This document shows, one piece after another, positions 1-64,000 of a stretch of DNA of 64,000 bases. Numbering within the stretch: the first letter of the stretch is position 1; each line of letters begins with the position of its first letter. The position numbers and the translations under genes were made by a program. A model generated the notes under the pieces. The model was given only the letters and a program-made list of their open reading frames with translations, searched no databases and was not told the DNA's origin. The stretch comes from Flectonema sp. DT1601 (lineage: Eukaryota; Euglenozoa; Diplonemea; Diplonemida; Diplonemidae). The DNA lies in assembly GCA_964019425.1 (NCBI GenBank), contig OZ025843.1:62001-126000 (forward strand), read 5' to 3'.

Positions 1-65
1 CGAACACCTAGAGTGCAATAACAAAACAATAAATAAAAAAGGACGTTAATATACAATTGAGCACA

Positions 66-430
66 GTTAGTAAGTGTATGAGTATTAACGCATCAGTAAA
101 GTAAGGACCCAATCACGAAGATTGTAGCCTCATAGCTTCGGCTGGAAGTGATCGACTCCCAGCTCCCACCTTTTCCCAGGAGGCTAACCAGGTTGAAAAA
201 CAACTAAAAGAAAATAAAAACAGAAAATGACCTGGGAGTGCTGGGATACAATACGATACGAATAGGGGGAACGGGGGAAGGTGAAGAAAAAAACAGCGTC
301 TTTGTTTACAATACGATCATGTGTGTCAGGTGCCCACATACCACGAGGGAATACAAAACCAGAACAGGGATCACAAAAATTGGGCAGCACATAGTCATAT
401 TAATAACAAAAAGGATCAGGTAAGATGACA
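66..430. repeat. Dispersed hairpin repeat, diverged copy A
   Basis: This is a diverged copy of a roughly 480-bp repeat also seen near 24.1, 27.6, 36.9 and 49.2-49.6 kb. Shared landmarks are GGACCCAATC..GAAGATTGTAG, a following stem in which GGCTGGAAGT pairs with a downstream copy of its complement, AGGCTAACCAGGTTG, and the tail ATCAGGTAAGATGACAGTCAG. No protein is encoded. It could be a SINE-like element or a non-coding RNA unit; I see no convincing Pol III promoter boxes. Confidence 0.6.
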
Positions 431-843
431 GTCAGTTTTTATGGTCATAACTGCGATCAAAAGTATCATGACTTTGTTATATACTTATTGATTGGAAAAA
501 AATAAAAAAAAATAATAATAATTTTCTCAAAGCAGACTCTCATTTCCGAGTGTGTTGAATGAATAATTCGGTCCTATATTTTCCAGTAAGAGTTGGAAAA
601 AGCGGTTCGTTTAAAAAAAAAAAAAAGAAAAGTCCTCTCAGCAATCTTAATTACAGAAGAGAAAGACTACCCTCGCTGTAAGTTGGAGCTTTGCTGATTT
701 TTCAATACCGTGTCATGTCAGTGGATCGTTTTTTTTACTTTTTAAGTCCACATTGTGACCGGGAAAAAATAATAATAATAAAAAATTAAAAAACACAGAA
801 AAAAATGATGTTTTTGTGTACTTTTTTTTTTTTATGACACCAG

Positions 844-876
<33 letters not shown>

Positions 877-1476
877 CCCAAGGAAAGAAATAAACTCCGG
901 GACATTTTGCGTATAGCCAACACTCTGAACGAAAAAAAAGTCCATGCGAGGTTTTTTTTTTTGACAAATAATAAATTCAGATAAAAAGCCTTATACTTTG
1001 TTGATCGCAGCTCTAAACACTAAACAATGACATAATAACGGCTCTTTATCTGAAATAGTTTTTTGTTCTACGGCTTTTTCGTCGGTGAAAAAAAAAAAAA
1101 AAAAAAACAGATAAAGCCTTTTAAAAAATACTTTGGCAACAAAATAAGTACCCTTCACCGCGGGTAACCACAATCTTGCTTATATTATCCGTTAGCTTTT
1201 TAATTGCTAAACATCGTCTTGCTTACAAATGAATCATTAAAAAAACAATAATTCAAATTTAAAAAAAAAAAAGAAACGGAGGGAAAGAATGAAAATAATT
1301 TTTTTTTTCGATTTTGCGAGATTAAACCACCCCCGTGATTGGAGGGTGGTATATCTTGCTTCCCGACGCTTTTAAAAAAAAAAAAAAAAAAAAAACAATA
1401 ATAAAATTATAATAATAAAATAAATAAGAACGAAGGACGGTAATCCAACCAAAAAATATAACACATTCTTTCCCTT
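431..1476. other. AT-rich intergenic stretch with homopolymer runs
   Basis: I see no gene here. The stretch has many A and T runs, for example about 30 A near 845-873 and further A runs near 1090 and 1375-1395. A short stem occurs at 1328-1350, where CCACCC pairs with GGGTGG. It lies downstream of the cyclase gene and probably holds its 3' UTR. Confidence 0.6.
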
Positions 1477-4400
1477 TCAATTGGTAATCACTAAATCACA
1501 AGTCGAAGGATCGTCAAATAACTGTGTTGGAACACCTTCTGGTAAGTAAGTGAAGGTTACTTTCTTACGATAGGTTCGCTCAGTTCGATCAGCTTCGATT
1601 GAACGAAGTATTCTACAGATTCGCTGTTTGTTGTTAGTTTTGCTTTGTTTTTAAACAAAGTAAGGAGGTGTATCATATTTACATACCGGAAGGACGGGGT
1701 CAGTGCCTGACATCGCCGCCGCCATTTCCATTTTTGATATTTCATCGACCTTTCCTGACAACACATCTCTAAAGATCTTATTGTGAGCATCAGTACCTGT
1801 GGTACTGCCATCAGTTACAACACCCCAACCATCTTCAAGTTGTTTGATTAGTGAACAGCAAAGGATTTCAAATATTGAAATACATCTATGAAATTCAGAA
1901 TCCATCCAAACATCAGCAAGTCTGAGAAATGGAACAATCGCGGGGTTTGATGCAAGTTTTCCATCATTGCAGTCAGCAATGACAGCAAAGGTACCCAATG
2001 ACTGAGCCATGTCAGCTGCTGCTTCAGCTGCTTCTAGGGGTCTTCCGAATGCAGTTGCGAATCGTTGCGTGTTTGTTCCTACATTACCATACAGTAGAGA
2101 GCCAGTTCCTATCCCAATGCGACTGATTGAACTTATTCTACATTGTAATTGTGATGCGAATCTAAGCGCACTTGTTGTGTGTAGTTTACATTGTTTTGAA
2201 CCATTCCAAACAACAGTAAGAGTCTTACCAGTGACATTACCGAGGACTCCATCTGTTTGAGAAGCGGCTTCGATAGCTGCTTTCAACATCAAATTGAAAT
2301 TATCAAAAACTCTGGTGTTCTGAAAATCATTTAATCGACATACTGCTATTGTTAACTGACCCAGTGCTAAGGTTAGTCCTGTTCTCTTGCTACGTACAGA
2401 GAGTCTGACAGTTGAAGCAGTGCTTAGAGTTGCTGATGTTACTGATCCTCCAGCTGAAGTTGTTTCGTCTAATTGAAATTCGTGCATTGCTATTTCATAT
2501 GCTGCCTTGCTATTGAGTCTGCTAGAGAGACCAGTTGGGCAAATCACAACAAGTTCCCTATTTCCAATTCCTCTCAGTTCATGTGATCCAAAATCTTGAA
2601 CAACAGGATTCCCAATCTCAGATAATTTCCCTTTCGTAATTTGACGATAAATTTCTTTACTGACACAAAGTGTTCCTGGAAGGGCTTTAGCCTCAAGTCT
2701 GGCGGCCATGTTGACGGTAGAGCCTCTGTAGTCAATTCGTCCTGTTAAAGGATTCTCTTCAATCCCAGCTTCCCCAAATTGACATCCCATTCGAAGGCGA
2801 AGACCACTCCATTGAGGAAGAGCATCCGTCTGTTTACTGTACTGCGGTGGTAAATCTAATTCTGTAGGCCATTTTTGTTTCACCAACTCTTCCTGAGTCT
2901 TCAAACAGAATATAACCGCATCCTGAAGTTCACCGAAGGAAACCATAAATGAGTCTCCAATCGTCTTAACTTCATATCCGTTGTATTTATGCATAAGTGT
3001 TCTTATACATTCATTATGCATCTCTAAGGCGTCATTCATTGCGGATGGTGCTCTTGCCCACAATGATGTTGATGAGACGATGTCTGTGAAGACAATAGCG
3101 ATGGTTCCGCTTGGAGGGGGGACGCTTATGATGTTTGAGCCTTCTAGAACTGCAGTTGGAACGTATGCTTTGTATTCCTTGAGATTGCGAACCATTTTTT
3201 CAAAACTTTGTTGCATCACTCCGAGTTCGAAGAAGATTGTTGGTCTAAGATGTGATTCTTCAAGTTGCATGTCTGAAACACTTGTCATTTCAGTTTTCAG
3301 AGTTTCCAGAGGCCTCAACATCACATGAACAGAAACCGTCGATAATAATACCAAGACGACAGTCACAGCTACTAATATTATTATCATTAATTTACGATCT
3401 TCTTCTAAGTCAGAATCAACGTCTGATCTGATTTTTGAATCTTGTTGTACTGTTGCGTCGTGAGCTCGTTCGGTGTCTCCGACGACGAATTCGACGTTTA
3501 TCGCTGATATAAGCCACCAATCTAATCCTTCAGAGACTTTGAATGAGCCAACGTCAACAACAAAACCCACTTCGTTTGCTAAAACGATCGTCTCGTTGGT
3601 TGAGTTGTGAATAGTACCGTAGTCTCCATTAATACTACGAATTCCCTCGGCAATCGCACTTATTGTAATATCAGTCGCCTCTGTATCTTGCAACAGTTTA
3701 TATTCTCTAGTATCCTCATCAAGAATCGCACTGCTACCATTGCTGACTGACGTGAGGGTACCATCTTCCATAAACCTCTCATTCGGATACCTATTTTCCA
3801 ATCCTTTTTCTTTTATTGATTTATAAAACGGACTTGATGCGACCACCGTATAGAGATAGATAAGAGCTCCAGTCTCTTCCATGGAACTTTCAGCAAGCCG
3901 ATTAAGCACGCCTGACATGCTATCAAGAGAGAGAGTTATAGCCATTGATATTTGATATTTACTTATTGGGTCTTCAATTTGACGAATCATAACTATTCCA
4001 GTGTAGCCACGTTGGATAATGATGTGTCTGAATATTGGAGGACCACCTGCCACTGTCATTCCATCATTGACTATTTCAAAAGAACCATATATAGCAGACA
4101 AATCTATCTGTGCAACCGTGACACTGATATCACCATCGTTAGGTATGGTTGGACCACCCCTTGCAATGCTGCTATTCTCACCGCTTAGACCATCATTTAT
4201 AAGTGAGAATGTAGTTGGTCCGCTTTCGGCAATTCGAATTGATCGCTGCATTTTATTTCCCCTCGCTGGATCATGTAGAGATATGCCTCCACCAGTTATT
4301 CCAAACAGTTTCATGGAATCCATCGCAAATAATAAAGGTTTTCGTTGTTTATGTAGATAGTCCCACGTGCTCTTATCAGCTGATGGATCTGTGTAGAGAT

Positions 4401-4749
4401 AACTCTTTGATATGATATTCAAAGCAGATCTCGCAGCATTCGTAATTTGAGTAACGCTGTCTACAACAGAAGCAGAGTTCAGTGCGAGAAGATCATTAGT
4501 AACGGCTCTTAGTGATGTTTTCGCATTTCCAAAACAGGCGTTGGTGCTCTTTTCACTTGTTGATTGTGTCTTATCTAATGCTGACTCGTACGATGTTATT
4601 ATCACTGCTGATGCTGCACCTCCAGCACATGCAACAGACCACAGACATAATAACACGACCATTAGTCTAATGCTCATTATCTTCTCCCACCAACTTCCTT
4701 TGAACTCGGAGGACGTCGTGCTCTCATTTTCCCTCGGTTCTTCACCCAT
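1477..4749 (-). CDS. Receptor-type class III adenylate cyclase (Cache-TM-HAMP-cyclase)
   Basis: Predicted plasma-membrane adenylate cyclase, 1069 residues after removal of the intron at 1624-1686. Residues 25-50 and 454-478 are membrane helices; the ~400 residues between look like an extracellular Cache-type sensor. A HAMP-like linker (479-528, ending NLKEYKAYVP) leads to a catalytic domain at about 548-720. Its class III residues are present: metal-binding D556 (FTDI) and D599 (IGDSF), adenine-selecting K595 (EVKTIGD) and D673, and transition-state N680 and R684 (VNMAARLE). A second, degenerate cyclase fold follows at 795-922. I chose the ATG at 4749 because it lies 2 nt after a pyrimidine tract ending in AACAG. 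The cyclase call is firm; the ligand is unknown. Confidence 0.88.
1624..1686 (-). other. Cis-spliced intron of the cyclase gene, 63 nt, phase 0
   Basis: On the minus strand the intron starts GTATGTAAAT after codon CCG and ends AACAAACAG. AAAACTAACAAC near the 3' end matches a TACTAAC-type branch site. Without splicing the frame ends at 1651; with splicing it stays open for 48 more residues to the TGA at 1477-1479. The downstream peptide (TFTYLPEGVPTQ) looks like protein. RNA evidence is lacking. Confidence 0.75.
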
Positions 4750-4751
4750 TA

Positions 4752-4777
4752 CTGTTAATAAAAGAAAATACAAAACG
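4752..4777 (-). promoter_or_regulatory. Predicted splice acceptor upstream of the cyclase gene
   Basis: On the minus strand a T-rich tract (TTTTGTATTTTCTTTTATT) ends in AACAG and the ATG follows after TA. The same pyrimidine-AG-short-leader arrangement precedes most genes here. It could receive a spliced leader in trans or be the end of a 5'-UTR intron. Confidence 0.5.
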
Positions 4778-4964
4778 AATAAATAATACTACCCCCGTTT
4801 GATGACTAAAAAGCCAAGGTGAACATATTTACCAACGAGAACCTGTAACAGAAGTGATCATTCGATATTCTGATCTTGTTCTCCAATCAGACTGAAAGCC
4901 GCCGCATTGGCGGTTGAAACTTCTCTCAGTTACAAGTATCTAAAACCACAATCGAGTTTATTAA

Positions 4965-6974
4965 TCAGGTGATGACAGTAACTTCATTAATGTCATCATG
5001 TTGACAACTTAAAGACTGAAGGATATCCGCAGTATTCTTCCTCACTTCTGGATACTGTGATGCGAGTGACTTCAGAAGTAGCAACACAGTATCAGCTCCT
5101 GCAGCCGTAGACAACTCAGCCTTCAGATCCATTACGTACATTGGGAATTCTGGACTTTCGGATAGAGAAGGAAGGTGAATGGCCTGTTTTTTTATTAGTT
5201 CATTTTATTTTATTTTTAACCTACAGACCCGTTGTATATTACCACAATAACATACCAAAGCAAGCTGCAGATACACCGGCAATGTCGTCAGCCGATTACG
5301 AAGGCGAATCGACCATTCAGAAGTGTGAGGAGGTATGAAAGGATCTCCTGACCGTTTACCGATTAGAAGAAGAGAGTCAAAACAGTTTAAGAAAGACAGT
5401 TCAACTCCCGTAGGAAGACGTGCTTCAACTTCTGATGGAGATGGAACATATCCTTTTGATATAAAATAAGACAATATAGACTGACTATAATCTGATTCAG
5501 TGTCACTGATTACGACATTCGATACTTTACGACCTACCTGTAATATACTAGCATGTATAACACAAGGATCTCCAACTATCTTTGTATGGTAAACAGCAGT
5601 ACCATCAAATGGACAGTCAACTAAGTCAGCTCCTCCCCACTTATAGTGATCTGGTGTTGGTTGGTCGTCATCACCTTCGGTTATGTATAGTATCGCAGAT
5701 GCTGGTTTTCCATCGAAATTTTTTGCAGCAATTCGAAGAGTTCCCGCAGCAGTAAGTGGAACATTAATCCTCACAAACCCATCACTGATTCGTTGACTTT
5801 CCGTATGATGAGCTGATGTTGTAATCTCTGCCACCTGCTGAGTACGTTGCTTTACTGAAAACGTTATTTCCGGCAGACCAAATCCAAAGAATGCCGGTGA
5901 TGGGTATAAGTCTTTTACTTTAAGTCTCATGCCATCAACTCGGATTCTGTCACCTTTTTCGGCACATCCCCAATTCTTTAATTCCTTTGATATGATTGCG
6001 TTCAGAGGTCCAATTCCCTTACTGTACGTTGCCTCAGTAACTTCTAAAGTAATCTTTTCTACTTTTGGTATTTGAGGAATTTTTTTGATAAGCAGAAATT
6101 CGTTTGATGATAAATTAAGTGACTTCATAAGTGATGAAGAGAGTCCAATCTTTTCCTGAGGAGCTCTCCAACTTGTGGCTACAACGGTTATGATTTTAGC
6201 GTCTTTTCGAAGCTGAAAAAATTGGTTGACATCTGTCGACTCGCTTTCTTCAATTATCTCCTTCACTTCTTCAGGTAATGCTACGCTGTTACCAGACACT
6301 GCTGCTGGAACACAGTACAACCTCGGAGGTAACATTCTCGCTTGGGAATCTTCAACAGCTTTTTGTCTCATTCTGGCTAACATACTCGTGGGTGGGAGTT
6401 CGATGGTTTTTGCAGTTTGAGTAGGTTTCGTTGGTTTAGCAGAGTCATTCTTCGATCTTTTAACAGCAGGTGGTGGTGATATTGATCCACCCTTCACCTT
6501 CGATTGACGGTCAGCAACTACTTGATTGGATTGCCTGATTATGGGCGCTGCTATAATTGCAGGGGCAGTACCGCTAATTGAAGAAACTGAGGACTTTCTT
6601 ACAATAGGTGCAGGTGACACACTTCTATTAGAGATAGAAGGCGATGATGTTCTTGACGGTAGACTGGGTGATCTTGAGATGCTGCGTATCATGGGACTTC
6701 CTGACCTACTCTTCATCTCCGCAGCTAGTCGTTTAGTCTCTCTTTGACGCTCTGCAGCTCGTTCCATCTCAGCCAGAAACGGTTCTCTTTTCTTCTGCTG
6801 CTTTTCAACACTTCTTTTGGTGGGTCTCATTGTCACTGAGTTCGGAGTATCGTTAAACAACCCGTCAGTTAATCGTTCTCCACCAGGTCTCATAGGTGCC
6901 CTCACTACTTCATCTTTTATTTCGATTAGCTCACCATTAACAAGTTTCCATTTGGCTTTCTTTTTTGACGGCAT
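4965..6974 (-). CDS. UFD1-like domain protein with long disordered N-terminus
   Basis: 645 residues after removing the intron at 5184-5255. The first ~210 residues are basic and low in complexity, with Ser/Pro/Arg stretches (SRSGSPMIRSISRSPS) typical of disordered, phosphorylated regions. Residues about 214-359 resemble the UFD1 N-terminal barrel: an LSSSLMKSLNLSS segment like LPxWMMxxL, a later PLNAIISKELKNWGCAEKGD segment like the UFD1 LExxLRxxxxLxxGD block, and VKDLYPSP like VLEVKP. UFD1 recognises ubiquitylated cargo with NPL4 and Cdc48. The remaining ~280 residues are unrecognised. The start at 6974 (MPSKKKAKW) is preferred over an upstream in-frame GTG; the nearest AG upstream ends AACCAG and its pyrimidine tract is weak. 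The family call is tentative. Confidence 0.62.
5184..5255 (-). other. Cis-spliced intron of the UFD1-like gene, 72 nt, phase 0
   Basis: The donor is GTATGTTATT after codon TTG; GAACTAATAA lies just upstream of the acceptor AAAACAG. Unspliced, the frame ends at 5205. Spliced, it continues in frame for 72 residues (AIHLPSLSESPEFPMYVMDL...) to the TGA at 4965-4967. It shares donor, branch and position near the 3' end with the cyclase intron. Confidence 0.75.
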
Positions 6975-7198
6975 GACCGTGTTGCCGTTTCCCCCCAACC
7001 TGGTTATTGTAAAGATGTTAGAATATGAGTTTATTTTGAACTCCACAATAAGATTAAGAATTCTTATTCGGATCACAGCTCTTTGTCGTGACCCGTAAAG
7101 TTAATTAATAACCAATAGTTAGTAAATATCAGAAAGTATGAATGTTTTTAGACATTGTCTGTAAAGACTAGTCTAAGCTTTGTGTAACCGAACAAAAT

Positions 7199-7222
7199 AT
7201 TTTTTTTTTTTTTTTTTTTTTT
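7199..7222. repeat. Poly(T) tract
   Basis: A run of about 23 T on the plus strand lies immediately downstream of the PDZ gene stop. It is a simple-sequence tract in the 3' flank. Confidence 0.8.
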
Positions 7223-7235
7223 ATATAACAAATTC

Positions 7236-8903
7236 TTACATGACACTACACGATGTGTTTTCAGGTTTAGCTTCCCAGTCTTCAACTTTAGAAGATTGTA
7301 AAGCGAACTCAAGCTCTGGTATAGTTGGCTCTCCCACTTCAATAGTTAAAACCGAAGGATTAGATTCCTGGTGTTGAGAGACTGCTTTATTAAGATCTGA
7401 TAAGTTACGCACTCTTGAATCGTTGTATCCAAACACGATTAGACCAGACTCAAGACCAGCTCTGTAAGCAGGTGAGTGAGGCTCTACTTCAATTATTATT
7501 ATCGACCCTCCTTCATCTTGACCCAATTCCATTCCGACATTTCCATTCACAAGTTCCATTGTGTATGTTTGTAGACCTAGATTGTCATGTAATCGAAGAG
7601 TTGCGTCTTCGACTTTTGAAATCTCTTCCTTTGCACCTTTCCAAGGTACTAACAATTCGTTAGTCTCGTTGTTTAAGTAGGCTAGGTGTTCTCGAAGTTG
7701 ATCATTTTGTCTTTTTCTGTGAGCTAACTCATCTCTTTTAGACTCTAAGTCAAGTAGTAACATTTCAGATCTGTATGCAACGTCTTGTCTGGCTCTCAGC
7801 ATGTCAACTTCTTTAATAAGAGCACCGATATTCGATTGAGAATCACATTCATACTGTGTACTCCCTTCAAATGATAGTTGTTGTTGACAAGCTTCAACTT
7901 CTTGTTTTGATTGAGAAACTATTCCACTCCATCTTGTTAAGGATTCTTTTATTGCCGTGTTTTGAGTTTCAACTTTTCCAAGTTCCCCTTGCATTTGTTT
8001 AAATTTTCTTAACACTACTTCAGTATCTCTCACATCTAAATCTAAAGTTAACGATGCCGGAGGTATCGTGACTTTTGATTTGTGAAGCAAGCACTCTTGA
8101 GGATTTAGTATGAGTGAACTTCCATCCCAAAGTGTTTTATTGAATGTGGATATTCCTTGTTCAGCTATGCATATCATCACATCATGCGCAGTAGTATCAG
8201 GTTGTATCTCAATAGTGAGTCCTTCCTCACCAGGAATAATAATTCTCAAGAGTGAGGGTGACAGCATTTCTTTTTGAAGTCTTTGTTGTTCTTCATCAAC
8301 ACGATCAGCCTCAACAACTAAACCACGCATTAGAGTAATAAAACTATTTATATTAAAACCATCTCTTTGAACAACAGCGTCTGGTGGCACAACAGCAATG
8401 AGAGTTTCCCAGTCCGATTCAACAGGTTTTTTATTAATAAGTTGTTGTAAAGCATGATTGCCTTCTATGTCTGCAGAGAGTATTGAAATTGCCTCTCTAG
8501 ATAAGATGGTTTGCGCCTCAGTACCGAATAGTCTTGTCCATGAATCTTTCTGAGGTAGACATCTACCTGATAATACTAAAAAACATCCGTTTTTACTATC
8601 AAATCTGCATCTTGCTTTCTTTGTAGAATTTAAGAATCTTTCCATTGTTATTAATATGCATTCTTCTTCAATTCCATGGATAAGTTTTACTTTTAATAAT
8701 GGTTTGTCTTTATCAGGTAGCAGTGTTGTGTTGAACCTCCAATCCATTTCAGCGATTCCGTCATCACCGCTGGTTACCATTGGACTTTTAACATAAACAT
8801 TATCAGTTTCAGTTTCAAGAGGAAGATACTCTACATGACAAGTTTCCCCAGAAGCAGCCCCACCTATGCGAATTACCTTGAGCGAAAGACTCCTTATAGA
8901 CAT
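7236..8903 (-). CDS. Coiled-coil PDZ protein with C-terminal CaaX motif
   Basis: 555 residues. The N-terminal ~100 residues look beta-rich and could be a C2-like fold, but I cannot prove it. A ubiquitin- or RA-like stretch may lie at 218-290 (LRIIIPGEEGLTIEIQPD). A coiled coil runs from about 290 to 440. A PDZ domain covers about 448-523 (GMELGQDEGG, then HSPAYRAGLESGLIVFGYN). The protein ends CSVM, a CaaX box whose final Met would favour farnesylation, so it may be a membrane-tethered scaffold. The ATG at 8903 follows a T10 tract and GATTAG. Caution: GTAAGA overlaps the stop, so a 3' intron that removes the CaaX box cannot be excluded. Confidence 0.7.
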   Translation of the reverse strand: MSIRSLSLKVIRIGGAASGETCHVEYLPLETETDNVYVKSPMVTSGDDGIAEMDWRFNTTLLPDKDKPLLKVKLIHGIEEECILITMERFLNSTKKARCRFDSKNGCFLVLSGRCLPQKDSWTRLFGTEAQTILSREAISILSADIEGNHALQQLINKKPVESDWETLIAVVPPDAVVQRDGFNINSFITLMRGLVVEADRVDEEQQRLQKEMLSPSLLRIIIPGEEGLTIEIQPDTTAHDVMICIAEQGISTFNKTLWDGSSLILNPQECLLHKSKVTIPPASLTLDLDVRDTEVVLRKFKQMQGELGKVETQNTAIKESLTRWSGIVSQSKQEVEACQQQLSFEGSTQYECDSQSNIGALIKEVDMLRARQDVAYRSEMLLLDLESKRDELAHRKRQNDQLREHLAYLNNETNELLVPWKGAKEEISKVEDATLRLHDNLGLQTYTMELVNGNVGMELGQDEGGSIIIIEVEPHSPAYRAGLESGLIVFGYNDSRVRNLSDLNKAVSQHQESNPSVLTIEVGEPTIPELEFALQSSKVEDWEAKPENTSCSVM

Positions 8904-9703
8904 TTATATAGATATACTAATCAAAAAAAAAATGATGTAGGGGGGGTGTTTAGCGTTTTATCATGAATACAATTATTCCTGCATTTGAAGACTGATCAAT
9001 TTATAATTTAAAGACCTTTATGGGGGGTGAAACTTTGACAATGTAAAAACAGTAACAACTTTAGATATTAAAGAAAACAAAATTAATATCAAGTACTTGA
9101 CCTTTATGGGGGGGGCAAAACAATTGATGTTGAAGGCACGCAAAAGTGTAATCTACAGAACGTACAGTAAGTAACAACTACCCGAAGTGTAAATTGGCTA
9201 AATATTGTGAGAGGCTGAGGCTACTAAAAAAAATGGTCCGAAAAAAAAAGATTTTGGACACAGAGCTGAAGTCCAGATGATTTCGTTACAAAACCCCAAC
9301 GAAAAGCATGATACGAGAGGAATCTCTGAATAAAAGCAGTTGCACTATTTTTACTCTGCCGAGTAATGTAAATTGGCTCTCAATGAGAAAGTTTTGCTGC
9401 TTAACAGAGAATTCAACAAAGATCAAAGGTGTTTACTCAAAAAACTAAAAAAGAAATCGCATAAATGAATGGGTTGAAATTAATAAAAGTTTTTTTTGTT
9501 TATTCGGAAAGTATTTTTTTTCTTGGATTCCAAAGCATTAATACTCGCTTTATAATAACTGCTTAGTATGTTAATACTCAGCAGGTTGACAGTGAGGTAA
9601 GAATAAGAACAAAGAAAAAAAGAGAGAACTATTCGACAACATCACTACAGTACTCGCTGATACTTCGAATCTTACACTTACAACATGACATACATGATTT
9701 GAT
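8904..9703. other. Intergenic spacer before the array
   Basis: No gene seen. The segment GGGGTGAAACTTTGACAATG near 9026 and the ~80 bp after it recur at 21524 and at 45990. At those sites it adjoins the start of an array copy, so this is probably leftover upstream flank of a lost copy. The spacer's right end, next to the first array gene, contains the conserved 3' flank ending TACAACATGACATACATG. Confidence 0.5.
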
Positions 9704-11413
9704 TTACTTTATTGAAAGAACAAGCGGTTCAAGGAGTCCACTATGCATAAGCTCACGAAGTACATCAAAGTTGTCTCCGATGGGGATTTCAGAAGCAAGA
9801 CTTTTACTTAAGATGGCTACCGCAATACGGTTGAACTCATCCCACTTTCCAACATTCTCAAGTGCGTACATCCATTCTACTGGCTGCTCTTTGTTGTTAA
9901 GCAAGAGTTCATAAAGAATGTGAACCTTATTATTATGAAATATAGTCTGAAGGTGTACACGAGCCTCTGCTGTGTGCTTTACTTGTTGATACAAACCTTC
10001 TTCTGATAACATAGCAACTCCCAACTGACAACTCGCCCGTTCCACAGCACACACCAAAAGAGAGAGATCCCCAACTACACTAAATCGCATGATGTTCACA
10101 CTTCCCAAGTCCCCACACACGAGTTTCCCAGATCCCATTCCAATATTTATTGATAGCGCACCGCCTTTCGTAAACTGTTGATAGGGTTCCAGCAGATCCC
10201 CCGCCTTGCTGGTTATCGCAGCAGCAGCCTTCACACAGGCACCAGGATGCCCCCCCTGAGTTCTCGAAGCTCCGAAATTCGCAAAAACGCGATCGCCGAG
10301 GAACAAGTCGAGTGTTCCTCTGTTTCGAATGATGGCTTCAGAAGTTGAAGAGATCACATCTGATATGAGTGAGGAGAATGATTGAACTGAACAGTTGAGA
10401 ACAGACAGAGAATTCCGAACATTAGCAATCAGTAATGAAGCATTCATTCTCTCGAATGAACGACCAATATTTACAACACTCTCCCTCACAGAGATTGACG
10501 AGGCTGTTAGTATAGTTGATTTTGAACTACTGGAATGTGATGACCGATTATCAGGAATCACAATACTATCTTCAAAGGGAAGACACGACTGAGGCAAGTA
10601 CGGTTTGTAAGTTCTCAGGTTGCATAATATCTTATCAAATGCTCCCTTCAGTTGTGTCGGAATCTCCACCTCTTCAAGCAACCGTGACGCACTCTCCAAG
10701 TCAAACCTTGACAGTGACACTGCAATGTAATTAGCTGCTTCTATAGAGGCTAGTATGCGATTCTTTTCTGCTATTGCTGACGAGGCAAAGCCGCGAGTGC
10801 ATAGAAAATCTACCAAGAAAATGCTCAGTAAGGCAAGAACACGAAGCAGTGCTTCCATAAGGCTTATCTTACAAGGGAGATTCTCACACTCGCACCTGGT
10901 TCTGCGGAACTCTTGAGCGTAGTGTCCCCATTCAAAATCGTATAAACCGTATCCGTAGACCCCTTCGCCTTCTGTAGCGAGAGTTGTTATAACGACGAAG
11001 GCGATTACACTGTATGTCATTCCGACAGGCGTCTGACATGTAAGCAATATGTCAATAATCAACACAAACATTGGCCATGCCTGGAAAGCTTCCAACACAG
11101 ATCCTTCGATTTCCAACAACGCAGTTGCAACACAAAATATCGCACAGAAAAATCCAACTAATGAGTTTGTAGCTTGACGTCGAAAACAAACAAGATTTAG
11201 TAACACCGTGATTTTGCCAATAACAAACAGCAAGCATGCAAAAAAGAGAAGTATTCTCTTGTCATATGCTATTATCCCGGTGAATACACTAAGTGGCAAT
11301 CCGGTCGCTGCTGCAAAGATGAGTATCTTCTTTCGAGTGACATCTATCTCCGTATCGCTCTCCTTGATGGCTCTGTTATAACACGAAGAGTACAAACAAT
11401 TTAGAGATTGCAT
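9704..11413 (-). CDS. Six-helix membrane protein with degenerate cyclase domain, array copy 1
   Basis: 569 residues; reference copy for the family. Six helices lie at about 29-50, 54-77, 83-103, 112-130, 132-148 and 186-208, with a Cys-bearing loop at 149-185 (RCECENLPC). A HAMP-like coiled segment (209-270) ends NLRTYKPYLPQSC, matching NLKEYKAYVP of the cyclase gene at 1477-4749. After a Ser-rich linker (281-320) comes a class III cyclase fold, 324-470. The metal Asp expected at position 331 is Asn (ANVRN), while D374 (LFLGDRVFANFG) is kept; the Asn/Arg pair of the last motif is absent. It is probably a non-catalytic receptor or partner subunit. The start is the ATG at 11413, 8 nt after a TTTTCCCCCCTAATCTAG acceptor. 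Confidence 0.78.
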   Translation of the reverse strand: MQSLNCLYSSCYNRAIKESDTEIDVTRKKILIFAAATGLPLSVFTGIIAYDKRILLFFACLLFVIGKITVLLNLVCFRRQATNSLVGFFCAIFCVATALLEIEGSVLEAFQAWPMFVLIIDILLTCQTPVGMTYSVIAFVVITTLATEGEGVYGYGLYDFEWGHYAQEFRRTRCECENLPCKISLMEALLRVLALLSIFLVDFLCTRGFASSAIAEKNRILASIEAANYIAVSLSRFDLESASRLLEEVEIPTQLKGAFDKILCNLRTYKPYLPQSCLPFEDSIVIPDNRSSHSSSSKSTILTASSISVRESVVNIGRSFERMNASLLIANVRNSLSVLNCSVQSFSSLISDVISSTSEAIIRNRGTLDLFLGDRVFANFGASRTQGGHPGACVKAAAAITSKAGDLLEPYQQFTKGGALSINIGMGSGKLVCGDLGSVNIMRFSVVGDLSLLVCAVERASCQLGVAMLSEEGLYQQVKHTAEARVHLQTIFHNNKVHILYELLLNNKEQPVEWMYALENVGKWDEFNRIAVAILSKSLASEIPIGDNFDVLRELMHSGLLEPLVLSIK

Positions 11414-12122
11414 TGTACCCACTAGATTAGGGGGGAAAAGAAAATTATTTCTTTGCTATAATTATTTCCATTACATACTTGTTACAATTATTATTATTAA
11501 TTCGTCGGTGACATTAAGACAATCAGATTGGTTGTCTCGACGCAGGGACGAGCTCGCGGAATTTTAAGAAATCACAACCCAGAGTAGACCTAGCTGGGAT
11601 AAGGATTCTCAGGTGGAAAATAACGTTCACGGTCCTGGGACGCTACCAAAAGGTAGACACAGTTAGCCGGGAAATCCCCACGAATATGTAGGAGAATATT
11701 GGCCAAATAATTTACAAAATTATTCAGAATCCCTGAAACGAGGTGAATAAAGAAAAAAGTAATTTCCCGTGAAATTATTTTTTTAAAGATTCACTCGGAC
11801 GTCCCTTCGACAACCAATTTGGATTTTGGTTTTAATTTTATTTATTATTTTATATGATGTGCCTGACGAATAAAATTAGTAATCCATACAAGAGACTAAT
11901 CAAAAGTGCTTACTCAAAATAACAAAACCAAACCCCTTCCAGGAATGACATCGTGTAAATGAATGAGTTGAAACTAATAAAAGTCAGGCAAAAGAAATAA
12001 ACAGCATGAAGAGAGAGGGATATTGAGAACTGTTTTGTCACCGTGGAAACAGCGACAACATCACTACAGTACTCGCTGATACTTCGAATCTTACACTTAC
12101 AACATGACATACATGATTTGAT
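11414..12122. other. Spacer between copies 1 and 2
   Basis: No gene seen. A segment near 11640-11760 (CCGGGAAATC..GAAACGAGGTGAAT) weakly resembles 46970-47075. The last ~130 bp, beside copy 2, are the conserved 3' flank of the array genes (GTCACCGTGGAAACAGCGAC and onward). Confidence 0.5.
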
Positions 12123-13835
12123 TTACTTTATTGAAAGAACAAGCGGTTCAGGGAGTCCACTATCCATAAGCTCACGAAGTACATCAAAGTTGTCTCCCAT
12201 GGGGATTTCAGAAGCAAGACTTTTACTTAAGATGGCTACCGCAATACGGTTGAACTCATCCCACTTTCCAACATTCTCAAGTGCGTACATCCATTCTACT
12301 GGCTGCTCTTTGTTGTTAAGCAAGAGTTCATAAAGAATGTGAACCTTATTATTATGAAATATAGTCTGAAGGTGTACACGAGCCTCTGCTGTGTGCTTTA
12401 CTTGTTGATACAAACCTTCTTCTGATAACATAGCAACTCCCAACTGACAACTCGCCCGTTCCACAGCACACACCAAAAGAGAGAGATCCCCAACTACACT
12501 AAATCGCATGATGTTCGCACTTCCCAAGTCCCCACATACGAGTTCCCCAGATCCCATTCCAATATTTATTGATAGCGCACCGCCTTTCACAAACTGTTGA
12601 TAGGGTTCCAGCAGAGTCCACGCCGTGCCATTTATCGCAGCAGCAGCCTTCACACAGGCACCAGGATGCCCTCTTTGAGATCTCGAAGCTCCGAAATTCG
12701 CAAAAACGCGATCGCCGAGGAACAAGTCGAGTGTTCCTCTGTTTCGAATGATGACGTCAGAAGTTGAAGAGATCACATCTGATATGAGTGAGGAGAATGA
12801 TTGAACTGAACAGTTGAGAACAGACAGAGAATTCCGAACATTAGCAATCAGTAATGAAGCATTCATACTCTCGAATGAACGACTAATATTTATAGTACCC
12901 CCCTTCACAGATATCGATGAGACTGTTAGTACAGTTGACCCTAAACTACCGGAATGTGATGACCGACTATCAGAAATCACACTACCATCTTCAAAGGGAA
13001 AACATGACTGAGGCAAGTACGGTTTGTAAGTTCTCAGGTTGCATAATATCTTATCAAATGCTCCCTTCAGTTGTGTCGGAATCTCCACCTCTTCAAGCAA
13101 CTGTGACGCACTCTCCAAGTCAAACCTTGACAGTGACACTGCAATGAAATTAGCTGCTTCTATAGAGGCTAGTATGCGTTTCTTTTCTGCTATTGCTGAC
13201 GAAGCAAAGCCGCGAGTGCATAGAAAATCGATCAAGAAAATGCTCAGTAAGGTAAGAGCACGAGTCATTCCATATTGTAAGCTAACCTTACAAGGGAGAT
13301 TGTTACACTCGTACCTGATTCTGCGGAACTCTTGAGAGTATTCTCCCCATTCAAAATCGTATAAACCGTATCTAAAGACCTCTTCACCTTCTATAGCGAG
13401 TGTTGTTATAAAGACGAAGGCGATTACACTGTATGTCATCCCGACAGGCGTCTGACATGTGAGTAATATGTCAATAATCAACACATAAATTGGCCATAGT
13501 TGGATAGATTTCATAGCAGAGGCTTCGATTTCCATCAACGCAATTGCAATACATATCATCGTGCAGTATACTCCGATTAGTAAGTTTGTAGGTTGACATC
13601 TTAACCATACAAGCTTTAGTAATACAGTAATTTGGGCAAAAAGAAAGAGCAAGCTTGCAAAAAACAGCAGTATTCTCTTCTCATATGAAAAAAACAAGGA
13701 CGCCACACACAGTGGCAATCCTATCACTGATGTAAGGACAAGTATCTTCTTTCGAGTGATATCTATCTCCGTATCGCTCTCCTTGATGGCTCTATTAATG
13801 CATGAAGAGAACAAACAACAGTTCAGGTATTGCAT
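12123..13835 (-). CDS. Six-helix degenerate-cyclase protein, array copy 2
   Basis: 570 residues, beginning MQYLNCCLF. The membrane half differs from its neighbours, whereas the region from FASSAIAEKKRILASIE onward is nearly identical to them. Within the cyclase-like fold it carries the variant INGTAWTLLE where most copies have ITSKAGDLLE; only copy 11 shares this cassette. Its tail markers are KEQP and YALEN. The start codon lies 8 nt downstream of TTCCCCCTTATCTAG. No 34-nt hairpin occurs in its 3' flank. Confidence 0.78.
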   Translation of the reverse strand: MQYLNCCLFSSCINRAIKESDTEIDITRKKILVLTSVIGLPLCVASLFFSYEKRILLFFASLLFLFAQITVLLKLVWLRCQPTNLLIGVYCTMICIAIALMEIEASAMKSIQLWPIYVLIIDILLTCQTPVGMTYSVIAFVFITTLAIEGEEVFRYGLYDFEWGEYSQEFRRIRYECNNLPCKVSLQYGMTRALTLLSIFLIDFLCTRGFASSAIAEKKRILASIEAANFIAVSLSRFDLESASQLLEEVEIPTQLKGAFDKILCNLRTYKPYLPQSCFPFEDGSVISDSRSSHSGSLGSTVLTVSSISVKGGTINISRSFESMNASLLIANVRNSLSVLNCSVQSFSSLISDVISSTSDVIIRNRGTLDLFLGDRVFANFGASRSQRGHPGACVKAAAAINGTAWTLLEPYQQFVKGGALSINIGMGSGELVCGDLGSANIMRFSVVGDLSLLVCAVERASCQLGVAMLSEEGLYQQVKHTAEARVHLQTIFHNNKVHILYELLLNNKEQPVEWMYALENVGKWDEFNRIAVAILSKSLASEIPMGDNFDVLRELMDSGLPEPLVLSIK

Positions 13836-14064
13836 TGTATATACTAGATAAGGGGGAAAAGAAGATAATTTCTTTATTCTTAACCGAAACTAAAATATCA
13901 GCTTGAAACAATAAGATTTTTCGTCTAGGTTCACGGGAGGTAACTTAATACTATGATTAAATATAAAACAAGGCTAGGTTGACTGTCCCATGCCTAGGCC
14001 ACGTGAACGTAGTTGAGCACCTCTTTCCTTGCATGGCTTAATCCTTGAAGCAAGCATATGACTA

Positions 14065-14225
14065 CCCGTTCCACAGCACACACCAAAAAAGAGAGATCCC
14101 CAACTACACTAAATCGCATGATGTTCGCACTTCCCAAGTCCCCACATACGAGTTTCCCAGATCTCATTCCAATATTTATTGATAGCACACTGCCTTTCGT
14201 AAATTGTCGATAGGGTTCCAGCAGA
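14065..14225 (-). pseudogene. Fragment of an array gene (cyclase-like domain only)
   Basis: 161 bp match the part of the cyclase-like domain from PYRQFTKGSVLSINIGM to VVGDLSFLVCAVER. Both ends stop abruptly in unrelated sequence, so this is a truncated remnant rather than a gene. It keeps the array's strand. Confidence 0.8.
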
Positions 14226-15617
14226 ACATAGTCATCGTTTTCATTCAAGCATATTTATACAAAAAGACAGACAGAATTTATTCAGAAGAACAAAAATAAA
14301 TAACTTTGCGCGAGCGCCTGGACGGGTATCTCTAGTGCGGGTTTGCGGGTAAACAAAAGAGAATATATATCCTGTTTTACTGACCACAAGACGTTGTCGA
14401 ATCTGGTCATTCGGACCACGTACTATCAGGTTGAGCTTCCCATGCCCTGTAGTCCGTTACAACTTACATTAATTTAAAGTTAAAAGAAAAAAACAATTCT
14501 TATTTTTACTAGTTCGTAGCACACTACTAGCGCACTCTTTGTTATAAAAGGAAAAAGTACAACGCTTTGAGGATAAGACTAAAGTTCATTTACGAGGGCA
14601 GGTACAATGCGCACTTCTTTTGATGTGAAGTTAAGTCCGATTCGATTTTGTACGTAAAATACAAATGTATTGTATCATAAACAACATAACAATAATTTAA
14701 CATTAGTTCATAGATACAGTGACTAAAGGTAATATTAGAAAAAACTGTCAAAACAACTTAGCAGTGTTGAGCGACAGAGTCAAGTATTATTTGCAATGCT
14801 TCACGTGCCAGTGCGCTGAAATTGTGAAAGTTTATTTATCCTCACAGGCAGTAGGAGCAGCCATCAGTTCGCCTTGCAAGGTGACGATATTCATTCCTCT
14901 GCATACGACGGTATGTAGATTCCGATATCAAATCTCGAATACTAAATGTCCCACATTCAGGACATTCTGCAACGTTGAGCTGAAAAGGTTTTTTGCTACT
15001 ACTGAAGTCTCAGACGAGACTGATTTGTGTTCGTCTATCCACCTGACTGCATAGCTCTGGGTAGAACTTCCTTGCTCTCTGTGCATCTACGGGTTTAGCA
15101 TCCATCCCACTCGTTCATTACCTCATTCCTCACGCCAAAATGTCATTTTCTGGTCTGGTTAACAATAAGAATAAATTAAATATTTAACAAAAATTCCAAA
15201 GACAAGTACATCTCTTGAAGTTATCGAACCAAAGAAGAAGGAATCAGTATTTTGTGTAAATGAATGGGTTGAAATTAATAAGAATTCTGTTGCTTATTCA
15301 TTCTCCATTTTCATCGTACTGTTACTAGAGGAACACCATTGTTATAATTTGCATAATATTGGGACCCGGAGGGTGGTTTTTGTTAAGACCACAACCCCTC
15401 CATTAATTCATTTCATACTTAAAAGATGGTCGTTTGTTTTGAACAGTATTCTTTTTGTATTCAAAAGCAGTTTGACAGAAAGAAAAACAGAAAAAAAGGC
15501 ATGAAGAGAGAGGGATATTGAGAACTGTTTTGTCACCGTGGAAACAGCGACAACATCACTACAGTACTCGCTGATACTTCGAATCTTACACTTACAACAT
15601 GACATACATGATTTGAT
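14226..15617. other. Spacer with a 265-bp dispersed repeat and array 3' flank
   Basis: No gene seen. Positions 14371-14635 match 46171-46433 (GTTGTCGAATCTGGT, CATGCCCTGTAGTCCGTTACAACTTA, CACTTCTTTTGATGTGAAGTTA). From about 15300 rightward lies the conserved 3' flank of copy 3. Confidence 0.55.
15368..15401 (-). other. Conserved 3'-flank hairpin, copy 3
   Basis: A 34-nt inverted repeat in which GGAGGG and TGGT pair with CCCTCC and ACCA around a TTTTGTTAAG loop. It lies 217 nt downstream of the copy 3 stop. Seven array genes carry it at nearly the same distance; a role in 3'-end processing or mRNA stability is a guess. Confidence 0.55.
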
Positions 15618-17324
15618 TTACTTTATTGAAAGAACAAGCGGTTCAGGGAGCCCACTATCCATAAGCTCACGAAGTACATCAAACTTGTCTCCGGCGGGGA
15701 TTTCAGAAGCAAGACTTTTACTTAACATGGCTACCGCAATACGGTTGAACTCATCCCACTTTCCAACATTCTCAAGTTCGTACATCCATTCTGCTGGTTC
15801 CTCGTTGTTGTCAAGCAAGAGTTCATAAAGAATGTGAACCTTATTATTATGAAATATAGTCTGAAGGTGTACACGAGCCTCTGCTGTGTGCTTTACTTGT
15901 TGATACAAACCTTCTTCTGATAACATAGCAACTCCCAACTGACAACTCGCCCGTTCCACAGCACACACCAAAAGAGAGAGATCCCCAACTACACTAAATC
16001 GCATGATGTTCGCACTTCCCAAGTCCCCACATACGAGTTTCCCAGATCCCATTCCAATATTTATTGATAGCGCACCGCCTTTCATAAACTGTTGATAGCG
16101 TTCCAGCAGAGCCCTTGCCTTGCTGGTTATCGCAGCAGCAGCCTTCACACAGGCATCAGGATGCCCTCTTTGAGATCTCGAAGCTCCGAAATTCGCAAAA
16201 ACGCGATCGCCGAGGAACAAGTCGAGTGTTCCTCTGTTTCGAATGATGGCTTCAGAAGTTGAAGAGATCACATCTGATATGAGTGAGGAGAATGATTGAA
16301 CTGAACAGTTGAGAACAGACAGAGAATTCCGAACATTAGCAATCAGTAATGAAGCATGCATACTCTCGAATGAACGACTAATATTTACAACACTCCTCGC
16401 AGATACCGATGAGGCTGTTAGTGAAGCTGATCCTAAACTACTGGAATGTGATGACCGACTATCAGGAATCACAATATCATCTTCAAAAGGAAAACATGAC
16501 TGAGGCAAGTACGGTTTGTAAGTTCTCAGGTTGCATAATATCTTATCAAATGCTCCCTTCAGTTGTGTCGGAATCTCCACCTCTTCAAGCAACTGTGACG
16601 CACTCTCCAAGTCAAACCTTGACAGTGACACTGCAATGTAATTAGCTGCTTCTATAGAGGCTAGTATGCGTTTCTTTTCTGCTATTGCTGCCGAGGCAAA
16701 GCCGCGAGTGCATAGAAAATCAACCATGAAAATGCACAGTAAGGCAACAGCACGACTTAATCCGTCTATAAGAGGATCTCTACAAGGGAGATTGTCACAT
16801 TGGTACTTGGATCTGCGGAACTCTTGAGAGTTGTCTCCCCATTCAAAATCGAATAAACCGTATCTGAAGACCCTTTCACCTTCCGTAGCGAGTATTAAAA
16901 AAATGACGAAGGCGATTACACTATGCGTCATTCTGACAGGCGTCTGACATGCAAGCAATATGTCAATTATCAATACGAACATTGGCCATAATTGGATGGT
17001 TTCCATTGCAGAGCCATCGATTTCCAACAACGCAATTCCGATACTTGTCATCGCACAGAAAACTCCGATTAGTAAGTCTGTAGCTTGACCTCGATACCAT
17101 ACGAGATGTAGTAACGTTGGGATTTTGGCAAAAAAAAACAGTATGCAAGCAACAAAGACCAGTATTCTCGTCCCATATGTTAAGTATGCAGTTAATGCAG
17201 TAAGAGGCAATCCTATCACCGATGAAAGGATAAGTGACTTTTTTCGAGTGATATCTATCTCCGTATCGCTCTCCTTGATGGCTCTGTTATAACACGAAGA
17301 GAACAAACAACTCAGGGATTGCAT
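15618..17324 (-). CDS. Six-helix degenerate-cyclase protein, array copy 3
   Basis: 568 residues, MQSLSCLFSSCYNRAIKE. Its Ser-rich linker is the SLTASSVSARSVV type also present in copies 6 and 11 and in the broken copy at 20603-21505, although its membrane half differs from theirs. The tail reads DNNEEPAEWMYELEN. The start is the ATG at 17324, 8 nt after a CTTTTCCCCCCCCGTTATCTAG acceptor; the in-frame GTG further upstream would lie on the far side of that AG. Confidence 0.78.
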   Translation of the reverse strand: MQSLSCLFSSCYNRAIKESDTEIDITRKKSLILSSVIGLPLTALTAYLTYGTRILVFVACILFFFAKIPTLLHLVWYRGQATDLLIGVFCAMTSIGIALLEIDGSAMETIQLWPMFVLIIDILLACQTPVRMTHSVIAFVIFLILATEGERVFRYGLFDFEWGDNSQEFRRSKYQCDNLPCRDPLIDGLSRAVALLCIFMVDFLCTRGFASAAIAEKKRILASIEAANYIAVSLSRFDLESASQLLEEVEIPTQLKGAFDKILCNLRTYKPYLPQSCFPFEDDIVIPDSRSSHSSSLGSASLTASSVSARSVVNISRSFESMHASLLIANVRNSLSVLNCSVQSFSSLISDVISSTSEAIIRNRGTLDLFLGDRVFANFGASRSQRGHPDACVKAAAAITSKARALLERYQQFMKGGALSINIGMGSGKLVCGDLGSANIMRFSVVGDLSLLVCAVERASCQLGVAMLSEEGLYQQVKHTAEARVHLQTIFHNNKVHILYELLLDNNEEPAEWMYELENVGKWDEFNRIAVAMLSKSLASEIPAGDKFDVLRELMDSGLPEPLVLSIK

Positions 17325-18633
17325 TGTACTCACTAGATAACGGGGGGGGAAAAGATGATAATTGATTTACCACAATTATTAATGTTTATCAACTTATTTA
17401 AGTCAGGGAAGTCAAGCTATTCAACGTCTCTGTTCCGGGGGGTAAATAAATACTGTATTATCAAGCTCAAAATACCAACAATTTCTCCGACAATTTTGAC
17501 TGTCAGCGGCAGCGTAGTAATGACTGCAAATAAATAAATTAGTAACGCAGCTGGAGGTGACGTGAACATAGTTGAGCACTTGTTACCGTAATAGTCTTTT
17601 ATAAAACTTATCACTAACCAAGACGTCACCAGAAGACTTAACTAACGAACACCAGGGAGGATTTAATAAGATACGAAAGATCTATCTGGGAAAAATACTG
17701 CAGGTATTTGAACAAAAATAAAAACAATAAAAGGACCGTCACCATAAAACCCGGCATCGTAACATTTGCTATGTTTCTTTAGTGTAGGCCACGTGAATGT
17801 AGTTGAGCACCTCTTGTGTACGCTACCGCCGAACAGTGAAAAACAGCTATAAATTAAAATAAACGCGTAAAATAAAAACAACGGTTAACAGTGGATGTAC
17901 CCGGCGTAAGGCTTTCCTTCTTACTACTCGAGTCTTCAGCGGTCCACCCGTCGTTAGTAGCGTAGGGAAAGACGAGCTCCAGCATGGGGGACGGCTTTTG
18001 TCACTAACCGTGAAAACCGGTATTGATGATACGCGAATCGTATTAAAAGTTGTTTAAGATGACGAAACAAGTCACGAAATATTTAACGTAGCACATCTTT
18101 CTACTAGTAAACAACTTAAAACAAAAAGGAAAACGTGATAACCCGCAAAGACGGTCAACAACCGGTAAGTGTAAAAGTACTCCACACTCCAGATTCCGCA
18201 AAACTATGGCAAAGGCTTCTCTTAGTGTTCAGTTTTGGTGGCAAATTACCTAAATGAAATTTGGAAACTCATTACTTCCTCCCCATGTCAAAATGTCATT
18301 TTCTGCAGTCTGGTTAGTTATAAAAATAAAATAAAAAATTTAAGCAACCGAAGAAGAGCTCAGAACTTCTAAAGAAAGAATTTGAATTTCCGTCATCAAT
18401 ACAAGAGACCAACCACACTAATCCGTGTTGCGTCATTATAATATAATGCTTGCTCAAAAAAACAAAACTAAATCCTTTCCAAAAATAAAATATCGTGTAA
18501 ATGAATGGGTTGAAACTAATAAGACCTTCCTTGTTTATTTTTTTTTTGTCACCGTGGAAACAGCGACAACATCACTACAGTACTCGCTGATACTTCGAAT
18601 CTTACACTTACAACATGACATACATGATTTGAT
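17325..18633. other. 1.3-kb spacer between copy 3 and a broken copy
   Basis: No gene seen. A short motif, roughly CACGTGAAC(A/G)TAGTTGAGCACCT, appears at 17561, at 17786 and again at 13999. The end next to the broken copy holds the usual array 3' flank but lacks the 34-nt hairpin. Confidence 0.5.
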
Positions 18634-20315
18634 TTACTTTATTGAAAGAACAAGCGGTTCAGGGAGTCCACTGTCCATAAGCTCACGAAGTACATCAAAC
18701 TTGTCTCCGGTGGGGATTTCAGAAGCAAGACTTTTACTTAAGATGGCTACCGCAATACGGTTGAACTCATCCCACTTTCCAACATTCTCAAGTTCGTACA
18801 TCCATTCTACTGGTTCCTCGTTGTTGTTAAGCAAGAGTTCATAAAGAATGTGAACCTTATTATTATGAAATATAGTCTGAAGGTGTACACGAGCCTCTGC
18901 TGTGTGCTTTACTTGTTGATACAAACCTTCTTCTGATAACATAGCAACTCCCAACTGACAACTCGCCCGTTCCACAGCACACACCAAAAGAGAGAGATCC
19001 CCAACTACACTAAATCACATGATGTTCGCACTTCCCAAGTCCCCACATACGAGTTTCCCAGATCCCATTCCAATATTTATTGATAGCGCACCGCCTTTCG
19101 TAAACTGTTGATAGGGTTCCAGCAGAGCCCCCGCCTTGCTGGTTATCGCAGCAGCAGCCTTCACACAGGCACCAGGATGCCCTCTTTGAGATCTCGAAGC
19201 TCCGAAATTCGCAAAAACGCGATCGCCGAGGAACAAGTCGAGTGTTCCTCTGTTTCGAATGATGACGTCAGAAGTTGAAGAGATCACATCCGATATGAGT
19301 GAGGAGAATGATTGAACTGAACAGTTGAGAACAGTAATGAAGCATTCATACTCTCGAATGAACGACTAATATTTACAACACTCTCCCTCACAGATATCGA
19401 CGAGGCTGCTAGTATAGTTGATCCTAAACTACTGCAAAGTGATGACTGATCATCAGGAATCACAATACTATCTTCAAAGGGAAGACATGACTGAGGCAAG
19501 TACGGTTTGTAAGTTCTCAGGTTGCATAATATCTTATCAAATGCTCCCTTCAGTTGTGTCGGAATCTCCACCTCTTCAAGCAACCGTGACGCACTCTCCA
19601 AGTCAAACCTTGACAGTGACACTGCAATGTAATTAGCTGCTTCTATAGAGGCTAGTATGCGTTTCTTTTCTGCTATTGCTGACGAGGCAAAGCCGCGAGT
19701 ACATACAAAATCGATCAAGAAAATGCTCATTAAAACAGAAAAACGATTCACTCCTTCCATAATGGGTTCCCTGCAAGGCAGATTATCACACTCGCACTTG
19801 ATTCTGCGAAACTCTTGAGAGTTCTCTCCCCAGTCAAAATCGTATAAACCGTACCTGAAGATGTTTTCACCTTGTACAACGAGTGTTAAAAAAATGACGA
19901 AGGCGATTACACTGTATGTCATTTTGTTAGGCGTCTGACATGTAAGCAATATGTCAATTATCAATACGTAAACTGGCCATGTCTGGAAGGTTCTCATCAT
20001 AGATCCATTGATTTCCATCAACGCAATTCCGATACATATCAACGTGCAGAATGCCCCAATTACTAAGTCTGTAGCTTGACCTCGATACCATACAAGATAT
20101 AGTAACGTTGGGATCAGGGCAAAAAGATACAGCACGCATGCAGCAAAGAGCAGCATTCTCTTCTCATATGTTACTAACCCAGACACCGCAGTGATAGGTA
20201 TACCTATCACTGATGTAAGGATAAGTATCTTCTTTCGAGTGATATCTATTGCTGTATCGCTCTCCTTGATGACTCTATTAAAACACGAAGAGAACAACCA
20301 ACTTAGGGATTGCAT
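18634..20315 (-). pseudogene. Array copy broken by a 28-bp deletion and a nonsense codon
   Basis: Full-length copy by alignment, with a normal start (MQSLSWLFSSCFNRVIKE) and a TTCCCCTTATCTAG-type acceptor. A 28-bp deletion near 19336, relative to all other copies, shifts the frame at NASLL within the cyclase-like fold. At 19015-19017 the CGA of MRFSVV is TGA. Apart from these lesions it stays very similar to intact copies, so the damage is recent. It could still donate sequence by gene conversion. Confidence 0.85.
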
Positions 20316-20344
20316 TGTATATACTAGATAAGGGGAAAGAAGAT

Positions 20345-20550
20345 AATATGTACAAAATTATTATTATAATGAAGTAAAGATTTTACTTATTTATCGAAGT
20401 CAGAGAAGTTTCTTTTTGCTGTCAACGATTCTTGTCTGCACTGTTCTTGTATCTCATTTAGGTGTGCTCTGTTGTGGAAGTGGTTGAGCGTCAAGATCAG
20501 CGACTTAAATCTGATTGTTAACAACAGGTGGAAAACTATTCATATTACTT
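20345..20550. repeat. Array-associated spacer module, copy 1
   Basis: A ~200-bp block (TGTACAAAATTATTATTATAATG..CTGTCAACGATTCTTGTCTG..AACAACAGGTGGAAAACTATTC) found again at about 24924 and 28100. It marks the units in which array genes were duplicated. No ORF or RNA gene is evident. Confidence 0.65.
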
Positions 20551-20602
20551 TCACGCTCCACTTTCTTACTAACCTTGGATAAAGGCTTTTTGTTCTTCTT
20601 AG

Positions 20603-21505
20603 AAACTACACTAAATCGCATGATGTTCGCACTTCCCAAGTCCCCACATACGAGTTCCCCAGATCCCATTCCAATATTTACTGATAGCGCACCGCCTTTC
20701 GTAAACTGTTGATAGCGTTCCAGCAGATCCCCCGCCTTGCTGGTTATCGCAGCAGCAGCCTTCACACAGGCACCAGGATGCCCTCTTTGAGATCTCGAAG
20801 CTCCGAAATTCGCAAAAACGCGATCGCCGAGGAACAAGTCGAGTGTTCCTCTGTTTCGAATGATGACGTCAGAAGTTGAAGAGATCACATCTGATATGAG
20901 TGAGGAGAATGATTGAACTGAACAGTTGAGAACAGACAGAGAATTCCGAACATTAGCAACTAGTAATGAAGCATTCATACTCTCGAATGAACGACCAATA
21001 TTTACAACACTCCTCGCAGATACCGATGAGGCTGTTAGTGAAGCTGATCCTAAACTACTGGAATGTGATGACCGACTATCAGAAATCACACTACCATCTT
21101 CAAAAGGAAAACATGACTGAGGCAAGTACGGCTTGTAAGTTCTCAGGTTGCATAATATCTTATCAAATGCTCCCTTCAGTTGTGTCGGATGGCGACCGTA
21201 GGTTTGCTTTTTTGCATGTGATCGGATAGAATAGGGCTCCGTGTTTTGTCCATCAGGTGTTTGCTCCCGGATACAGATTGTCGTACACAACTTCTTTGAA
21301 GAAAAATAAGTCGTAGAGATGCTTAGGGATTTGGATTCAACAAAGAGCAGTACACATACAATATAAATGCGGTCAATATACTAAGAGGCAATCCCATCAA
21401 CGACGTAAGGATAAGTGACTTCTTTCGAGTGATATCTATCTCCGTATCGCTCTCCTTGATAGATCTACTATAACACGAAGAAAACAACCAAGTAAGGGAT
21501 TGCAT
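20603..21505 (-). pseudogene. Rearranged array copy, two pieces around foreign sequence
   Basis: The first piece (21362-21505) encodes MQSLTWLFSSCYSRSIKE through the first helix. About 170 bp of unrelated sequence follow. The second piece (20603-21189) runs from PTQLKGAFDKILCNLRTYKPYLPQSC to NIMRFSVV, then enters unrelated sequence. Helices 2-6 and the C-terminal ~120 residues are missing. The linker is of the SVSARSVV type. It cannot encode a normal family member. Confidence 0.85.
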
Positions 21506-22306
21506 TGTACTATCTTGATAACGGGGTGAAGCTTTGACAATGTAAAAACAGTAACAACTTGGTATTAACCCTAGAAAAAGAGGCAAAAAGAATTGGCTTT
21601 AACTTCAACTATACAGAAAATAATGATATAACACTGTGATTTTTTGTTTGTGCACGAAACCGTGAACCGACTTAAACTGATAAAGCTAAAGGAGGTTTAC
21701 GTGTGCTGCCAACATTCTTTTTCGTTCTTACAATACTTGTTAAATGCAAAAAAAAACCCTAGCTTTTAGTTGGAATACCTCTCACTTCGTAGTCGAACCA
21801 TTTAGGTTCTGTTCGTTTGTATTTGGCAGAATGTTAAGAGAAGGAATTCCACTATCTGTGTTGCGACATTATTATTATCACCTGAAAAATACATTAAAAG
21901 TGTTTAATCAAAAATCAAAAAAACAATCTCTTCCAGGAAAGACATCGTGTAAATGAATGGGTTGAAATTAATAAAAGCTTCTTATTTTCCTTTTCTATAA
22001 GCACGTACTGTTGCTAGAAGAACACCATTGTTTTTATTTGCTCAATATTGGGACCCGGAGGGTGGTTTTTGTTAAGACCACAACCCCTCCATTAATTCAT
22101 TTCATACTTAAAAGATGGTCGTTTGTTTTGAACAGTATTCTTTTTGTATTCAAAAGCAGTTTGACAGAAACAAAAAACAGAAAACAGCATGAAGAGAGAG
22201 GGATATTGAGAATTGCTTTTGTCACCGTGGAAACAGCGACAACATCACTACAGTACTCGCTGATACTTCGAATCTTACACTTACAACATGACATACATGA
22301 TTTGAT
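21506..22306. other. Spacer upstream of the rearranged copy and 3' flank of copy 4
   Basis: Next to the start of the rearranged copy lies the recurring GGGGTGAAGCTTTGACAATG block. The right ~320 bp are the conserved array 3' flank, including the hairpin annotated separately. No other gene seen. Confidence 0.5.
22057..22090 (-). other. Conserved 3'-flank hairpin, copy 4
   Basis: Same 34-nt inverted repeat as at 15368, again 217 nt beyond the gene's stop. Confidence 0.55.
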
Positions 22307-24028
22307 TTACTTTATTGAAAGAACAAGCGGTTCAGGGAGTCCACTATCCATAAGCTCACGAAGTACATCAAACTTGTCTCCGGTGGGGATTTCAGAAGCA
22401 AGACTTTTACTTAAGATGGCTACCGCAATACGGTTGAACTCATCCCACTTTCCAACATTCTCAAGTTCGTACATCCATTCTACTGGTTCCTCGTTGTTGT
22501 TAAGCAAGAGTTCATAAAGAATGTGAACCTTATTATTATGAAATATAGTCTGAAGGTGTACACGAGCCTCTGCTGTGTGCTTTACTTGTTGATACAAACC
22601 TTCTTCTGATAACATAGCAACTCCCAACTGACAACTCGCCCGTTCCACAGCACACACCAAAAGAGAGAGATCCCCAACTACACTAAATCGCATGATGTTC
22701 GCACTTCCCAAGTCCCCACATACGAGTTTCCCAGATCCCATTCCAATATTTATTGATAGCGCACCGCCTTTCATAAACTGTTGATAGGGTTCCAGTAGAG
22801 CCCCCGCCTTGCTGGTTATCGCAGCAGCAGCCTTCACACAGGCATCAGGATGCCCTCTTTGAGATCTCGAAGCTCCGAAATTCACAAAAACGCGATCGCC
22901 GAGGAACAAGTCGAGTGTTCCTCTGTTTCGAATGATGACGTCAGAAGTTGAAGAGATCACATCCGATATGAGTGAGGAGAATGATTGAACTGAACAGTTG
23001 AGAACAGACAGAGAATTCCGAACATTAGCAATCAGTAATGAAGCATGCATACTCTCGAATGAACGACTAATATTTACAACACTCTCCCTCACAGACATCG
23101 ACGAGCCAGTTGGTGTACTTGACCCTAAACTACTGGAATGTGATGTCCGATTATCAGGAATCACAATATCATCTTCAAAGGGAAGACATGACTGAGGCAA
23201 GTACGGTTTGTAAGTTCTCAGGTTGCATAATATCTTATCAAATGCTCCCTTCAGTTGTGTCGGAATCTCCACCTCTTCAAGCAACTGTGACGCACTCTCC
23301 AAGTCAAACCTTGACAGTGACACTGCAATGTAATTAGCTGCTTCTATAGAGGCTAGTATGCGTTTCTTTTCTGCTATTGCTGACGAAGCAAAGCTGCGAG
23401 TGCATAGAAAATCACACAAGAAAATGCCCAGTAAAGCAACAAAACGACTAGCTCCGTCTATAAAGGGTTCCCTACAAGGGAGATTGTCGCACTCGTACTT
23501 GGATCTGCGGAACTCTTGAGAGTTCTCTCCCCATTCAAAATCGTATAAACCGAATCTAAAGACGTTTTCACTTTCTGTAGCGAGTATTAAAAAAATGACG
23601 AAGGCGATTACACTGTACGTCATTTTGTTAGGCGTCTGACATGCAAGCAACACGTCAATTATCAATACGAACATTGGCCATGCCTGGAAGGTTTTCATCG
23701 CAGAGCCATCGATTTCCATCAACGCAATTCCAAAACTTATCATCGCACAGAAGAATCCGATTAGTAAGTTTGTAGCTTGACCTCGATACCAAAAAAGATA
23801 CAGTAACGTTGGGATTTGGCCACAAAGATACAGCACGCATGCAAAAAAGACTAACATTTTTTTCTCATATGACACTAATGCGGTCAACAAAGTAAGAGGC
23901 AATCCTACCAGTGCTGTAATAACAAGTAACTTCTTTCGAATGACATCTAATTCTGTATCGCTCTCCTTGATGATTCTATTAATGCATGAAGAGCAACACG
24001 AAGAGAAAAACTTAGTCAGGGATGGCAT
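22307..24028 (-). CDS. Six-helix degenerate-cyclase protein, array copy 4
   Basis: 573 residues. With copy 5 it forms a subfamily starting MPSLTKFFSSCCSSCINRIIKESDT.. and using IRKK where others have TRKK. The extra N-terminal residues are Cys-rich and might be acylated (inference). The cyclase-like motif reads RVFVNFGAS instead of RVFANFGAS. Tail markers are NEEP and YELEN. The start follows CTTTTCCCCTTATCTAG by 8 nt. Confidence 0.78.
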   Translation of the reverse strand: MPSLTKFFSSCCSSCINRIIKESDTELDVIRKKLLVITALVGLPLTLLTALVSYEKKMLVFFACVLYLCGQIPTLLYLFWYRGQATNLLIGFFCAMISFGIALMEIDGSAMKTFQAWPMFVLIIDVLLACQTPNKMTYSVIAFVIFLILATESENVFRFGLYDFEWGENSQEFRRSKYECDNLPCREPFIDGASRFVALLGIFLCDFLCTRSFASSAIAEKKRILASIEAANYIAVSLSRFDLESASQLLEEVEIPTQLKGAFDKILCNLRTYKPYLPQSCLPFEDDIVIPDNRTSHSSSLGSSTPTGSSMSVRESVVNISRSFESMHASLLIANVRNSLSVLNCSVQSFSSLISDVISSTSDVIIRNRGTLDLFLGDRVFVNFGASRSQRGHPDACVKAAAAITSKAGALLEPYQQFMKGGALSINIGMGSGKLVCGDLGSANIMRFSVVGDLSLLVCAVERASCQLGVAMLSEEGLYQQVKHTAEARVHLQTIFHNNKVHILYELLLNNNEEPVEWMYELENVGKWDEFNRIAVAILSKSLASEIPTGDKFDVLRELMDSGLPEPLVLSIK

Positions 24029-24089
24029 TGTATTTACTAGATAAGGGGAAAAGAAGATAATATGTTTGGTTTAGTTTAGTTAGCAAAAT

Positions 24090-24548
24090 ACAAACTGATG
24101 ACTACGAGGGGTCTGGGTAGCCCGCATCAGTAAGGACCCAATCGCGAAGATTGTAGTTTTATAGCTTCGGCTGGAAGTCGATCGACTTCCAGCTACCACC
24201 TTGCCCAGAGGCTAACAGGTTGTAAACAACTAAAGAAAATAAAAGAGAAATCTGGGAGTGGGGGGGAAGGTGAAAAAAAACAAAAAATCTTCTTTCTTTC
24301 ATATACATCTTTCTTTATAATACGACCACATGTGCCATATGCCAACACTCCACGAAAGAAAATAGAAAACCCCGGAACAGTACCGAGGATCGTTCATCCC
24401 CAGTTGTCCAAAGCATTACAATTGTACTGCGGGCTTACCGAAAAGCTTTAGAAATGTACCACAAAAGATTTGGGCAGCTCAGCAAGAAATGAAAACCAAA
24501 AGGATCAGGTAAGATGACAGTCAGTTTAAGGTCATAACTGCGCCGGAC
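24090..24548. repeat. Dispersed hairpin repeat, copy B
   Basis: A good copy of the ~480-bp repeat, just upstream of copy 4. Two stems are visible: CAATC/GATTG around GCGAA, and a perfect palindrome at about 24169-24193 (GGCTGGAAGTCG and its complement). The copy ends near TGCGCCGGACCTTCAAATATG. Confidence 0.7.
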
Positions 24549-24560
24549 CTTCAAATATGT

Positions 24561-24584
24561 AGATAGATAGATAGATAGATAGAT
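24561..24584. repeat. (GATA)n microsatellite
   Basis: About six tandem GATA units directly follow the hairpin repeat. Confidence 0.9.
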
Positions 24585-24654
24585 AAGGAAGTCCAATACA
24601 TTGCGTACTGTGCATCGCTGATACAGCAAACTAGGGAGCATCGGGTTAACTCCC

Positions 24655-24865
24655 TAGAGCTACGAGGCAACAGCAACGTAATTAGACCCAATCTTATCAG
24701 GATTGTTTTATTATAGCTTCGGCTGACGGGGCATAAAGAACACAGTATGCCTATTGTCAGCTTTCCACCTTGTCCGATTGTTGTCAGGAAGTGATATGAG
24801 GATAACTAAAGAGAAAAGAAAACAAATAAATGAATAAATAAAATTAAAAAAAAAAAAAAAAAAAT
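24655..24865. repeat. Diverged partial hairpin repeat and poly(A)
   Basis: GACCCAATC..GATTG, TATAGCTTCGGCTG and CAGCTTTCCACCTTG match copy B in order, but the arms of the main stem are unrelated in sequence and still pair (ACAGTATGCC region excepted). An A run of about 20 closes it. Confidence 0.5.
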
Positions 24866-24923
24866 ATATAAAAACAAAGACTCTGGGGGCGGGGCGTTTA
24901 GATTCTGTAAGGGATAGACTGTA

Positions 24924-25130
24924 TGTACAAAATTATTATTATAATGAAGCAAAGATTTTACTTATTTATCGAAGTCAGAGAAATTTCTTTTTGCTGTCAA
25001 CGATTCTTGTCTGCACCGTTCTTGTATCTCATTTAGGTGTGCTCTGTTGTGGAAGTGGTTGAGCGTCAAGATCAGCGACTTAAATCTGATTGTTAACAAC
25101 AGGTGGAAAACTATTCATATTAACCAGAAT
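24924..25130. repeat. Array-associated spacer module, copy 2
   Basis: Second copy of the block first seen at 20345. Together with the following ~2.5 kb it forms a duplication unit repeated at 28100-30700. Confidence 0.7.
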
Positions 25131-25580
25131 AGTAGTTAGATTCCTGTTCCAAATGTTATCCTATTTTGACTTCTCAAAGACACCACCACGTATGGCGCTT
25201 CTCTTAAAACATAAAGGGACTCATAACGTCATTCTAGGTCATTTTCTGGTCTGGTTAATAATACAAATAAAATAAGAAGGTTCAGCAAAAGATCTAACGA
25301 CAAGTGCGTGCATTAAGTCTGAAGTTATCAAAACTGAAGAAGACAGTTCAGAACCTTCTAAGAGAAGGAATTCCAATATCCGTGTTGCGACATTATTATT
25401 ATCACCTGAAAAATACATCAAAAGTGTTTAATCAAAAATCAAAAAACAATCTCTTCCAGGAAAGACATCGTGTAAATGAATGAGTTGAAATTAATAAAAC
25501 CTTCGTTGTTGTTTTTTTCACTTTAGTACCCTCTACCATAATTACGTACTGTTGTTACAATTTGCATAATATTGGGACCC

Positions 25581-25614
25581 GGAGGGTGGTTTTTGTTAAG
25601 ACCACAACCCCTCC
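25581..25614 (-). other. Conserved 3'-flank hairpin, copy 5
   Basis: Same inverted repeat, 222 nt beyond the stop of copy 5. Confidence 0.55.
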
Positions 25615-25835
25615 ATTAATTCATTTCATACTACTTAAAAGATGGTCGTTTGTTTTGAACAGTATTCTTTTTGTATTCAAAAGCAGTTTGACAGAATGAA
25701 AAAACAAAACAAAAAGGCATGAAGAGAGAGGGATATTGAGAACTGTTTTGTCACCGTGGAAACAGCGACAACATCACTACAGTACTCGCTGATACTTCGA
25801 ATCTTACACTTACAACGTGACATACATGATTTGAT

Positions 25836-27557
25836 TTACTTTATTGAAAGAACAAGCGGTTCAGGGAGTCCACTATCCATAAGCTCACGAAGTACATCAA
25901 ACTTGTCTCCCACGGGGATTTCAGAAGCAAGACTTTTACTTAAGATGGCTACCGCAATACGGTTGAACTCATCCCACTTTCCAACATTCTCAAGTTCGTA
26001 CATCCATTCTACTGGTTCCTCGTTGTTGTTAAGCAAAAGTTCATAAAGAATGTGAACCTTATTATTATGAAATATAGTCTGAAGGTGTACACGAGCCTCT
26101 GCTGTGTGCTTTACTTGTTGATACAAACCTTCTTCTGATAACATAGCAACTCCCAACTGACAACTCGCCCGTTCCACAGCACACACCAAAAGAGAGAGAT
26201 CCCCAACTACACTAAATCGCATGATGTTTGCACTTCCCAAGTCCCCACATACGAGTTTCCCAGATCCCATTCCAATATTTATTGATAGCGCACCGCCTTT
26301 CGTAAACTGTTGATAGCTTTCCAGCAGATCCCCCGCCTTGCTGGTTATCGCAGCAGCAGCCTTCACACAGGCACCAGGATGCCCTCTTTGAGATCTCGAA
26401 GCTCCGAAATTCACAAAAACGCGATCGCCGAGGAACAAGTCGAGTGTTCCTCTGTTTCGAATGATGACGTCAGAAGTTGAAGAGATCACATCCGATATGA
26501 GTGAGGAGAATGATTGAACTGAACAGTTGAGAACAGACAGAGAATTCCGAACATTAGCAATCAGTAATGAAGCATTCGTTCTCTCGAATGAACGACCAAT
26601 ATTTACAACACTCTCCCTCACAGACATCGACGAGCCCGTTGGTGTACTTGACCCTAAACTACTGGAATGTGATGACCGATTATCAGAAATCACAATACCA
26701 TCTTCAAAGGGAAGACATGACTGAGGCAAGTACGGTTTGTAAGTTCTCAGGTTGCATAATATCTTATCAAATGCTCCCTTCAGTTGTGTCGGAATCTCCA
26801 CCTCTTCAAGCAACTGTGACGCACTCTCCAAGTCAAACCTTGACAGTGACACTGCAATGTAATTAGCTGCTTCTATAGAGGCTAGTATGCGATTCTTTTC
26901 TGCTATTGCTGACGAGGCAAAGCTGCGAGTGCACAGAAAATCACACAAGAAAATGCCCAGTAAACCAACAAAACGAGTAGCTCCGTCCATAAAGGGTTCC
27001 CTACAAGGGAGATTGTCGCACTCGTACTTGGATCTGCGGAACTTTTGAGAGTTCTCTCCCCATTCAAAATTGTATAAACCGTATCTAAAGACGTTTTCAC
27101 TTTCTGTAGCGAGTATTAAAAAAATGACGAAGGCGATTACACTGTATGTCATTCCGACAGGCGTCTGACACGCAAGCAATACGTCAATTATCAATACGAA
27201 CATTGGCCATGTCTGGAACGTTTTCATCGCAGAGCCATCGATTTCCATCAACGCAATTCCAAAACTTATCATCGCACAGAAGAATCCGATTACTAAGTTT
27301 GTAGCTTGACCTCGATACCATACGAGATATAGTAACGTTGGGATTTGGCCACAAAGATACAGCACGCATGAAAAAAAGATAAGCATTTTTTTCTCATATG
27401 ACACTAATGCGGTCAACAAAGTAAGAGGCAATCCTACCAGTGCTGTAATAACAAGTGACTTCTTTCGAATGACATCTAATTCTGTATCGCTCTCCTTGAT
27501 GATTCTATTAATGCATGAAGAGCAACACGAAGAGAAAAACTTAGTCAGGGATGGCAT
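25836..27557 (-). CDS. Six-helix degenerate-cyclase protein, array copy 5
   Basis: 573 residues, closest to copy 4 over the membrane half. The downstream sequence (24924-25835) instead pairs with the sequence downstream of copy 6, so the two halves of this unit have different nearest relatives. The start is the ATG at 27557 (MPSLTKFF). A longer frame upstream would begin with 19 residues lying before the TTATCTAG acceptor, so I reject it. Tail markers are NEEP and YELEN. Confidence 0.78.
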   Translation of the reverse strand: MPSLTKFFSSCCSSCINRIIKESDTELDVIRKKSLVITALVGLPLTLLTALVSYEKKMLIFFSCVLYLCGQIPTLLYLVWYRGQATNLVIGFFCAMISFGIALMEIDGSAMKTFQTWPMFVLIIDVLLACQTPVGMTYSVIAFVIFLILATESENVFRYGLYNFEWGENSQKFRRSKYECDNLPCREPFMDGATRFVGLLGIFLCDFLCTRSFASSAIAEKNRILASIEAANYIAVSLSRFDLESASQLLEEVEIPTQLKGAFDKILCNLRTYKPYLPQSCLPFEDGIVISDNRSSHSSSLGSSTPTGSSMSVRESVVNIGRSFERTNASLLIANVRNSLSVLNCSVQSFSSLISDVISSTSDVIIRNRGTLDLFLGDRVFVNFGASRSQRGHPGACVKAAAAITSKAGDLLESYQQFTKGGALSINIGMGSGKLVCGDLGSANIMRFSVVGDLSLLVCAVERASCQLGVAMLSEEGLYQQVKHTAEARVHLQTIFHNNKVHILYELLLNNNEEPVEWMYELENVGKWDEFNRIAVAILSKSLASEIPVGDKFDVLRELMDSGLPEPLVLSIK

Positions 27558-27622
27558 TGTATTTACTAGATAAGGGGAAAGAAGATAATATGTTTGGTTT
27601 AGTTTAGTTAGCAAAATACAAA

Positions 27623-28100
27623 CTGATGACTACGAGGGGTCTGGGTAGCCCGCATCAGTAAGGACCCAATCGCGAAGATTGTAGTTTCATAGTATTGGCT
27701 GGAAGTGATCGACTTCCAGCCTCCACCTTGCCCAGAGGCTAACAGGTTGTAAACAACTAAAGAAAATAAAAGAGAAATCTGGGAGTGGGGGGGAAGGTGA
27801 AAAAAAACAAAAAATCTTCTTTCTTTCATATACATCTTTCTTTATAATACGACCACATGTGCCATATGCCAACACTCCACGAAAGAAAATAGAAACCCCC
27901 GGAACAGTACCGAGGATCGTTCATCCCCAGTTGCCCAAAGCATTACAATTGTACTGCGGGCTTACCGAAAAGCTTTAGAAATGTACCACAAAAGATTTGG
28001 GCAGCACATAGCCATATCACTCAGCAAGAAATGAAAACCAAAAGGATCAGGTAGGATGACAGTCAGTTTAAGGTCATAACTGCGCCGGACCTTCAAATAT
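27623..28100. repeat. Dispersed hairpin repeat, copy C
   Basis: Nearly identical to copy B and in the same place, upstream of a MPSL-type array gene. It was evidently duplicated with the gene. Confidence 0.75.
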
Positions 28101-28310
28101 GTACAAAATTATTATTATTATGAAGCAAAGATTTTACTTATTTATCGAAGTCAGAGAAGTTTCTTTTTGCTGTCAACGATTCTTGTCTGCACTGTTCTTG
28201 TATCTCATTTAGGTGTGCTCTGTTGTGGAAGTGGTTGAGCGTCAAGATCAGCGACTTAAATCTGATTGTTAACAACAGGTGGAAAACTATTCATATTAAC
28301 CAGAATAGTA
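28100..28310. repeat. Array-associated spacer module, copy 3
   Basis: Third copy of the 20345 block, joined directly to the end of hairpin repeat copy C. Confidence 0.7.
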
Positions 28311-28756
28311 GTTAGATTCCTGTTCCAAATGTTATAATATTTTGACTTCTCAAAGACACCACCACGTATGGCACTTCTCTTAAAACATAAAGGGACTCAT
28401 AACGTCATTCTAGGTCATTTTCTGGTCTGGTTAATAATACAAATAAAATAAGAAGGTTCAGCAAAAGATCTAACGACAAGTGCGTGCATTAAGTCTGAAG
28501 TTATCAAAACTGAAGAAGACAGTTCAGAACCTTCTAAGAGAAGGAATTCCAATATCCGTGTTGCGACATTATTATTATCACCTGAAAAATACATCAAAAG
28601 TGTTTAATCAAAAATCAAAAAACAATCTCTTCCAGGAAAGACATCGTGTAAATGAATGAGTTGAAATTAATAAAACCTTCGTTGTTGTTTTTCTCACTTT
28701 AGTATCCTCTACCATAATTACGCACTGTTGTTATAATTTGCTCAATATTGGGACCC

Positions 28757-28790
28757 GGAGGGTGGTTTTTGTTAAGACCACAACCCCTCC
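28757..28790 (-). other. Conserved 3'-flank hairpin, copy 6
   Basis: Same inverted repeat, 219 nt beyond the stop of copy 6. Confidence 0.55.
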
Positions 28791-29008
28791 ATTAATTCAT
28801 TTCATACTTAAAAGATGGTCGTTTGTTTTGAACAGTATTCTTTTTGTATTCAAAAGCAGTTTGACAGAATGAAAAAACAAAACAAAAAGGCATGAAGAGA
28901 GAAGGATATTGAGAACTGTTTTGTCACCGTGGAAACAGCGACAACATCACTACAGTACTCGCTGATACTTCGAATCTTACACTTACAACGTGACATACAT
29001 GATTTGAT

Positions 29009-30715
29009 TTACTTTATTGAAAGAACAAGCGGTTCAGGGAGTCCACTATCCATAAGCTCACGAAGTACATCAAACTTGTCTCCCATGGGGATTTCAGAAG
29101 CAAGACTTTTACTTAAGATGGCTACCGCAATACGGTTGAACTCATCCCACTTTCCAACATTCTCAAGTGCGTACATCCATTCTACTGGTTCCTCGTTGTT
29201 GTTAAGCAAGAGTTCATAAAGAATGTGAACCTTATTATTATGAAATATAGTCTGAAGGTGTACACGAGCCTCTGCTGTGTGCTTTACTTGTTGATACAAA
29301 CCTTCTTCTGATAACATAGCAACTCCCAACTGACAACTCGCCCGTTCCACAGCACACACCAAAAGAGAGAGATCCCCAACTACACTAAATCGCATGATGT
29401 TCACACTTCCCAAGTCCCCACACACGAGTTCCCCAGATCCCATTCCAATATTTACTGATAGCGCACCGCCTTTCATAAACTGTTGATAGCGTTCCAGCAG
29501 ATCCCCCGCCTTGCTGGTTATCGCAGCAGCAGCCTTCACACAGGCACCAGGATGCCCTCTTTGAGATCTCGAAGCTCCGAAATTCGCAAAAACGCGATCG
29601 CCGAGGAACAAGTCGAGTGTTCCTCTGTTTCGAATGATGACGTCAGAAGTTGAAGAGATCACATCCGATATGAGTGAGGAGAATGATTGAACTGAACAGT
29701 TGAGAACAGACAGAGAATTCCGAACATTAGCAACCAGTAATGAAGCATGCATACTCTCGAATGAACGACTAATATTTACAACACTCCTCGCAGATACCGA
29801 TGAGGCTGTTAGTGAAGCTGATCCTAAACTACTGGAATGTGATGACCGACTATCAGGAATCACACTACCATCTTCAAAGGGAAAACATGACTGAGGCAAG
29901 TACGGTTTGTAAGTTCTCAGGTTGCATAATATCTTATCAAATGCTCCCTTCAGTTGTGTCGGAATCTCCACCTCTTCAAGCAACTGTGACGCACTCTCCA
30001 AGTCAAACCTTGACAGTGACACTGCAATGTAATTAGCTGCTTCTATAGAGGCTAGTATGCGTTTCTTTTCTGCTATTGCTGACGAAGCAAAGCCGCGAGT
30101 GCACAGAAAATCACACATGAAAATGCTCAGTAAAGCAACAAAAGCACTCGCTCCGTCCATAAAGGGTTCCCTACAAGGGAGATTGTCGCACTCGTACTTG
30201 GATCTGCGGAACTCTTGAGAGTTCTCTCCCCAGTCAAAATCGTATAAACCATACCTGAAGATGTTTTCACCTTTTACAACGAGTGTTAAAAAAATGACGA
30301 AGGCGATTACACTGTATGTCATTCCGACAGGCGTCTGACACGCAAGCAATACGTCAATTATCAATACGAACATTGGCCATGCCTGGAACGTTTTCATCGC
30401 AGAGCCATCGATTTCCATCAACGCAATTCCAAAACTTATCATCGCACAGAAGAATCCGATTACTAAGTTTGTAGCTTGACCTCGATACCATACGAGATAC
30501 AGTAACGTTGGGATTTGGCCACAAAGAAACAGCACGCATGCTGCGAAGAGCAGCATTTTCTTCTCATATGCTATTAACGCGGTCACAGTAGTAATAGGTA
30601 TACCTATCACTGATGTAAGGATAAGTGACTTCTTTCGAGTGATATCTATCTCCGTATCGCTCTCCTTGATAGATCTATTATAACACGAAGAGAACAACCA
30701 AGTAAGGGATTGCAT
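29009..30715 (-). CDS. Six-helix degenerate-cyclase protein, array copy 6
   Basis: 568 residues, MQSLTWLFSSCYNRSIKE. The linker is the SVSARSVV cassette. It combines the tail marker NEEP with YALEN, the only copy to do so, which points to recombination between tail types. The start follows TTAG by 4 nt; the pyrimidine tract (CTTTTCATCCCTTATC) is weaker than in other copies. Confidence 0.78.
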   Translation of the reverse strand: MQSLTWLFSSCYNRSIKESDTEIDITRKKSLILTSVIGIPITTVTALIAYEKKMLLFAACVLFLCGQIPTLLYLVWYRGQATNLVIGFFCAMISFGIALMEIDGSAMKTFQAWPMFVLIIDVLLACQTPVGMTYSVIAFVIFLTLVVKGENIFRYGLYDFDWGENSQEFRRSKYECDNLPCREPFMDGASAFVALLSIFMCDFLCTRGFASSAIAEKKRILASIEAANYIAVSLSRFDLESASQLLEEVEIPTQLKGAFDKILCNLRTYKPYLPQSCFPFEDGSVIPDSRSSHSSSLGSASLTASSVSARSVVNISRSFESMHASLLVANVRNSLSVLNCSVQSFSSLISDVISSTSDVIIRNRGTLDLFLGDRVFANFGASRSQRGHPGACVKAAAAITSKAGDLLERYQQFMKGGALSVNIGMGSGELVCGDLGSVNIMRFSVVGDLSLLVCAVERASCQLGVAMLSEEGLYQQVKHTAEARVHLQTIFHNNKVHILYELLLNNNEEPVEWMYALENVGKWDEFNRIAVAILSKSLASEIPMGDKFDVLRELMDSGLPEPLVLSIK

Positions 30716-31029
30716 TGTACTAACTTGATAAGGGATGAAAAGAAGATAATTTTCTACTATTATTTATAGTTCAACAGAGGGGTTTTTTTGCCTCTTTTTT
30801 CTAGGGTTAAAATTAATTTGTAAAAATATCATAATTATTCATTTAATGCCGTAAACATATTATTACTGTGCATATTTCATCACTCGCGGAGGAGGTTAAA
30901 GTAGTGGATAGCATGAAGAGAGAGGGATATTGAGAACTGTTTTGTCACCGTGGAAACAGCGACAACATCACTACAGTACTCGCTGATACTTCGAATCTTA
31001 CACTTACAACATGACATACATGATTTGAT
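30716..31029. other. Short spacer between copies 6 and 7
   Basis: The stretch 30815-30890 (TTTGTAAAAATATCATAATTATTC..CATCACTCGCGGAG) recurs at 32748-32822 just upstream of copy 7. The rest is truncated array 3' flank; the hairpin is missing. Confidence 0.6.
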
Positions 31030-32736
31030 TTACTTTATTGAAAGAACAAGCGGTTCAGGGAGTCCACTATGCATAAGCTCACGAAGTACATCAAACTTGT
31101 CTCCGGTGGGGATTTCAGAAGCAAGACTTTTACTTAACATTGCTACCGCAATACGGTTGAACTCATCCCACTTTCCAACATTCTCAAGTTCGTACATCCA
31201 TTCTACTGGCTGCTCTTTGTTGTTAAGCAAGAGTTCATAAAGAATGTGAACCTTATTATTATGAAATATAGTCTGAAGGTGTACACGAGCCTCTGCTGTG
31301 TGCTTTACTTGTTGATACAAACCTTCTTCTGATAACATAGCAACTCCTAACTGACAACTCGCCCGTTCCACAGCACACACCAAAAGAGAGAGATCCCCAA
31401 CTACACTAAATCGCATGATGTTCGCACTTCCCAAGTCCCCACATACGAGTTTCCCAGATCCCATTCCAATATTTATTGATAGCACACTGCCTTTCGTAAA
31501 CTGTTGATAGGGTTCCAGCAGATCCCTTGCCTTGCTGGTTATCGCAGCAGCAGCCTTCACACAGGCACCAGGATGCCCTCTTTGAGTTCTCGAAGCTCCG
31601 AAATTCGCAAAAACGCGATCGCCAAGGAACAAGTCGAGTGTTCCTCTGTTTCGAATGATGACGTCAGAAGTTGAAGAGATCACATCCGATATGAGTGAGG
31701 AGAATGATTGAACTGAACAGTTGAGAACAGACAGAGAATTCCGAACATTAGCAATCAGTAATGAAGCATTCATACTCTCGAATGAACGACTAATATTTAC
31801 AACACTCTCCCTCACAGATACCGATGAGGCTGTTACTGTAGTTGATCTTAAACTGGAATGTGATGACCGACTATCAGGAATCACAATACAATCCTCAAGG
31901 GGAAGACACGACTGAGGCAAGTACGGTTTGTAAGTTCTCAGGTTGCATAATATCTTATCAAATGCTCCCTTCAGTTGTGTCGGAATCTCCACCTCTTCAA
32001 GCAACCGTGACGCACTCTCCAAGTCAAACCTTGACAGTGACACTGCAATGTAATTAGCTGCTTCTATAGAGGCTAGTATGCGTTTCTTTTCTGCTATTGC
32101 TGACGAGGCAAAGCCGCGAGTACATAGAAAGTCAACCATGAAAATGCCAACTAAACCAGAAAAACGAATTATTCCGTCTATAATGGGTTCCCTACAAGGG
32201 AGTTTGTCACACTCGAACTTGGATCTGCGGAACTCTTGAGAGTAGTCTCCCCATTCAAAATCGAATAAACCGTATCTGAAGACGTTTTCAATTTGCGTAG
32301 CTAGTGCTAAAGAAATGACTAAGGCGATTACACTGTGTGTCATTCCATCAGGAGTCTGACACGCAAGCAATATGTCAATAATAAACACGAACATTGGCCA
32401 TGCCTGGAAGGTTCTCATCATAGAGCCTTCAACTTCCATCAACGCAATTCCAATGCATAACATTGAACAGAAGAATCCGATTAGTAAGTCTGTAGCTTGA
32501 CCTCGATACCATACGAGATATAGTAACGTTGGGATTTCGGCAAAAAGATACAGCACGCATGCTGCGAAGAGCAGCATTTTCTTCTCATATGCTATTAATG
32601 CGGTCAATATACTAAGAGGCAATCCCATCAACGACGTAAGGATAAGTGACTTCTTTCGAGTGATATCTATCTCCGTATCGCTCTCCTTGATAGATCTATT
32701 ATAACACGAAGAAAACAACCAAGTAAGGGATTGCAT
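31030..32736 (-). CDS. Six-helix degenerate-cyclase protein, array copy 7
   Basis: 568 residues. Its linker is shortened (SSHSSLRSTTVTASSVSV), a form shared only with copy 8. The cyclase-like fold has the KGSVLSINIGM variant. Tail markers are KEQP and YELEN. The upstream region is atypical: the usual C-rich acceptor is replaced by ATTTTTACAAAATTTAG, so expression may differ. The ATG at 32736 is preferred to an in-frame start 12 codons upstream that lies before this AG. Confidence 0.76.
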   Translation of the reverse strand: MQSLTWLFSSCYNRSIKESDTEIDITRKKSLILTSLMGLPLSILTALIAYEKKMLLFAACVLYLFAEIPTLLYLVWYRGQATDLLIGFFCSMLCIGIALMEVEGSMMRTFQAWPMFVFIIDILLACQTPDGMTHSVIALVISLALATQIENVFRYGLFDFEWGDYSQEFRRSKFECDKLPCREPIIDGIIRFSGLVGIFMVDFLCTRGFASSAIAEKKRILASIEAANYIAVSLSRFDLESASRLLEEVEIPTQLKGAFDKILCNLRTYKPYLPQSCLPLEDCIVIPDSRSSHSSLRSTTVTASSVSVRESVVNISRSFESMNASLLIANVRNSLSVLNCSVQSFSSLISDVISSTSDVIIRNRGTLDLFLGDRVFANFGASRTQRGHPGACVKAAAAITSKARDLLEPYQQFTKGSVLSINIGMGSGKLVCGDLGSANIMRFSVVGDLSLLVCAVERASCQLGVAMLSEEGLYQQVKHTAEARVHLQTIFHNNKVHILYELLLNNKEQPVEWMYELENVGKWDEFNRIAVAMLSKSLASEIPTGDKFDVLRELMHSGLPEPLVLSIK

Positions 32737-33961
32737 TGTACTAAATTTTGTAAAAATATCATAATTATTCATTTAATGCCGTAAACATATTATTACTGTG
32801 CATATTTCATCACTCGCGGAGTAGGAAAGTTTCCGATAATTACCTTCCATACACGAGGCTGATGACCTGGCAAATCGAAATTATCATAAAAGTGTGGAGT
32901 TAAGGCCAAATCTAAAACAGCCAGTAAAAACTATGCTGTTTTTTTTTGGTTTAAGATGGCTGTGGATGTTGGGGTGGCTTTAAGTTTTCCAGGGTGATAC
33001 TTTAATGGATGTGGATAATGGGCAACAGTAAGAGTGTTATTAGGGGTATTATGAACTTTAGTTTCACGTTTCTTTGAAAAGTAAAATTATTGAACCCGTG
33101 AGTGTAATTATGAATAGGACTTTACACGTAAGCCCAGGTTCATCCAAAGCCCCAACACACGGGAAAAAGATGAAGAAAAGCAAAGGGTACTCACACAGAT
33201 AACCTCTGCAAACAGGTCATAGACCAACTCACAGCTTCATGACAGTGAAAGAGACTGGGAATGCTTCGATTTACTAGACCGCCGGAAGATGTTAAGCCGA
33301 AGCCAATCTCTTATCGTTATTTGTATAACTGGTGGACACATTTGATTTCTTTGAATATCATTCCTGGGATGATGGGCAACAGTAAGAGTGTTATTATGAC
33401 CTCAGGGGTATTATGAACTTTAATTTCACGTTTCTTTGAAACGTAAAATTATTGAGCCCGTGAGTGTAATTATGTACAGGGCAATAGTGAAATGGAAGAA
33501 ATCATCAGCGGTTCTCGTAATGAAATGTGCACAGTCCTAATTCTAATTTATGGCATTAAATATAAAATTGGGCGGAAAGTTGACATAATGTCTAACTTTC
33601 AACTTATAATTATCATCTCGTGGTGATCCCGGCCCCTCAGCGCCGGAATCGACAATTAAGCTGTTTCGAGTTGAATTATGTCAACATAAGCATCCCCCCA
33701 ATTAATACACATATTCCTACTCCTGGATTTCCTGCTGTTAGTAGAAGATGATTTAATCTTTTATCAGTACTTGACGGTCTGACATCTGAAAAAAGCTACA
33801 TTACTTACCCACCGATCGTGGAGGAGGTTAAAGTAGTGGATAGCATGAAGAGAGAGGGATATTGAGAACTGTTTTGTCACCGTGGAAACAGCGACAACAT
33901 CACTACAGTACTCGCTGATACTTCGAATCTTACACTTACAACATGACATACATGATTTGAT
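32737..33961. other. 1.2-kb spacer with internal direct and inverted repeats
   Basis: No gene seen. A ~100-bp direct repeat lies at 33014-33115 and 33370-33475 (GGGCAACAGTAAGAGTGTTATTA, TATTATGAACTTTA, CCCGTGAGTGTAATTATG). An imperfect inverted repeat is annotated separately. The right end is copy 8's 3' flank without the 34-nt hairpin. Confidence 0.6.
33566..33703. repeat. 138-bp inverted-repeat element, MITE-like
   Basis: The left end (AATTGGGCGG..GTTGACATAAT) is the imperfect reverse complement of the right end (ATTATGTCAAC..CCCCCCAATT). A GC-rich stem (CGGCCCC..GCGCCGG) sits inside. It could be a small non-autonomous DNA element; I cannot define a target duplication. Confidence 0.4.
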
Positions 33962-35668
33962 TTACTTTATTGAAAGAACAAGCGGTTCAGGGAGTCCACT
34001 ATGTATAAGCTCACGAAGTACATCAAACTTGTCTCCGGTGGGGATTTCAGAAGCAAGACTTTTACTTAAGATGGCTACCGCAATACGGTTGAACTCATCC
34101 CACTTTCCAACATTCTCAAGTTCGTACATCCATTCTACTGGTTCCTCGTTGTTGTTAAGCAAGAGTTCATAAAGAATGTGAACCTTATTATTATGAAATA
34201 TAGTCTGAAGGTGTACACGAGCCTCTGCTGTGTGCTTTACTTGTTGATACAAACCTTCTTCTGATAACATAGCAACTCCTAACTGACAACTCGCCCGTTC
34301 CACAGCACACACCAAAAGAGAGAGATCCCCAACTACACTAAATCGCATGATGTTCGCACTTCCCAAGTCCCCACACACGAGTTTCCCAGATCCCATTCCA
34401 ATATTTATTGATAGCACACTGCCTTTCGTAAACTGTTGATAGGGTTCCAGCAGATCCCTTGCCTTGCTGGTTATCGCAGCAGCAGCCTTCACACAGGCAT
34501 CAGGATGCCCTCTTTGAGTTCTCGAAGCTCCGAAATTCGCAAAAACGCGATCGCCGAGGAACAAGTCGAGTGTTCCTCTGTTTCGAATGATGACGTCAGA
34601 AGTTGAAGAGATCACATCCGATATGAGTGAGGAGAATGATTGAACTGAACAGTTGAGAACAGACAGAGAATTCCGAACATTAGCAACCAGTAATGAAGCA
34701 TTCATTCTCTCGAATGAACGACTAATATTTACAACACTCTCCCTCACAGATACCGATGAGGCTGTTACTGTAGTTGATCTTAAACTGGAATGTGATGACT
34801 GACTATCAGGAATCACAATACAATCCTCAAGGGGAAGACATGACTGAGGCAAGTACGGTTTGTAAGTTCTCAGGTTGCATAATATCTTATCAAATGCTCC
34901 CTTCAGTTGTGTCGGAATCTCCACCTCTTCAAGCAACCGTGACGCACTCTCCAAGTCAAACCTTGACAGTGACACTGCAATGTAATTAGCTGCTTCTATA
35001 GAGGCTAGTATGCGTTTCTTTTCTGCTATTGCTGACGAAGCAAAGCCGCGAGTGCATAGAAAATCTACCAAGAAAATGCCCAACAATGTAAGAGTACGAA
35101 TTAATTCGTCCATAAAGGGTTCCCTACAAGGGAGATTGTCACACTCGCACTTGGATCTGCGGAACTCTTGAGAGTAGTCTCCCCATTCAAAATCATAAAC
35201 ACCGTACCTGAAGACGTTTTCACTTTCCGTAACGAGTGTTAAAAAAATGACTAAGGCGATTACACTATACGTCATTCTGACAGGCGTCTGACATGCAAGC
35301 AATATGTCAATAATTATGACGAACATTGGCCATAATTGGAAGGTTTTCGTCGCAGAGCCTTCGACTTCTACCAACGCAATTCCAATACATACCACCCCAC
35401 AGTATAATCCGATTAGTAAGTCTGTAGCTTGACGTCGTAACCATACAAGATTTAGTAATACTGTGATTTTGCCAACAGCAAACAGCAAGCATGCAACGAA
35501 GAGCAGCATTCTCTTCTCATAAGTTAAGAACGCGGTCAATAAACCAAGTGGCAATCCTATCACTGATGGAATGATAAGTGTCTTCTTTCGAGTGACATCT
35601 ATCTCCGTATCGCTCTCCTTGATGGCTCTGTTATAACACGAAGAGAACAAACAACTCAGGGATTGCAT
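33962..35668 (-). CDS. Six-helix degenerate-cyclase protein, array copy 8
   Basis: 568 residues, MQSLSCLFSSCYNRAIKE. It shares the short SLRSTTVTASS linker and KGSVLSINIGM with copy 7, but its membrane half is different (LLFAVGKITVLLNLVWLRRQ, closer to copy 1). Tail: NEEP, YELEN, RELIHSG. The start at 35668 lies 8 nt beyond a C-rich tract and GTTATCTAG; a 35-residue upstream extension is rejected on that basis. Confidence 0.77.
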   Translation of the reverse strand: MQSLSCLFSSCYNRAIKESDTEIDVTRKKTLIIPSVIGLPLGLLTAFLTYEKRMLLFVACLLFAVGKITVLLNLVWLRRQATDLLIGLYCGVVCIGIALVEVEGSATKTFQLWPMFVIIIDILLACQTPVRMTYSVIALVIFLTLVTESENVFRYGVYDFEWGDYSQEFRRSKCECDNLPCREPFMDELIRTLTLLGIFLVDFLCTRGFASSAIAEKKRILASIEAANYIAVSLSRFDLESASRLLEEVEIPTQLKGAFDKILCNLRTYKPYLPQSCLPLEDCIVIPDSQSSHSSLRSTTVTASSVSVRESVVNISRSFERMNASLLVANVRNSLSVLNCSVQSFSSLISDVISSTSDVIIRNRGTLDLFLGDRVFANFGASRTQRGHPDACVKAAAAITSKARDLLEPYQQFTKGSVLSINIGMGSGKLVCGDLGSANIMRFSVVGDLSLLVCAVERASCQLGVAMLSEEGLYQQVKHTAEARVHLQTIFHNNKVHILYELLLNNNEEPVEWMYELENVGKWDEFNRIAVAILSKSLASEIPTGDKFDVLRELIHSGLPEPLVLSIK

Positions 35669-36897
35669 TGTACTCACTAGATAACGGGGGGGATAACTTG
35701 ATATTAATATTAAATGGAGAGCAACTTGAAACTGGCAGAAACGAGAATAGGGTTCGGCCAAACTTGGTTGCAATATCAGAAATTAACAGGTGGTATCGAT
35801 AAAAAATCTCATATGTGCGTGGGGGGGATGATTATTTCTGTACTACAGTTATAGAGTTTTATATAAATTTATTTTTGATTATTTGTTGTCGAAGAATTAT
35901 TTACTTTGAGGAGACAACTGGAAGTGTCCAGTAGTTCGAGTCCTGTTCGAAATGTTATCCTATTTTAACTTCTCAAAGACACCACCACGCATGGCACTTC
36001 TGCTAAAACATAAAGGGACTCATGACGTCATTCTTCGTGTCAAAATGTGGAGTCTGATAAGTACTAAAAATATAGTATACTTGTTTTTGGAGTATACTTG
36101 TGGTGCCGGTGTCCCGTCGAATCGAAACGGCCCGGTACAACCCCTACGCAGAAGTAATCTGCACCACAGTGTAGATTCTTCTAAGTGATCTCAGACTTGT
36201 TAACTGCATGTTCATTCAATTAAGTATACTTCTCTTTCCCAGGTGCATACAGTATAGGAAGGCTAATTACCAATTTATTTGTAAAATAAGGGAAAAAGTG
36301 CATATGGCACAAATGACGTTAACCTTTCAGCTCAGCTATGTAATCCTAACACAGGAAACAGGGATAAGCCTGAAAACAGCTGTAGTGCCATATATAGCAG
36401 CGCCATAGGGCAACTTACCCCATACAATAGCAGTTCAACTGATCAATCTCACTAACAGGGCATACAAGACATTCCACGTCTCAAAAAGAAGTATAGAAGA
36501 CACCCCTGCTTGCAATTGCATAATTGCATACCAAACGAAGGGATGTACTCCTGGCGACGTAACTGCGGATATTGCAACAAGGGATCAGCGCCGAGAGATC
36601 CGACAAAGTCTTGAGTGAGTGACATAGTTGAAGCTGTTACAGGTGCACAGACAAAAGGGTTTGGCTTAGTTTCAGCGAAGCAACTAGAGAAAAGAAAAGG
36701 GAAAAAAACACGGAGGGCAAAACAGAGAATGGAATTGTGAACTGTGATCTATCGGGTCAATTATATATCCTTCCATACAAAAGCGTGGATGCAAAAAATA
36801 ATTTTTGGTTTTCACAAGACTGTGATAAGCATGACGAATAAGAATTAAGGACAAGTGCAAGTCATCTGAACGAAAGAAGACAGCTAAAAAAAAGTTA
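35669..36897. other. Spacer containing a dispersed repeat remnant
   Basis: No gene seen. Positions 35945-36035 match the flank sequence at 25155-25235 (TTCTCAAAGACACCACCACG, AAACATAAAGGGACTCAT). Positions 36103-36255 are copy 1 of the repeat annotated at 43075. The remainder, including 36290-36890, is unassigned. Confidence 0.5.
36103..36255. repeat. Dispersed repeat with tRNA-like B-box, copy 1
   Basis: CCGGTGTCCCGTCGAATCG, CCCCTACGCAGAAGTAATCT and TTTCCCAGGTGCAT match copies at 43075-43330 and 54350-54595. In the better copies the minus strand reads GGTTCGACGGGACACC, which resembles a Pol III B box, so a tRNA-derived SINE is possible. Confidence 0.5.
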
Positions 36898-36917
36898 GTC
36901 AGCTAGCAAAATACAAA

Positions 36918-37390
36918 CTGATGACTACGAGGGGTCTGGTAGCCCGCATCAGTAAGGACCCAATCGCGAAGATTGTAGTTTTATAGCTTCGGCTGGAAGT
37001 CGATCGACTTCCAGCCTCCACCTTGCCCAGAGGCTAACAGGTTGTAAACAACTAAAGAAAATAAAAGAGAAATCTGGGAGTGGGGGGGAAGGTGAAAAAA
37101 AACAAAAAATCTTCTTTCTTTCATATACATCTTTCTTTATAATACGACCACATGTGCCATATGCCAACACTCCACGAAAGAAAATAGAAAACCCAGAACA
37201 GTACCGAGGATCGTTCACCCGCAGTTGTCCAAAGCATTATAATTGTACTGTGGGCTTACCGAAAAGCTTTAGGAATGTACCACAAAAAAAACTGGGCAGC
37301 ACATAGCCATATCACTCAGCAAGAAATGAAAACCAAAAGGATCAGGTAAGATGACAGTCAGTTTAAGGTCATAACTGCGCTGGACCTTCA
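36918..37390. repeat. Dispersed hairpin repeat, copy D
   Basis: Well-preserved copy, with a perfect 26-nt palindrome at 36991-37016. Unlike copies B and C it is not next to an array gene start, so the repeat moves or duplicates independently. Confidence 0.75.
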
Positions 37391-38263
37391 AAAAGTACTG
37401 CTGTGTTGTAGTCGGAGAAGAAAATATTCACGATATTTCCTATGTTCATGACTTCATCAGGGATATGGTGAAGGAAAAAATCGCACGGCGGAAGGTGTTG
37501 AGGGAAGGGGAGACGACCATTTAGTGGGCGGAAGTCTCGAACTGAGTCCAATTTTTAACTGCATGCCGCTCGAGTACATGGACAGCTTTACCACTTGATT
37601 CCAATACGCAGACACACTTCATTGGAAGTACATAAACCCCCGCTGCTTCCAACAAGGGCGAGGAGGTCGAAGGAGTCGGGCAACGTTTAGCAACGTATAT
37701 GTTGCTAAATGTCATTTTCTGGAATAAATAATAAAAACAAAAACAAAATTAAGAAAATTTTAAGGATACGAGATCAATAAAACAACCACACTAATCCGTG
37801 TTGCGTCATTATAATTATCACCTGAAAAAGACATCAAAAGTGCTTACTCAAAAAAACAAAACCAAACTCCTCCCAAGAAAGACATCGTGTAAATGAATGT
37901 GCTGAAACTAATAAAACCTTCTTTGTTTATTTTATTTCGTTTTCACTTTAGTACTCTTTACCATAACTACGTACCTTTACTAGAGGAACACCATTGTTAT
38001 AATTTGCTCAATATTGGGACCCGGAGGGTGGTTTTTGTTAAGACCACAACCCCTCCATTAATTCATTTCATACTTAAAAGATGGTCGTTTGTTTTGAACA
38101 GTATTCTTTTTGTATTCAAAAGCAGTTTGACAGAAACAAAAAACAAAAAAAAAGGCATGAAGAGAGAGGGATATTGAGAATTGCTTTTGTCACCGTGGAA
38201 ACAGCGACAGTACTCGCTGATACTTCGAATCTTACACTTACAACATGACATACATGATTTGAT
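37391..38263. other. Spacer and 3' flank of copy 9
   Basis: 37391-37730 is unassigned. From about 37780 the sequence matches other array 3' flanks. Close to the stop an 11-bp block (ACATCACTACA) found in other copies is missing. Confidence 0.5.
38023..38056 (-). other. Conserved 3'-flank hairpin, copy 9
   Basis: Same inverted repeat, 208 nt beyond the stop; the shorter distance reflects the 11-bp flank deletion. Confidence 0.55.
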
Positions 38264-39973
38264 TTACTTTATTGAAAGAACAAGCGGTTCAGGGAGTCCA
38301 CTATCCATAAGCTCACGAAGTACATCAAAATTGTCTCCGGCGGGGATTTCAGAAGCAAGACTTTTACTTAAGATGGCTACCGCAATACGGTTGAACTCAT
38401 CCCACTTTCCAACATTCTCAAGTGCGTACATCCATTCTACTGGCTGCTCTTTGTTGTTAAGCAAGAGTTCATAAAGAATGTGAACCTTATTATTATGAAA
38501 TATAGTCTGAAGGTGTACACGAGCCTCTGCTGTGTGCTTTACTTGTTGATACAAACCTTCTTCTGATAACATAGCAACTCCCAACTGACAACTCGCCCGT
38601 TCCACAGCACACACCAAAAGAGAGAGATCCCCAACTACACTAAATCGCATGATGTTTGCACTTCCCAAGTCCCCACATACGAGTTTCCCAGATCCCATTC
38701 CAATATTTATTGATAGCACACTGCCTTTCGTAAACTGTTGATAGCGTTCCAGCAGATCCCTTGCCTTGCTGGTTATCGCAGCAGCAGCCTTCACACAGGC
38801 ACCAGGATGCCCCCCTTGAAATCTCGAAGCTCCGAAATTCGCAAAAACGCGATCGCCGAGGAACAAGTCGAGTGTTCCTCTATTTCGAATGATGACGTCA
38901 GAAGTTGAAGAGATCACATCCGATATGAGTGAGGAGAATGATTGAACTGAACAGTTGAGAACAGACAGAGAATTCCGAACATTAGCAATCAGTAATGAAG
39001 CATGCATACTCTCGAATGAACGACCAATATTTACAGCATTCTCCTTTACAGATATCGAAGAGACTGTTAGTACAGTTGACCCTAAACTACCGGAATCTGA
39101 TGACCGACTATCAGGAATCACACTACCATCTTCAAAGGGAAGACACGACTGAGGCAAGTACGGTTTGTAAGTTCTCAGGTTGCATAATATCTTATCAAAT
39201 GCTCCCTTCAGTTGTGTCGGAATCTCCACCTCTTCAAGCAACCGTGACGCACTCTCCAAGTCAAACCTTGACAGTGACACTGCAATGTAATTAGCTGCTT
39301 CTATAGATGCTAGTACGCGATTCTTTTCTGCTATTGCTGCCGAGGCAAAGCCGCGAGTGCATAGAAAATCTATCATGAAAATGATCAGTAAGGCAAAAGA
39401 ATGACTTAATCCGTCTTCAAGGGGGAGGGAACAAGGGAGTTTGTCACACTCGTACTTCACTCGGCGAAACTCCTGAGAGTATTCTCCCCATTCAAAATCG
39501 TATAAACCGAATCTGAAGACCCCTTCACATTCCGTAACGAGTGTTAATAAAAAGACGAAGGCGATTACACTGTATGTCATACTGACAGGCGTCTGACATG
39601 CAAGCAATATGTCAATAACTAACACTAACACTGGCCAATACCTGAAGGTTTTCATCGCAGCACCTTCAATTTCCAACAACGCAATTCCAACACATATAAC
39701 CCCGAAGTATACTCCGATTAGTAAGTTTGTAGCTTGACGTCGTAACCATACAATGTTTACGAATATCGTAATTTCCGCAAAAGCAAACAGCAAACACGAA
39801 GCAAAGAGCAGCATTCTCTTCTCATAAGTTAAGAACACGGTCGCTATACAGAATGGCAATCCGGTCGCTGCTGCAAAGATGAGTATCTTCTTTCGAGTGA
39901 CATCTATCTCCGTATCGCTCTCCTTGATGGCTCTGTTATAACACGAAGAGAACAAACAATTTAGAGATTGCAT
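38264..39973 (-). CDS. Six-helix degenerate-cyclase protein, array copy 9
   Basis: 569 residues, MQSLNCLFSSCYNRAIKE, with the same first-helix sequence as copy 1 (IFAAATGLP). Distinctive changes are ASAAIAEKNRVLASIE after helix 6 and SRFQGGHP in the cyclase-like fold. Tail markers are KEQP and YALEN, as in copies 1 and 2. The start follows a CCCCCTCATCTAG acceptor by 8 nt. Confidence 0.78.
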   Translation of the reverse strand: MQSLNCLFSSCYNRAIKESDTEIDVTRKKILIFAAATGLPFCIATVFLTYEKRMLLFASCLLFAFAEITIFVNIVWLRRQATNLLIGVYFGVICVGIALLEIEGAAMKTFRYWPVLVLVIDILLACQTPVSMTYSVIAFVFLLTLVTECEGVFRFGLYDFEWGEYSQEFRRVKYECDKLPCSLPLEDGLSHSFALLIIFMIDFLCTRGFASAAIAEKNRVLASIEAANYIAVSLSRFDLESASRLLEEVEIPTQLKGAFDKILCNLRTYKPYLPQSCLPFEDGSVIPDSRSSDSGSLGSTVLTVSSISVKENAVNIGRSFESMHASLLIANVRNSLSVLNCSVQSFSSLISDVISSTSDVIIRNRGTLDLFLGDRVFANFGASRFQGGHPGACVKAAAAITSKARDLLERYQQFTKGSVLSINIGMGSGKLVCGDLGSANIMRFSVVGDLSLLVCAVERASCQLGVAMLSEEGLYQQVKHTAEARVHLQTIFHNNKVHILYELLLNNKEQPVEWMYALENVGKWDEFNRIAVAILSKSLASEIPAGDNFDVLRELMDSGLPEPLVLSIK

Positions 39974-40713
39974 TGTATTCACTAGATGAGGGGGAAAAAG
40001 AAAATTATTTCTTGGGAAGACAGTTTAGAACTTTTAAGAAAAAGAATTCGAATTGCCGAAATCAATACAAGAGACCACACCAATCTGTGTTGCTTAGTCA
40101 TAAGTATTAACTGAAAAGAGATCAAAAGTGCTTAAATAAGTCACTTCCAAGAAAGACATCGTGTACACAGCATAAGTCACTAAGAAAGCGTGTAAATGCA
40201 TTGGTTGAAATTAAAACTTTTATTATTTATTTTTTTGTATCTACAAACCCATTGTTCGGTAGAAAGAGAATTGTGGCAGCGTAAGTAACCTATTCCCTTA
40301 TTAGGATTTCGTACTGGTTGCGCACAAACAAAATAAAAGTGTGAGTAAGAAAGCAAAAAGTGAAGTTAGCAGATTCTTTTTTTTTTTTTCACTACCCTTT
40401 ACTATAACTACGTACCTTTACTAGAGGAACACCATTGTTATAATTTGCTCAATATTGGGACCCGGAGGGTGGTTTTTGTTAAGACCACAACCCCTCCATT
40501 AATTCATTTCATACTTAAAAGATGGTCGTTTGTTTTGAACAGTATTCTTTTTGTATTCAAAAGCAGTTTGACAGAAACAAAAAACAGAAAAAAGGCATGA
40601 AGAGAGAGGGATATTGAGAACTGTTTTGTCACCGTGGAAACAGCGACAACATCACTACAGTACTCGCTGATACTTCGAATCTTACACTTACAACGTGACA
40701 TACATGATTTGAT
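39974..40713. other. Spacer and 3' flank of copy 10
   Basis: No gene seen. Positions 40161-40380 are duplicated at 43702-43924 (GTGTACACAGCATAAGTCAC, CATTGTTCGGTAGAAAGAG, TTGCGCACAAACAAAATAAAAG). That places the two copies of this block at the same position in the flanks of copies 10 and 11. Confidence 0.6.
40464..40497 (-). other. Conserved 3'-flank hairpin, copy 10
   Basis: Same inverted repeat, 217 nt beyond the stop of copy 10. Confidence 0.55.
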
Positions 40714-42423
40714 TTACTTTATTGAAAGAACAAGCGGTTCAGGGAGTCCACTATCCATAAGCTCACGAAGTACATCAAACTTGTCTCCCATGGGGATTTC
40801 AGAAGCAAGACTTTTACTTAACATGGCTACCGCAATACGGTTGAACTCATCCCACTTTCCAACATTCTCAAGTTCGTACATCCATTCTACTGGCTGCTCT
40901 TTGTTGTTAAGCAAGAGTTCATAAAGAATGTGAACCTTATTATTATGAAATATAGTCTGAAGGTGTACACGAGCCTCTGCTGTGTGCTTTACTTGTTGAT
41001 ACAAACCTTCTTCTGATAACATAGCAACTCCCAACTGACAACTCGCCCGTTCCACAGCACACACCAAAAGAGAGAGATCCCCAACTACACTAAATCGCAT
41101 GATGTTCACACTTCCCAAGTCCCCACATACGAGTTTCCCAGATCCCATTCCAATATTTATTGATAGCGCACTGCCTTTCGTAAACTGTTGATAGCGTTCC
41201 AGCAGATCCCCCGCCTTGCTGGTTATCGCAGCAGCAGCCTTCACACAGGCATCAGGATGCCCTCTTTGAGATCTCGAAGCTCCGAAATTCGCAAAAACGC
41301 GATCGCCGAGGAACAAGTCGAGTGTTCCTCTGTTTCGAATGATGACGTCAGAAGTTGAAGAGATCACATCCGATATGAGTGAGGAGAATGATTGAACTGA
41401 ACAGTTGAGAACAGACAGAGAATTCCGAACATTAGCAATCAGTAATGAAGCATTCGTTCTCTCGAATGAACGACTAATATTTACAACACTCTCCCTCACA
41501 GATATCGAAGAGGCTGTTGGTGTAGTTGATCCAGAACTACTGGAATGTGATGACCGATTATCAGAAATCACAATACCATCTTCAAAAGGAAAACATGACT
41601 GAGGCAAGTACGGCTTGTAAGTTCTCAGGTTGCATAATATCTTATCAAATGCTCCCTTCAGTTGTGTCGGAATCTCCACCTCTTCAAGCAACTGTGACGC
41701 ACTCTCCAAGTCAAACCTTGACAGTGACACTGCAATGTAATTAGCTGCTTCTATAGAGGCTAGTATGCGATTCTTTTCTTTTATTGCCGACGAGGCAAAG
41801 CCGCGAGTACATAGAAAATCAACTATGAAAATGATCACTAAAGCACTAAAACGGATCACTCCTTGTAGAATGGATTCCCTGCAAGGGAGTTTGTCGCACT
41901 CGCACCTGGTTCTGCGGAACTCTTGAGAGTATTCTCCCCATTCAAAATCGTATAAACCGAATCTGAAGACCTCTTCACCTTGTATAAAGAGTATTAAAGA
42001 AATAACGAAGGCAATTACACCAAATGTCATTTTGACAGGCGTCTGACATGCAAGCAATAAGTCAATCATTATCAAAAACGATGGCCAGTATCTGAAAGTA
42101 TTCATCGCAGAGCCTTCGATTTCCAACAACGCTATTGCAATACATGTCCACGTGCAGTGTGCTCCGATGAGTAAGTTTGTAGCTTGACCTCGAAACCATA
42201 AAAGATTTAGTAATGTTGGGATTTGGCCAAAAAGAAAGAATATACTTGCAACAAAGAGCAGTATTCTCTTCTCATATGAATATAACAGGGCGGATATACT
42301 AATCGGAAGTGATATCGCCGATGTAACGACAAAAATCTTCTTTCGAGTGATATCTATTTCCGTATCGCTCTCCTTGATGACTCTATTATGACACAAAGAG
42401 AACAAACAATTCAGAGATTGCAT
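40714..42423 (-). CDS. Six-helix degenerate-cyclase protein, array copy 10
   Basis: 569 residues. With copy 11 it forms a subfamily starting MQSLNCLFSLCHNRVIKE with a distinct membrane half (HCTWTCIAIALLEIEG, FGVIAFVISLILFIQGE). The post-helix-6 motif is SAIKEKNRILAS where others have SAIAEK. Tail markers are KEQP and YELEN. The start lies 8 nt after a CTTTTCCCCCCTCATCCAG acceptor. Confidence 0.78.
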   Translation of the reverse strand: MQSLNCLFSLCHNRVIKESDTEIDITRKKIFVVTSAISLPISISALLYSYEKRILLFVASIFFLFGQIPTLLNLLWFRGQATNLLIGAHCTWTCIAIALLEIEGSAMNTFRYWPSFLIMIDLLLACQTPVKMTFGVIAFVISLILFIQGEEVFRFGLYDFEWGEYSQEFRRTRCECDKLPCRESILQGVIRFSALVIIFIVDFLCTRGFASSAIKEKNRILASIEAANYIAVSLSRFDLESASQLLEEVEIPTQLKGAFDKILCNLRTYKPYLPQSCFPFEDGIVISDNRSSHSSSSGSTTPTASSISVRESVVNISRSFERTNASLLIANVRNSLSVLNCSVQSFSSLISDVISSTSDVIIRNRGTLDLFLGDRVFANFGASRSQRGHPDACVKAAAAITSKAGDLLERYQQFTKGSALSINIGMGSGKLVCGDLGSVNIMRFSVVGDLSLLVCAVERASCQLGVAMLSEEGLYQQVKHTAEARVHLQTIFHNNKVHILYELLLNNKEQPVEWMYELENVGKWDEFNRIAVAMLSKSLASEIPMGDKFDVLRELMDSGLPEPLVLSIK

Positions 42424-43040
42424 TGTATTCACTGGATGAGGGGGGAAAAGGTGATTATTTCTACTACTACAAAACTGTTATTATTATAATCATTATTTGG
42501 TACAGTTAAGAGCACCTTTATTTCTCGGCTGACTACGTTTTCCTTACGGAGAAATAGGTCCCGAAGATGCTCTTTATCCGCCTAAGAATTCTTATTCCAA
42601 CTTTCCCAGCCATTCTTGCTGGGATTTCTTAATTTTTTGCGAGATCGTCCCCACTCCCAACACGATCAATTCGGCTACTTTGCCATATTACACCGTTCAT
42701 GTACGTTTCTCAATCTTTACAACAAGTTTCAGTTTTTGACTTGTCAGGCTTGTCTGTCTGGCTCCTCAACTTGCGACATTTTTTGGAATCATATACACGG
42801 TATTTACCACAAGAGGTGAATTGACAAATCTTTACATCCTGTTCCTGCGCCTGGCCAAGTAAGTAACAACAGGTTCATAAAACAGGGATTCTCTTTGAAT
42901 TAAAAACATCCCAAATCTCACCACCCCTCTTGTCTTGCTTCGCGCCTCAGCAGTTTCTTGAACATTTGACAAACATAACTGTGGTATAGTCAGGTTACAT
43001 GCTATACTTTGGTTCCCACATGAGCCGTGATCGGTTCCTT
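42424..43040. other. Upstream region of copy 10 with a 163-bp segment
   Basis: 42430-42513 is the upstream flank shared with 46740-46823. The 163-bp segment at 42514-42676 is annotated separately. 42677-43040 is unassigned; an open frame there (minus strand, up to 117 codons) shows no recognisable protein features. Confidence 0.5.
42514..42676 (+). repeat. 163-bp segment, orientation 1
   Basis: The segment runs from ACCTTTATTTCTCGGCTGAC to GATCAATTCGGCT. Inside are the palindrome TAAGAATTCTTA (42583-42594) and a stem of CCCAGC/GCTGGG (42605-42623). The reverse complement, same length, occupies 46824-46986 next to the same left flank. Confidence 0.75.
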
Positions 43041-43074
43041 TTAATTCGAAGATGTCCTCATTTTTCCGCCGCAG

Positions 43075-43330
43075 ACCATCGTGTCCATGACTCTGCTCAC
43101 TTTTTCTTACTCCAAAGTACGACTTTGAAAGAACCCACTCACCCTCCCCCGCCGGTGTCCCGTCGAACCGAATCGGGCCTGGCACAACCCCTACGCAAAA
43201 GTAATCTGCACCCCTTCACAGTGTAGATACTTCTTTGTTGTGGATACAATTCCAGTGTTTGTCTTTACTTTCGTTCTTAACTGTTGCTTCTTTCTCAGGT
43301 GCATTTTCTGATGGAAAGCGAATTACCCAT
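43075..43330. repeat. Dispersed repeat with tRNA-like B-box, copy 2
   Basis: Matches 54350-54595 over TTTTTCTTACTCCAAA, CCCCCGCCGGTGTCCCGTCG, AAGTAATCTGCACCC and TTCTCAGGTGCATTTT. On the minus strand CGGTTCGACGGGACACC resembles a B box. No coding capacity. Confidence 0.6.
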
Positions 43331-44262
43331 ACAAGCATCTCGCAATCGATGAAAGTATTATCGCTACCAGAGGAAGGCTTCCGCATGGCTTGAGAGTCTA
43401 CGAACCCAGAAAGCATAATGAAGCTGTACGTGCTTGCGAAGTCAACGACAGGCTACATATTGAATGTAATTTTCCACACTGCTAACAAGCACAGTCCTGC
43501 TTCATATGTTCATAGTCTTGTTAAACCTTATAAGAACAAAGGACATTGGGTGATGAGGTGTTTTTATTTTTTCTGCAAAGACTAGTTTTTCGACTTCAAA
43601 AAAAAGTATCAGTGCATAGGGTAACCCAGTTATTTATATTTTTTTTTATTTTTCCATTTTCACTTTTTTTTTTTTTTTAAACAAAGTTTTTTCTACTGAA
43701 GGTGTACACAGCATAAGTCACTAAGAAAGCGTGTAAATGCATGGGTTGAAATTAAAACTTTTATTATTTATTTTTTTGTATCTACAAACCCATTGTTCGG
43801 TAGAAAGAGAATTGTGGCAGCGTAAGTAACCTATTCCCTTATTAGGATTTCGTACTGGTTGCGCACAAACAAAATAAAAGTGTGAGTGAATAAGAAAGCA
43901 AAAAGTGAAGTTAGCAGATTCTTTTTTTTTACTTTCTACCCTTTAACCCATAACTACGTACCTTTACTAGAGGAACACCATTGTTATAATTTGCATAATA
44001 TTGGGACCCGGAGGGTGGTTTTTGTTAAGACCACAACCCCTCCATTAATTCATTTCATACTACTTAAAAGATGGTCGTTTGTTTTGAACAGTATTCTTTT
44101 TGTATTCAAAAGCAGTTTGACAGAAACAAAAACAGAAAAAAAGGCATGAAGAGAGAGGGATATTGAGAACTGTTTTGTCACCGTGGAAACAGCGACAACA
44201 TCACTACAGTACTCGCTGATACTTCGAATCTTACACTTACAACATGACATACATGATTTGAT
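43331..44262. other. Spacer and 3' flank of copy 11
   Basis: 43331-43690 is unassigned, with T and A runs. 43702-43924 duplicates 40161-40380. The remainder is the conserved array 3' flank. Confidence 0.5.
44010..44043 (-). other. Conserved 3'-flank hairpin, copy 11
   Basis: Same inverted repeat, 220 nt beyond the stop of copy 11. Confidence 0.55.
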
Positions 44263-45969
44263 TTACTTTATTGAAAGAACAAGCGGTTCAGGGAGTCCAC
44301 TATGTATAAGCTCACGAAGTACATCAAACTTGTCTCCGGTGGGGATTTCAGAAGCAAGACTTTTACTTAAGATGGCTACCGCAATACGGTTGAACTCATC
44401 CCACTTTCCAACATTCTCAAGTTCGTACATCCATTCTACTGGCTGCTCTTTGTTGTTAAGCAAGAGTTCATAAAGAATGTGAACCTTATTATTATGAAAT
44501 ATAGTCTGAAGGTGTACACGAGCCTCTGCTGTGTGCTTTACTTGTTGATACAAACCTTCTTCTGATAACATAGCAACTCCCAACTGACAACTCGCCCGTT
44601 CCACAGCACACACCAAAAGAGAGAGATCCCCAACTACACTAAATCGCATGATGTTCACACTTCCCAAGTCCCCACACACGAGTTCCCCAGATCCCATTCC
44701 AATATTTATTGATAGCGCAGCGCCTTTCGTAAACTGTTGATAGCGTTCCAGCAGAGTCCACGCCGTGCCATTTATCGCAGCAGCAGCCTTCACACAGGCA
44801 CCAGGATGCCCTCTTTGAGATCCGGAAGCTCCGAAATTCGCAAAAACGCGATCGCCGAGGAACAAGTCGAGTGTTCCTCTGTTTCGAATGATGACGTCAG
44901 AAGTTGAAGAGATCACATCCGATATGAGTGAGGAGAATGATTGAACTGAACAGTTGAGAACAGACAGAGAATTCCGAACATTAGCAATCAGTAATGAAGC
45001 ATGCATACTCTCGAATGAACGACTAATATTTACAACACTCCTCGCAGATACCGATGAGGCTGTTAGTGAAGCTGATCCAGAACTACTGGAATGTGATGAC
45101 CGACTATCAGAAATCACACTACCATCTTCAAAAGGAAAACATGACTGAGGCAAGTACGGTTTGTAAGTTCTCAGGTTGCATAATATCTTATCAAATGCTC
45201 CCTTCAGTTGTGTCGGAATCTCCACCTCTTCAAGCAACTGTGACGCACTCTCCAAGTCAAACCTTGACAGTGACACTGCAATGTAATTAGCTGCTTCTAT
45301 AGAGGCTAGTATGCGTTTCTTTTCTGCTATTGCTGACGAGGCAAAGCCGCGAGTACATAGAAAAGCAACTATGAAAATGATCACTAAAGCACTAAAACGA
45401 ATCACTCCTTGTAGAATGGATTCCCTGCAAGGGAGATTGTCGCACTCGCACCTGGTTCTGCGGAACTCTTGAGAGTATTCTCCCCATTCAAAATCGTATA
45501 AACCGAATCTGAAGACGTCTTCACCTTGTATAAAGAGTATTAAAGAAATAACGAAGGCAATTACACCAAATGTCATTTTGTTTGGCGTCTGACATGCAAG
45601 CAATGTGTCTATCATTATCAAAAACGATGGCCAGTATCTGAAAGTTTTCATCGCAGAGCCTTCGATTTCCAACAACGCTATTCCAATACATATCCACGTG
45701 CAGTGTGCTCCGATGAGTAAGTTTGTAGCTTGACGTCGTAACCATAAAAGATTTAGTAATACAGTAATTTGGCCAAAAAGAAAGAATATACTTGCAACAA
45801 AGAGCAGTATTCTCTTCTCGTATGAATAAAACAGGGTGGATGTACTCATCGGAAGTGATATCGCCGATGTAACGACAAGAATCTTCTTTCGAGTGATATC
45901 TATTTCCGTATCGCTCTCCTTGATGACTCTATTATGACACAAAGAGAACAAACAATTCAGAGATTGCAT
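44263..45969 (-). CDS. Six-helix degenerate-cyclase protein, array copy 11 (mosaic)
   Basis: 568 residues and the clearest mosaic. The membrane half matches copy 10, the linker is the SVSARSVV cassette of copies 3 and 6, the cyclase-like fold carries INGTAWTLLE as in copy 2, and the tail ends RELIHSG as in copy 8. Helix 6 reads FIVAFLCTRGFA, with Ala replacing an Asp found in all other intact copies. It is the first copy of the array in the direction of transcription. Confidence 0.78.
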   Translation of the reverse strand: MQSLNCLFSLCHNRVIKESDTEIDITRKKILVVTSAISLPMSTSTLFYSYEKRILLFVASIFFLFGQITVLLNLLWLRRQATNLLIGAHCTWICIGIALLEIEGSAMKTFRYWPSFLIMIDTLLACQTPNKMTFGVIAFVISLILFIQGEDVFRFGLYDFEWGEYSQEFRRTRCECDNLPCRESILQGVIRFSALVIIFIVAFLCTRGFASSAIAEKKRILASIEAANYIAVSLSRFDLESASQLLEEVEIPTQLKGAFDKILCNLRTYKPYLPQSCFPFEDGSVISDSRSSHSSSSGSASLTASSVSARSVVNISRSFESMHASLLIANVRNSLSVLNCSVQSFSSLISDVISSTSDVIIRNRGTLDLFLGDRVFANFGASGSQRGHPGACVKAAAAINGTAWTLLERYQQFTKGAALSINIGMGSGELVCGDLGSVNIMRFSVVGDLSLLVCAVERASCQLGVAMLSEEGLYQQVKHTAEARVHLQTIFHNNKVHILYELLLNNKEQPVEWMYELENVGKWDEFNRIAVAILSKSLASEIPTGDKFDVLRELIHSGLPEPLVLSIK

Positions 45970-46739
45970 TGTATTCACTGGATGAGGGGGTGAAACTTTG
46001 ACAAATGTAAAAACAGTAACAACTTTAGAGTAACAACTTTAGATATTAAAGAAAACAAAATTAATATCAAGTACTTGACTGAAAAATATTTGTAGTTATT
46101 AATCAAAGAAAATTACCTTTAGAAAAAAGAGAAAATAAAATGAAAAAATATAAAGAGATAACTATATTTTTTGTCTTATTGACCAGAAAACGTTGTCGAA
46201 TCTGGTAATTCGGGGACCACGTACTAACAGATCGAGTGTCCCATGCCCTGTAGTCCGTTACAACTTACACTTAAAAGAAGTTAAAAGAAAAAAACAGTTC
46301 TTATTCTAGCTAGTTCGTAGCACACTACTAGCGGCGCACTCTTTTGTTATAAAAACAAAAAGTGGGGAGGATGATCTAAAGTTCATTTACGGGAGCGAGG
46401 TACATTGAGCACTTCTTTTGATGTGAAGTTAGGTAATCTTGTCATGCCGCAACCATTGCAGCGTTGTCTTTTTTTCACACATTTATCTTTAGCAAGATTG
46501 TTTGCAGAGTTTAGACAAGGTTCATTATCTGTACCGATTGATCTTAACCTTTTCTCTGAAATTGCTCTTTTACCTTGCTGTAAATTTTTAGTTATCTTAT
46601 CCTGCTGTTGTTCATCAGTCGATGAAGTAGGAAGTATCGAGTACTAGAGTCTTCTGTATCTTCAGTATCATCATCGTAGTCATTTTCCTCAGACACATGG
46701 CTTTTACCTCTCTTAGTAACTCTACCAGTTGGTTTAGAT
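45970..46739. other. Spacer with repeat copies and a possible decayed coding stretch
   Basis: 45985-46080 repeats the GGGTGAAACTTTGACAAATG block. 46171-46433 is the second copy of the repeat at 14371. At 46440-46735 the minus strand has short open pieces rich in Asp/Glu (YDDDTEDTEDSS) and a Cys pair (RCNGCGMTRLP) in different frames. This may be an old transposase tail, but I cannot assign it. Confidence 0.45.
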
Positions 46740-46823
46740 CACTAGATGAGGGGGGAAAAGGTGATTATTTCTACTACTACAAAACTGTTATTATTATAAT
46801 CATTATTTGGTACAGTTAAGAGC
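46740..46823 (-). other. Orphan upstream flank of an array gene
   Basis: 84 bp match the upstream region of copy 10 (42430-42513), including the CCTTTTCCCCCCTCATCTAG acceptor, but no gene follows. It marks a deleted or never-completed array copy. Confidence 0.65.
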
Positions 46824-46986
46824 AGCCGAATTGATCGTGTTGGGAGTGGGGACGATCTCGCAAAAAATTAAGAAATCCCAGCAAGAATGGCTGGGAAAGT
46901 TGGAATAAGAATTCTTAGGCGGATAAAGAGCATCTTCGGGACCTATTTCTCCGTAAGGAAAACGTAGTCAGCCGAGAAATTAAGGT
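46824..46986 (-). repeat. 163-bp segment, orientation 2
   Basis: Reverse complement of 42514-42676, almost identical and exactly the same length. It is joined to the same left flank (CAGTTAAGAGC). The right flanks of the two copies are unrelated. Confidence 0.75.
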
Positions 46987-47340
46987 GCCAAGTAATTCTA
47001 CTTCAGTGTTCCCGCAGGAGGGAAAGTACGAGTGAATTCATCAAGTCCCTTAAGATTCCTGGAACGAGGTGAATTATGTCATAGTTTTTATATTTAATAA
47101 TTCCATAAATAAGAATTAGGACTGTACATTTCATAACGAGAACCGCAGCTGATTTCTGCCTTCTCCAACCAGCTCGCTTTCGCAGGCATTTGCCGCTGTT
47201 AGAGGCAAGCGGTTGATTACTATTGTACTCAGTCATGCATGTACACCGAAAAGGCCGAAGCTGCCCCCGTCTGGAGTTAGAGATGTAGCCATTATCAGAG
47301 TATGAATTTTTTCACACTCTGCACAATTTTTTGAAAAAAC
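46987..47340. other. Unassigned spacer
   Basis: No gene or clear repeat seen, apart from a weak match of 47000-47080 to 11680-11760. Confidence 0.4.
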
Positions 47341-47349
47341 GGGATCCTT

Positions 47350-48060
47350 TTGAACCCCGGAAGACGTCGGTAAGCAAGGTGGAGCTGGGTTTGATAAAGA
47401 AAGAGCAGCGGGCAAAAGAGCACAAACGTCTCGCTGCTATGAGAAGTGGTCAAGGGAGGAGTTGCTTAACATTGGTGAGATGGTGAACTCTGCCAACAAT
47501 GTGTCAAAGGCGATTGCATACTTAACACAGACCATAAGAAAAGATCAAAGTGCAGGCAGGGCAATGAAGCTCTTTGTTGAGGAACAAAAGAGGAAGACGA
47601 AGGGAGAACTACTAGAAGGCCAGGTGAAATCTGGGAGACCAACCATCTTAACCACTGATGAGGAAGCGGGTGCTCGATTTAATTGAGAATATCCGTGCCT
47701 ATGGTGACTGTGTATTTACTTCTCTGGTCAAGCACAGGTGATACGCCGGAACGCGTGGATTCCGGTTCCCTACAAGCAACATGGGCCTATAAGTTACTGG
47801 AATGGAAGGGTTGGAACCACTGCGAAAGTAGCTCCTGAAGCAGAACTCCTATCAGCTCGGTCAAGGTTTCTGGAGCAATAGTCCCATACTTTATTAAAAA
47901 ACACTCCAATCGGATCACCCTGGCCTCGCAGTATATGACCAGTTTAGGGGGCAGATAACTGAGGAAGTCCTTCGTCGATTTGAAGAAGCAAATATCACGG
48001 TTATACTGGTGCAAGGCGGATGGACTTCTCATCTCCAGCCGCTGGATCTAACTGTCATGG
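47350..48060 (+). pseudogene. Decayed pogo/Tigger-like DDE transposase
   Basis: The only plus-strand coding relic. Around 47395-47686 one frame reads KRAQTSRCYEKWSREELLNI.., then NNVSKAIAYLTQTIRKD and GRPTILTTDEEAG, like the helix-turn-helix region of pogo-type transposases. At 47935-48055 another frame reads YDQFRGQITEEVLRRFEEANIT, then VILVQGGWTSHLQPLDLTVM, matching the conserved DxFRGH..I..PGG.TS.LQPLDV block that carries the second catalytic Asp. Several stops and frame changes lie between, so it is dead. I could not find terminal inverted repeats. Confidence 0.8.
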
Positions 48061-48932
48061 CCAACTTCCTTTTTTTGGAATCCGAATTTTATCAAGTGTT
48101 TTCTGTGAATGTTTCTACTAAAAAAAACTTTAGATATGAGGTGGTGCAGAAACCCCCCCCCTAATTTTGACCAGGCTATTCTGTGGGCACCTAATACCCA
48201 ATCCGAGCTCACCACCCTATCCAAAAAACCCAAATCCGGTACTGGGGCATCCTCTAGCTGCTCACCAGTCTCAAAATTCCATTTTTTTTTTGACTGTTTC
48301 TGGTACTTTTGCATTGTATCTCTGTTGGTTGCCCTCAAAATACTTAAAAACCAGCTTAGCAGCTACATTGCAGAAATTTGTTTACACCCTGGGTACCTAT
48401 GAAGACTGGAATGATAGGAACAGGAGAATCATAGATCCCGTGAGAACTGCAGAGTACGATATCGGGTGGTGATTCTGAGTCACCCTTGCTGGCAGTGATG
48501 GGTTGAGCAATGTGAGCATGCTGCTCACAATAAGTACACCCTCAGGATTACTGGAGTTTTTCTAGAATCTATAGCTGCTTGAGGGCGCTGCTATAAGCTC
48601 TATGTTCCAGTGACTGGGGATAGCAGAAGTGATTAAGACTGGGATAGTAGTAGGAAAGGAATTGTGGAAGAACAGGGACAAGAAGGTGGAGTCAGTGGTT
48701 GCCTGTAAGTTGTAACACCTGACATGAAAAATCAGGTTCAAGATGAACTGGTAACCTCGAGTGGTACCATAATATAAAACTCCTCCAAGTATCAAAAAAA
48801 AGGAGAGAGGCAGTTACTGTTGCTGTTGAAAACATGATGACCTCGTATTAACTAGTCGATAATAACTCCCCTCTAAAAGACACTATCTCATACACACAGT
48901 ACTGTTCTCTAGCTGGAGTTGAGTTTCAGCAG
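48061..48932. other. Unassigned stretch with one repeat copy
   Basis: 48555-48670 matches 50490-50590 (AGAATCTATAGCTGCT, AAGCTCTATGTTC, GGGATAG.AGTAGGAAA.GAATTGTGGAAG). I see no intact gene. Confidence 0.45.
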
Positions 48933-49061
48933 TTACGACGCTGTATGAATGTGTGCAACTACCGTCTCATCGACAAGTATCTCTGAAAGAGCCTGTCCGG
49001 CATCTTCAGTATTCGCCACATGTATCTGTGATGTTAAAATAAAGATGGTGGATTCGGCCAT
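48933..49061 (-). CDS. Short ORF, possible CutA1-like N-terminal fragment
   Basis: From an ATG at 49061 the minus strand encodes 42 residues (MAESTIFILTSQIHVANTED.. to AHIHTAS). The pattern ILTxxxxxxEDAxxLxxxLVDExxVAHI recalls the first strand and helix of CutA1 proteins. The rest of a CutA1 domain is not visible downstream in any frame I checked. It is either a degraded gene piece or chance. Confidence 0.25.
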   Translation of the reverse strand: MAESTIFILTSQIHVANTEDAGQALSEILVDETVVAHIHTAS

Positions 49062-49138
49062 TTTTTGGAGATTTAGAGACTTTTTATACACCATGTTATT
49101 TATAGTTACAATATTAAGAATGCGAACTTTCAAATTAG

Positions 49139-49178
49139 AAAATTTCTTCTTCTTCTTCTTTTTTTTTTTTTTTTTCAT
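49139..49178. repeat. Pyrimidine tract (TTC)n/T(n)
   Basis: Four TTC units pass into about 20 T on the plus strand. It is simple sequence at the border of repeat copy E. Confidence 0.8.
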
Positions 49179-49179
49179 A

Positions 49180-49610
49180 TGAATCACACGAGTCAATTGC
49201 CGCCATAACAATAAGAAAATTAGAAACCCCGTAACAGGACTGGCTGCCTTTTCACCCAACTGTCCCAGGTATTAATATCGTAAAGTGCTTCTAAAAGATT
49301 AGTTCAGAAAGAAGTCAGCTACAACATAAGTTTGTTATGAATAATTGTTAATTCATTAATTTTAGATTAGAAGTGACAAGCTTGGGAAAATACATTGCTC
49401 TGCTGTTCCATTTAACACGGAAAACGTGTTTTCAGGCCTTTAGTTGAAAATATGAATTCGTTAGCAAGTCCAAAACTGATGACTGCAGTGGGTCCGGGTT
49501 AAGCCTCACTAGTAGAGGACCCAATCAGAGATTGGGTTTTATAGCTTCAGCTCGGTTGTCAACCAGTCACAGACACTAACAAGTTGAAAACAAAAAACAA
49601 AATAAATGAT
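49180..49610. repeat. Diverged hairpin repeat pieces, copy E
   Basis: 49185-49315 resembles the right part of copy B (GAAAATTAGAAACCCCGTAACAG, CCCAACTGTCCCA). 49468-49605 resembles the left part (AAACTGATGACTGCAGTGGGTCCGGGTTA, GGACCCAATCAGAGATTGGGTTTTATAGCTTCAG). The order is inverted relative to intact copies, so at least two insertions or a rearrangement is involved. Confidence 0.5.
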
Positions 49611-50640
49611 CAGAGTGTAAATATAGTCTGAGACTGCAATAATTTCATCAGCATCATTCGCTACGGTATCGACAATTCCATCGTCGAAGAATTGAAGAGT
49701 GGCACCGATACCGTAAGCTACTCCTGGAGCGTCTCCATGTTGACAGGTTATGTCTGACATGTTACCAGGGCTAGCTTTTACATGGGCGGGCATCGATCCA
49801 CCCATGAAATTACGGAAGAGATATATCCGTTACAGGCTACAATGTTTGTCGCTGAAATATTTCAACGAAGAGAATTTACTCTTTAGTTTGCAGAAACTTG
49901 GAGTAACATGAGGTGCTACAGGTGCTGAACTTACCACCTGTCCACGCTAGAGAAGACCTCCAGGCAGCAAGGTCCAATGCTAATCTGCCATCTGCATCCA
50001 AGGATTGGTCTTCTGTCTATCTTGTACAGAACGAAGCACAACTTCGAGCCGAACTCAGAAAAACAAAAATTTGGTTTCATTTTCAGCTCCCTCAACTCAG
50101 AGATGGAAACCCTGGTTATGGATTGCTCAATGAACGGAATTACTAATAATTTTTGTGAGGCCTCATAACACACCCCATGTTTTCACAGGTACCACACGGT
50201 CTACACTTTTTGAGATTTTTCAAAGACTTGTTCTAAAATGCCGAAGGACAGTTTCTTTGGATAGCAACTCCCGTTTTGGGGGTATATGTTGCAGTTTTCA
50301 TAATTTGACTGCCCAAAAACTTTTAAATCCGAAAGTGCTCAAAATCTCTGATCCTATGGACAGAATGACAGAAGCAGGAAGATGAGACAAATTCCGTGAG
50401 AGAACCAACAGAGCACTATATAGGATGGTGATTCTGAGTCGATCTTGTTGGCAACAATAAGTACATACTTAGGATTAATCGTATTTTTTTAGAATCTATA
50501 GCTGCTACAAGCTCTATGTTCTCCTAGCTGAGAGATGACAGAAGTGAACACGATTGGGATAGAAGTAGGAAATGAATTGTGGAAGGATTGATACTGTGGC
50601 TTTTTTATCGTGTCATTTATTTTTTGACCTCTTCCAAAGT
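49611..50640. other. Unassigned stretch
   Basis: No gene supported. A minus-strand frame at 49620-49805 (..SPGNMSDITCQHGDAPGVAYG..) looks protein-like but has no recognisable family, acceptor or partner exon. The right end, from 50490, is the repeat shared with 48555. Confidence 0.35.
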
Positions 50641-50719
50641 TATACAAGTTAGGGAGGGAGGATGATACCACAAAAACCTAGCGACACCACGAGGAGGTGT
50701 GCGCAGTCGGCCTTGACCA
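50641..50719 (-). repeat. Element 5' end with HDV-ribozyme-like core, decayed
   Basis: Reading the minus strand from about 50719: TAGTGGTC..GCACACCTCCTCGTGGTGTCGCTAGG. ACC-TCCTCGT-GGT reproduces the P3/L3 arrangement of HDV ribozymes and GTCGCTA could pair (with wobbles) to the first seven bases. P2 and P4 are not evident. A relative at 54700-54760 (CTCGTGGTTTCGCGAGG) has lost the core. Both continue into CCCTCCCTAACTTGTAT. Confidence 0.35.
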
Positions 50720-50808
50720 CTATAAAATAACTTTCGTTTGATGTATTTTACGAATAAGTTGCAAATAGTTTCTGTCTCGATATCGGCGGAGAAAAAGAAA
50801 CAAAAAAA

Positions 50809-50943
50809 GGAAATGGCTTTAACTTAAACTAACACGGAAATTGGGGAACATAAAACTATTTTATTGTTTTCCTGTCCGAACAATATTTTCAGTACCTCAC
50901 AATATTTCAAACAAAAATACAAAAAATAAATAACAACCAAGAA
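50809..50943 (-). other. Conserved 3' flank of LRR genes
   Basis: This ~130-bp block is almost identical at 54762-54896, downstream of the second LRR gene. It presumably contains the 3' UTR. Confidence 0.65.
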
Positions 50944-52770
50944 TCAATTCAACACTTTGCATTTAACAGACCGTTCAAAGAGAGCTCTATTATTGTGAGG
51001 CAGCTGAACAGTTTTCAGGGCGCTGCATTTATTGAGGAAGCGCTCACCAATCTTCTTCACATCACTAAGACCTGAAAGGTCAAGAGAAGTGATTTCTGAA
51101 CACCCAGACAAGAAATTATTTTCAATACTAGTGACACTACTAAGACCTGAAAGATCAACAGAAGTGATTTTTAAGCACTCAGATAAGAAATTATTTCCAA
51201 TACTGGTGACACTTCTCAGACCGGAAAGGTCAAGAGTAGTGATTTCTGAACAATTAAACAAAAAACAATCTCCAATACTGGTGACACTACTAAGACCTGA
51301 AAGGTCAACAGAAGTGATTTTTAAACACTCAGACAAGAAATCATTTCCAATACTAGTGACACTACTAAGACCTGAAAGGTCAAGAGAAGTGATTTCTGAA
51401 CAATAATACAAAAAATCAAATTCAATACTGGTGACACTACTAAGACCGGAAAGGTCAAGAGAAGTGATTTCCGAACAATAACACAAACAACTATTTCCAA
51501 TACTGGTGACGCTACTAAGACCGGAAAGGTCAAGAGAAGTGATTTTTGAATATTTAAACAAAAAACAATTTCCAATACTGGTGACGCTATTAAGACCTGA
51601 AAGGTCAACAGAAGTGATTTCTGAACACTCAGACAAGAAATCATTTTCAATACTAGTGACACTACTAAGACCAGAAAGGTCAAGAGAAGTGATTTTTAAG
51701 CACTCAGACAAGAAATTATTTCCAATACTGGTGACACTTCTAAGACTGGAAAGGTCAAGAGAAGTTATTTCTGAACAATAAAGCAAAAAACAGTGTCCAA
51801 TACTGGTGACACTACTAAGACCTGAAAGGTCAAGAGAAGTGATTTCACACCCATACAAGAAATTATTTCCAATACTGGTGACACTACTAAGACCGGAAAG
51901 GTCAAGAGAAGTGATTTCTGAACATTTACGCAAGAAACCATTTCCAATTCTAGTGACACTACTAAGACCGGAAAGGTCAAGAGAAGTGATTTCCGAACAA
52001 TAACACAAACAACTATTTCCAATACTGGTGACGCTACTAAGACCGGAAAGGTCAAGAGAAGTGATTTTTGAATATTTAAACAAAAAACAATTTCCAATAC
52101 TGGTGACGCTATTAAGACCTGAAAGGTCAACAGAAGTGATTTCTGAACACTCAGACAAGAAATCATTTTCAATACTAGTGACACTACTAAGACCAGAAAG
52201 GTCAAGAGAAGTGATTTTTAAGCACTCAGACAAGAAATTATTTCCAATACTGGTGACACTACTAAGACCGGAAAGGTCAAGAGAAGTGATTTTTGAACAT
52301 TTATACAAGAAGTCATCTCCAATAGCAGTAACCTGTGAGATGACTGCGCTTTTGCAATTTGAATGGCGGAAGGAAATCCGTTTGGCATCTGAAGGAAGCA
52401 ACTCCTCGTCAATAGTGAGGCAACCATTCACCGAAAATGTGGGAGTGTCCAGACATAAATACTCCGTAACGTGGTCTCTGATCCAAAGAAGCAGCTTCTC
52501 CCTTTTTCTATCATCAACAAACCAACATTTACCGAAGATCCGAACAAGCTTCTCCCATATTTCCAACTCGCTGTTTGCACCCACTCCATGATCTGCTAGC
52601 CGATCACTGTCGCAAAGGGCATCACCAGCCAACGACAGTTCAACTTCCTCCAGATCGACATCCCACTCGCCAGCCGCTGCCGTCAACACGTCGCTCACAA
52701 CAGAATCAGCACCAACTGTGACTGACACCGCAGGGAATCCTAAATCCGGACAAGTCACGAAAACTTGCAT
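50944..52770 (-). CDS. Ubiquitin-like/leucine-rich-repeat protein, 17 repeats
   Basis: 608 residues. Residues 1-74 resemble ubiquitin: MQVFVTCPD at the start, VELSLAGDALCDSDRLADHG like RLIFAGKQLEDGRTLSDYN, and a closing SELEI strand. A ~85-residue linker follows. Residues 160-583 are seventeen repeats of about 25 residues, consensus ITSLDLSGLSSVTSIGNNFL plus SECSE, and the protein ends in a Lys/Arg-rich cap. Repeats 1-4 and 8-11 are nearly identical, so a block of four was recently copied. No signal peptide or membrane helix is seen, which fits an intracellular binding or adaptor protein. The ATG lies 37 nt after CTTTTTCTCTCTCAG. Ligands are unknown. Confidence 0.8.
   Translation of the reverse strand: MQVFVTCPDLGFPAVSVTVGADSVVSDVLTAAAGEWDVDLEEVELSLAGDALCDSDRLADHGVGANSELEIWEKLVRIFGKCWFVDDRKREKLLLWIRDHVTEYLCLDTPTFSVNGCLTIDEELLPSDAKRISFRHSNCKSAVISQVTAIGDDFLYKCSKITSLDLSGLSSVTSIGNNFLSECLKITSLDLSGLSSVTSIENDFLSECSEITSVDLSGLNSVTSIGNCFLFKYSKITSLDLSGLSSVTSIGNSCLCYCSEITSLDLSGLSSVTRIGNGFLRKCSEITSLDLSGLSSVTSIGNNFLYGCEITSLDLSGLSSVTSIGHCFLLYCSEITSLDLSSLRSVTSIGNNFLSECLKITSLDLSGLSSVTSIENDFLSECSEITSVDLSGLNSVTSIGNCFLFKYSKITSLDLSGLSSVTSIGNSCLCYCSEITSLDLSGLSSVTSIEFDFLYYCSEITSLDLSGLSSVTSIGNDFLSECLKITSVDLSGLSSVTSIGDCFLFNCSEITTLDLSGLRSVTSIGNNFLSECLKITSVDLSGLSSVTSIENNFLSGCSEITSLDLSGLSDVKKIGERFLNKCSALKTVQLPHNNRALFERSVKCKVLN
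51056..52317 (-). repeat. 75-bp tandem repeats encoding LRRs
   Basis: Successive copies of GTGACACTACTAAGACC (plus strand) are 75 bp apart. Their similarity is high enough that all three reading frames stay open for long stretches, producing spurious ORFs. One unit is 72 bp. Confidence 0.9.
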
Positions 52771-54349
52771 TGTTGTTATTTTTACTGCTTTCTTTTTTAG
52801 TAATCTACTGAGAGAGAAAAAGATTTATTAATCTTGCTGAAGTGTTCCAAACGACGGCAACAATCGTAAAGTAATAAGGAAAAACTGAAAAGCAGCTTCC
52901 ATTCCTAAACAATACAACATATTCTGTGGTTGTAATTTCCTATAAAATACTATTACGGCTCTACTCTGTTTGTAAACACTTCCCTTGAACAGCTACGGAT
53001 ATTAACTTCCCAAGGATAAGAACTAACAAAAGCAACAAAAACAACCAAAGCCTTGTTATGAGGAAACTGTTACGGAAACATATTGCACGTGGCCACTAAT
53101 TATGGTTTTTGTGACCCCCCCTTTTAACTTTAAACAACAAAAAAAACATCAATCAATCCCCAAAATAATAATAGTATATTGATCCAATGAAAAAAGTATC
53201 AAAAATTAGTAGGCACAAAATCATCTCAGAACTCAACCCTGGAAAGGGTTGCGAAGATGAAATATTTCCGAAAACAACTCAAATAAAAGCTCTCACACAA
53301 GATCCAAAAGCCCTTGCACGATCTCAGGACAGATTTCGCAACCTTTTGTAAATTTGTCATTAGTAATATGCAGATGTCCCTGCTGGGGATTAAAAAACTG
53401 TTTGGTACCATAACTACTTTGTTAATCACCCGTTCATTCATCAATTATTTCCCACAATAAAGATATTATTCATCACACCTTTCGAGCGATAACAATTTTC
53501 CCTTTATCAGATTTCTCCATCCCTGTGTTCACCACACTCAATAATCTTTAATACGTCTTTTTCATGTTAGTTACAGAAAGTTTCTTTCATCCATATAAGC
53601 CGATGCTTGTATTAGTTTTCTGACGATATAAAATATTCCCTTGGCCCTTTATCAGTTCTCACACCTCCTGTCTTCATCACCCAAGAAAACTTATGTTTAA
53701 ATTAAATTTATGATTAATAAACGCTTTCTTTTCGGGTATCAGGATGAAGCTTTGTTGTTTTGTGTACTGCATTTAGGTTCCGTCGAGCATCTGCTATTGA
53801 TAGCGGTTTTGAAAACTGAGGTGATTGGGATAGCTTTGTCTCAATGTGCTTCGGTCCTGTTGAGAACCTAAAAGTAACCAACAGCATCTTTGTAGTCGAG
53901 AGGATGTGAATCTTGGACTTCTTTTTGATCGTTGTGGTCATTCATTTTTTTGATCTCTTCCTAAAAGTTATCTTTCGTAACATTTTCGTTTCAATCTCAT
54001 CTTCTTCCCTGTTCCTCTTCATTCGTCCCTTGTTCAGATATTTATTGAATTGAATTACTTGTATTGGACTTTGAGTATTTAATCTTTTGTTTTTCACTCT
54101 CTTTGTCTATTAACGGGTTTTTTGACGTCAACCATTTGTGTTTCCGGAGATAGCATGAACTGTTTTTGTTCATACTCTGGCTTTTTTATGTTTTGTCTCA
54201 TCCGAAGCTGGTCTTTTGGATTGGAATCAAAATTCGATTGAGCAACACTGCACCGAGAGAAATAAAAATAACAATCGCTGTCGGCGATAATTTTTCATAT
54301 AGCATATTCTTATTCCAGTGTGAATTTTCCACGATATCAATTTTCCCCT
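52771..54349. other. 1.6-kb AT-rich intergenic stretch
   Basis: No gene supported. 52808-52820 holds the acceptor of the LRR gene. 53900-53980 resembles 50595-50650 (TTTTTTGA(C/T)CTCTTCC, AAGTTAT). AATTTTCCC(C)TTTATCAGA-like motifs recur at 53490 and 54335. Confidence 0.5.
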
Positions 54350-54595
54350 TCATCAGACGCTGACCCCACTTTTCTTACTCCAAACACTGCTGTAAAACAT
54401 CTCACCCACCCTGCCCCCGCCGGTGTCCCGTCGAACCGAATCAGGCCTGGCGCAAGTCTACGCAGAAGTAATCTGCACCCTTTCACAGTATAGATACTTC
54501 ACAATTCCAGTGTTTGTCTTTACCTTCATTCTCAACTTATACTTCCTTCTCAGGTGCATTTTGTGATGGAAAGTACCGTACTTGTATTATGTTAA
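54350..54595. repeat. Dispersed repeat with tRNA-like B-box, copy 3
   Basis: Third copy of the repeat at 43075; CCGGTGTCCCGTCGAACCGAA and TTCTCAGGTGCATTTT are conserved. Confidence 0.6.
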
Positions 54596-54896
54596 AAATT
54601 ACTTACCCAGCCCTGATACTTCCCAATGGGGAAGAATCCAACAGTCATGCTGTAATTGCGAAAGGGAAAAGGGATATAAAAGGATCATATAAGAAAGAGG
54701 CCATACAAGTTAGGGAGGGAGATGCCACAAAACCTCGCGAAACCACGAGATTTCGGAAAATGTAATGGCTTTAACTTAAACTAACACGGAAATTGGGGAA
54801 CATAAAACTATTTTATTGTTTTCCTGTCCGAACAATATTTTTCAGTACCACACAATACTTCAAACAAAAATACAACAAATAAATGACAACCAAGAA

Positions 54897-55059
54897 TCAA
54901 TTCAACACTTTACATTTAACAGACCGTTCAAAGAGAGCTCTATTATTTTGAGGCAGCTGAACAGTTTTCAGGGCGCTGCATTTATTGAGGAAGCGCTCAC
55001 CAATCTTCTTCACATCACTAAGACCTGAAAGGTCAAGAGAAGTGATTTCTGAACACTCA
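54897..55059 (-). CDS. 3' end of the second LRR gene
   Basis: Encodes the last repeat (SEITSLDLSGLSDVKKIGER..) and the cap ending RSVKCKVLN, one residue different from the cap of the gene at 50944-52770. It is cut off from the rest of the gene by the insertion that begins at 55060. The last ~20 bp (55040-55059) are the target duplication of that insertion. Confidence 0.8.
55040..55059. repeat. Target-site duplication, left copy, small element
   Basis: aagtgatttctgaacactca, repeated exactly at 55758-55777 on the other side of the 698-bp element. Confidence 0.85.
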
Positions 55060-55757
55060 AAAAAAATTAACCAGTGTTTAGGGGTTTGAATCCCATGGAT
55101 CCCGTCGCTCAGGCGGTCCGGTGGAGAACCGGGTAGGGCACTGTGAACGAGTTGCGGTCCAGGTGGCGTCGGAAGGCCACCGCACCAACAGATTTGTTTC
55201 TTCGCACAACAGTAGCTTGGAGACCGTAAGAGACCCAAGGTGGTTCACAACCGCTCGAACAACTGCGTGTGAAGGAACAAGATTGAAAAGAAAAGAATAT
55301 AAGAAAAGAAATGCCACACACAAAAAACGACGTAGTAAAGCAGAGAGGTAGGGGGAGGGATGGCCTCTTTCTCCACACATTGCATGGGAGCTCCCCGAGT
55401 AACTCGCGGGGCTGATACTGTTAATACATTTCAGGCGACCTGAACTTATAATCCCCCCATGCGTGAAAAGACTAAACGGGGGAAGTTTGAAGGAAATGGG
55501 GGTAAAGGGAAATCATGCCACTAAGGAAAAAATAAAAACCCGGTGGCCCCTGTGAGCTCTGGGTGCCTGAGTATCCCGGGCCGGATCACCTGACCTTCTG
55601 CTATGTTGTCCTTTTTTTTTAAAGGTTAGGCTACCGGAAAATAAAACGGGGGTAAAAGAATACACAGCAACAACAACAATACGTCAGCACTCTAGTTACA
55701 CACAAGGTGCATCCAGGTAACACCACGAGGAGGCGCGCTATCCGAGTTTCGTTACCC
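55060..55757 (-). mobile_element. 698-bp non-autonomous retroelement with HDV-like 5' end
   Basis: Bounded by a 20-bp target duplication. Read on the minus strand it begins GGGTAACGAAACTCGG and ends GGTTAATTTTTTT. There is no convincing gene inside; a 100-codon frame is probably chance. The 5' end folds like the LINE's ribozyme (annotated separately) and the insertion site in the LRR repeat is the same, so it may be mobilised by LINE proteins (inference). It carries little other sequence in common with the LINE. GC content is well above that of the surrounding DNA. Confidence 0.7.
55675..55757 (-). ncRNA. Candidate HDV-like self-cleaving ribozyme, small element
   Basis: Numbering from 55757: bases 1-7 GGGTAAC pair with 37-43 GTTACCT, with a G-U at the cleavage pair as in HDV itself. 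P3 is GCC/GGT (24-26, 34-36) closing loop TCCTCGT. GG (44-45) can form P1.1. GCAC/GTGC can form P4, followed by a TGACG that could supply the catalytic C. I could not draw a convincing P2, so activity is uncertain. Confidence 0.5.
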
Positions 55758-55852
55758 AAGTGATTTCTGAACACTCAGGCGAGAAATTATTTTCAATACT
55801 GGTGACACTATTAAGACCGGAAAGGTCAAGAGAAGTGATTTCTGAACAATTA
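55758..55852 (-). CDS. Internal repeat of the second LRR gene, between two insertions
   Basis: 95 bp of LRR coding sequence, just over one 75-bp unit, isolated between the small element and the LINE. Its two ends are the target duplications of the two insertions (55758-55777 and 55833-55852). Confidence 0.8.
55833..55852. repeat. Target-site duplication, left copy, LINE
   Basis: aagtgatttctgaacaatta, repeated exactly at 63597-63616. Confidence 0.88.
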
Positions 55853-55926
55853 TATATGTACCATTTTGAGTGCTGTCATTCAGGCTTGCTAGCACGGTGA
55901 GATGACGAGGCACTGGTTCGGCCAAC

Positions 55927-58900
55927 CTAAGTTAACCCCTTGTCCTGTGGTTCCCTTTCCGGGGTTTCCTCTGCTTTCGGTTTCATTTGTTTGGTGAAAC
56001 CTAATTTTAGAAGCGATGTGCTGGTTTGCATATCATGCTTCGTCGGCTGCTTCGCCCTCCTCGTCAACGTCCTTATAATTGGCCCGTGATGCTTTTTGTT
56101 GCAGCATTTCGTGGCAGTCCGTTGTTCCGGATCCGGATTCCGCTTGCAGTCGTTGCAGGGAGCCATCTCGTGGTGACGGCATCGGTGGTGGCTGTTTCTG
56201 CAACATTGCTCAGATCCTCTGCCGATCACTATGCAGACTGCACATGGAGTAAGCTTGTGCTTGCTGCAAAAGTCCCATATCGGTATTTGTCCATCTTCAT
56301 CCCCCAGAGTGTGATGGTTGTGGCAGCACTGGTAGATGGTGTTTCCGGCCCGTCGACAACTATTGCATTTCTTCTTGAAGTGTCCGTAGCACGTCGAGTT
56401 CATCGTTCCTTGTCCCTCCGCGATGCCCGGTCTCTTGACGACCTCGGGTGGCGGGCGTGTCGGTCCTCGCTCGCAGAGCTCCCTCCTCAGCTGTACGTCT
56501 TTTTCCTTTGATGGGAAAAGTCGTGCCGCGGTTATCCATTTCTCCGCTCTCCCTTCCCTCTCGCTCGAGTGCCTGCACTCAGTCTCGAAGCCGAATCTGA
56601 TTTTGTCAGCTTTTCCGTCGTTCGCCTCTTGGACCGTCCTCCGAATTGTGTCTACTGTTTCGTCTCCCATCAGAAAAGCTGGTCGTTTCTTCAAACCTTT
56701 CAGTACCGGGGCTCCTAGTGGACGTAAGGCTTTGTTGCTTCCTACGCAGTAGTCGGGAAAGGTTCTTTGTTCCTCGCCTTCTAAATGCTTGTGAACCAAG
56801 TTCAATCTTAGCATCAGTCCACACATGACGTCAGCTTTCTTCCCGGCGGCTCTGTCTTTGGTGCACTTCGCTACGTGGCCTTCGTGGACTGTGGTCGGTA
56901 TGTCAACCCCCGCATACGCTTCGAAGTCGATCGCTAATTCCAGGAAGGTGACTCCGACCCCGTCTGGCTGTCGAGGCCACTTCAGTTCCCTCAGGTAGCT
57001 CGCAAGCGCTAAGTACAAGGTCAATCCAAGGGCTTCGGGCCATTGGGTGTATACTGGCATGTACTTTTCCAGTTTGTTGTTGTATCGCATAACTACTTCC
57101 GGTTCCTTGTTCCCAGCGTATTCCACAACCGTCAGCCGTCTCTCCTCCAGTTGTTGGTAGTCGTCCCTGCGGAGCCTGATCCGTGCGAACATTCGTTGTA
57201 GGTCTCCGGTGAGCCCCGCCGGCAGTTCCACATTGTCGGGCTTGATGCCGAGTAGCCTCAGGCAATTGGGCCAATCGCTTCGAACTTGTAGCATCACTTG
57301 CGGATATTCCTGTCGGATTGTGTCATAAGCTCTGCAATCCCAGTTCACATGCTCGAGGGTCTCCGTCCTCTCTACGTCGTCAACCTCCTCGCAGTGCGCG
57401 CAGTTCTTGTTTCCCGCCTTCATCGAGCCAGTGTACACGTTGTCCAGGAGGCAGTGCTTCACTACTCCGCGCAGGTAGGGGTCGCCCTTTCCTTCCTTCA
57501 GGACCTTCAGGGTCTCTTTCCGGTCGATGCCCGCTTCAATACCTCTCAGGTTTACCCGTCTCGTTTCCGCAATTGTTTTGTTCCAGGTGAAACGTCTGCA
57601 CGCCTCTCTGACATCGTGCCGCCAGCGCCCCGCATCCAGCCTTCCGTGTTCGGTCGTCCCTCCCGGACCTTCGAAGACCGAGAAAGTTGACCATTCCCAT
57701 CCAAGTTCCTTCAGAGTACTCAGGGCGAGGCCGACTGGTCCTCTCGTCGCTTCAGTGTGCTCTTGCAGGTGTTCCCATACCCTGCGTATCCTCTCAGTCA
57801 GCTTCGGTAGCATTCTGGTGAGTGCAAGGAGTCTGTTGTACCTAATGTACGTCGCGGGATCCACACAATGTCCCTTGCAGAGTAGCGTTAGGCCCATGGT
57901 GTGCGACATCTTAGTTCTTTTCCCTCCAAGTTTGCGGAAAATCCCCGTTGCCATTGCTCTTCTCAGCAGTCCGAGTCGCGTCGCATCGGGATCGTACAGT
58001 GCCGTTCCGAAGAGCGCCTTGGGCATGACACTAGCTGCAGCTATCTGTTCCTTCGCTTGATATCTGAGCGGAAGTAATCGAATTCGCCTCGCTCTATCGA
58101 GCACTTCTTCCGTGATCCTCCCCATCTGCTTGGTGGTTCCTTTCATACTGAGGTGGCATCCCACGATATCGACACTGTCATCGAAGTCCAGTGTTGTGTC
58201 CCCCATTGTGATGTTGGTCTGGCCCTGGTCTCTGTTCGAGAACCACTTGCATTTCTGAGGCGCGAGTTCTTGTCCGGTCAGGGTGCAGAACTCCGCAACG
58301 ACTTCCACGCCTTCTTGTAGCTTCGTTCGTGATCCAAACAATGTCAGGTCGTCCGCATACGATCCGGGCGTCACATCGGCTTCCCTCTCGATTGCTTTGC
58401 TGAGTATCGAGCTCAGCGCATTGAAGAGCACCACGCTGAGCGGGCATCCTTGCAGTATTCCGTTGGTGGTGGCAAATTCTTCTCCGACGCCGCTCGGGAA
58501 CTTGAATCTCCTTCTGAGTCGCCGGTAGACATCCGTCACAGTTCTCAGGATCTTATCACCGAGGCCCAATTCCTTCACCAATTTCAGGAGGATGTCGTGC
58601 GGGATCAGGTCGAAACACTTCCTGAAGTCCGTGGTCACTCCAGCAATCTCTTCTCCGTAGAGAGTTGCGTGTTCCACGTCTAGTGCTATCTTCCAGCTGA
58701 GGTCGAGCGTAGATCTCCCCTTCCGGTAGCCGTACTGCCCGTCGTGAGCCCACTTCTCTTGCCACTCCATTACATCCTTTTCCATACGTATACAGCCCCA
58801 TAGCCTGTAAAGTGCGGATGTCACCGTAATGGGTCTCTGCTCCAGTGGTTTCGTCCCTGCCCCTTTGGGTATGGCCGACACCAGTGCCGTGAGAAGTGCT

Positions 58901-60582
58901 TCCGGCCAGTGTGTTCTCTCCACTATGTTGTAGAATTCCGCTATCATCTGAATCATGTCCTCCGGTAGCGACTTGAGCTCCGATATCCTGAAGCCGTCTA
59001 CCCCAGCTGCTTTGCGCGAGCTAGTCCTTCTGAGGGCTTTTGCAACGTCCTCCCCGGTGATATCTTCGCATCGCATCGGGTGTTCCTCGATGTAGTTGCT
59101 GTACCGTTCTTCGAACTTCATCCAGTCTGGTTCCGGGTCTGATAAGTACTTCTTGAGTATGGGGTCCCATGCCGCGTGCATGGCCTCATCCATCTCGGAG
59201 CAGTTGGCCGCCCAGCTTCCATCTGCCTTTTCCATCAGAACAGTCTTCGATTGCTCGACGTTCCTGATCCACTGGAAAACCTTCGTGCGGTCGTCATTCC
59301 AATTGTCGACAACATTCCGTTTCCACATGCGGATGCGTTCAGTTCGGAGCTTCTTGCTTTCTATCGCTTGCTCCTGTCTCGCTTGTTGTAGTAGTATCCG
59401 AAGCTCCTCCGTCTGTGGTATTTCGGATCCCGTCGTCGGATCGAGTTTTCGTAATTTTTTCCAGAGTTTCATTACTTCGTGGGACGGCACCGTCGGACCA
59501 TCGCGTTGCTTTGTGATTTTCATCACTTCCTCCAGAACACGTATCTTCTGCAGTCTTCTTCGCGTTTCCCTGCACGTCGCTCCTCTCCCGTCTTGTTTCG
59601 CCGCGTTCGTCCACATCACAGGCTCACGCTTCTTCCCGCGTCCCTTGTACTTGGCTGGGTTACTTATCTCCAGCTTTTCCGTCAGAAGGTATCTTTCGAT
59701 GATCTCTCCAAGCGCCTCCAGCATCTTGTCAGGATCTTCCGTCGCTACAGCTCGCGTCCAGTGGAGTTGCCTTTCGGCCTTCCCCTCACTCGGGTCCGTT
59801 GTCTCGGAGGTATCCAACTGTTTCGGTACTATCAGCCTAGGAGCCTTCTCGTTGTAGCGTGAGATGTTGAGCTTTCTAATGATGACCGGCTTGTGTGTCG
59901 GGATCAGCTCACTCTTATGCACATGGATCGTTGTGTCATTCGAGATTGCTGTCGCCGCCCCGCGGTTCATCAGAATAGCATCGATTCTACGAAGTCCTTT
60001 TCCCGCTTCGCTTGTCGGTGTCATGTTTCCCATCGAGACGGCGGCATCTATCCAGAGTCCGTGTGCGAAAGCCGACAGAAGCGCCGGCGATTCCGTTGTT
60101 TCGACGTTGAAGTCCCCCGCTATAAATACGGGAACATCACCCAGAGCTGCTGCTTCCACGAGCATCTCCGCAATCAACTCTTCCGTGTAGACCGCCGAAC
60201 GTACGTCTCCGTAGAACGAGAAAACGTGCAGTACCTTGCCATTTCCGTACGACACTCCCGCGTGTACGAATCGTCCTGTGTTGTCGAGCCGATCGTGTTT
60301 TATCCTTCTCACCGGTGTACCAGTGCGCGTCAAGATGGCCACGCCTCCAGCCGCCGTCCACGTCTTTTGCCCATCGGTTAGTAATTTGCACTCTAACCCG
60401 AACGTCGCTTCCCATCCTCTCTCACCGAGCTGTTTTTTCATCTGGCGTTGCTGTGGGCCCGTCAGAGAAGTTTCCTGTAGAGCTATCAGATCTAGGCTCA
60501 GATCTGTGATGGCATCTATTTTTCCTTCTAGTGTGGTGACATTGATTGTTCCCACGGTGAGCCCATCGATTCGTGGTCTCGG
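55927..60582 (-). CDS. LINE ORF2: endonuclease-reverse transcriptase with C-terminal Cys/His cluster
   Basis: About 1551 residues counted from the Pro released by the 2A motif; no ATG lies between ORF1's stop and the endonuclease. The APE-type endonuclease starts at TINVTTLEGK and shows LQET, GDFNVE, RRIDAIL and a THKPV histidine. The reverse transcriptase shows TTDFRKCFDLIPH (motif A), GILQGCPLSVVLFN (B) and SYADDLTLFG (C, catalytic YADD). Downstream is a C-x2-C-x13-H-x4-C zinc motif (CAHCEEVDD..LEHVNWDC). The last ~150 residues contain three Cys/His-rich units. I recognise no RNase H domain. It nicks the target and reverse-transcribes the element RNA. Confidence 0.9.
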   Translation of the reverse strand, partial: PRPRIDGLTVGTINVTTLEGKIDAITDLSLDLIALQETSLTGPQQRQMKKQLGERGWEATFGLECKLLTDGQKTWTAAGGVAILTRTGTPVRRIKHDRLDNTGRFVHAGVSYGNGKVLHVFSFYGDVRSAVYTEELIAEMLVEAAALGDVPVFIAGDFNVETTESPALLSAFAHGLWIDAAVSMGNMTPTSEAGKGLRRIDAILMNRGAATAISNDTTIHVHKSELIPTHKPVIIRKLNISRYNEKAPRLIVPKQLDTSETTDPSEGKAERQLHWTRAVATEDPDKMLEALGEIIERYLLTEKLEISNPAKYKGRGKKREPVMWTNAAKQDGRGATCRETRRRLQKIRVLEEVMKITKQRDGPTVPSHEVMKLWKKLRKLDPTTGSEIPQTEELRILLQQARQEQAIESKKLRTERIRMWKRNVVDNWNDDRTKVFQWIRNVEQSKTVLMEKADGSWAANCSEMDEAMHAAWDPILKKYLSDPEPDWMKFEERYSNYIEEHPMRCEDITGEDVAKALRRTSSRKAAGVDGFRISELKSLPEDMIQMIAEFYNIVERTHWPEALLTALVSAIPKGAGTKPLEQRPITVTSALYRLWGCIRMEKDVMEWQEKWAHDGQYGYRKGRSTLDLSWKIALDVEHATLYGEEIAGVTTDFRKCFDLIPHDILLKLVKELGLGDKILRTVTDVYRRLRRRFKFPSGVGEEFATTNGILQGCPLSVVLFNALSSILSKAIEREADVTPGSYADDLTLFGSRTKLQEGVEVVAEFCTLTGQELAPQKCKWFSNRDQGQTNITMGDTTLDFDDSVDIVGCHLSMKGTTKQMGRITEEVLDRARRIRLLPLRYQAKEQIAAASVMPKALFGTALYDPDATRLGLLRRAMATGIFRKLGGKRTKMSHTMGLTLLCKGHCVDPATYIRYNRLLALTRMLPKLTERIRRVWEHLQEHTEATRGPVGLALSTLKELGWEWSTFSVFEGPGGTTEHGRLDAGRWRHDVREACRRFTWNKTIAETRRVNLRGIEAGIDRKETLKVLKEGKGDPYLRGVVKHCLLDNVYTGSMKAGNKNCAHCEEVDDVERTETLEHVNWDCRAYDTIRQEYPQVMLQVRSDWPNCLRLLGIKPDNVELPAGLTGDLQRMFARIRLRRDDYQQLEERRLTVVEYAGNKEPEVVMRYNNKLEKYMPVYTQWPEALGLTLYLALASYLRELKWPRQPDGVGVTFLELAIDFEAYAGVDIPTTVHEGHVAKCTKDRAAGKKADVMCGLMLRLNLVHKHLEGEEQRTFPDYCVGSNKALRPLGAPVLKGLKKRPAFLMGDETVDTIRRTVQEANDGKADKIRFGFETECRHSSEREGRAEKWITAARLFPSKEKDVQLRRELCERGPTRPPPEVVKRPGIAEGQGTMNSTCYGHFKKKCNSCRRAGNTIYQCCHNHHTLGDEDGQIPIWDFCSKHKLTPCAVCIVIGRGSEQCCRNSHHRCRHHEMAPCNDCKRNPDPEQRTATKCCNKKHHGPIIRTLTRRAKQPTKHDMQTSTSLLKLGFTKQMKPKAEETPEREPQDKGLT
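56075..56405 (-). other. Triple Cys/His repeat at the ORF2 C-terminus
   Basis: Three successive units share C-x2-C, a spacer of 8-14 residues, CC, then HH: CNSCRRAG..QCCHNHH, CAVCIVIG..QCCRNSHH and CNDCKRNP..KCCNKKHH, with extra CxxH/HH between them. This is not the C2H2 pair described for L1Tc. A nucleic-acid-binding or target-recognition role is an inference. Confidence 0.65.
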
Positions 60583-60621
60583 TCCGGGGTTCCTCTCAAC
60601 GTCGCCAGCTTGTAGCAGGAG
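60580..60621 (-). other. 2A ribosome-skipping motif
   Basis: LLLQAGDVERNPGP matches the 2A consensus D(V/I)ExNPGP preceded by a Leu-rich stretch. It lies 20 codons after the ORF1 UGA in the same frame. By family knowledge the ribosome skips the final Gly-Pro bond, which would release ORF2 protein beginning with Pro. L1Tc uses a similar 2A. Confidence 0.9.
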
Positions 60622-60663
60622 ACGTCTCCGTGTCTCCGCCCAGTTCCTTCCGTCCTCCGCCGG

Positions 60664-60666
60664 TCA
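60664..60666 (-). other. In-frame UGA between ORF1 and ORF2
   Basis: ORF1 ends AATTGACCG: a UGA followed by C, a context known to leak in other systems. ORF1 and ORF2 share one frame with only this stop between them and no Met before the endonuclease. Read-through is the simplest way to make ORF2 protein; re-initiation is the alternative. Confidence 0.7.
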
Positions 60667-63596
60667 ATTCCGTTCCATGAACGCCATCAGTAGACGTTCC
60701 AGTCGGTCCAATCTCTCGTCCACTGAGCTGTTCTCCTTCTTTTTTGTCGACTTGGGCTCCTTTTTCGCTGTTGTCGTTGCGGTCGCTGCCTTCGTAGGTG
60801 CCGTCGTAGTTGGTGTTGGGTTGCTGGCTTCTAACCATAGGCGTTGTCCCTTCTTCTTCCCATGAAACTCGATGAACTCCAATCGAGTGTACCACTTTCC
60901 TCCCGTTCCCTCCGTCGGGTCACGCCTTTTCTCCGGTTTTGTCGGTGTCGCATTCGGGCGTTTGGTCTCCTTCCGTTTCGGGTCGACTTCCACCTTCTGT
61001 TTCCCAGCCTCCATCATGCACAGGACGCCATCCACCGTGATGGTTTCCTGCGTTCTCACCGGACCGCGGACGACCATCCATCGCATGCCGTTCCGTACGC
61101 CTTCCTTCGTCTTCCTCACTTCCCAGCCTTCCTTCGTGATCAGCCACTTGATCGCTTCGTCGGTGGTTGTGCCGATCGGGATACCCGTGATCTTTGTTTC
61201 CGGTAGCTTAGCCGGCAGGTGCAGTTTCTCCCTCGCCGCCGTTTCCTGCCAGCTGGTCACTCGAAGCCCGAGTCCGTGTTCGTTTACCACAAGTCCCAGC
61301 CCTCCATCGACTTCTACAGCCTTGTCCCGAGCGATTCCGAGTGTCTCGTCCTTCGGTAGCCAAATGACCGCCGCCTTCACTGCTCGTTCTTCTCTCGGAT
61401 CCTTTTCCTTGGTGAAGACGCCGTCCTTCCCCGATTCTCGGAGGAAGTTCTTCACTTCGGCTACCTTCACCCTGAGCATCACCGTGACGCTCTGGTCTCC
61501 GATCCGCGGGTTGTACGTATCGACATACCCCGGCATCTTCCTCAACTCTTCCGTTGCCCTGATCGGGGAGCGCTTCACTTCCGACCATCTCTTCTCTCCG
61601 GACCATTTTTTGTCCACTCGGACAACCATCTCCCTCGTGCTTTCCGTCCGCACGACGTCTGTTCCGGATGGTACAACCACTCTTCCCAGTGTTGTCATCC
61701 AGAGTTGCTTGAGAATTCTCTTCTCGCCGTCGCTCGTCGTCTCCTTAAGTACTACCTGTACTTTCTGCGCCGTGTCTGATGGTGGTTCCAGGGTTACTAG
61801 GGATAACGTTTCCCAGGCTCCCGGAGGTGTTCCCGACATCCTCTTCCTTGCCTCCTCTCTGGTGGTGAGGTGTACTCCCTTTGCACCGGCGTCGTACTGC
61901 TCCTTCGTGATCGCCATTCCCTCTGGCCAGTATTCCGGTGCCAGCGAGAGGTTATCCACCTTGAATCGCTCCTTGCGTGCTGCGTTCTCCCAGCTCTTCT
62001 GAGTCTGCGCCAGTCTCCCGGCCTCTCGGACCATCTGCTCTTGGATGGCCGATCGTCCGGCTACCTGCCCTTCATTGATTTCCTTCATCAGCTTCTTGCG
62101 TGAGGCGTCTAGCTCCCTCATACCGTCTTGGGGCAGCTTCACCGGTGGCGTTTGCTTCACTTCCGTGTTTGCTTCCTGATCAGGGGTGGTGTCCATCTGA
62201 TGTTCCTCTTCCTCTTCTCTCAGCGAGTTGAGTCCTCTGATCTGGACCCGTTCCGCTTCGAGTTCTAGCAAGAAACGTTCTTGCATCTCTCTCGCTTCCC
62301 GTCCCGCCGTTTCCTGCTGCCTCTTCGCCTCAGCATGTTGGGCCTTGAGTTCTTCTCTCAATCCGTCCAGTTGTTGTTGGAGAGTTCGGAGCATCTCGCG
62401 TAGTTCGCTTTTCTCCTCTCTCTCGCGCTTCAGTTCCTGTTGTAGTCCTTCGTAGTGGAAGGACTGCTGCTGCTGGGCGTAGGTGTCGTACGTTGCATAC
62501 GGTTGATGTTGCATGTAGTGTACGGGTTGCTGTTGCGGTTGTTGTTGCGGTTGTCGATGTTGTTGCAGTTGCAGTTGCTGTTGTAGTTGTTGTTGTTCCA
62601 GTTCCAGTTGTTGATGCTGTTGTTGTTGTCGTTGCCGTTGTTGTTGTAGTTCCAGTTGCTGATGTTGCGATTGCTGTTGCTGTTGCTCTAGCTGTTGCTG
62701 CTGTTGGTGTAGTTGCTGCTGTCCTCGGTTCACCTCTTCCTCACGCCGTTGGATCTCGTCTTCCTTCTGTTGGAGCTTTTGTTGTTGTTGGACTTTTTCT
62801 TGTCCAATCTGCTCCTTGAGCTTTCGGTGGAGGTGGTCCTTCTCATTCCTTAGCTGCTGATCCAGCTGGAGGTGGAGCCGTTCCTTCTCCGTCTGGAAGG
62901 ATTCCTTTTCCTTCTGTAGTTGTGACCGAGTCAAATGTGCTTGCTGTTCGGACTCGGCGTCCTTCTTCTGCTGCTGGCTTTCCAGTTGCTGTTGTCGTTG
63001 GCGGTATTGCTTCTCCAAATCCTTCTGTTGGTGCTGATGTTGCTCTTTGAGTTGAGCCTGTAGGTTTTGCTCCTTCTGGAGACTTTCCGTTTCCTTCAGC
63101 TGATGGTGGCTTTGCAGTTGCTGCTGTTGTTGGTGGTACTGACTTTGCAGTTCTTGTTGTTGGTGTTGGCGTTGCTGTTCCAACTGTTTTTCTTGTCCTT
63201 GAAGGTTGGTTTCCTTCTGGTGGTGGTGCTGCTCCATGGCCATTCTCTGTTGCCCCAGCCGCTGCTTCTCTTCCTCGATTTCGTCCAGCGACTCGAGTTT
63301 TTCCTTCTCGAGTTTCGCCAGCCGGCGTTCTTCCTTGTCCGTGCGGTCCTCGTCCCTGTCGCGAGTGTCGTCTCGCGGGCGTCGGTCTCTGCTGTCCTTC
63401 CTTGTTCCACCATTGCCATTCAAGGCATGGGCCAGTTTGTTTCTTTCTTTCTTCGATAGGAAACATCCAGTGTGTGGATGCTCTGGATGTGGTGGTTGGT
63501 GTTGATGGTGTTGGCATCTCTTGTGTTTGACACCGTCTTGTCGACCCCTATCGAAGTCGTCCGGGACCGCCGCGAGGAGGCAGGTGTCGTGATCCC
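60664..63596 (-). CDS. LINE ORF1: Gln-rich coiled-coil protein
   Basis: About 976 codons inside the element, open from its first base. Order: a basic His/Arg segment, a charged coiled coil (KLEKEKLESLDEIEEEKQR), a long Gln/His-rich coil built on CAG/CAA repeats (about 62500-63200), a second coil ending near REEEEEHQMDTTPDQ, then a ~400-residue Lys/Val-rich region of unknown fold and a short C-terminal leucine zipper (RLDRLERLLMAFMERN). It probably binds and multimerises on element RNA like other ORF1 proteins (inference). The first in-frame ATG is at 63243. Upstream, the frame runs unbroken into the host LRR sequence, so an LRR-ORF1 fusion is also possible. Confidence 0.8.
62490..63240 (-). 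repeat. CAG/CAA-rich low-complexity tract
   Basis: Imperfect trinucleotide repeats encode poly-Gln blocks within the ORF1 coil (densest at 62520-62800). Such tracts vary in length between copies and cause frame-shadow ORFs on both strands. Confidence 0.85.
63529..63596 (-). ncRNA. HDV-like self-cleaving ribozyme at the LINE 5' terminus
   Basis: 68 nt, numbered from 63596. P1: 1-6 GGGATC with 29-34 GGTCCC. P2: 9-14 GACACC with 63-68 GGTGTC. P3: 16-18 GCC with 26-28 GGC. L3: 19-25 TCCTCGC, the same as in genomic HDV. P1.1: CC of L3 with GG at 35-36. P4: 38-41 CGAC with 52-55 GTCG. J4/2: ACAAGAC, with C57 in the place of catalytic C75. Cleavage would fall exactly at the junction of host DNA and element, as in R2 and L1Tc. 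This releases the element RNA from a host transcript. Confidence 0.85.
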
Positions 63597-63616
63597 AAGT
63601 GATTTCTGAACAATTA
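63597..63616. repeat. Target-site duplication, right copy, LINE
   Basis: aagtgatttctgaacaatta, identical to 55833-55852. It starts at the same base of the LRR repeat unit as the small element's duplication. Confidence 0.88.
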
Positions 63617-64000
63617 AACAAAAAACAATCTCCAATACTGGTGACACTACTAAGACCTGAAAGGTCAAGAGAAGTGATTTCTGAACAATTACGCAAGAAA
63701 TTATTTCCAATACTAGTGACACTATTAAGACCTGAAAGGTCAACAGAAGTGATTTCTGAACAATAAAACAAAAAACAGTGTCCAATACTGGTGACACTAC
63801 TAAGACCTGAAAGGTCAAGAGAAGTGATTTCTGAACAATTACGCAAGAAATTATATTCAATACTAGTGACACTACTAAGACAGGAAAGGTCAACGGAAGC
63901 GATTTTTAAACAATTACGCAAGAAATTATATCCAATACTAGTGACACTATTAAGACCTGAAAGGTCAACAGAAGTGATTTCTGAACACTCAGACAAGAAA
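63597..64000 (-). CDS. 5' part of the second LRR gene, continues beyond the window
   Basis: About five and a half 25-residue repeats (for example EITSVDLSGLNSVTSIGNNF), closely related to the gene at 50944-52770. The frame is open to the window edge and runs without a stop into the LINE's ORF1. Variants such as CLKIASVDLSCL show modest divergence. The start codon and any ubiquitin-like domain lie outside the window. Confidence 0.78.

Follow-up and report, generated by a model that had tools for sequence, protein, structure and literature searches.

The window analysed here, the whole 64,000-nt stretch of Flectonema sp. DT1601 contig OZ025843.1, carries on its minus strand a gene made of BspA-type LRR repeats that is interrupted by a LINE and, on the far side of the LINE, by a SINE-like element (Table 1). 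The host gene reaches its Met start beyond the end of the window (seen in locus L084), where a further SINE intervenes, and contains at least three elements: the upstream SINE (L031, L084), the LINE and the SINE at 55757. The upstream SINE stops the host frame, so any host transcript at the LINE locus would be that of a broken LRR gene. The preliminary description of this DNA had expected the host transcript to be an LRR mRNA; the LRR identity of the host gene (PF13306) holds, but the frame is stopped and the gene no longer intact. The start sequence of the host family, MQVFVTCPDLG..., recurs across copies. By eye, the N-terminus of the family looks ubiquitin-like. A Pfam search found no ubiquitin domain in the uninterrupted paralogue at 50944-52770, and among 120 relatives listed some carry a ubiquitin domain (PF00240) beside LRR_5. 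For the proteins encoded in the window a single named relative turned up, an adenylate cyclase of Diplonema papillatum, with 37% identity across 20%, a match too weak to point to a group.

Table 1. Features of the interrupted LRR gene, its elements and its paralogue in the window.
Feature	Position	Strand	Remarks
Host gene, 5' side, BspA-type LRR repeats (PF13306)	63597..64000	-	In frame with ORF1
5' target site duplication of the LINE, TAATTGTTCAGAAATCACTT, in LRR codons ...CSEIT	63597..63616	-	Adjoins base 63596
LINE (non-LTR retrotransposon), ~7.7 kb	55853..63596	-	Tail ...GGTACATATA, last bases ambiguous with the duplication
HDV-like ribozyme (predicted), first 68 nt of the LINE	63529..63596	-	Predicted cleavage 5' of 63596
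ORF1 frame, continuous with the host LRR frame and open across the predicted ribozyme	60664..63597	-	Ends in TGA 60666-60664
2A-type motif DVERNPGP	60580..60603	-	Same frame, downstream of the TGA
ORF2 frame	55927..60663	-	APE-type endonuclease PF03372, reverse transcriptase PF00078, Cys/His-rich C-terminus (by eye)
3' copy of the LINE target site duplication	55833..55852	-	Repeats TAATTGTTCAGAAATCACTT
SINE-like element, 698 bp, in the same LRR codon	55060..55757	-	20-bp duplications 55777-55758 and 55059-55040
Second HDV-like fold (predicted), SINE 5' end	55685..55757	-	Pairing; descriptor; Rfam
Host LRR gene, 3' end after the SINE	54897..55059	-	Ends in TGA
Uninterrupted host paralogue, 608 aa	50944..52770	-	Shares the start and end sequences of the host gene; its many LRR repeats are all potential targets

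Between its junction with the host gene and 55927, the LINE is a continuous frame of 2,557 codons, interrupted only by one TGA (60666-60664) ahead of the terminal stop. An in-frame ATG is absent from the first 92-121 codons in all 17 distinct copies that were aligned. ORF1 is long and glutamine-rich and gave no significant Pfam domain of its own, and the Pfam search of the LINE returned no RNase H family at E ≤ 1. Two transcript-derived EukProt proteins, P0002 and P0003, are 59 and 56% identical to the LINE over ORF2, and P0003 has DVEENPGP at the place corresponding to DVERNPGP. P0001, the representative of a 22-sequence cluster, begins at the first start codon past the TGA, a start position which hints that a TGA ahead of the 2A motif may be common among LINE copies.

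The first 68 nt of the LINE can be drawn as an HDV-type fold on the minus strand (LINE element position n corresponds to window position 63597-n). As had been proposed, all of the HDV helices are pairable: P1 is GGGATC/GGTCCC with one G-U (63596-63591 with 63568-63563), P2 is GACACC/GGTGTC (63588-63583 with 63534-63529), P3 is GCC/GGC (63581-63579 with 63571-63569), P1.1 is CC/GG (63577-63576 with 63562-63561) and P4 is CGAC/GTCG (63559-63556 with 63545-63542). The two sequence marks named together with the helices were found as well, L3 being the HDV-type loop TCCTCGC (63578-63572) and J4/2 (ACAAGAC, 63541-63535) containing a candidate catalytic C at 63540. Judged by pairing alone, the helix order is that of a double pseudoknot with predicted cleavage 5' of P1. 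This cleavage site had been placed at the host/element boundary, and base 63596, at which the fold starts, is indeed the exact junction of the LINE with the host LRR gene, as defined by the 20-bp target duplication that adjoins it and is repeated at 55852-55833.

The rarity of the fold was assessed with descriptors, in a strict and a relaxed form, that fix helix order, helix lengths and the P1.1 pairing and specify no L3 letters. Over the ~128,000 window-strand positions, the strict form found two sites, the LINE start at 63596 and a site at 52312 (plus strand), while the relaxed form found six, two of which are the exact LINE and SINE starts. Dinucleotide shuffles of the LINE 5' end passed neither the strict nor the relaxed form (0/20,000 in each case), and those of the SINE start passed the relaxed form once in 20,000. 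On 670,416 strand bases, comprising the window and the genome loci with overlapping loci counted more than once, the relaxed descriptor gave 17 distinct sites, five of them LINE or SINE starts and 12 others. The window and shuffle figures are somewhat flattering, since the descriptor and its relaxation were devised with both elements in view and the SINE start fails the strict form.

Searching the whole window with Rfam at the gathering score gave no match, and at E ≤ 10 a 1001-nt stretch gave no HDV match, only three unrelated weak ones. When a 117-nt stretch was searched, RF00094 (HDV_ribozyme) was the better of two matches and aligned along the whole 68-nt stretch, with the model P1 starting at 63596 and some non-standard P1 pairs marked. 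The covariance-model hit put forward earlier as a check on the fold was thus obtained in part: the HDV family came out on top in this search, but its score of 16.5 bits lies far under the curated cut-off of 50, which the LINE fold did not reach. The E value of 1.6 covers 4227 families and the chosen 117-nt stretch, and by simple arithmetic would be ~4e-4 for the HDV family alone. Nested free-energy folding gives the LINE 5' end no exceptional stability (z 0.42), and P1 is absent from the minimum-energy structure. Taken as nested structures, the two halves of the HDV fold fall short of the nested minimum by ~9 kcal/mol each (-13.5 vs -22.7), and those of the SINE fold reach -11.3 and -10.3 compared with a minimum of -19.7. 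Nested folding cannot score a double pseudoknot, so that these energies neither prove nor exclude the HDV fold.

A search of the genome (89.5 Mb in 92 contigs, repeat counts being lower bounds) returned at least 23 matches to the LINE 5' region (L001-L023). The ribozyme reading had been tied to the pairing being kept in other genomic copies, and in most of them it is. Twelve of the 23 5' ends (L001-L011 and L020) match the window over all 68 nt, L012 has one change, which breaks one P2 pair, and six (L013-L018) have two changes, one in J4/2 and one costing the innermost P2 pair only. The structure is lost in the remaining four, through an internal deletion in the block (L019) or degeneration (L021-L023). 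L011 and L012 keep the usual first base although their flanks are unrelated.

Alignment over 1.4 kb gave 17 distinct sequences from L001-L018, with L019-L023 left out, and was used to ~340 nt, beyond which it is disturbed by indels. Among these sequences the 68-nt block has three variable columns and no variable third-codon position, compared with four variable third positions in 69-136 and 11, 9 and 11 in three windows of 137-340. Between L001 and L005, none of 15.3 synonymous sites is changed in the block, whereas 23 of 47.3 are changed at 137-350, together with seven non-synonymous changes per 165.7 sites. In all seven copy pairs chosen for comparison the 15.3 synonymous sites of the block show no change, against 3 to 25 synonymous changes at 137-350, indicating that the block is held at the RNA or DNA level. 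No protein constraint was seen in the next 21 codons (69-136), and codons past 136 are under protein-level selection, even upstream of the first ATG. Since no two-sided compensatory change was seen, conservation alone cannot separate a ribozyme from a promoter or another DNA function. The earlier reading of an HDV-like ribozyme at the 5' end of a LINE lying in an LRR gene is supported by descriptor rarity, boundary position, the genome copies and the fixed synonymous sites. We conclude that both the fold and the conservation of the 68-nt block are well supported, and that self-cleavage is predicted from them.

The insertion target has a 16-nt consensus, TGTTCA(C/G)AAATCACTT, which encodes the ...CS(E/Q)IT end of an LRR repeat. 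Matches with at most four mismatches flank 18 of the 23 LINE 5' ends and 29 of 31 SINE copies, whereas the background is 23 of 101,768 16-mers (window positions 1-50900, both strands). The LINE 5' ends missing the target are L010, where 2 nt are lost at a site that is otherwise LRR, and L011, L012, L019 and L020. At the other end of the element, 35 LINE 3' ends were found in the genome and 30 examined; a target match lies within 40 nt downstream in 19, the best sequence has five mismatches in two and six to nine in nine, and several of the non-matching ends belong to short, 5'-truncated copies. For 12 LINE copies the two ends could be paired by position: in eight the duplication spans 16-24 nt and contains one mismatch or none, two have 9-nt duplications and two have none. 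The target belongs to a repeat of ~75 nt of which every host gene contains many, so that numerous sites are available in each. The LRR-repeat preference, the ribozyme-like start of the SINE and the frame relation to the host all go beyond the preliminary description.

The SINE begins with GGGTAAC, contains the core CCTCCTCGTGG and has a 3' tail that differs from that of the LINE. Its start differs from the LINE start in letters and can be drawn as the same type of fold, with P1 GGGTAAC/GTTACCT, P2 TAGCGC/GTGCTG, P3 GCC/GGT, L3 TCCTCGT, P1.1 CC/GG and P4 ATGCAC/GTGTGT; P2 and P4 have alternatives. The sole Rfam match at E ≤ 10 was RF02682, another HDV class (15.5 bits vs a cut-off of 44, E 0.54), which begins at the first base of the SINE with the model P1 starting at 55757. 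In the genome search for the SINE, 40 of 47 candidates were scored, and the loci retrieved contain 31 distinct copies in all. Duplications were sought up to a limit of 20 nt in 30 copies and measured 16-20 nt in 23 (two at odd length), the other seven having 10-11 nt or none.

Columns with any change number 10 in SINE positions 1-69 and 4-7 in each of the next six windows; the copies are young and their 5' block is conserved to no greater extent than other parts, so that it offers no proof of constraint. Several variants are nevertheless consistent with the fold, namely A40G (P1 U-A to U-G), T18C (P2 U-G to C-G) and the diverged copy L081, in which a P2 G-U becomes A-U and P4 is extended by 2 nt inserted on either side, which pair with each other. 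In contrast, L044 and L068 each break one P1 pair, and the second SINE copy in L038 has one P1 pair broken and P4 deleted. Pairs were counted over P1, P2, P3 and P1.1, P4 being omitted because its register slips, in 9 of the 10 distinct variants found among the 31 copies, the second L038 copy being left out. This gave 98.8% paired cells compared with 27-49% in slid versions, with three one-sided consistent changes and no two-sided one, and a shuffle control that does not separate the fold. Other pairings can be drawn, with P2 as ACTC/GAGT or, as Rfam implies, with P4 as GCAC/GTGC and P2 as GATA/TATT; YAGCRC/GTGCTG was provisionally preferred, since the T18C variants and L081 fit it better. A combined LINE/SINE alignment was discarded because P1 was misaligned. 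A third family with the CCTCCTCGTGG core was also seen; P1 was looked for in it and none was found.

We consider it highly probable that the 68 nt are an HDV-like self-cleaving ribozyme which defines the 5' end of an APE-type, LRR-targeting LINE and releases it from a host co-transcript in the manner of R2. The R2 scheme, as set out in PMC3774820 and PMC5035012, has an HDV-like ribozyme release the element from a co-transcript. On this model, transcription of the host LRR gene would include the LINE; its target inside a gene and its sense orientation here make such a LINE/host co-transcript possible. The predicted ribozyme would cut the RNA at the junction to yield a template for retrotransposition whose 5' end is exact and carries a free hydroxyl (5'-OH), and reverse transcription would be primed at a nick in another LRR repeat, giving rise to the ~20-bp duplication. 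The SINE, with an HDV-like start of its own, uses the same LRR target and probably the same enzyme, as the shared target and the duplication length suggest that the LINE enzyme moves it.

The relation of the LINE frame to the host raises the question of a further role, in which the ribozyme acts as a switch, uncleaved RNA serving as an LRR-ORF1 fusion mRNA and cleaved RNA as the template for reverse transcription. The target fixes the codon phase, and hence places ORF1 in frame with the host protein. Frames were walked at all 23 loci and start sequences inspected at nine; the host frame is open from a family-type Met start into the element at seven (L004, L005, L007, L008, L014, L015 and L017), while at the other 16 no in-frame family start occurs within 1.5 kb upstream and most are stopped. 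The SINE that stops the host frame upstream at this locus and the ~21 codons without protein constraint after the ribozyme both count against a switch, and R2 reportedly manages without a host start. We therefore regard the switch as unlikely.

Since any DNA or RNA function would leave synonymous sites unchanged, the conserved block could instead be mainly an internal promoter or a protein-binding DNA site, with the HDV-like pairing secondary or also used, as in Pr77 of trypanosomatid L1Tc. A precedent exists in that Pr77 is described, in PMC4035085, as promoter and ribozyme in the same 77 nt, and L011 and L012, lying off target, are unlikely to rely on transcription of an LRR gene. A promoter alone, however, explains neither the full double-pseudoknot pairing at the exact start of the element, which 0 of 20,000 shuffles reproduced, nor the recurrence of this fold, in another sequence, where the SINE begins. 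A block that is mainly promoter thus seems to us quite improbable.

Selection might also act on the encoded peptide, WDHDTCLLAAVPDDFDRGRQDGV, which is read in frame from the host LRR into ORF1. The frame is open, and further into ORF1 selection at the protein level is evident, even ahead of the first ATG. Conservation as protein is nonetheless already disfavoured by the 0/15.3 synonymous sites changed in 7/7 pairs, by the lack of third-position variation in 17 copies and by the next 21 codons (69-136), which are free of protein constraint, and we give it a very low probability. Much the same can be said of a chance pairing within a GC-rich 5' end. Such a coincidence would account for the sub-threshold Rfam scores and the unremarkable nested fold, and the descriptor was devised after the elements had been seen. 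Yet the descriptor sites are rare and well placed, a second element has the same fold, and the changes in the diverged SINE L081 (P2 G-U to A-U, paired insertions in P4) are consistent with it, so that coincidence is hardly credible.

The preferred reading, an R2-like release by an HDV-like ribozyme, agrees with R2 in the type of fold, in predicted cleavage at the host/element junction and in a site-preferring element that occupies a multicopy gene. R2 has a restriction-like endonuclease and targets 28S rDNA, whereas the LINE described here has an APE-type endonuclease (PF03372) and targets the codons of an LRR protein gene, and on both counts it falls outside R2. The SINE core CCTCCTCGTGG is the same as the conserved sequence of R2Dm, CCUCCUCGUGG, in the form quoted in PMC5035012. 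The identical L3 of the LINE is no sign of common descent, since the active sites of R2 and HDV are argued, in PMC3774820, to have converged on the same letters.

In content, the LINE resembles L1Tc/ingi of trypanosomatids, as far as can be judged from its sequence, and we do not claim membership of that clade. Both combine an APE endonuclease with a reverse transcriptase and have a 5' HDV-like ribozyme (here predicted) in the LINE and in short partners, which for L1Tc/ingi are NARTc/RIME/SIDER (PMC4035085). The 2A motif of L1Tc, D(V/I)ExNPGP (PMC4981915), likewise has a counterpart in DVERNPGP. The differences are that here no RNase H domain was found, ORF1 is long and glutamine-rich, a single TGA precedes the 2A motif in this copy, and the LINE and SINE starts differ in sequence. 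The RHS (retrotransposon hot spot) genes of trypanosomes offer a parallel on the host side: according to PMC7563717, a LINE and a SINE (ingi and RIME) share one site in a protein multigene family and so create interrupted copies. The target described here differs in being a ~75-nt repeat found many times per gene, and the family is that of BspA-type LRR proteins. LINEs led by a ribozyme, ribozyme-bearing LINE/SINE pairs and insertion hot spots in protein families are all known individually. What appears new is the LRR target, a predicted ribozyme lying in a frame continuous with the host protein, and a second predicted ribozyme in the SINE. Among the matches listed in the open-licence literature, judged by titles and the openings of abstracts, we found no LINE aimed at LRR genes, and the combination of a tandem LRR codon target with a ribozyme inside a host-continuous frame was not found among them either.

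The best-known cases of R2-type release through an HDV-like ribozyme come from rDNA, and the same arrangement appears here, by prediction, in a LINE and a SINE of protein genes. In this setting the ribozyme must be accommodated in a reading frame common to element and host. The low Rfam scores suggest that protist HDV-like ribozymes can fall far under current covariance-model cut-offs. The system would provide a test of whether 5' ribozymes generally accompany insertion into transcribed multicopy genes, as well as of how elements without an ATG come to be translated.

Between ORF1 of the LINE and the in-frame 2A motif with ORF2 there is a single TGA (window 60666-60664), and the base directly after it is a C. 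This stop may be read through, may be followed by reinitiation or may be specific to this copy. At loci L075-L083 we found very short (~60 nt), 5'-truncated LINE tails, some located at LRR targets and others elsewhere, with duplications visible at some of them.

Further features in the window and at two other loci
Feature	Location	Strand
CCTCCTCGTGG-type core and surroundings	window 50697-50640	-
CCTCCTCGTGG-type core and surroundings	L033, near base 286	minus strand of L033
Partial relative (84% over 52 nt)	window 54749-54703	-
Reading frame beginning GEGLLGGECGWAALNF...	L084, frame from base 3	minus
Tandem ORFs, mostly ~570 aa	window 9704-45978	long ones all minus

A TAA ATCAAATCATGT context is common to the ends of 11 of the 13 tandem ORFs listed; no Pfam family was detected in the two that were searched. 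In L084, the locus where the host LRR gene continues past the window, the tabulated frame looks on visual inspection like the N-terminal domain of two transcript-derived relatives of the LINE ORF2, P0002 and P0003; in P0003 this domain matches Josephin weakly (E 0.012). The L084 frame perhaps belongs to a further LINE family or encodes a peptidase of the host.

One of the CCTCCTCGTGG-core-type sequences lies directly 3' of the intact LRR gene. Around both cores and the partial relative, no partner for the first ribozyme helix, P1, was found. Possibly, these three sequences represent a SINE family that has decayed or a third one.
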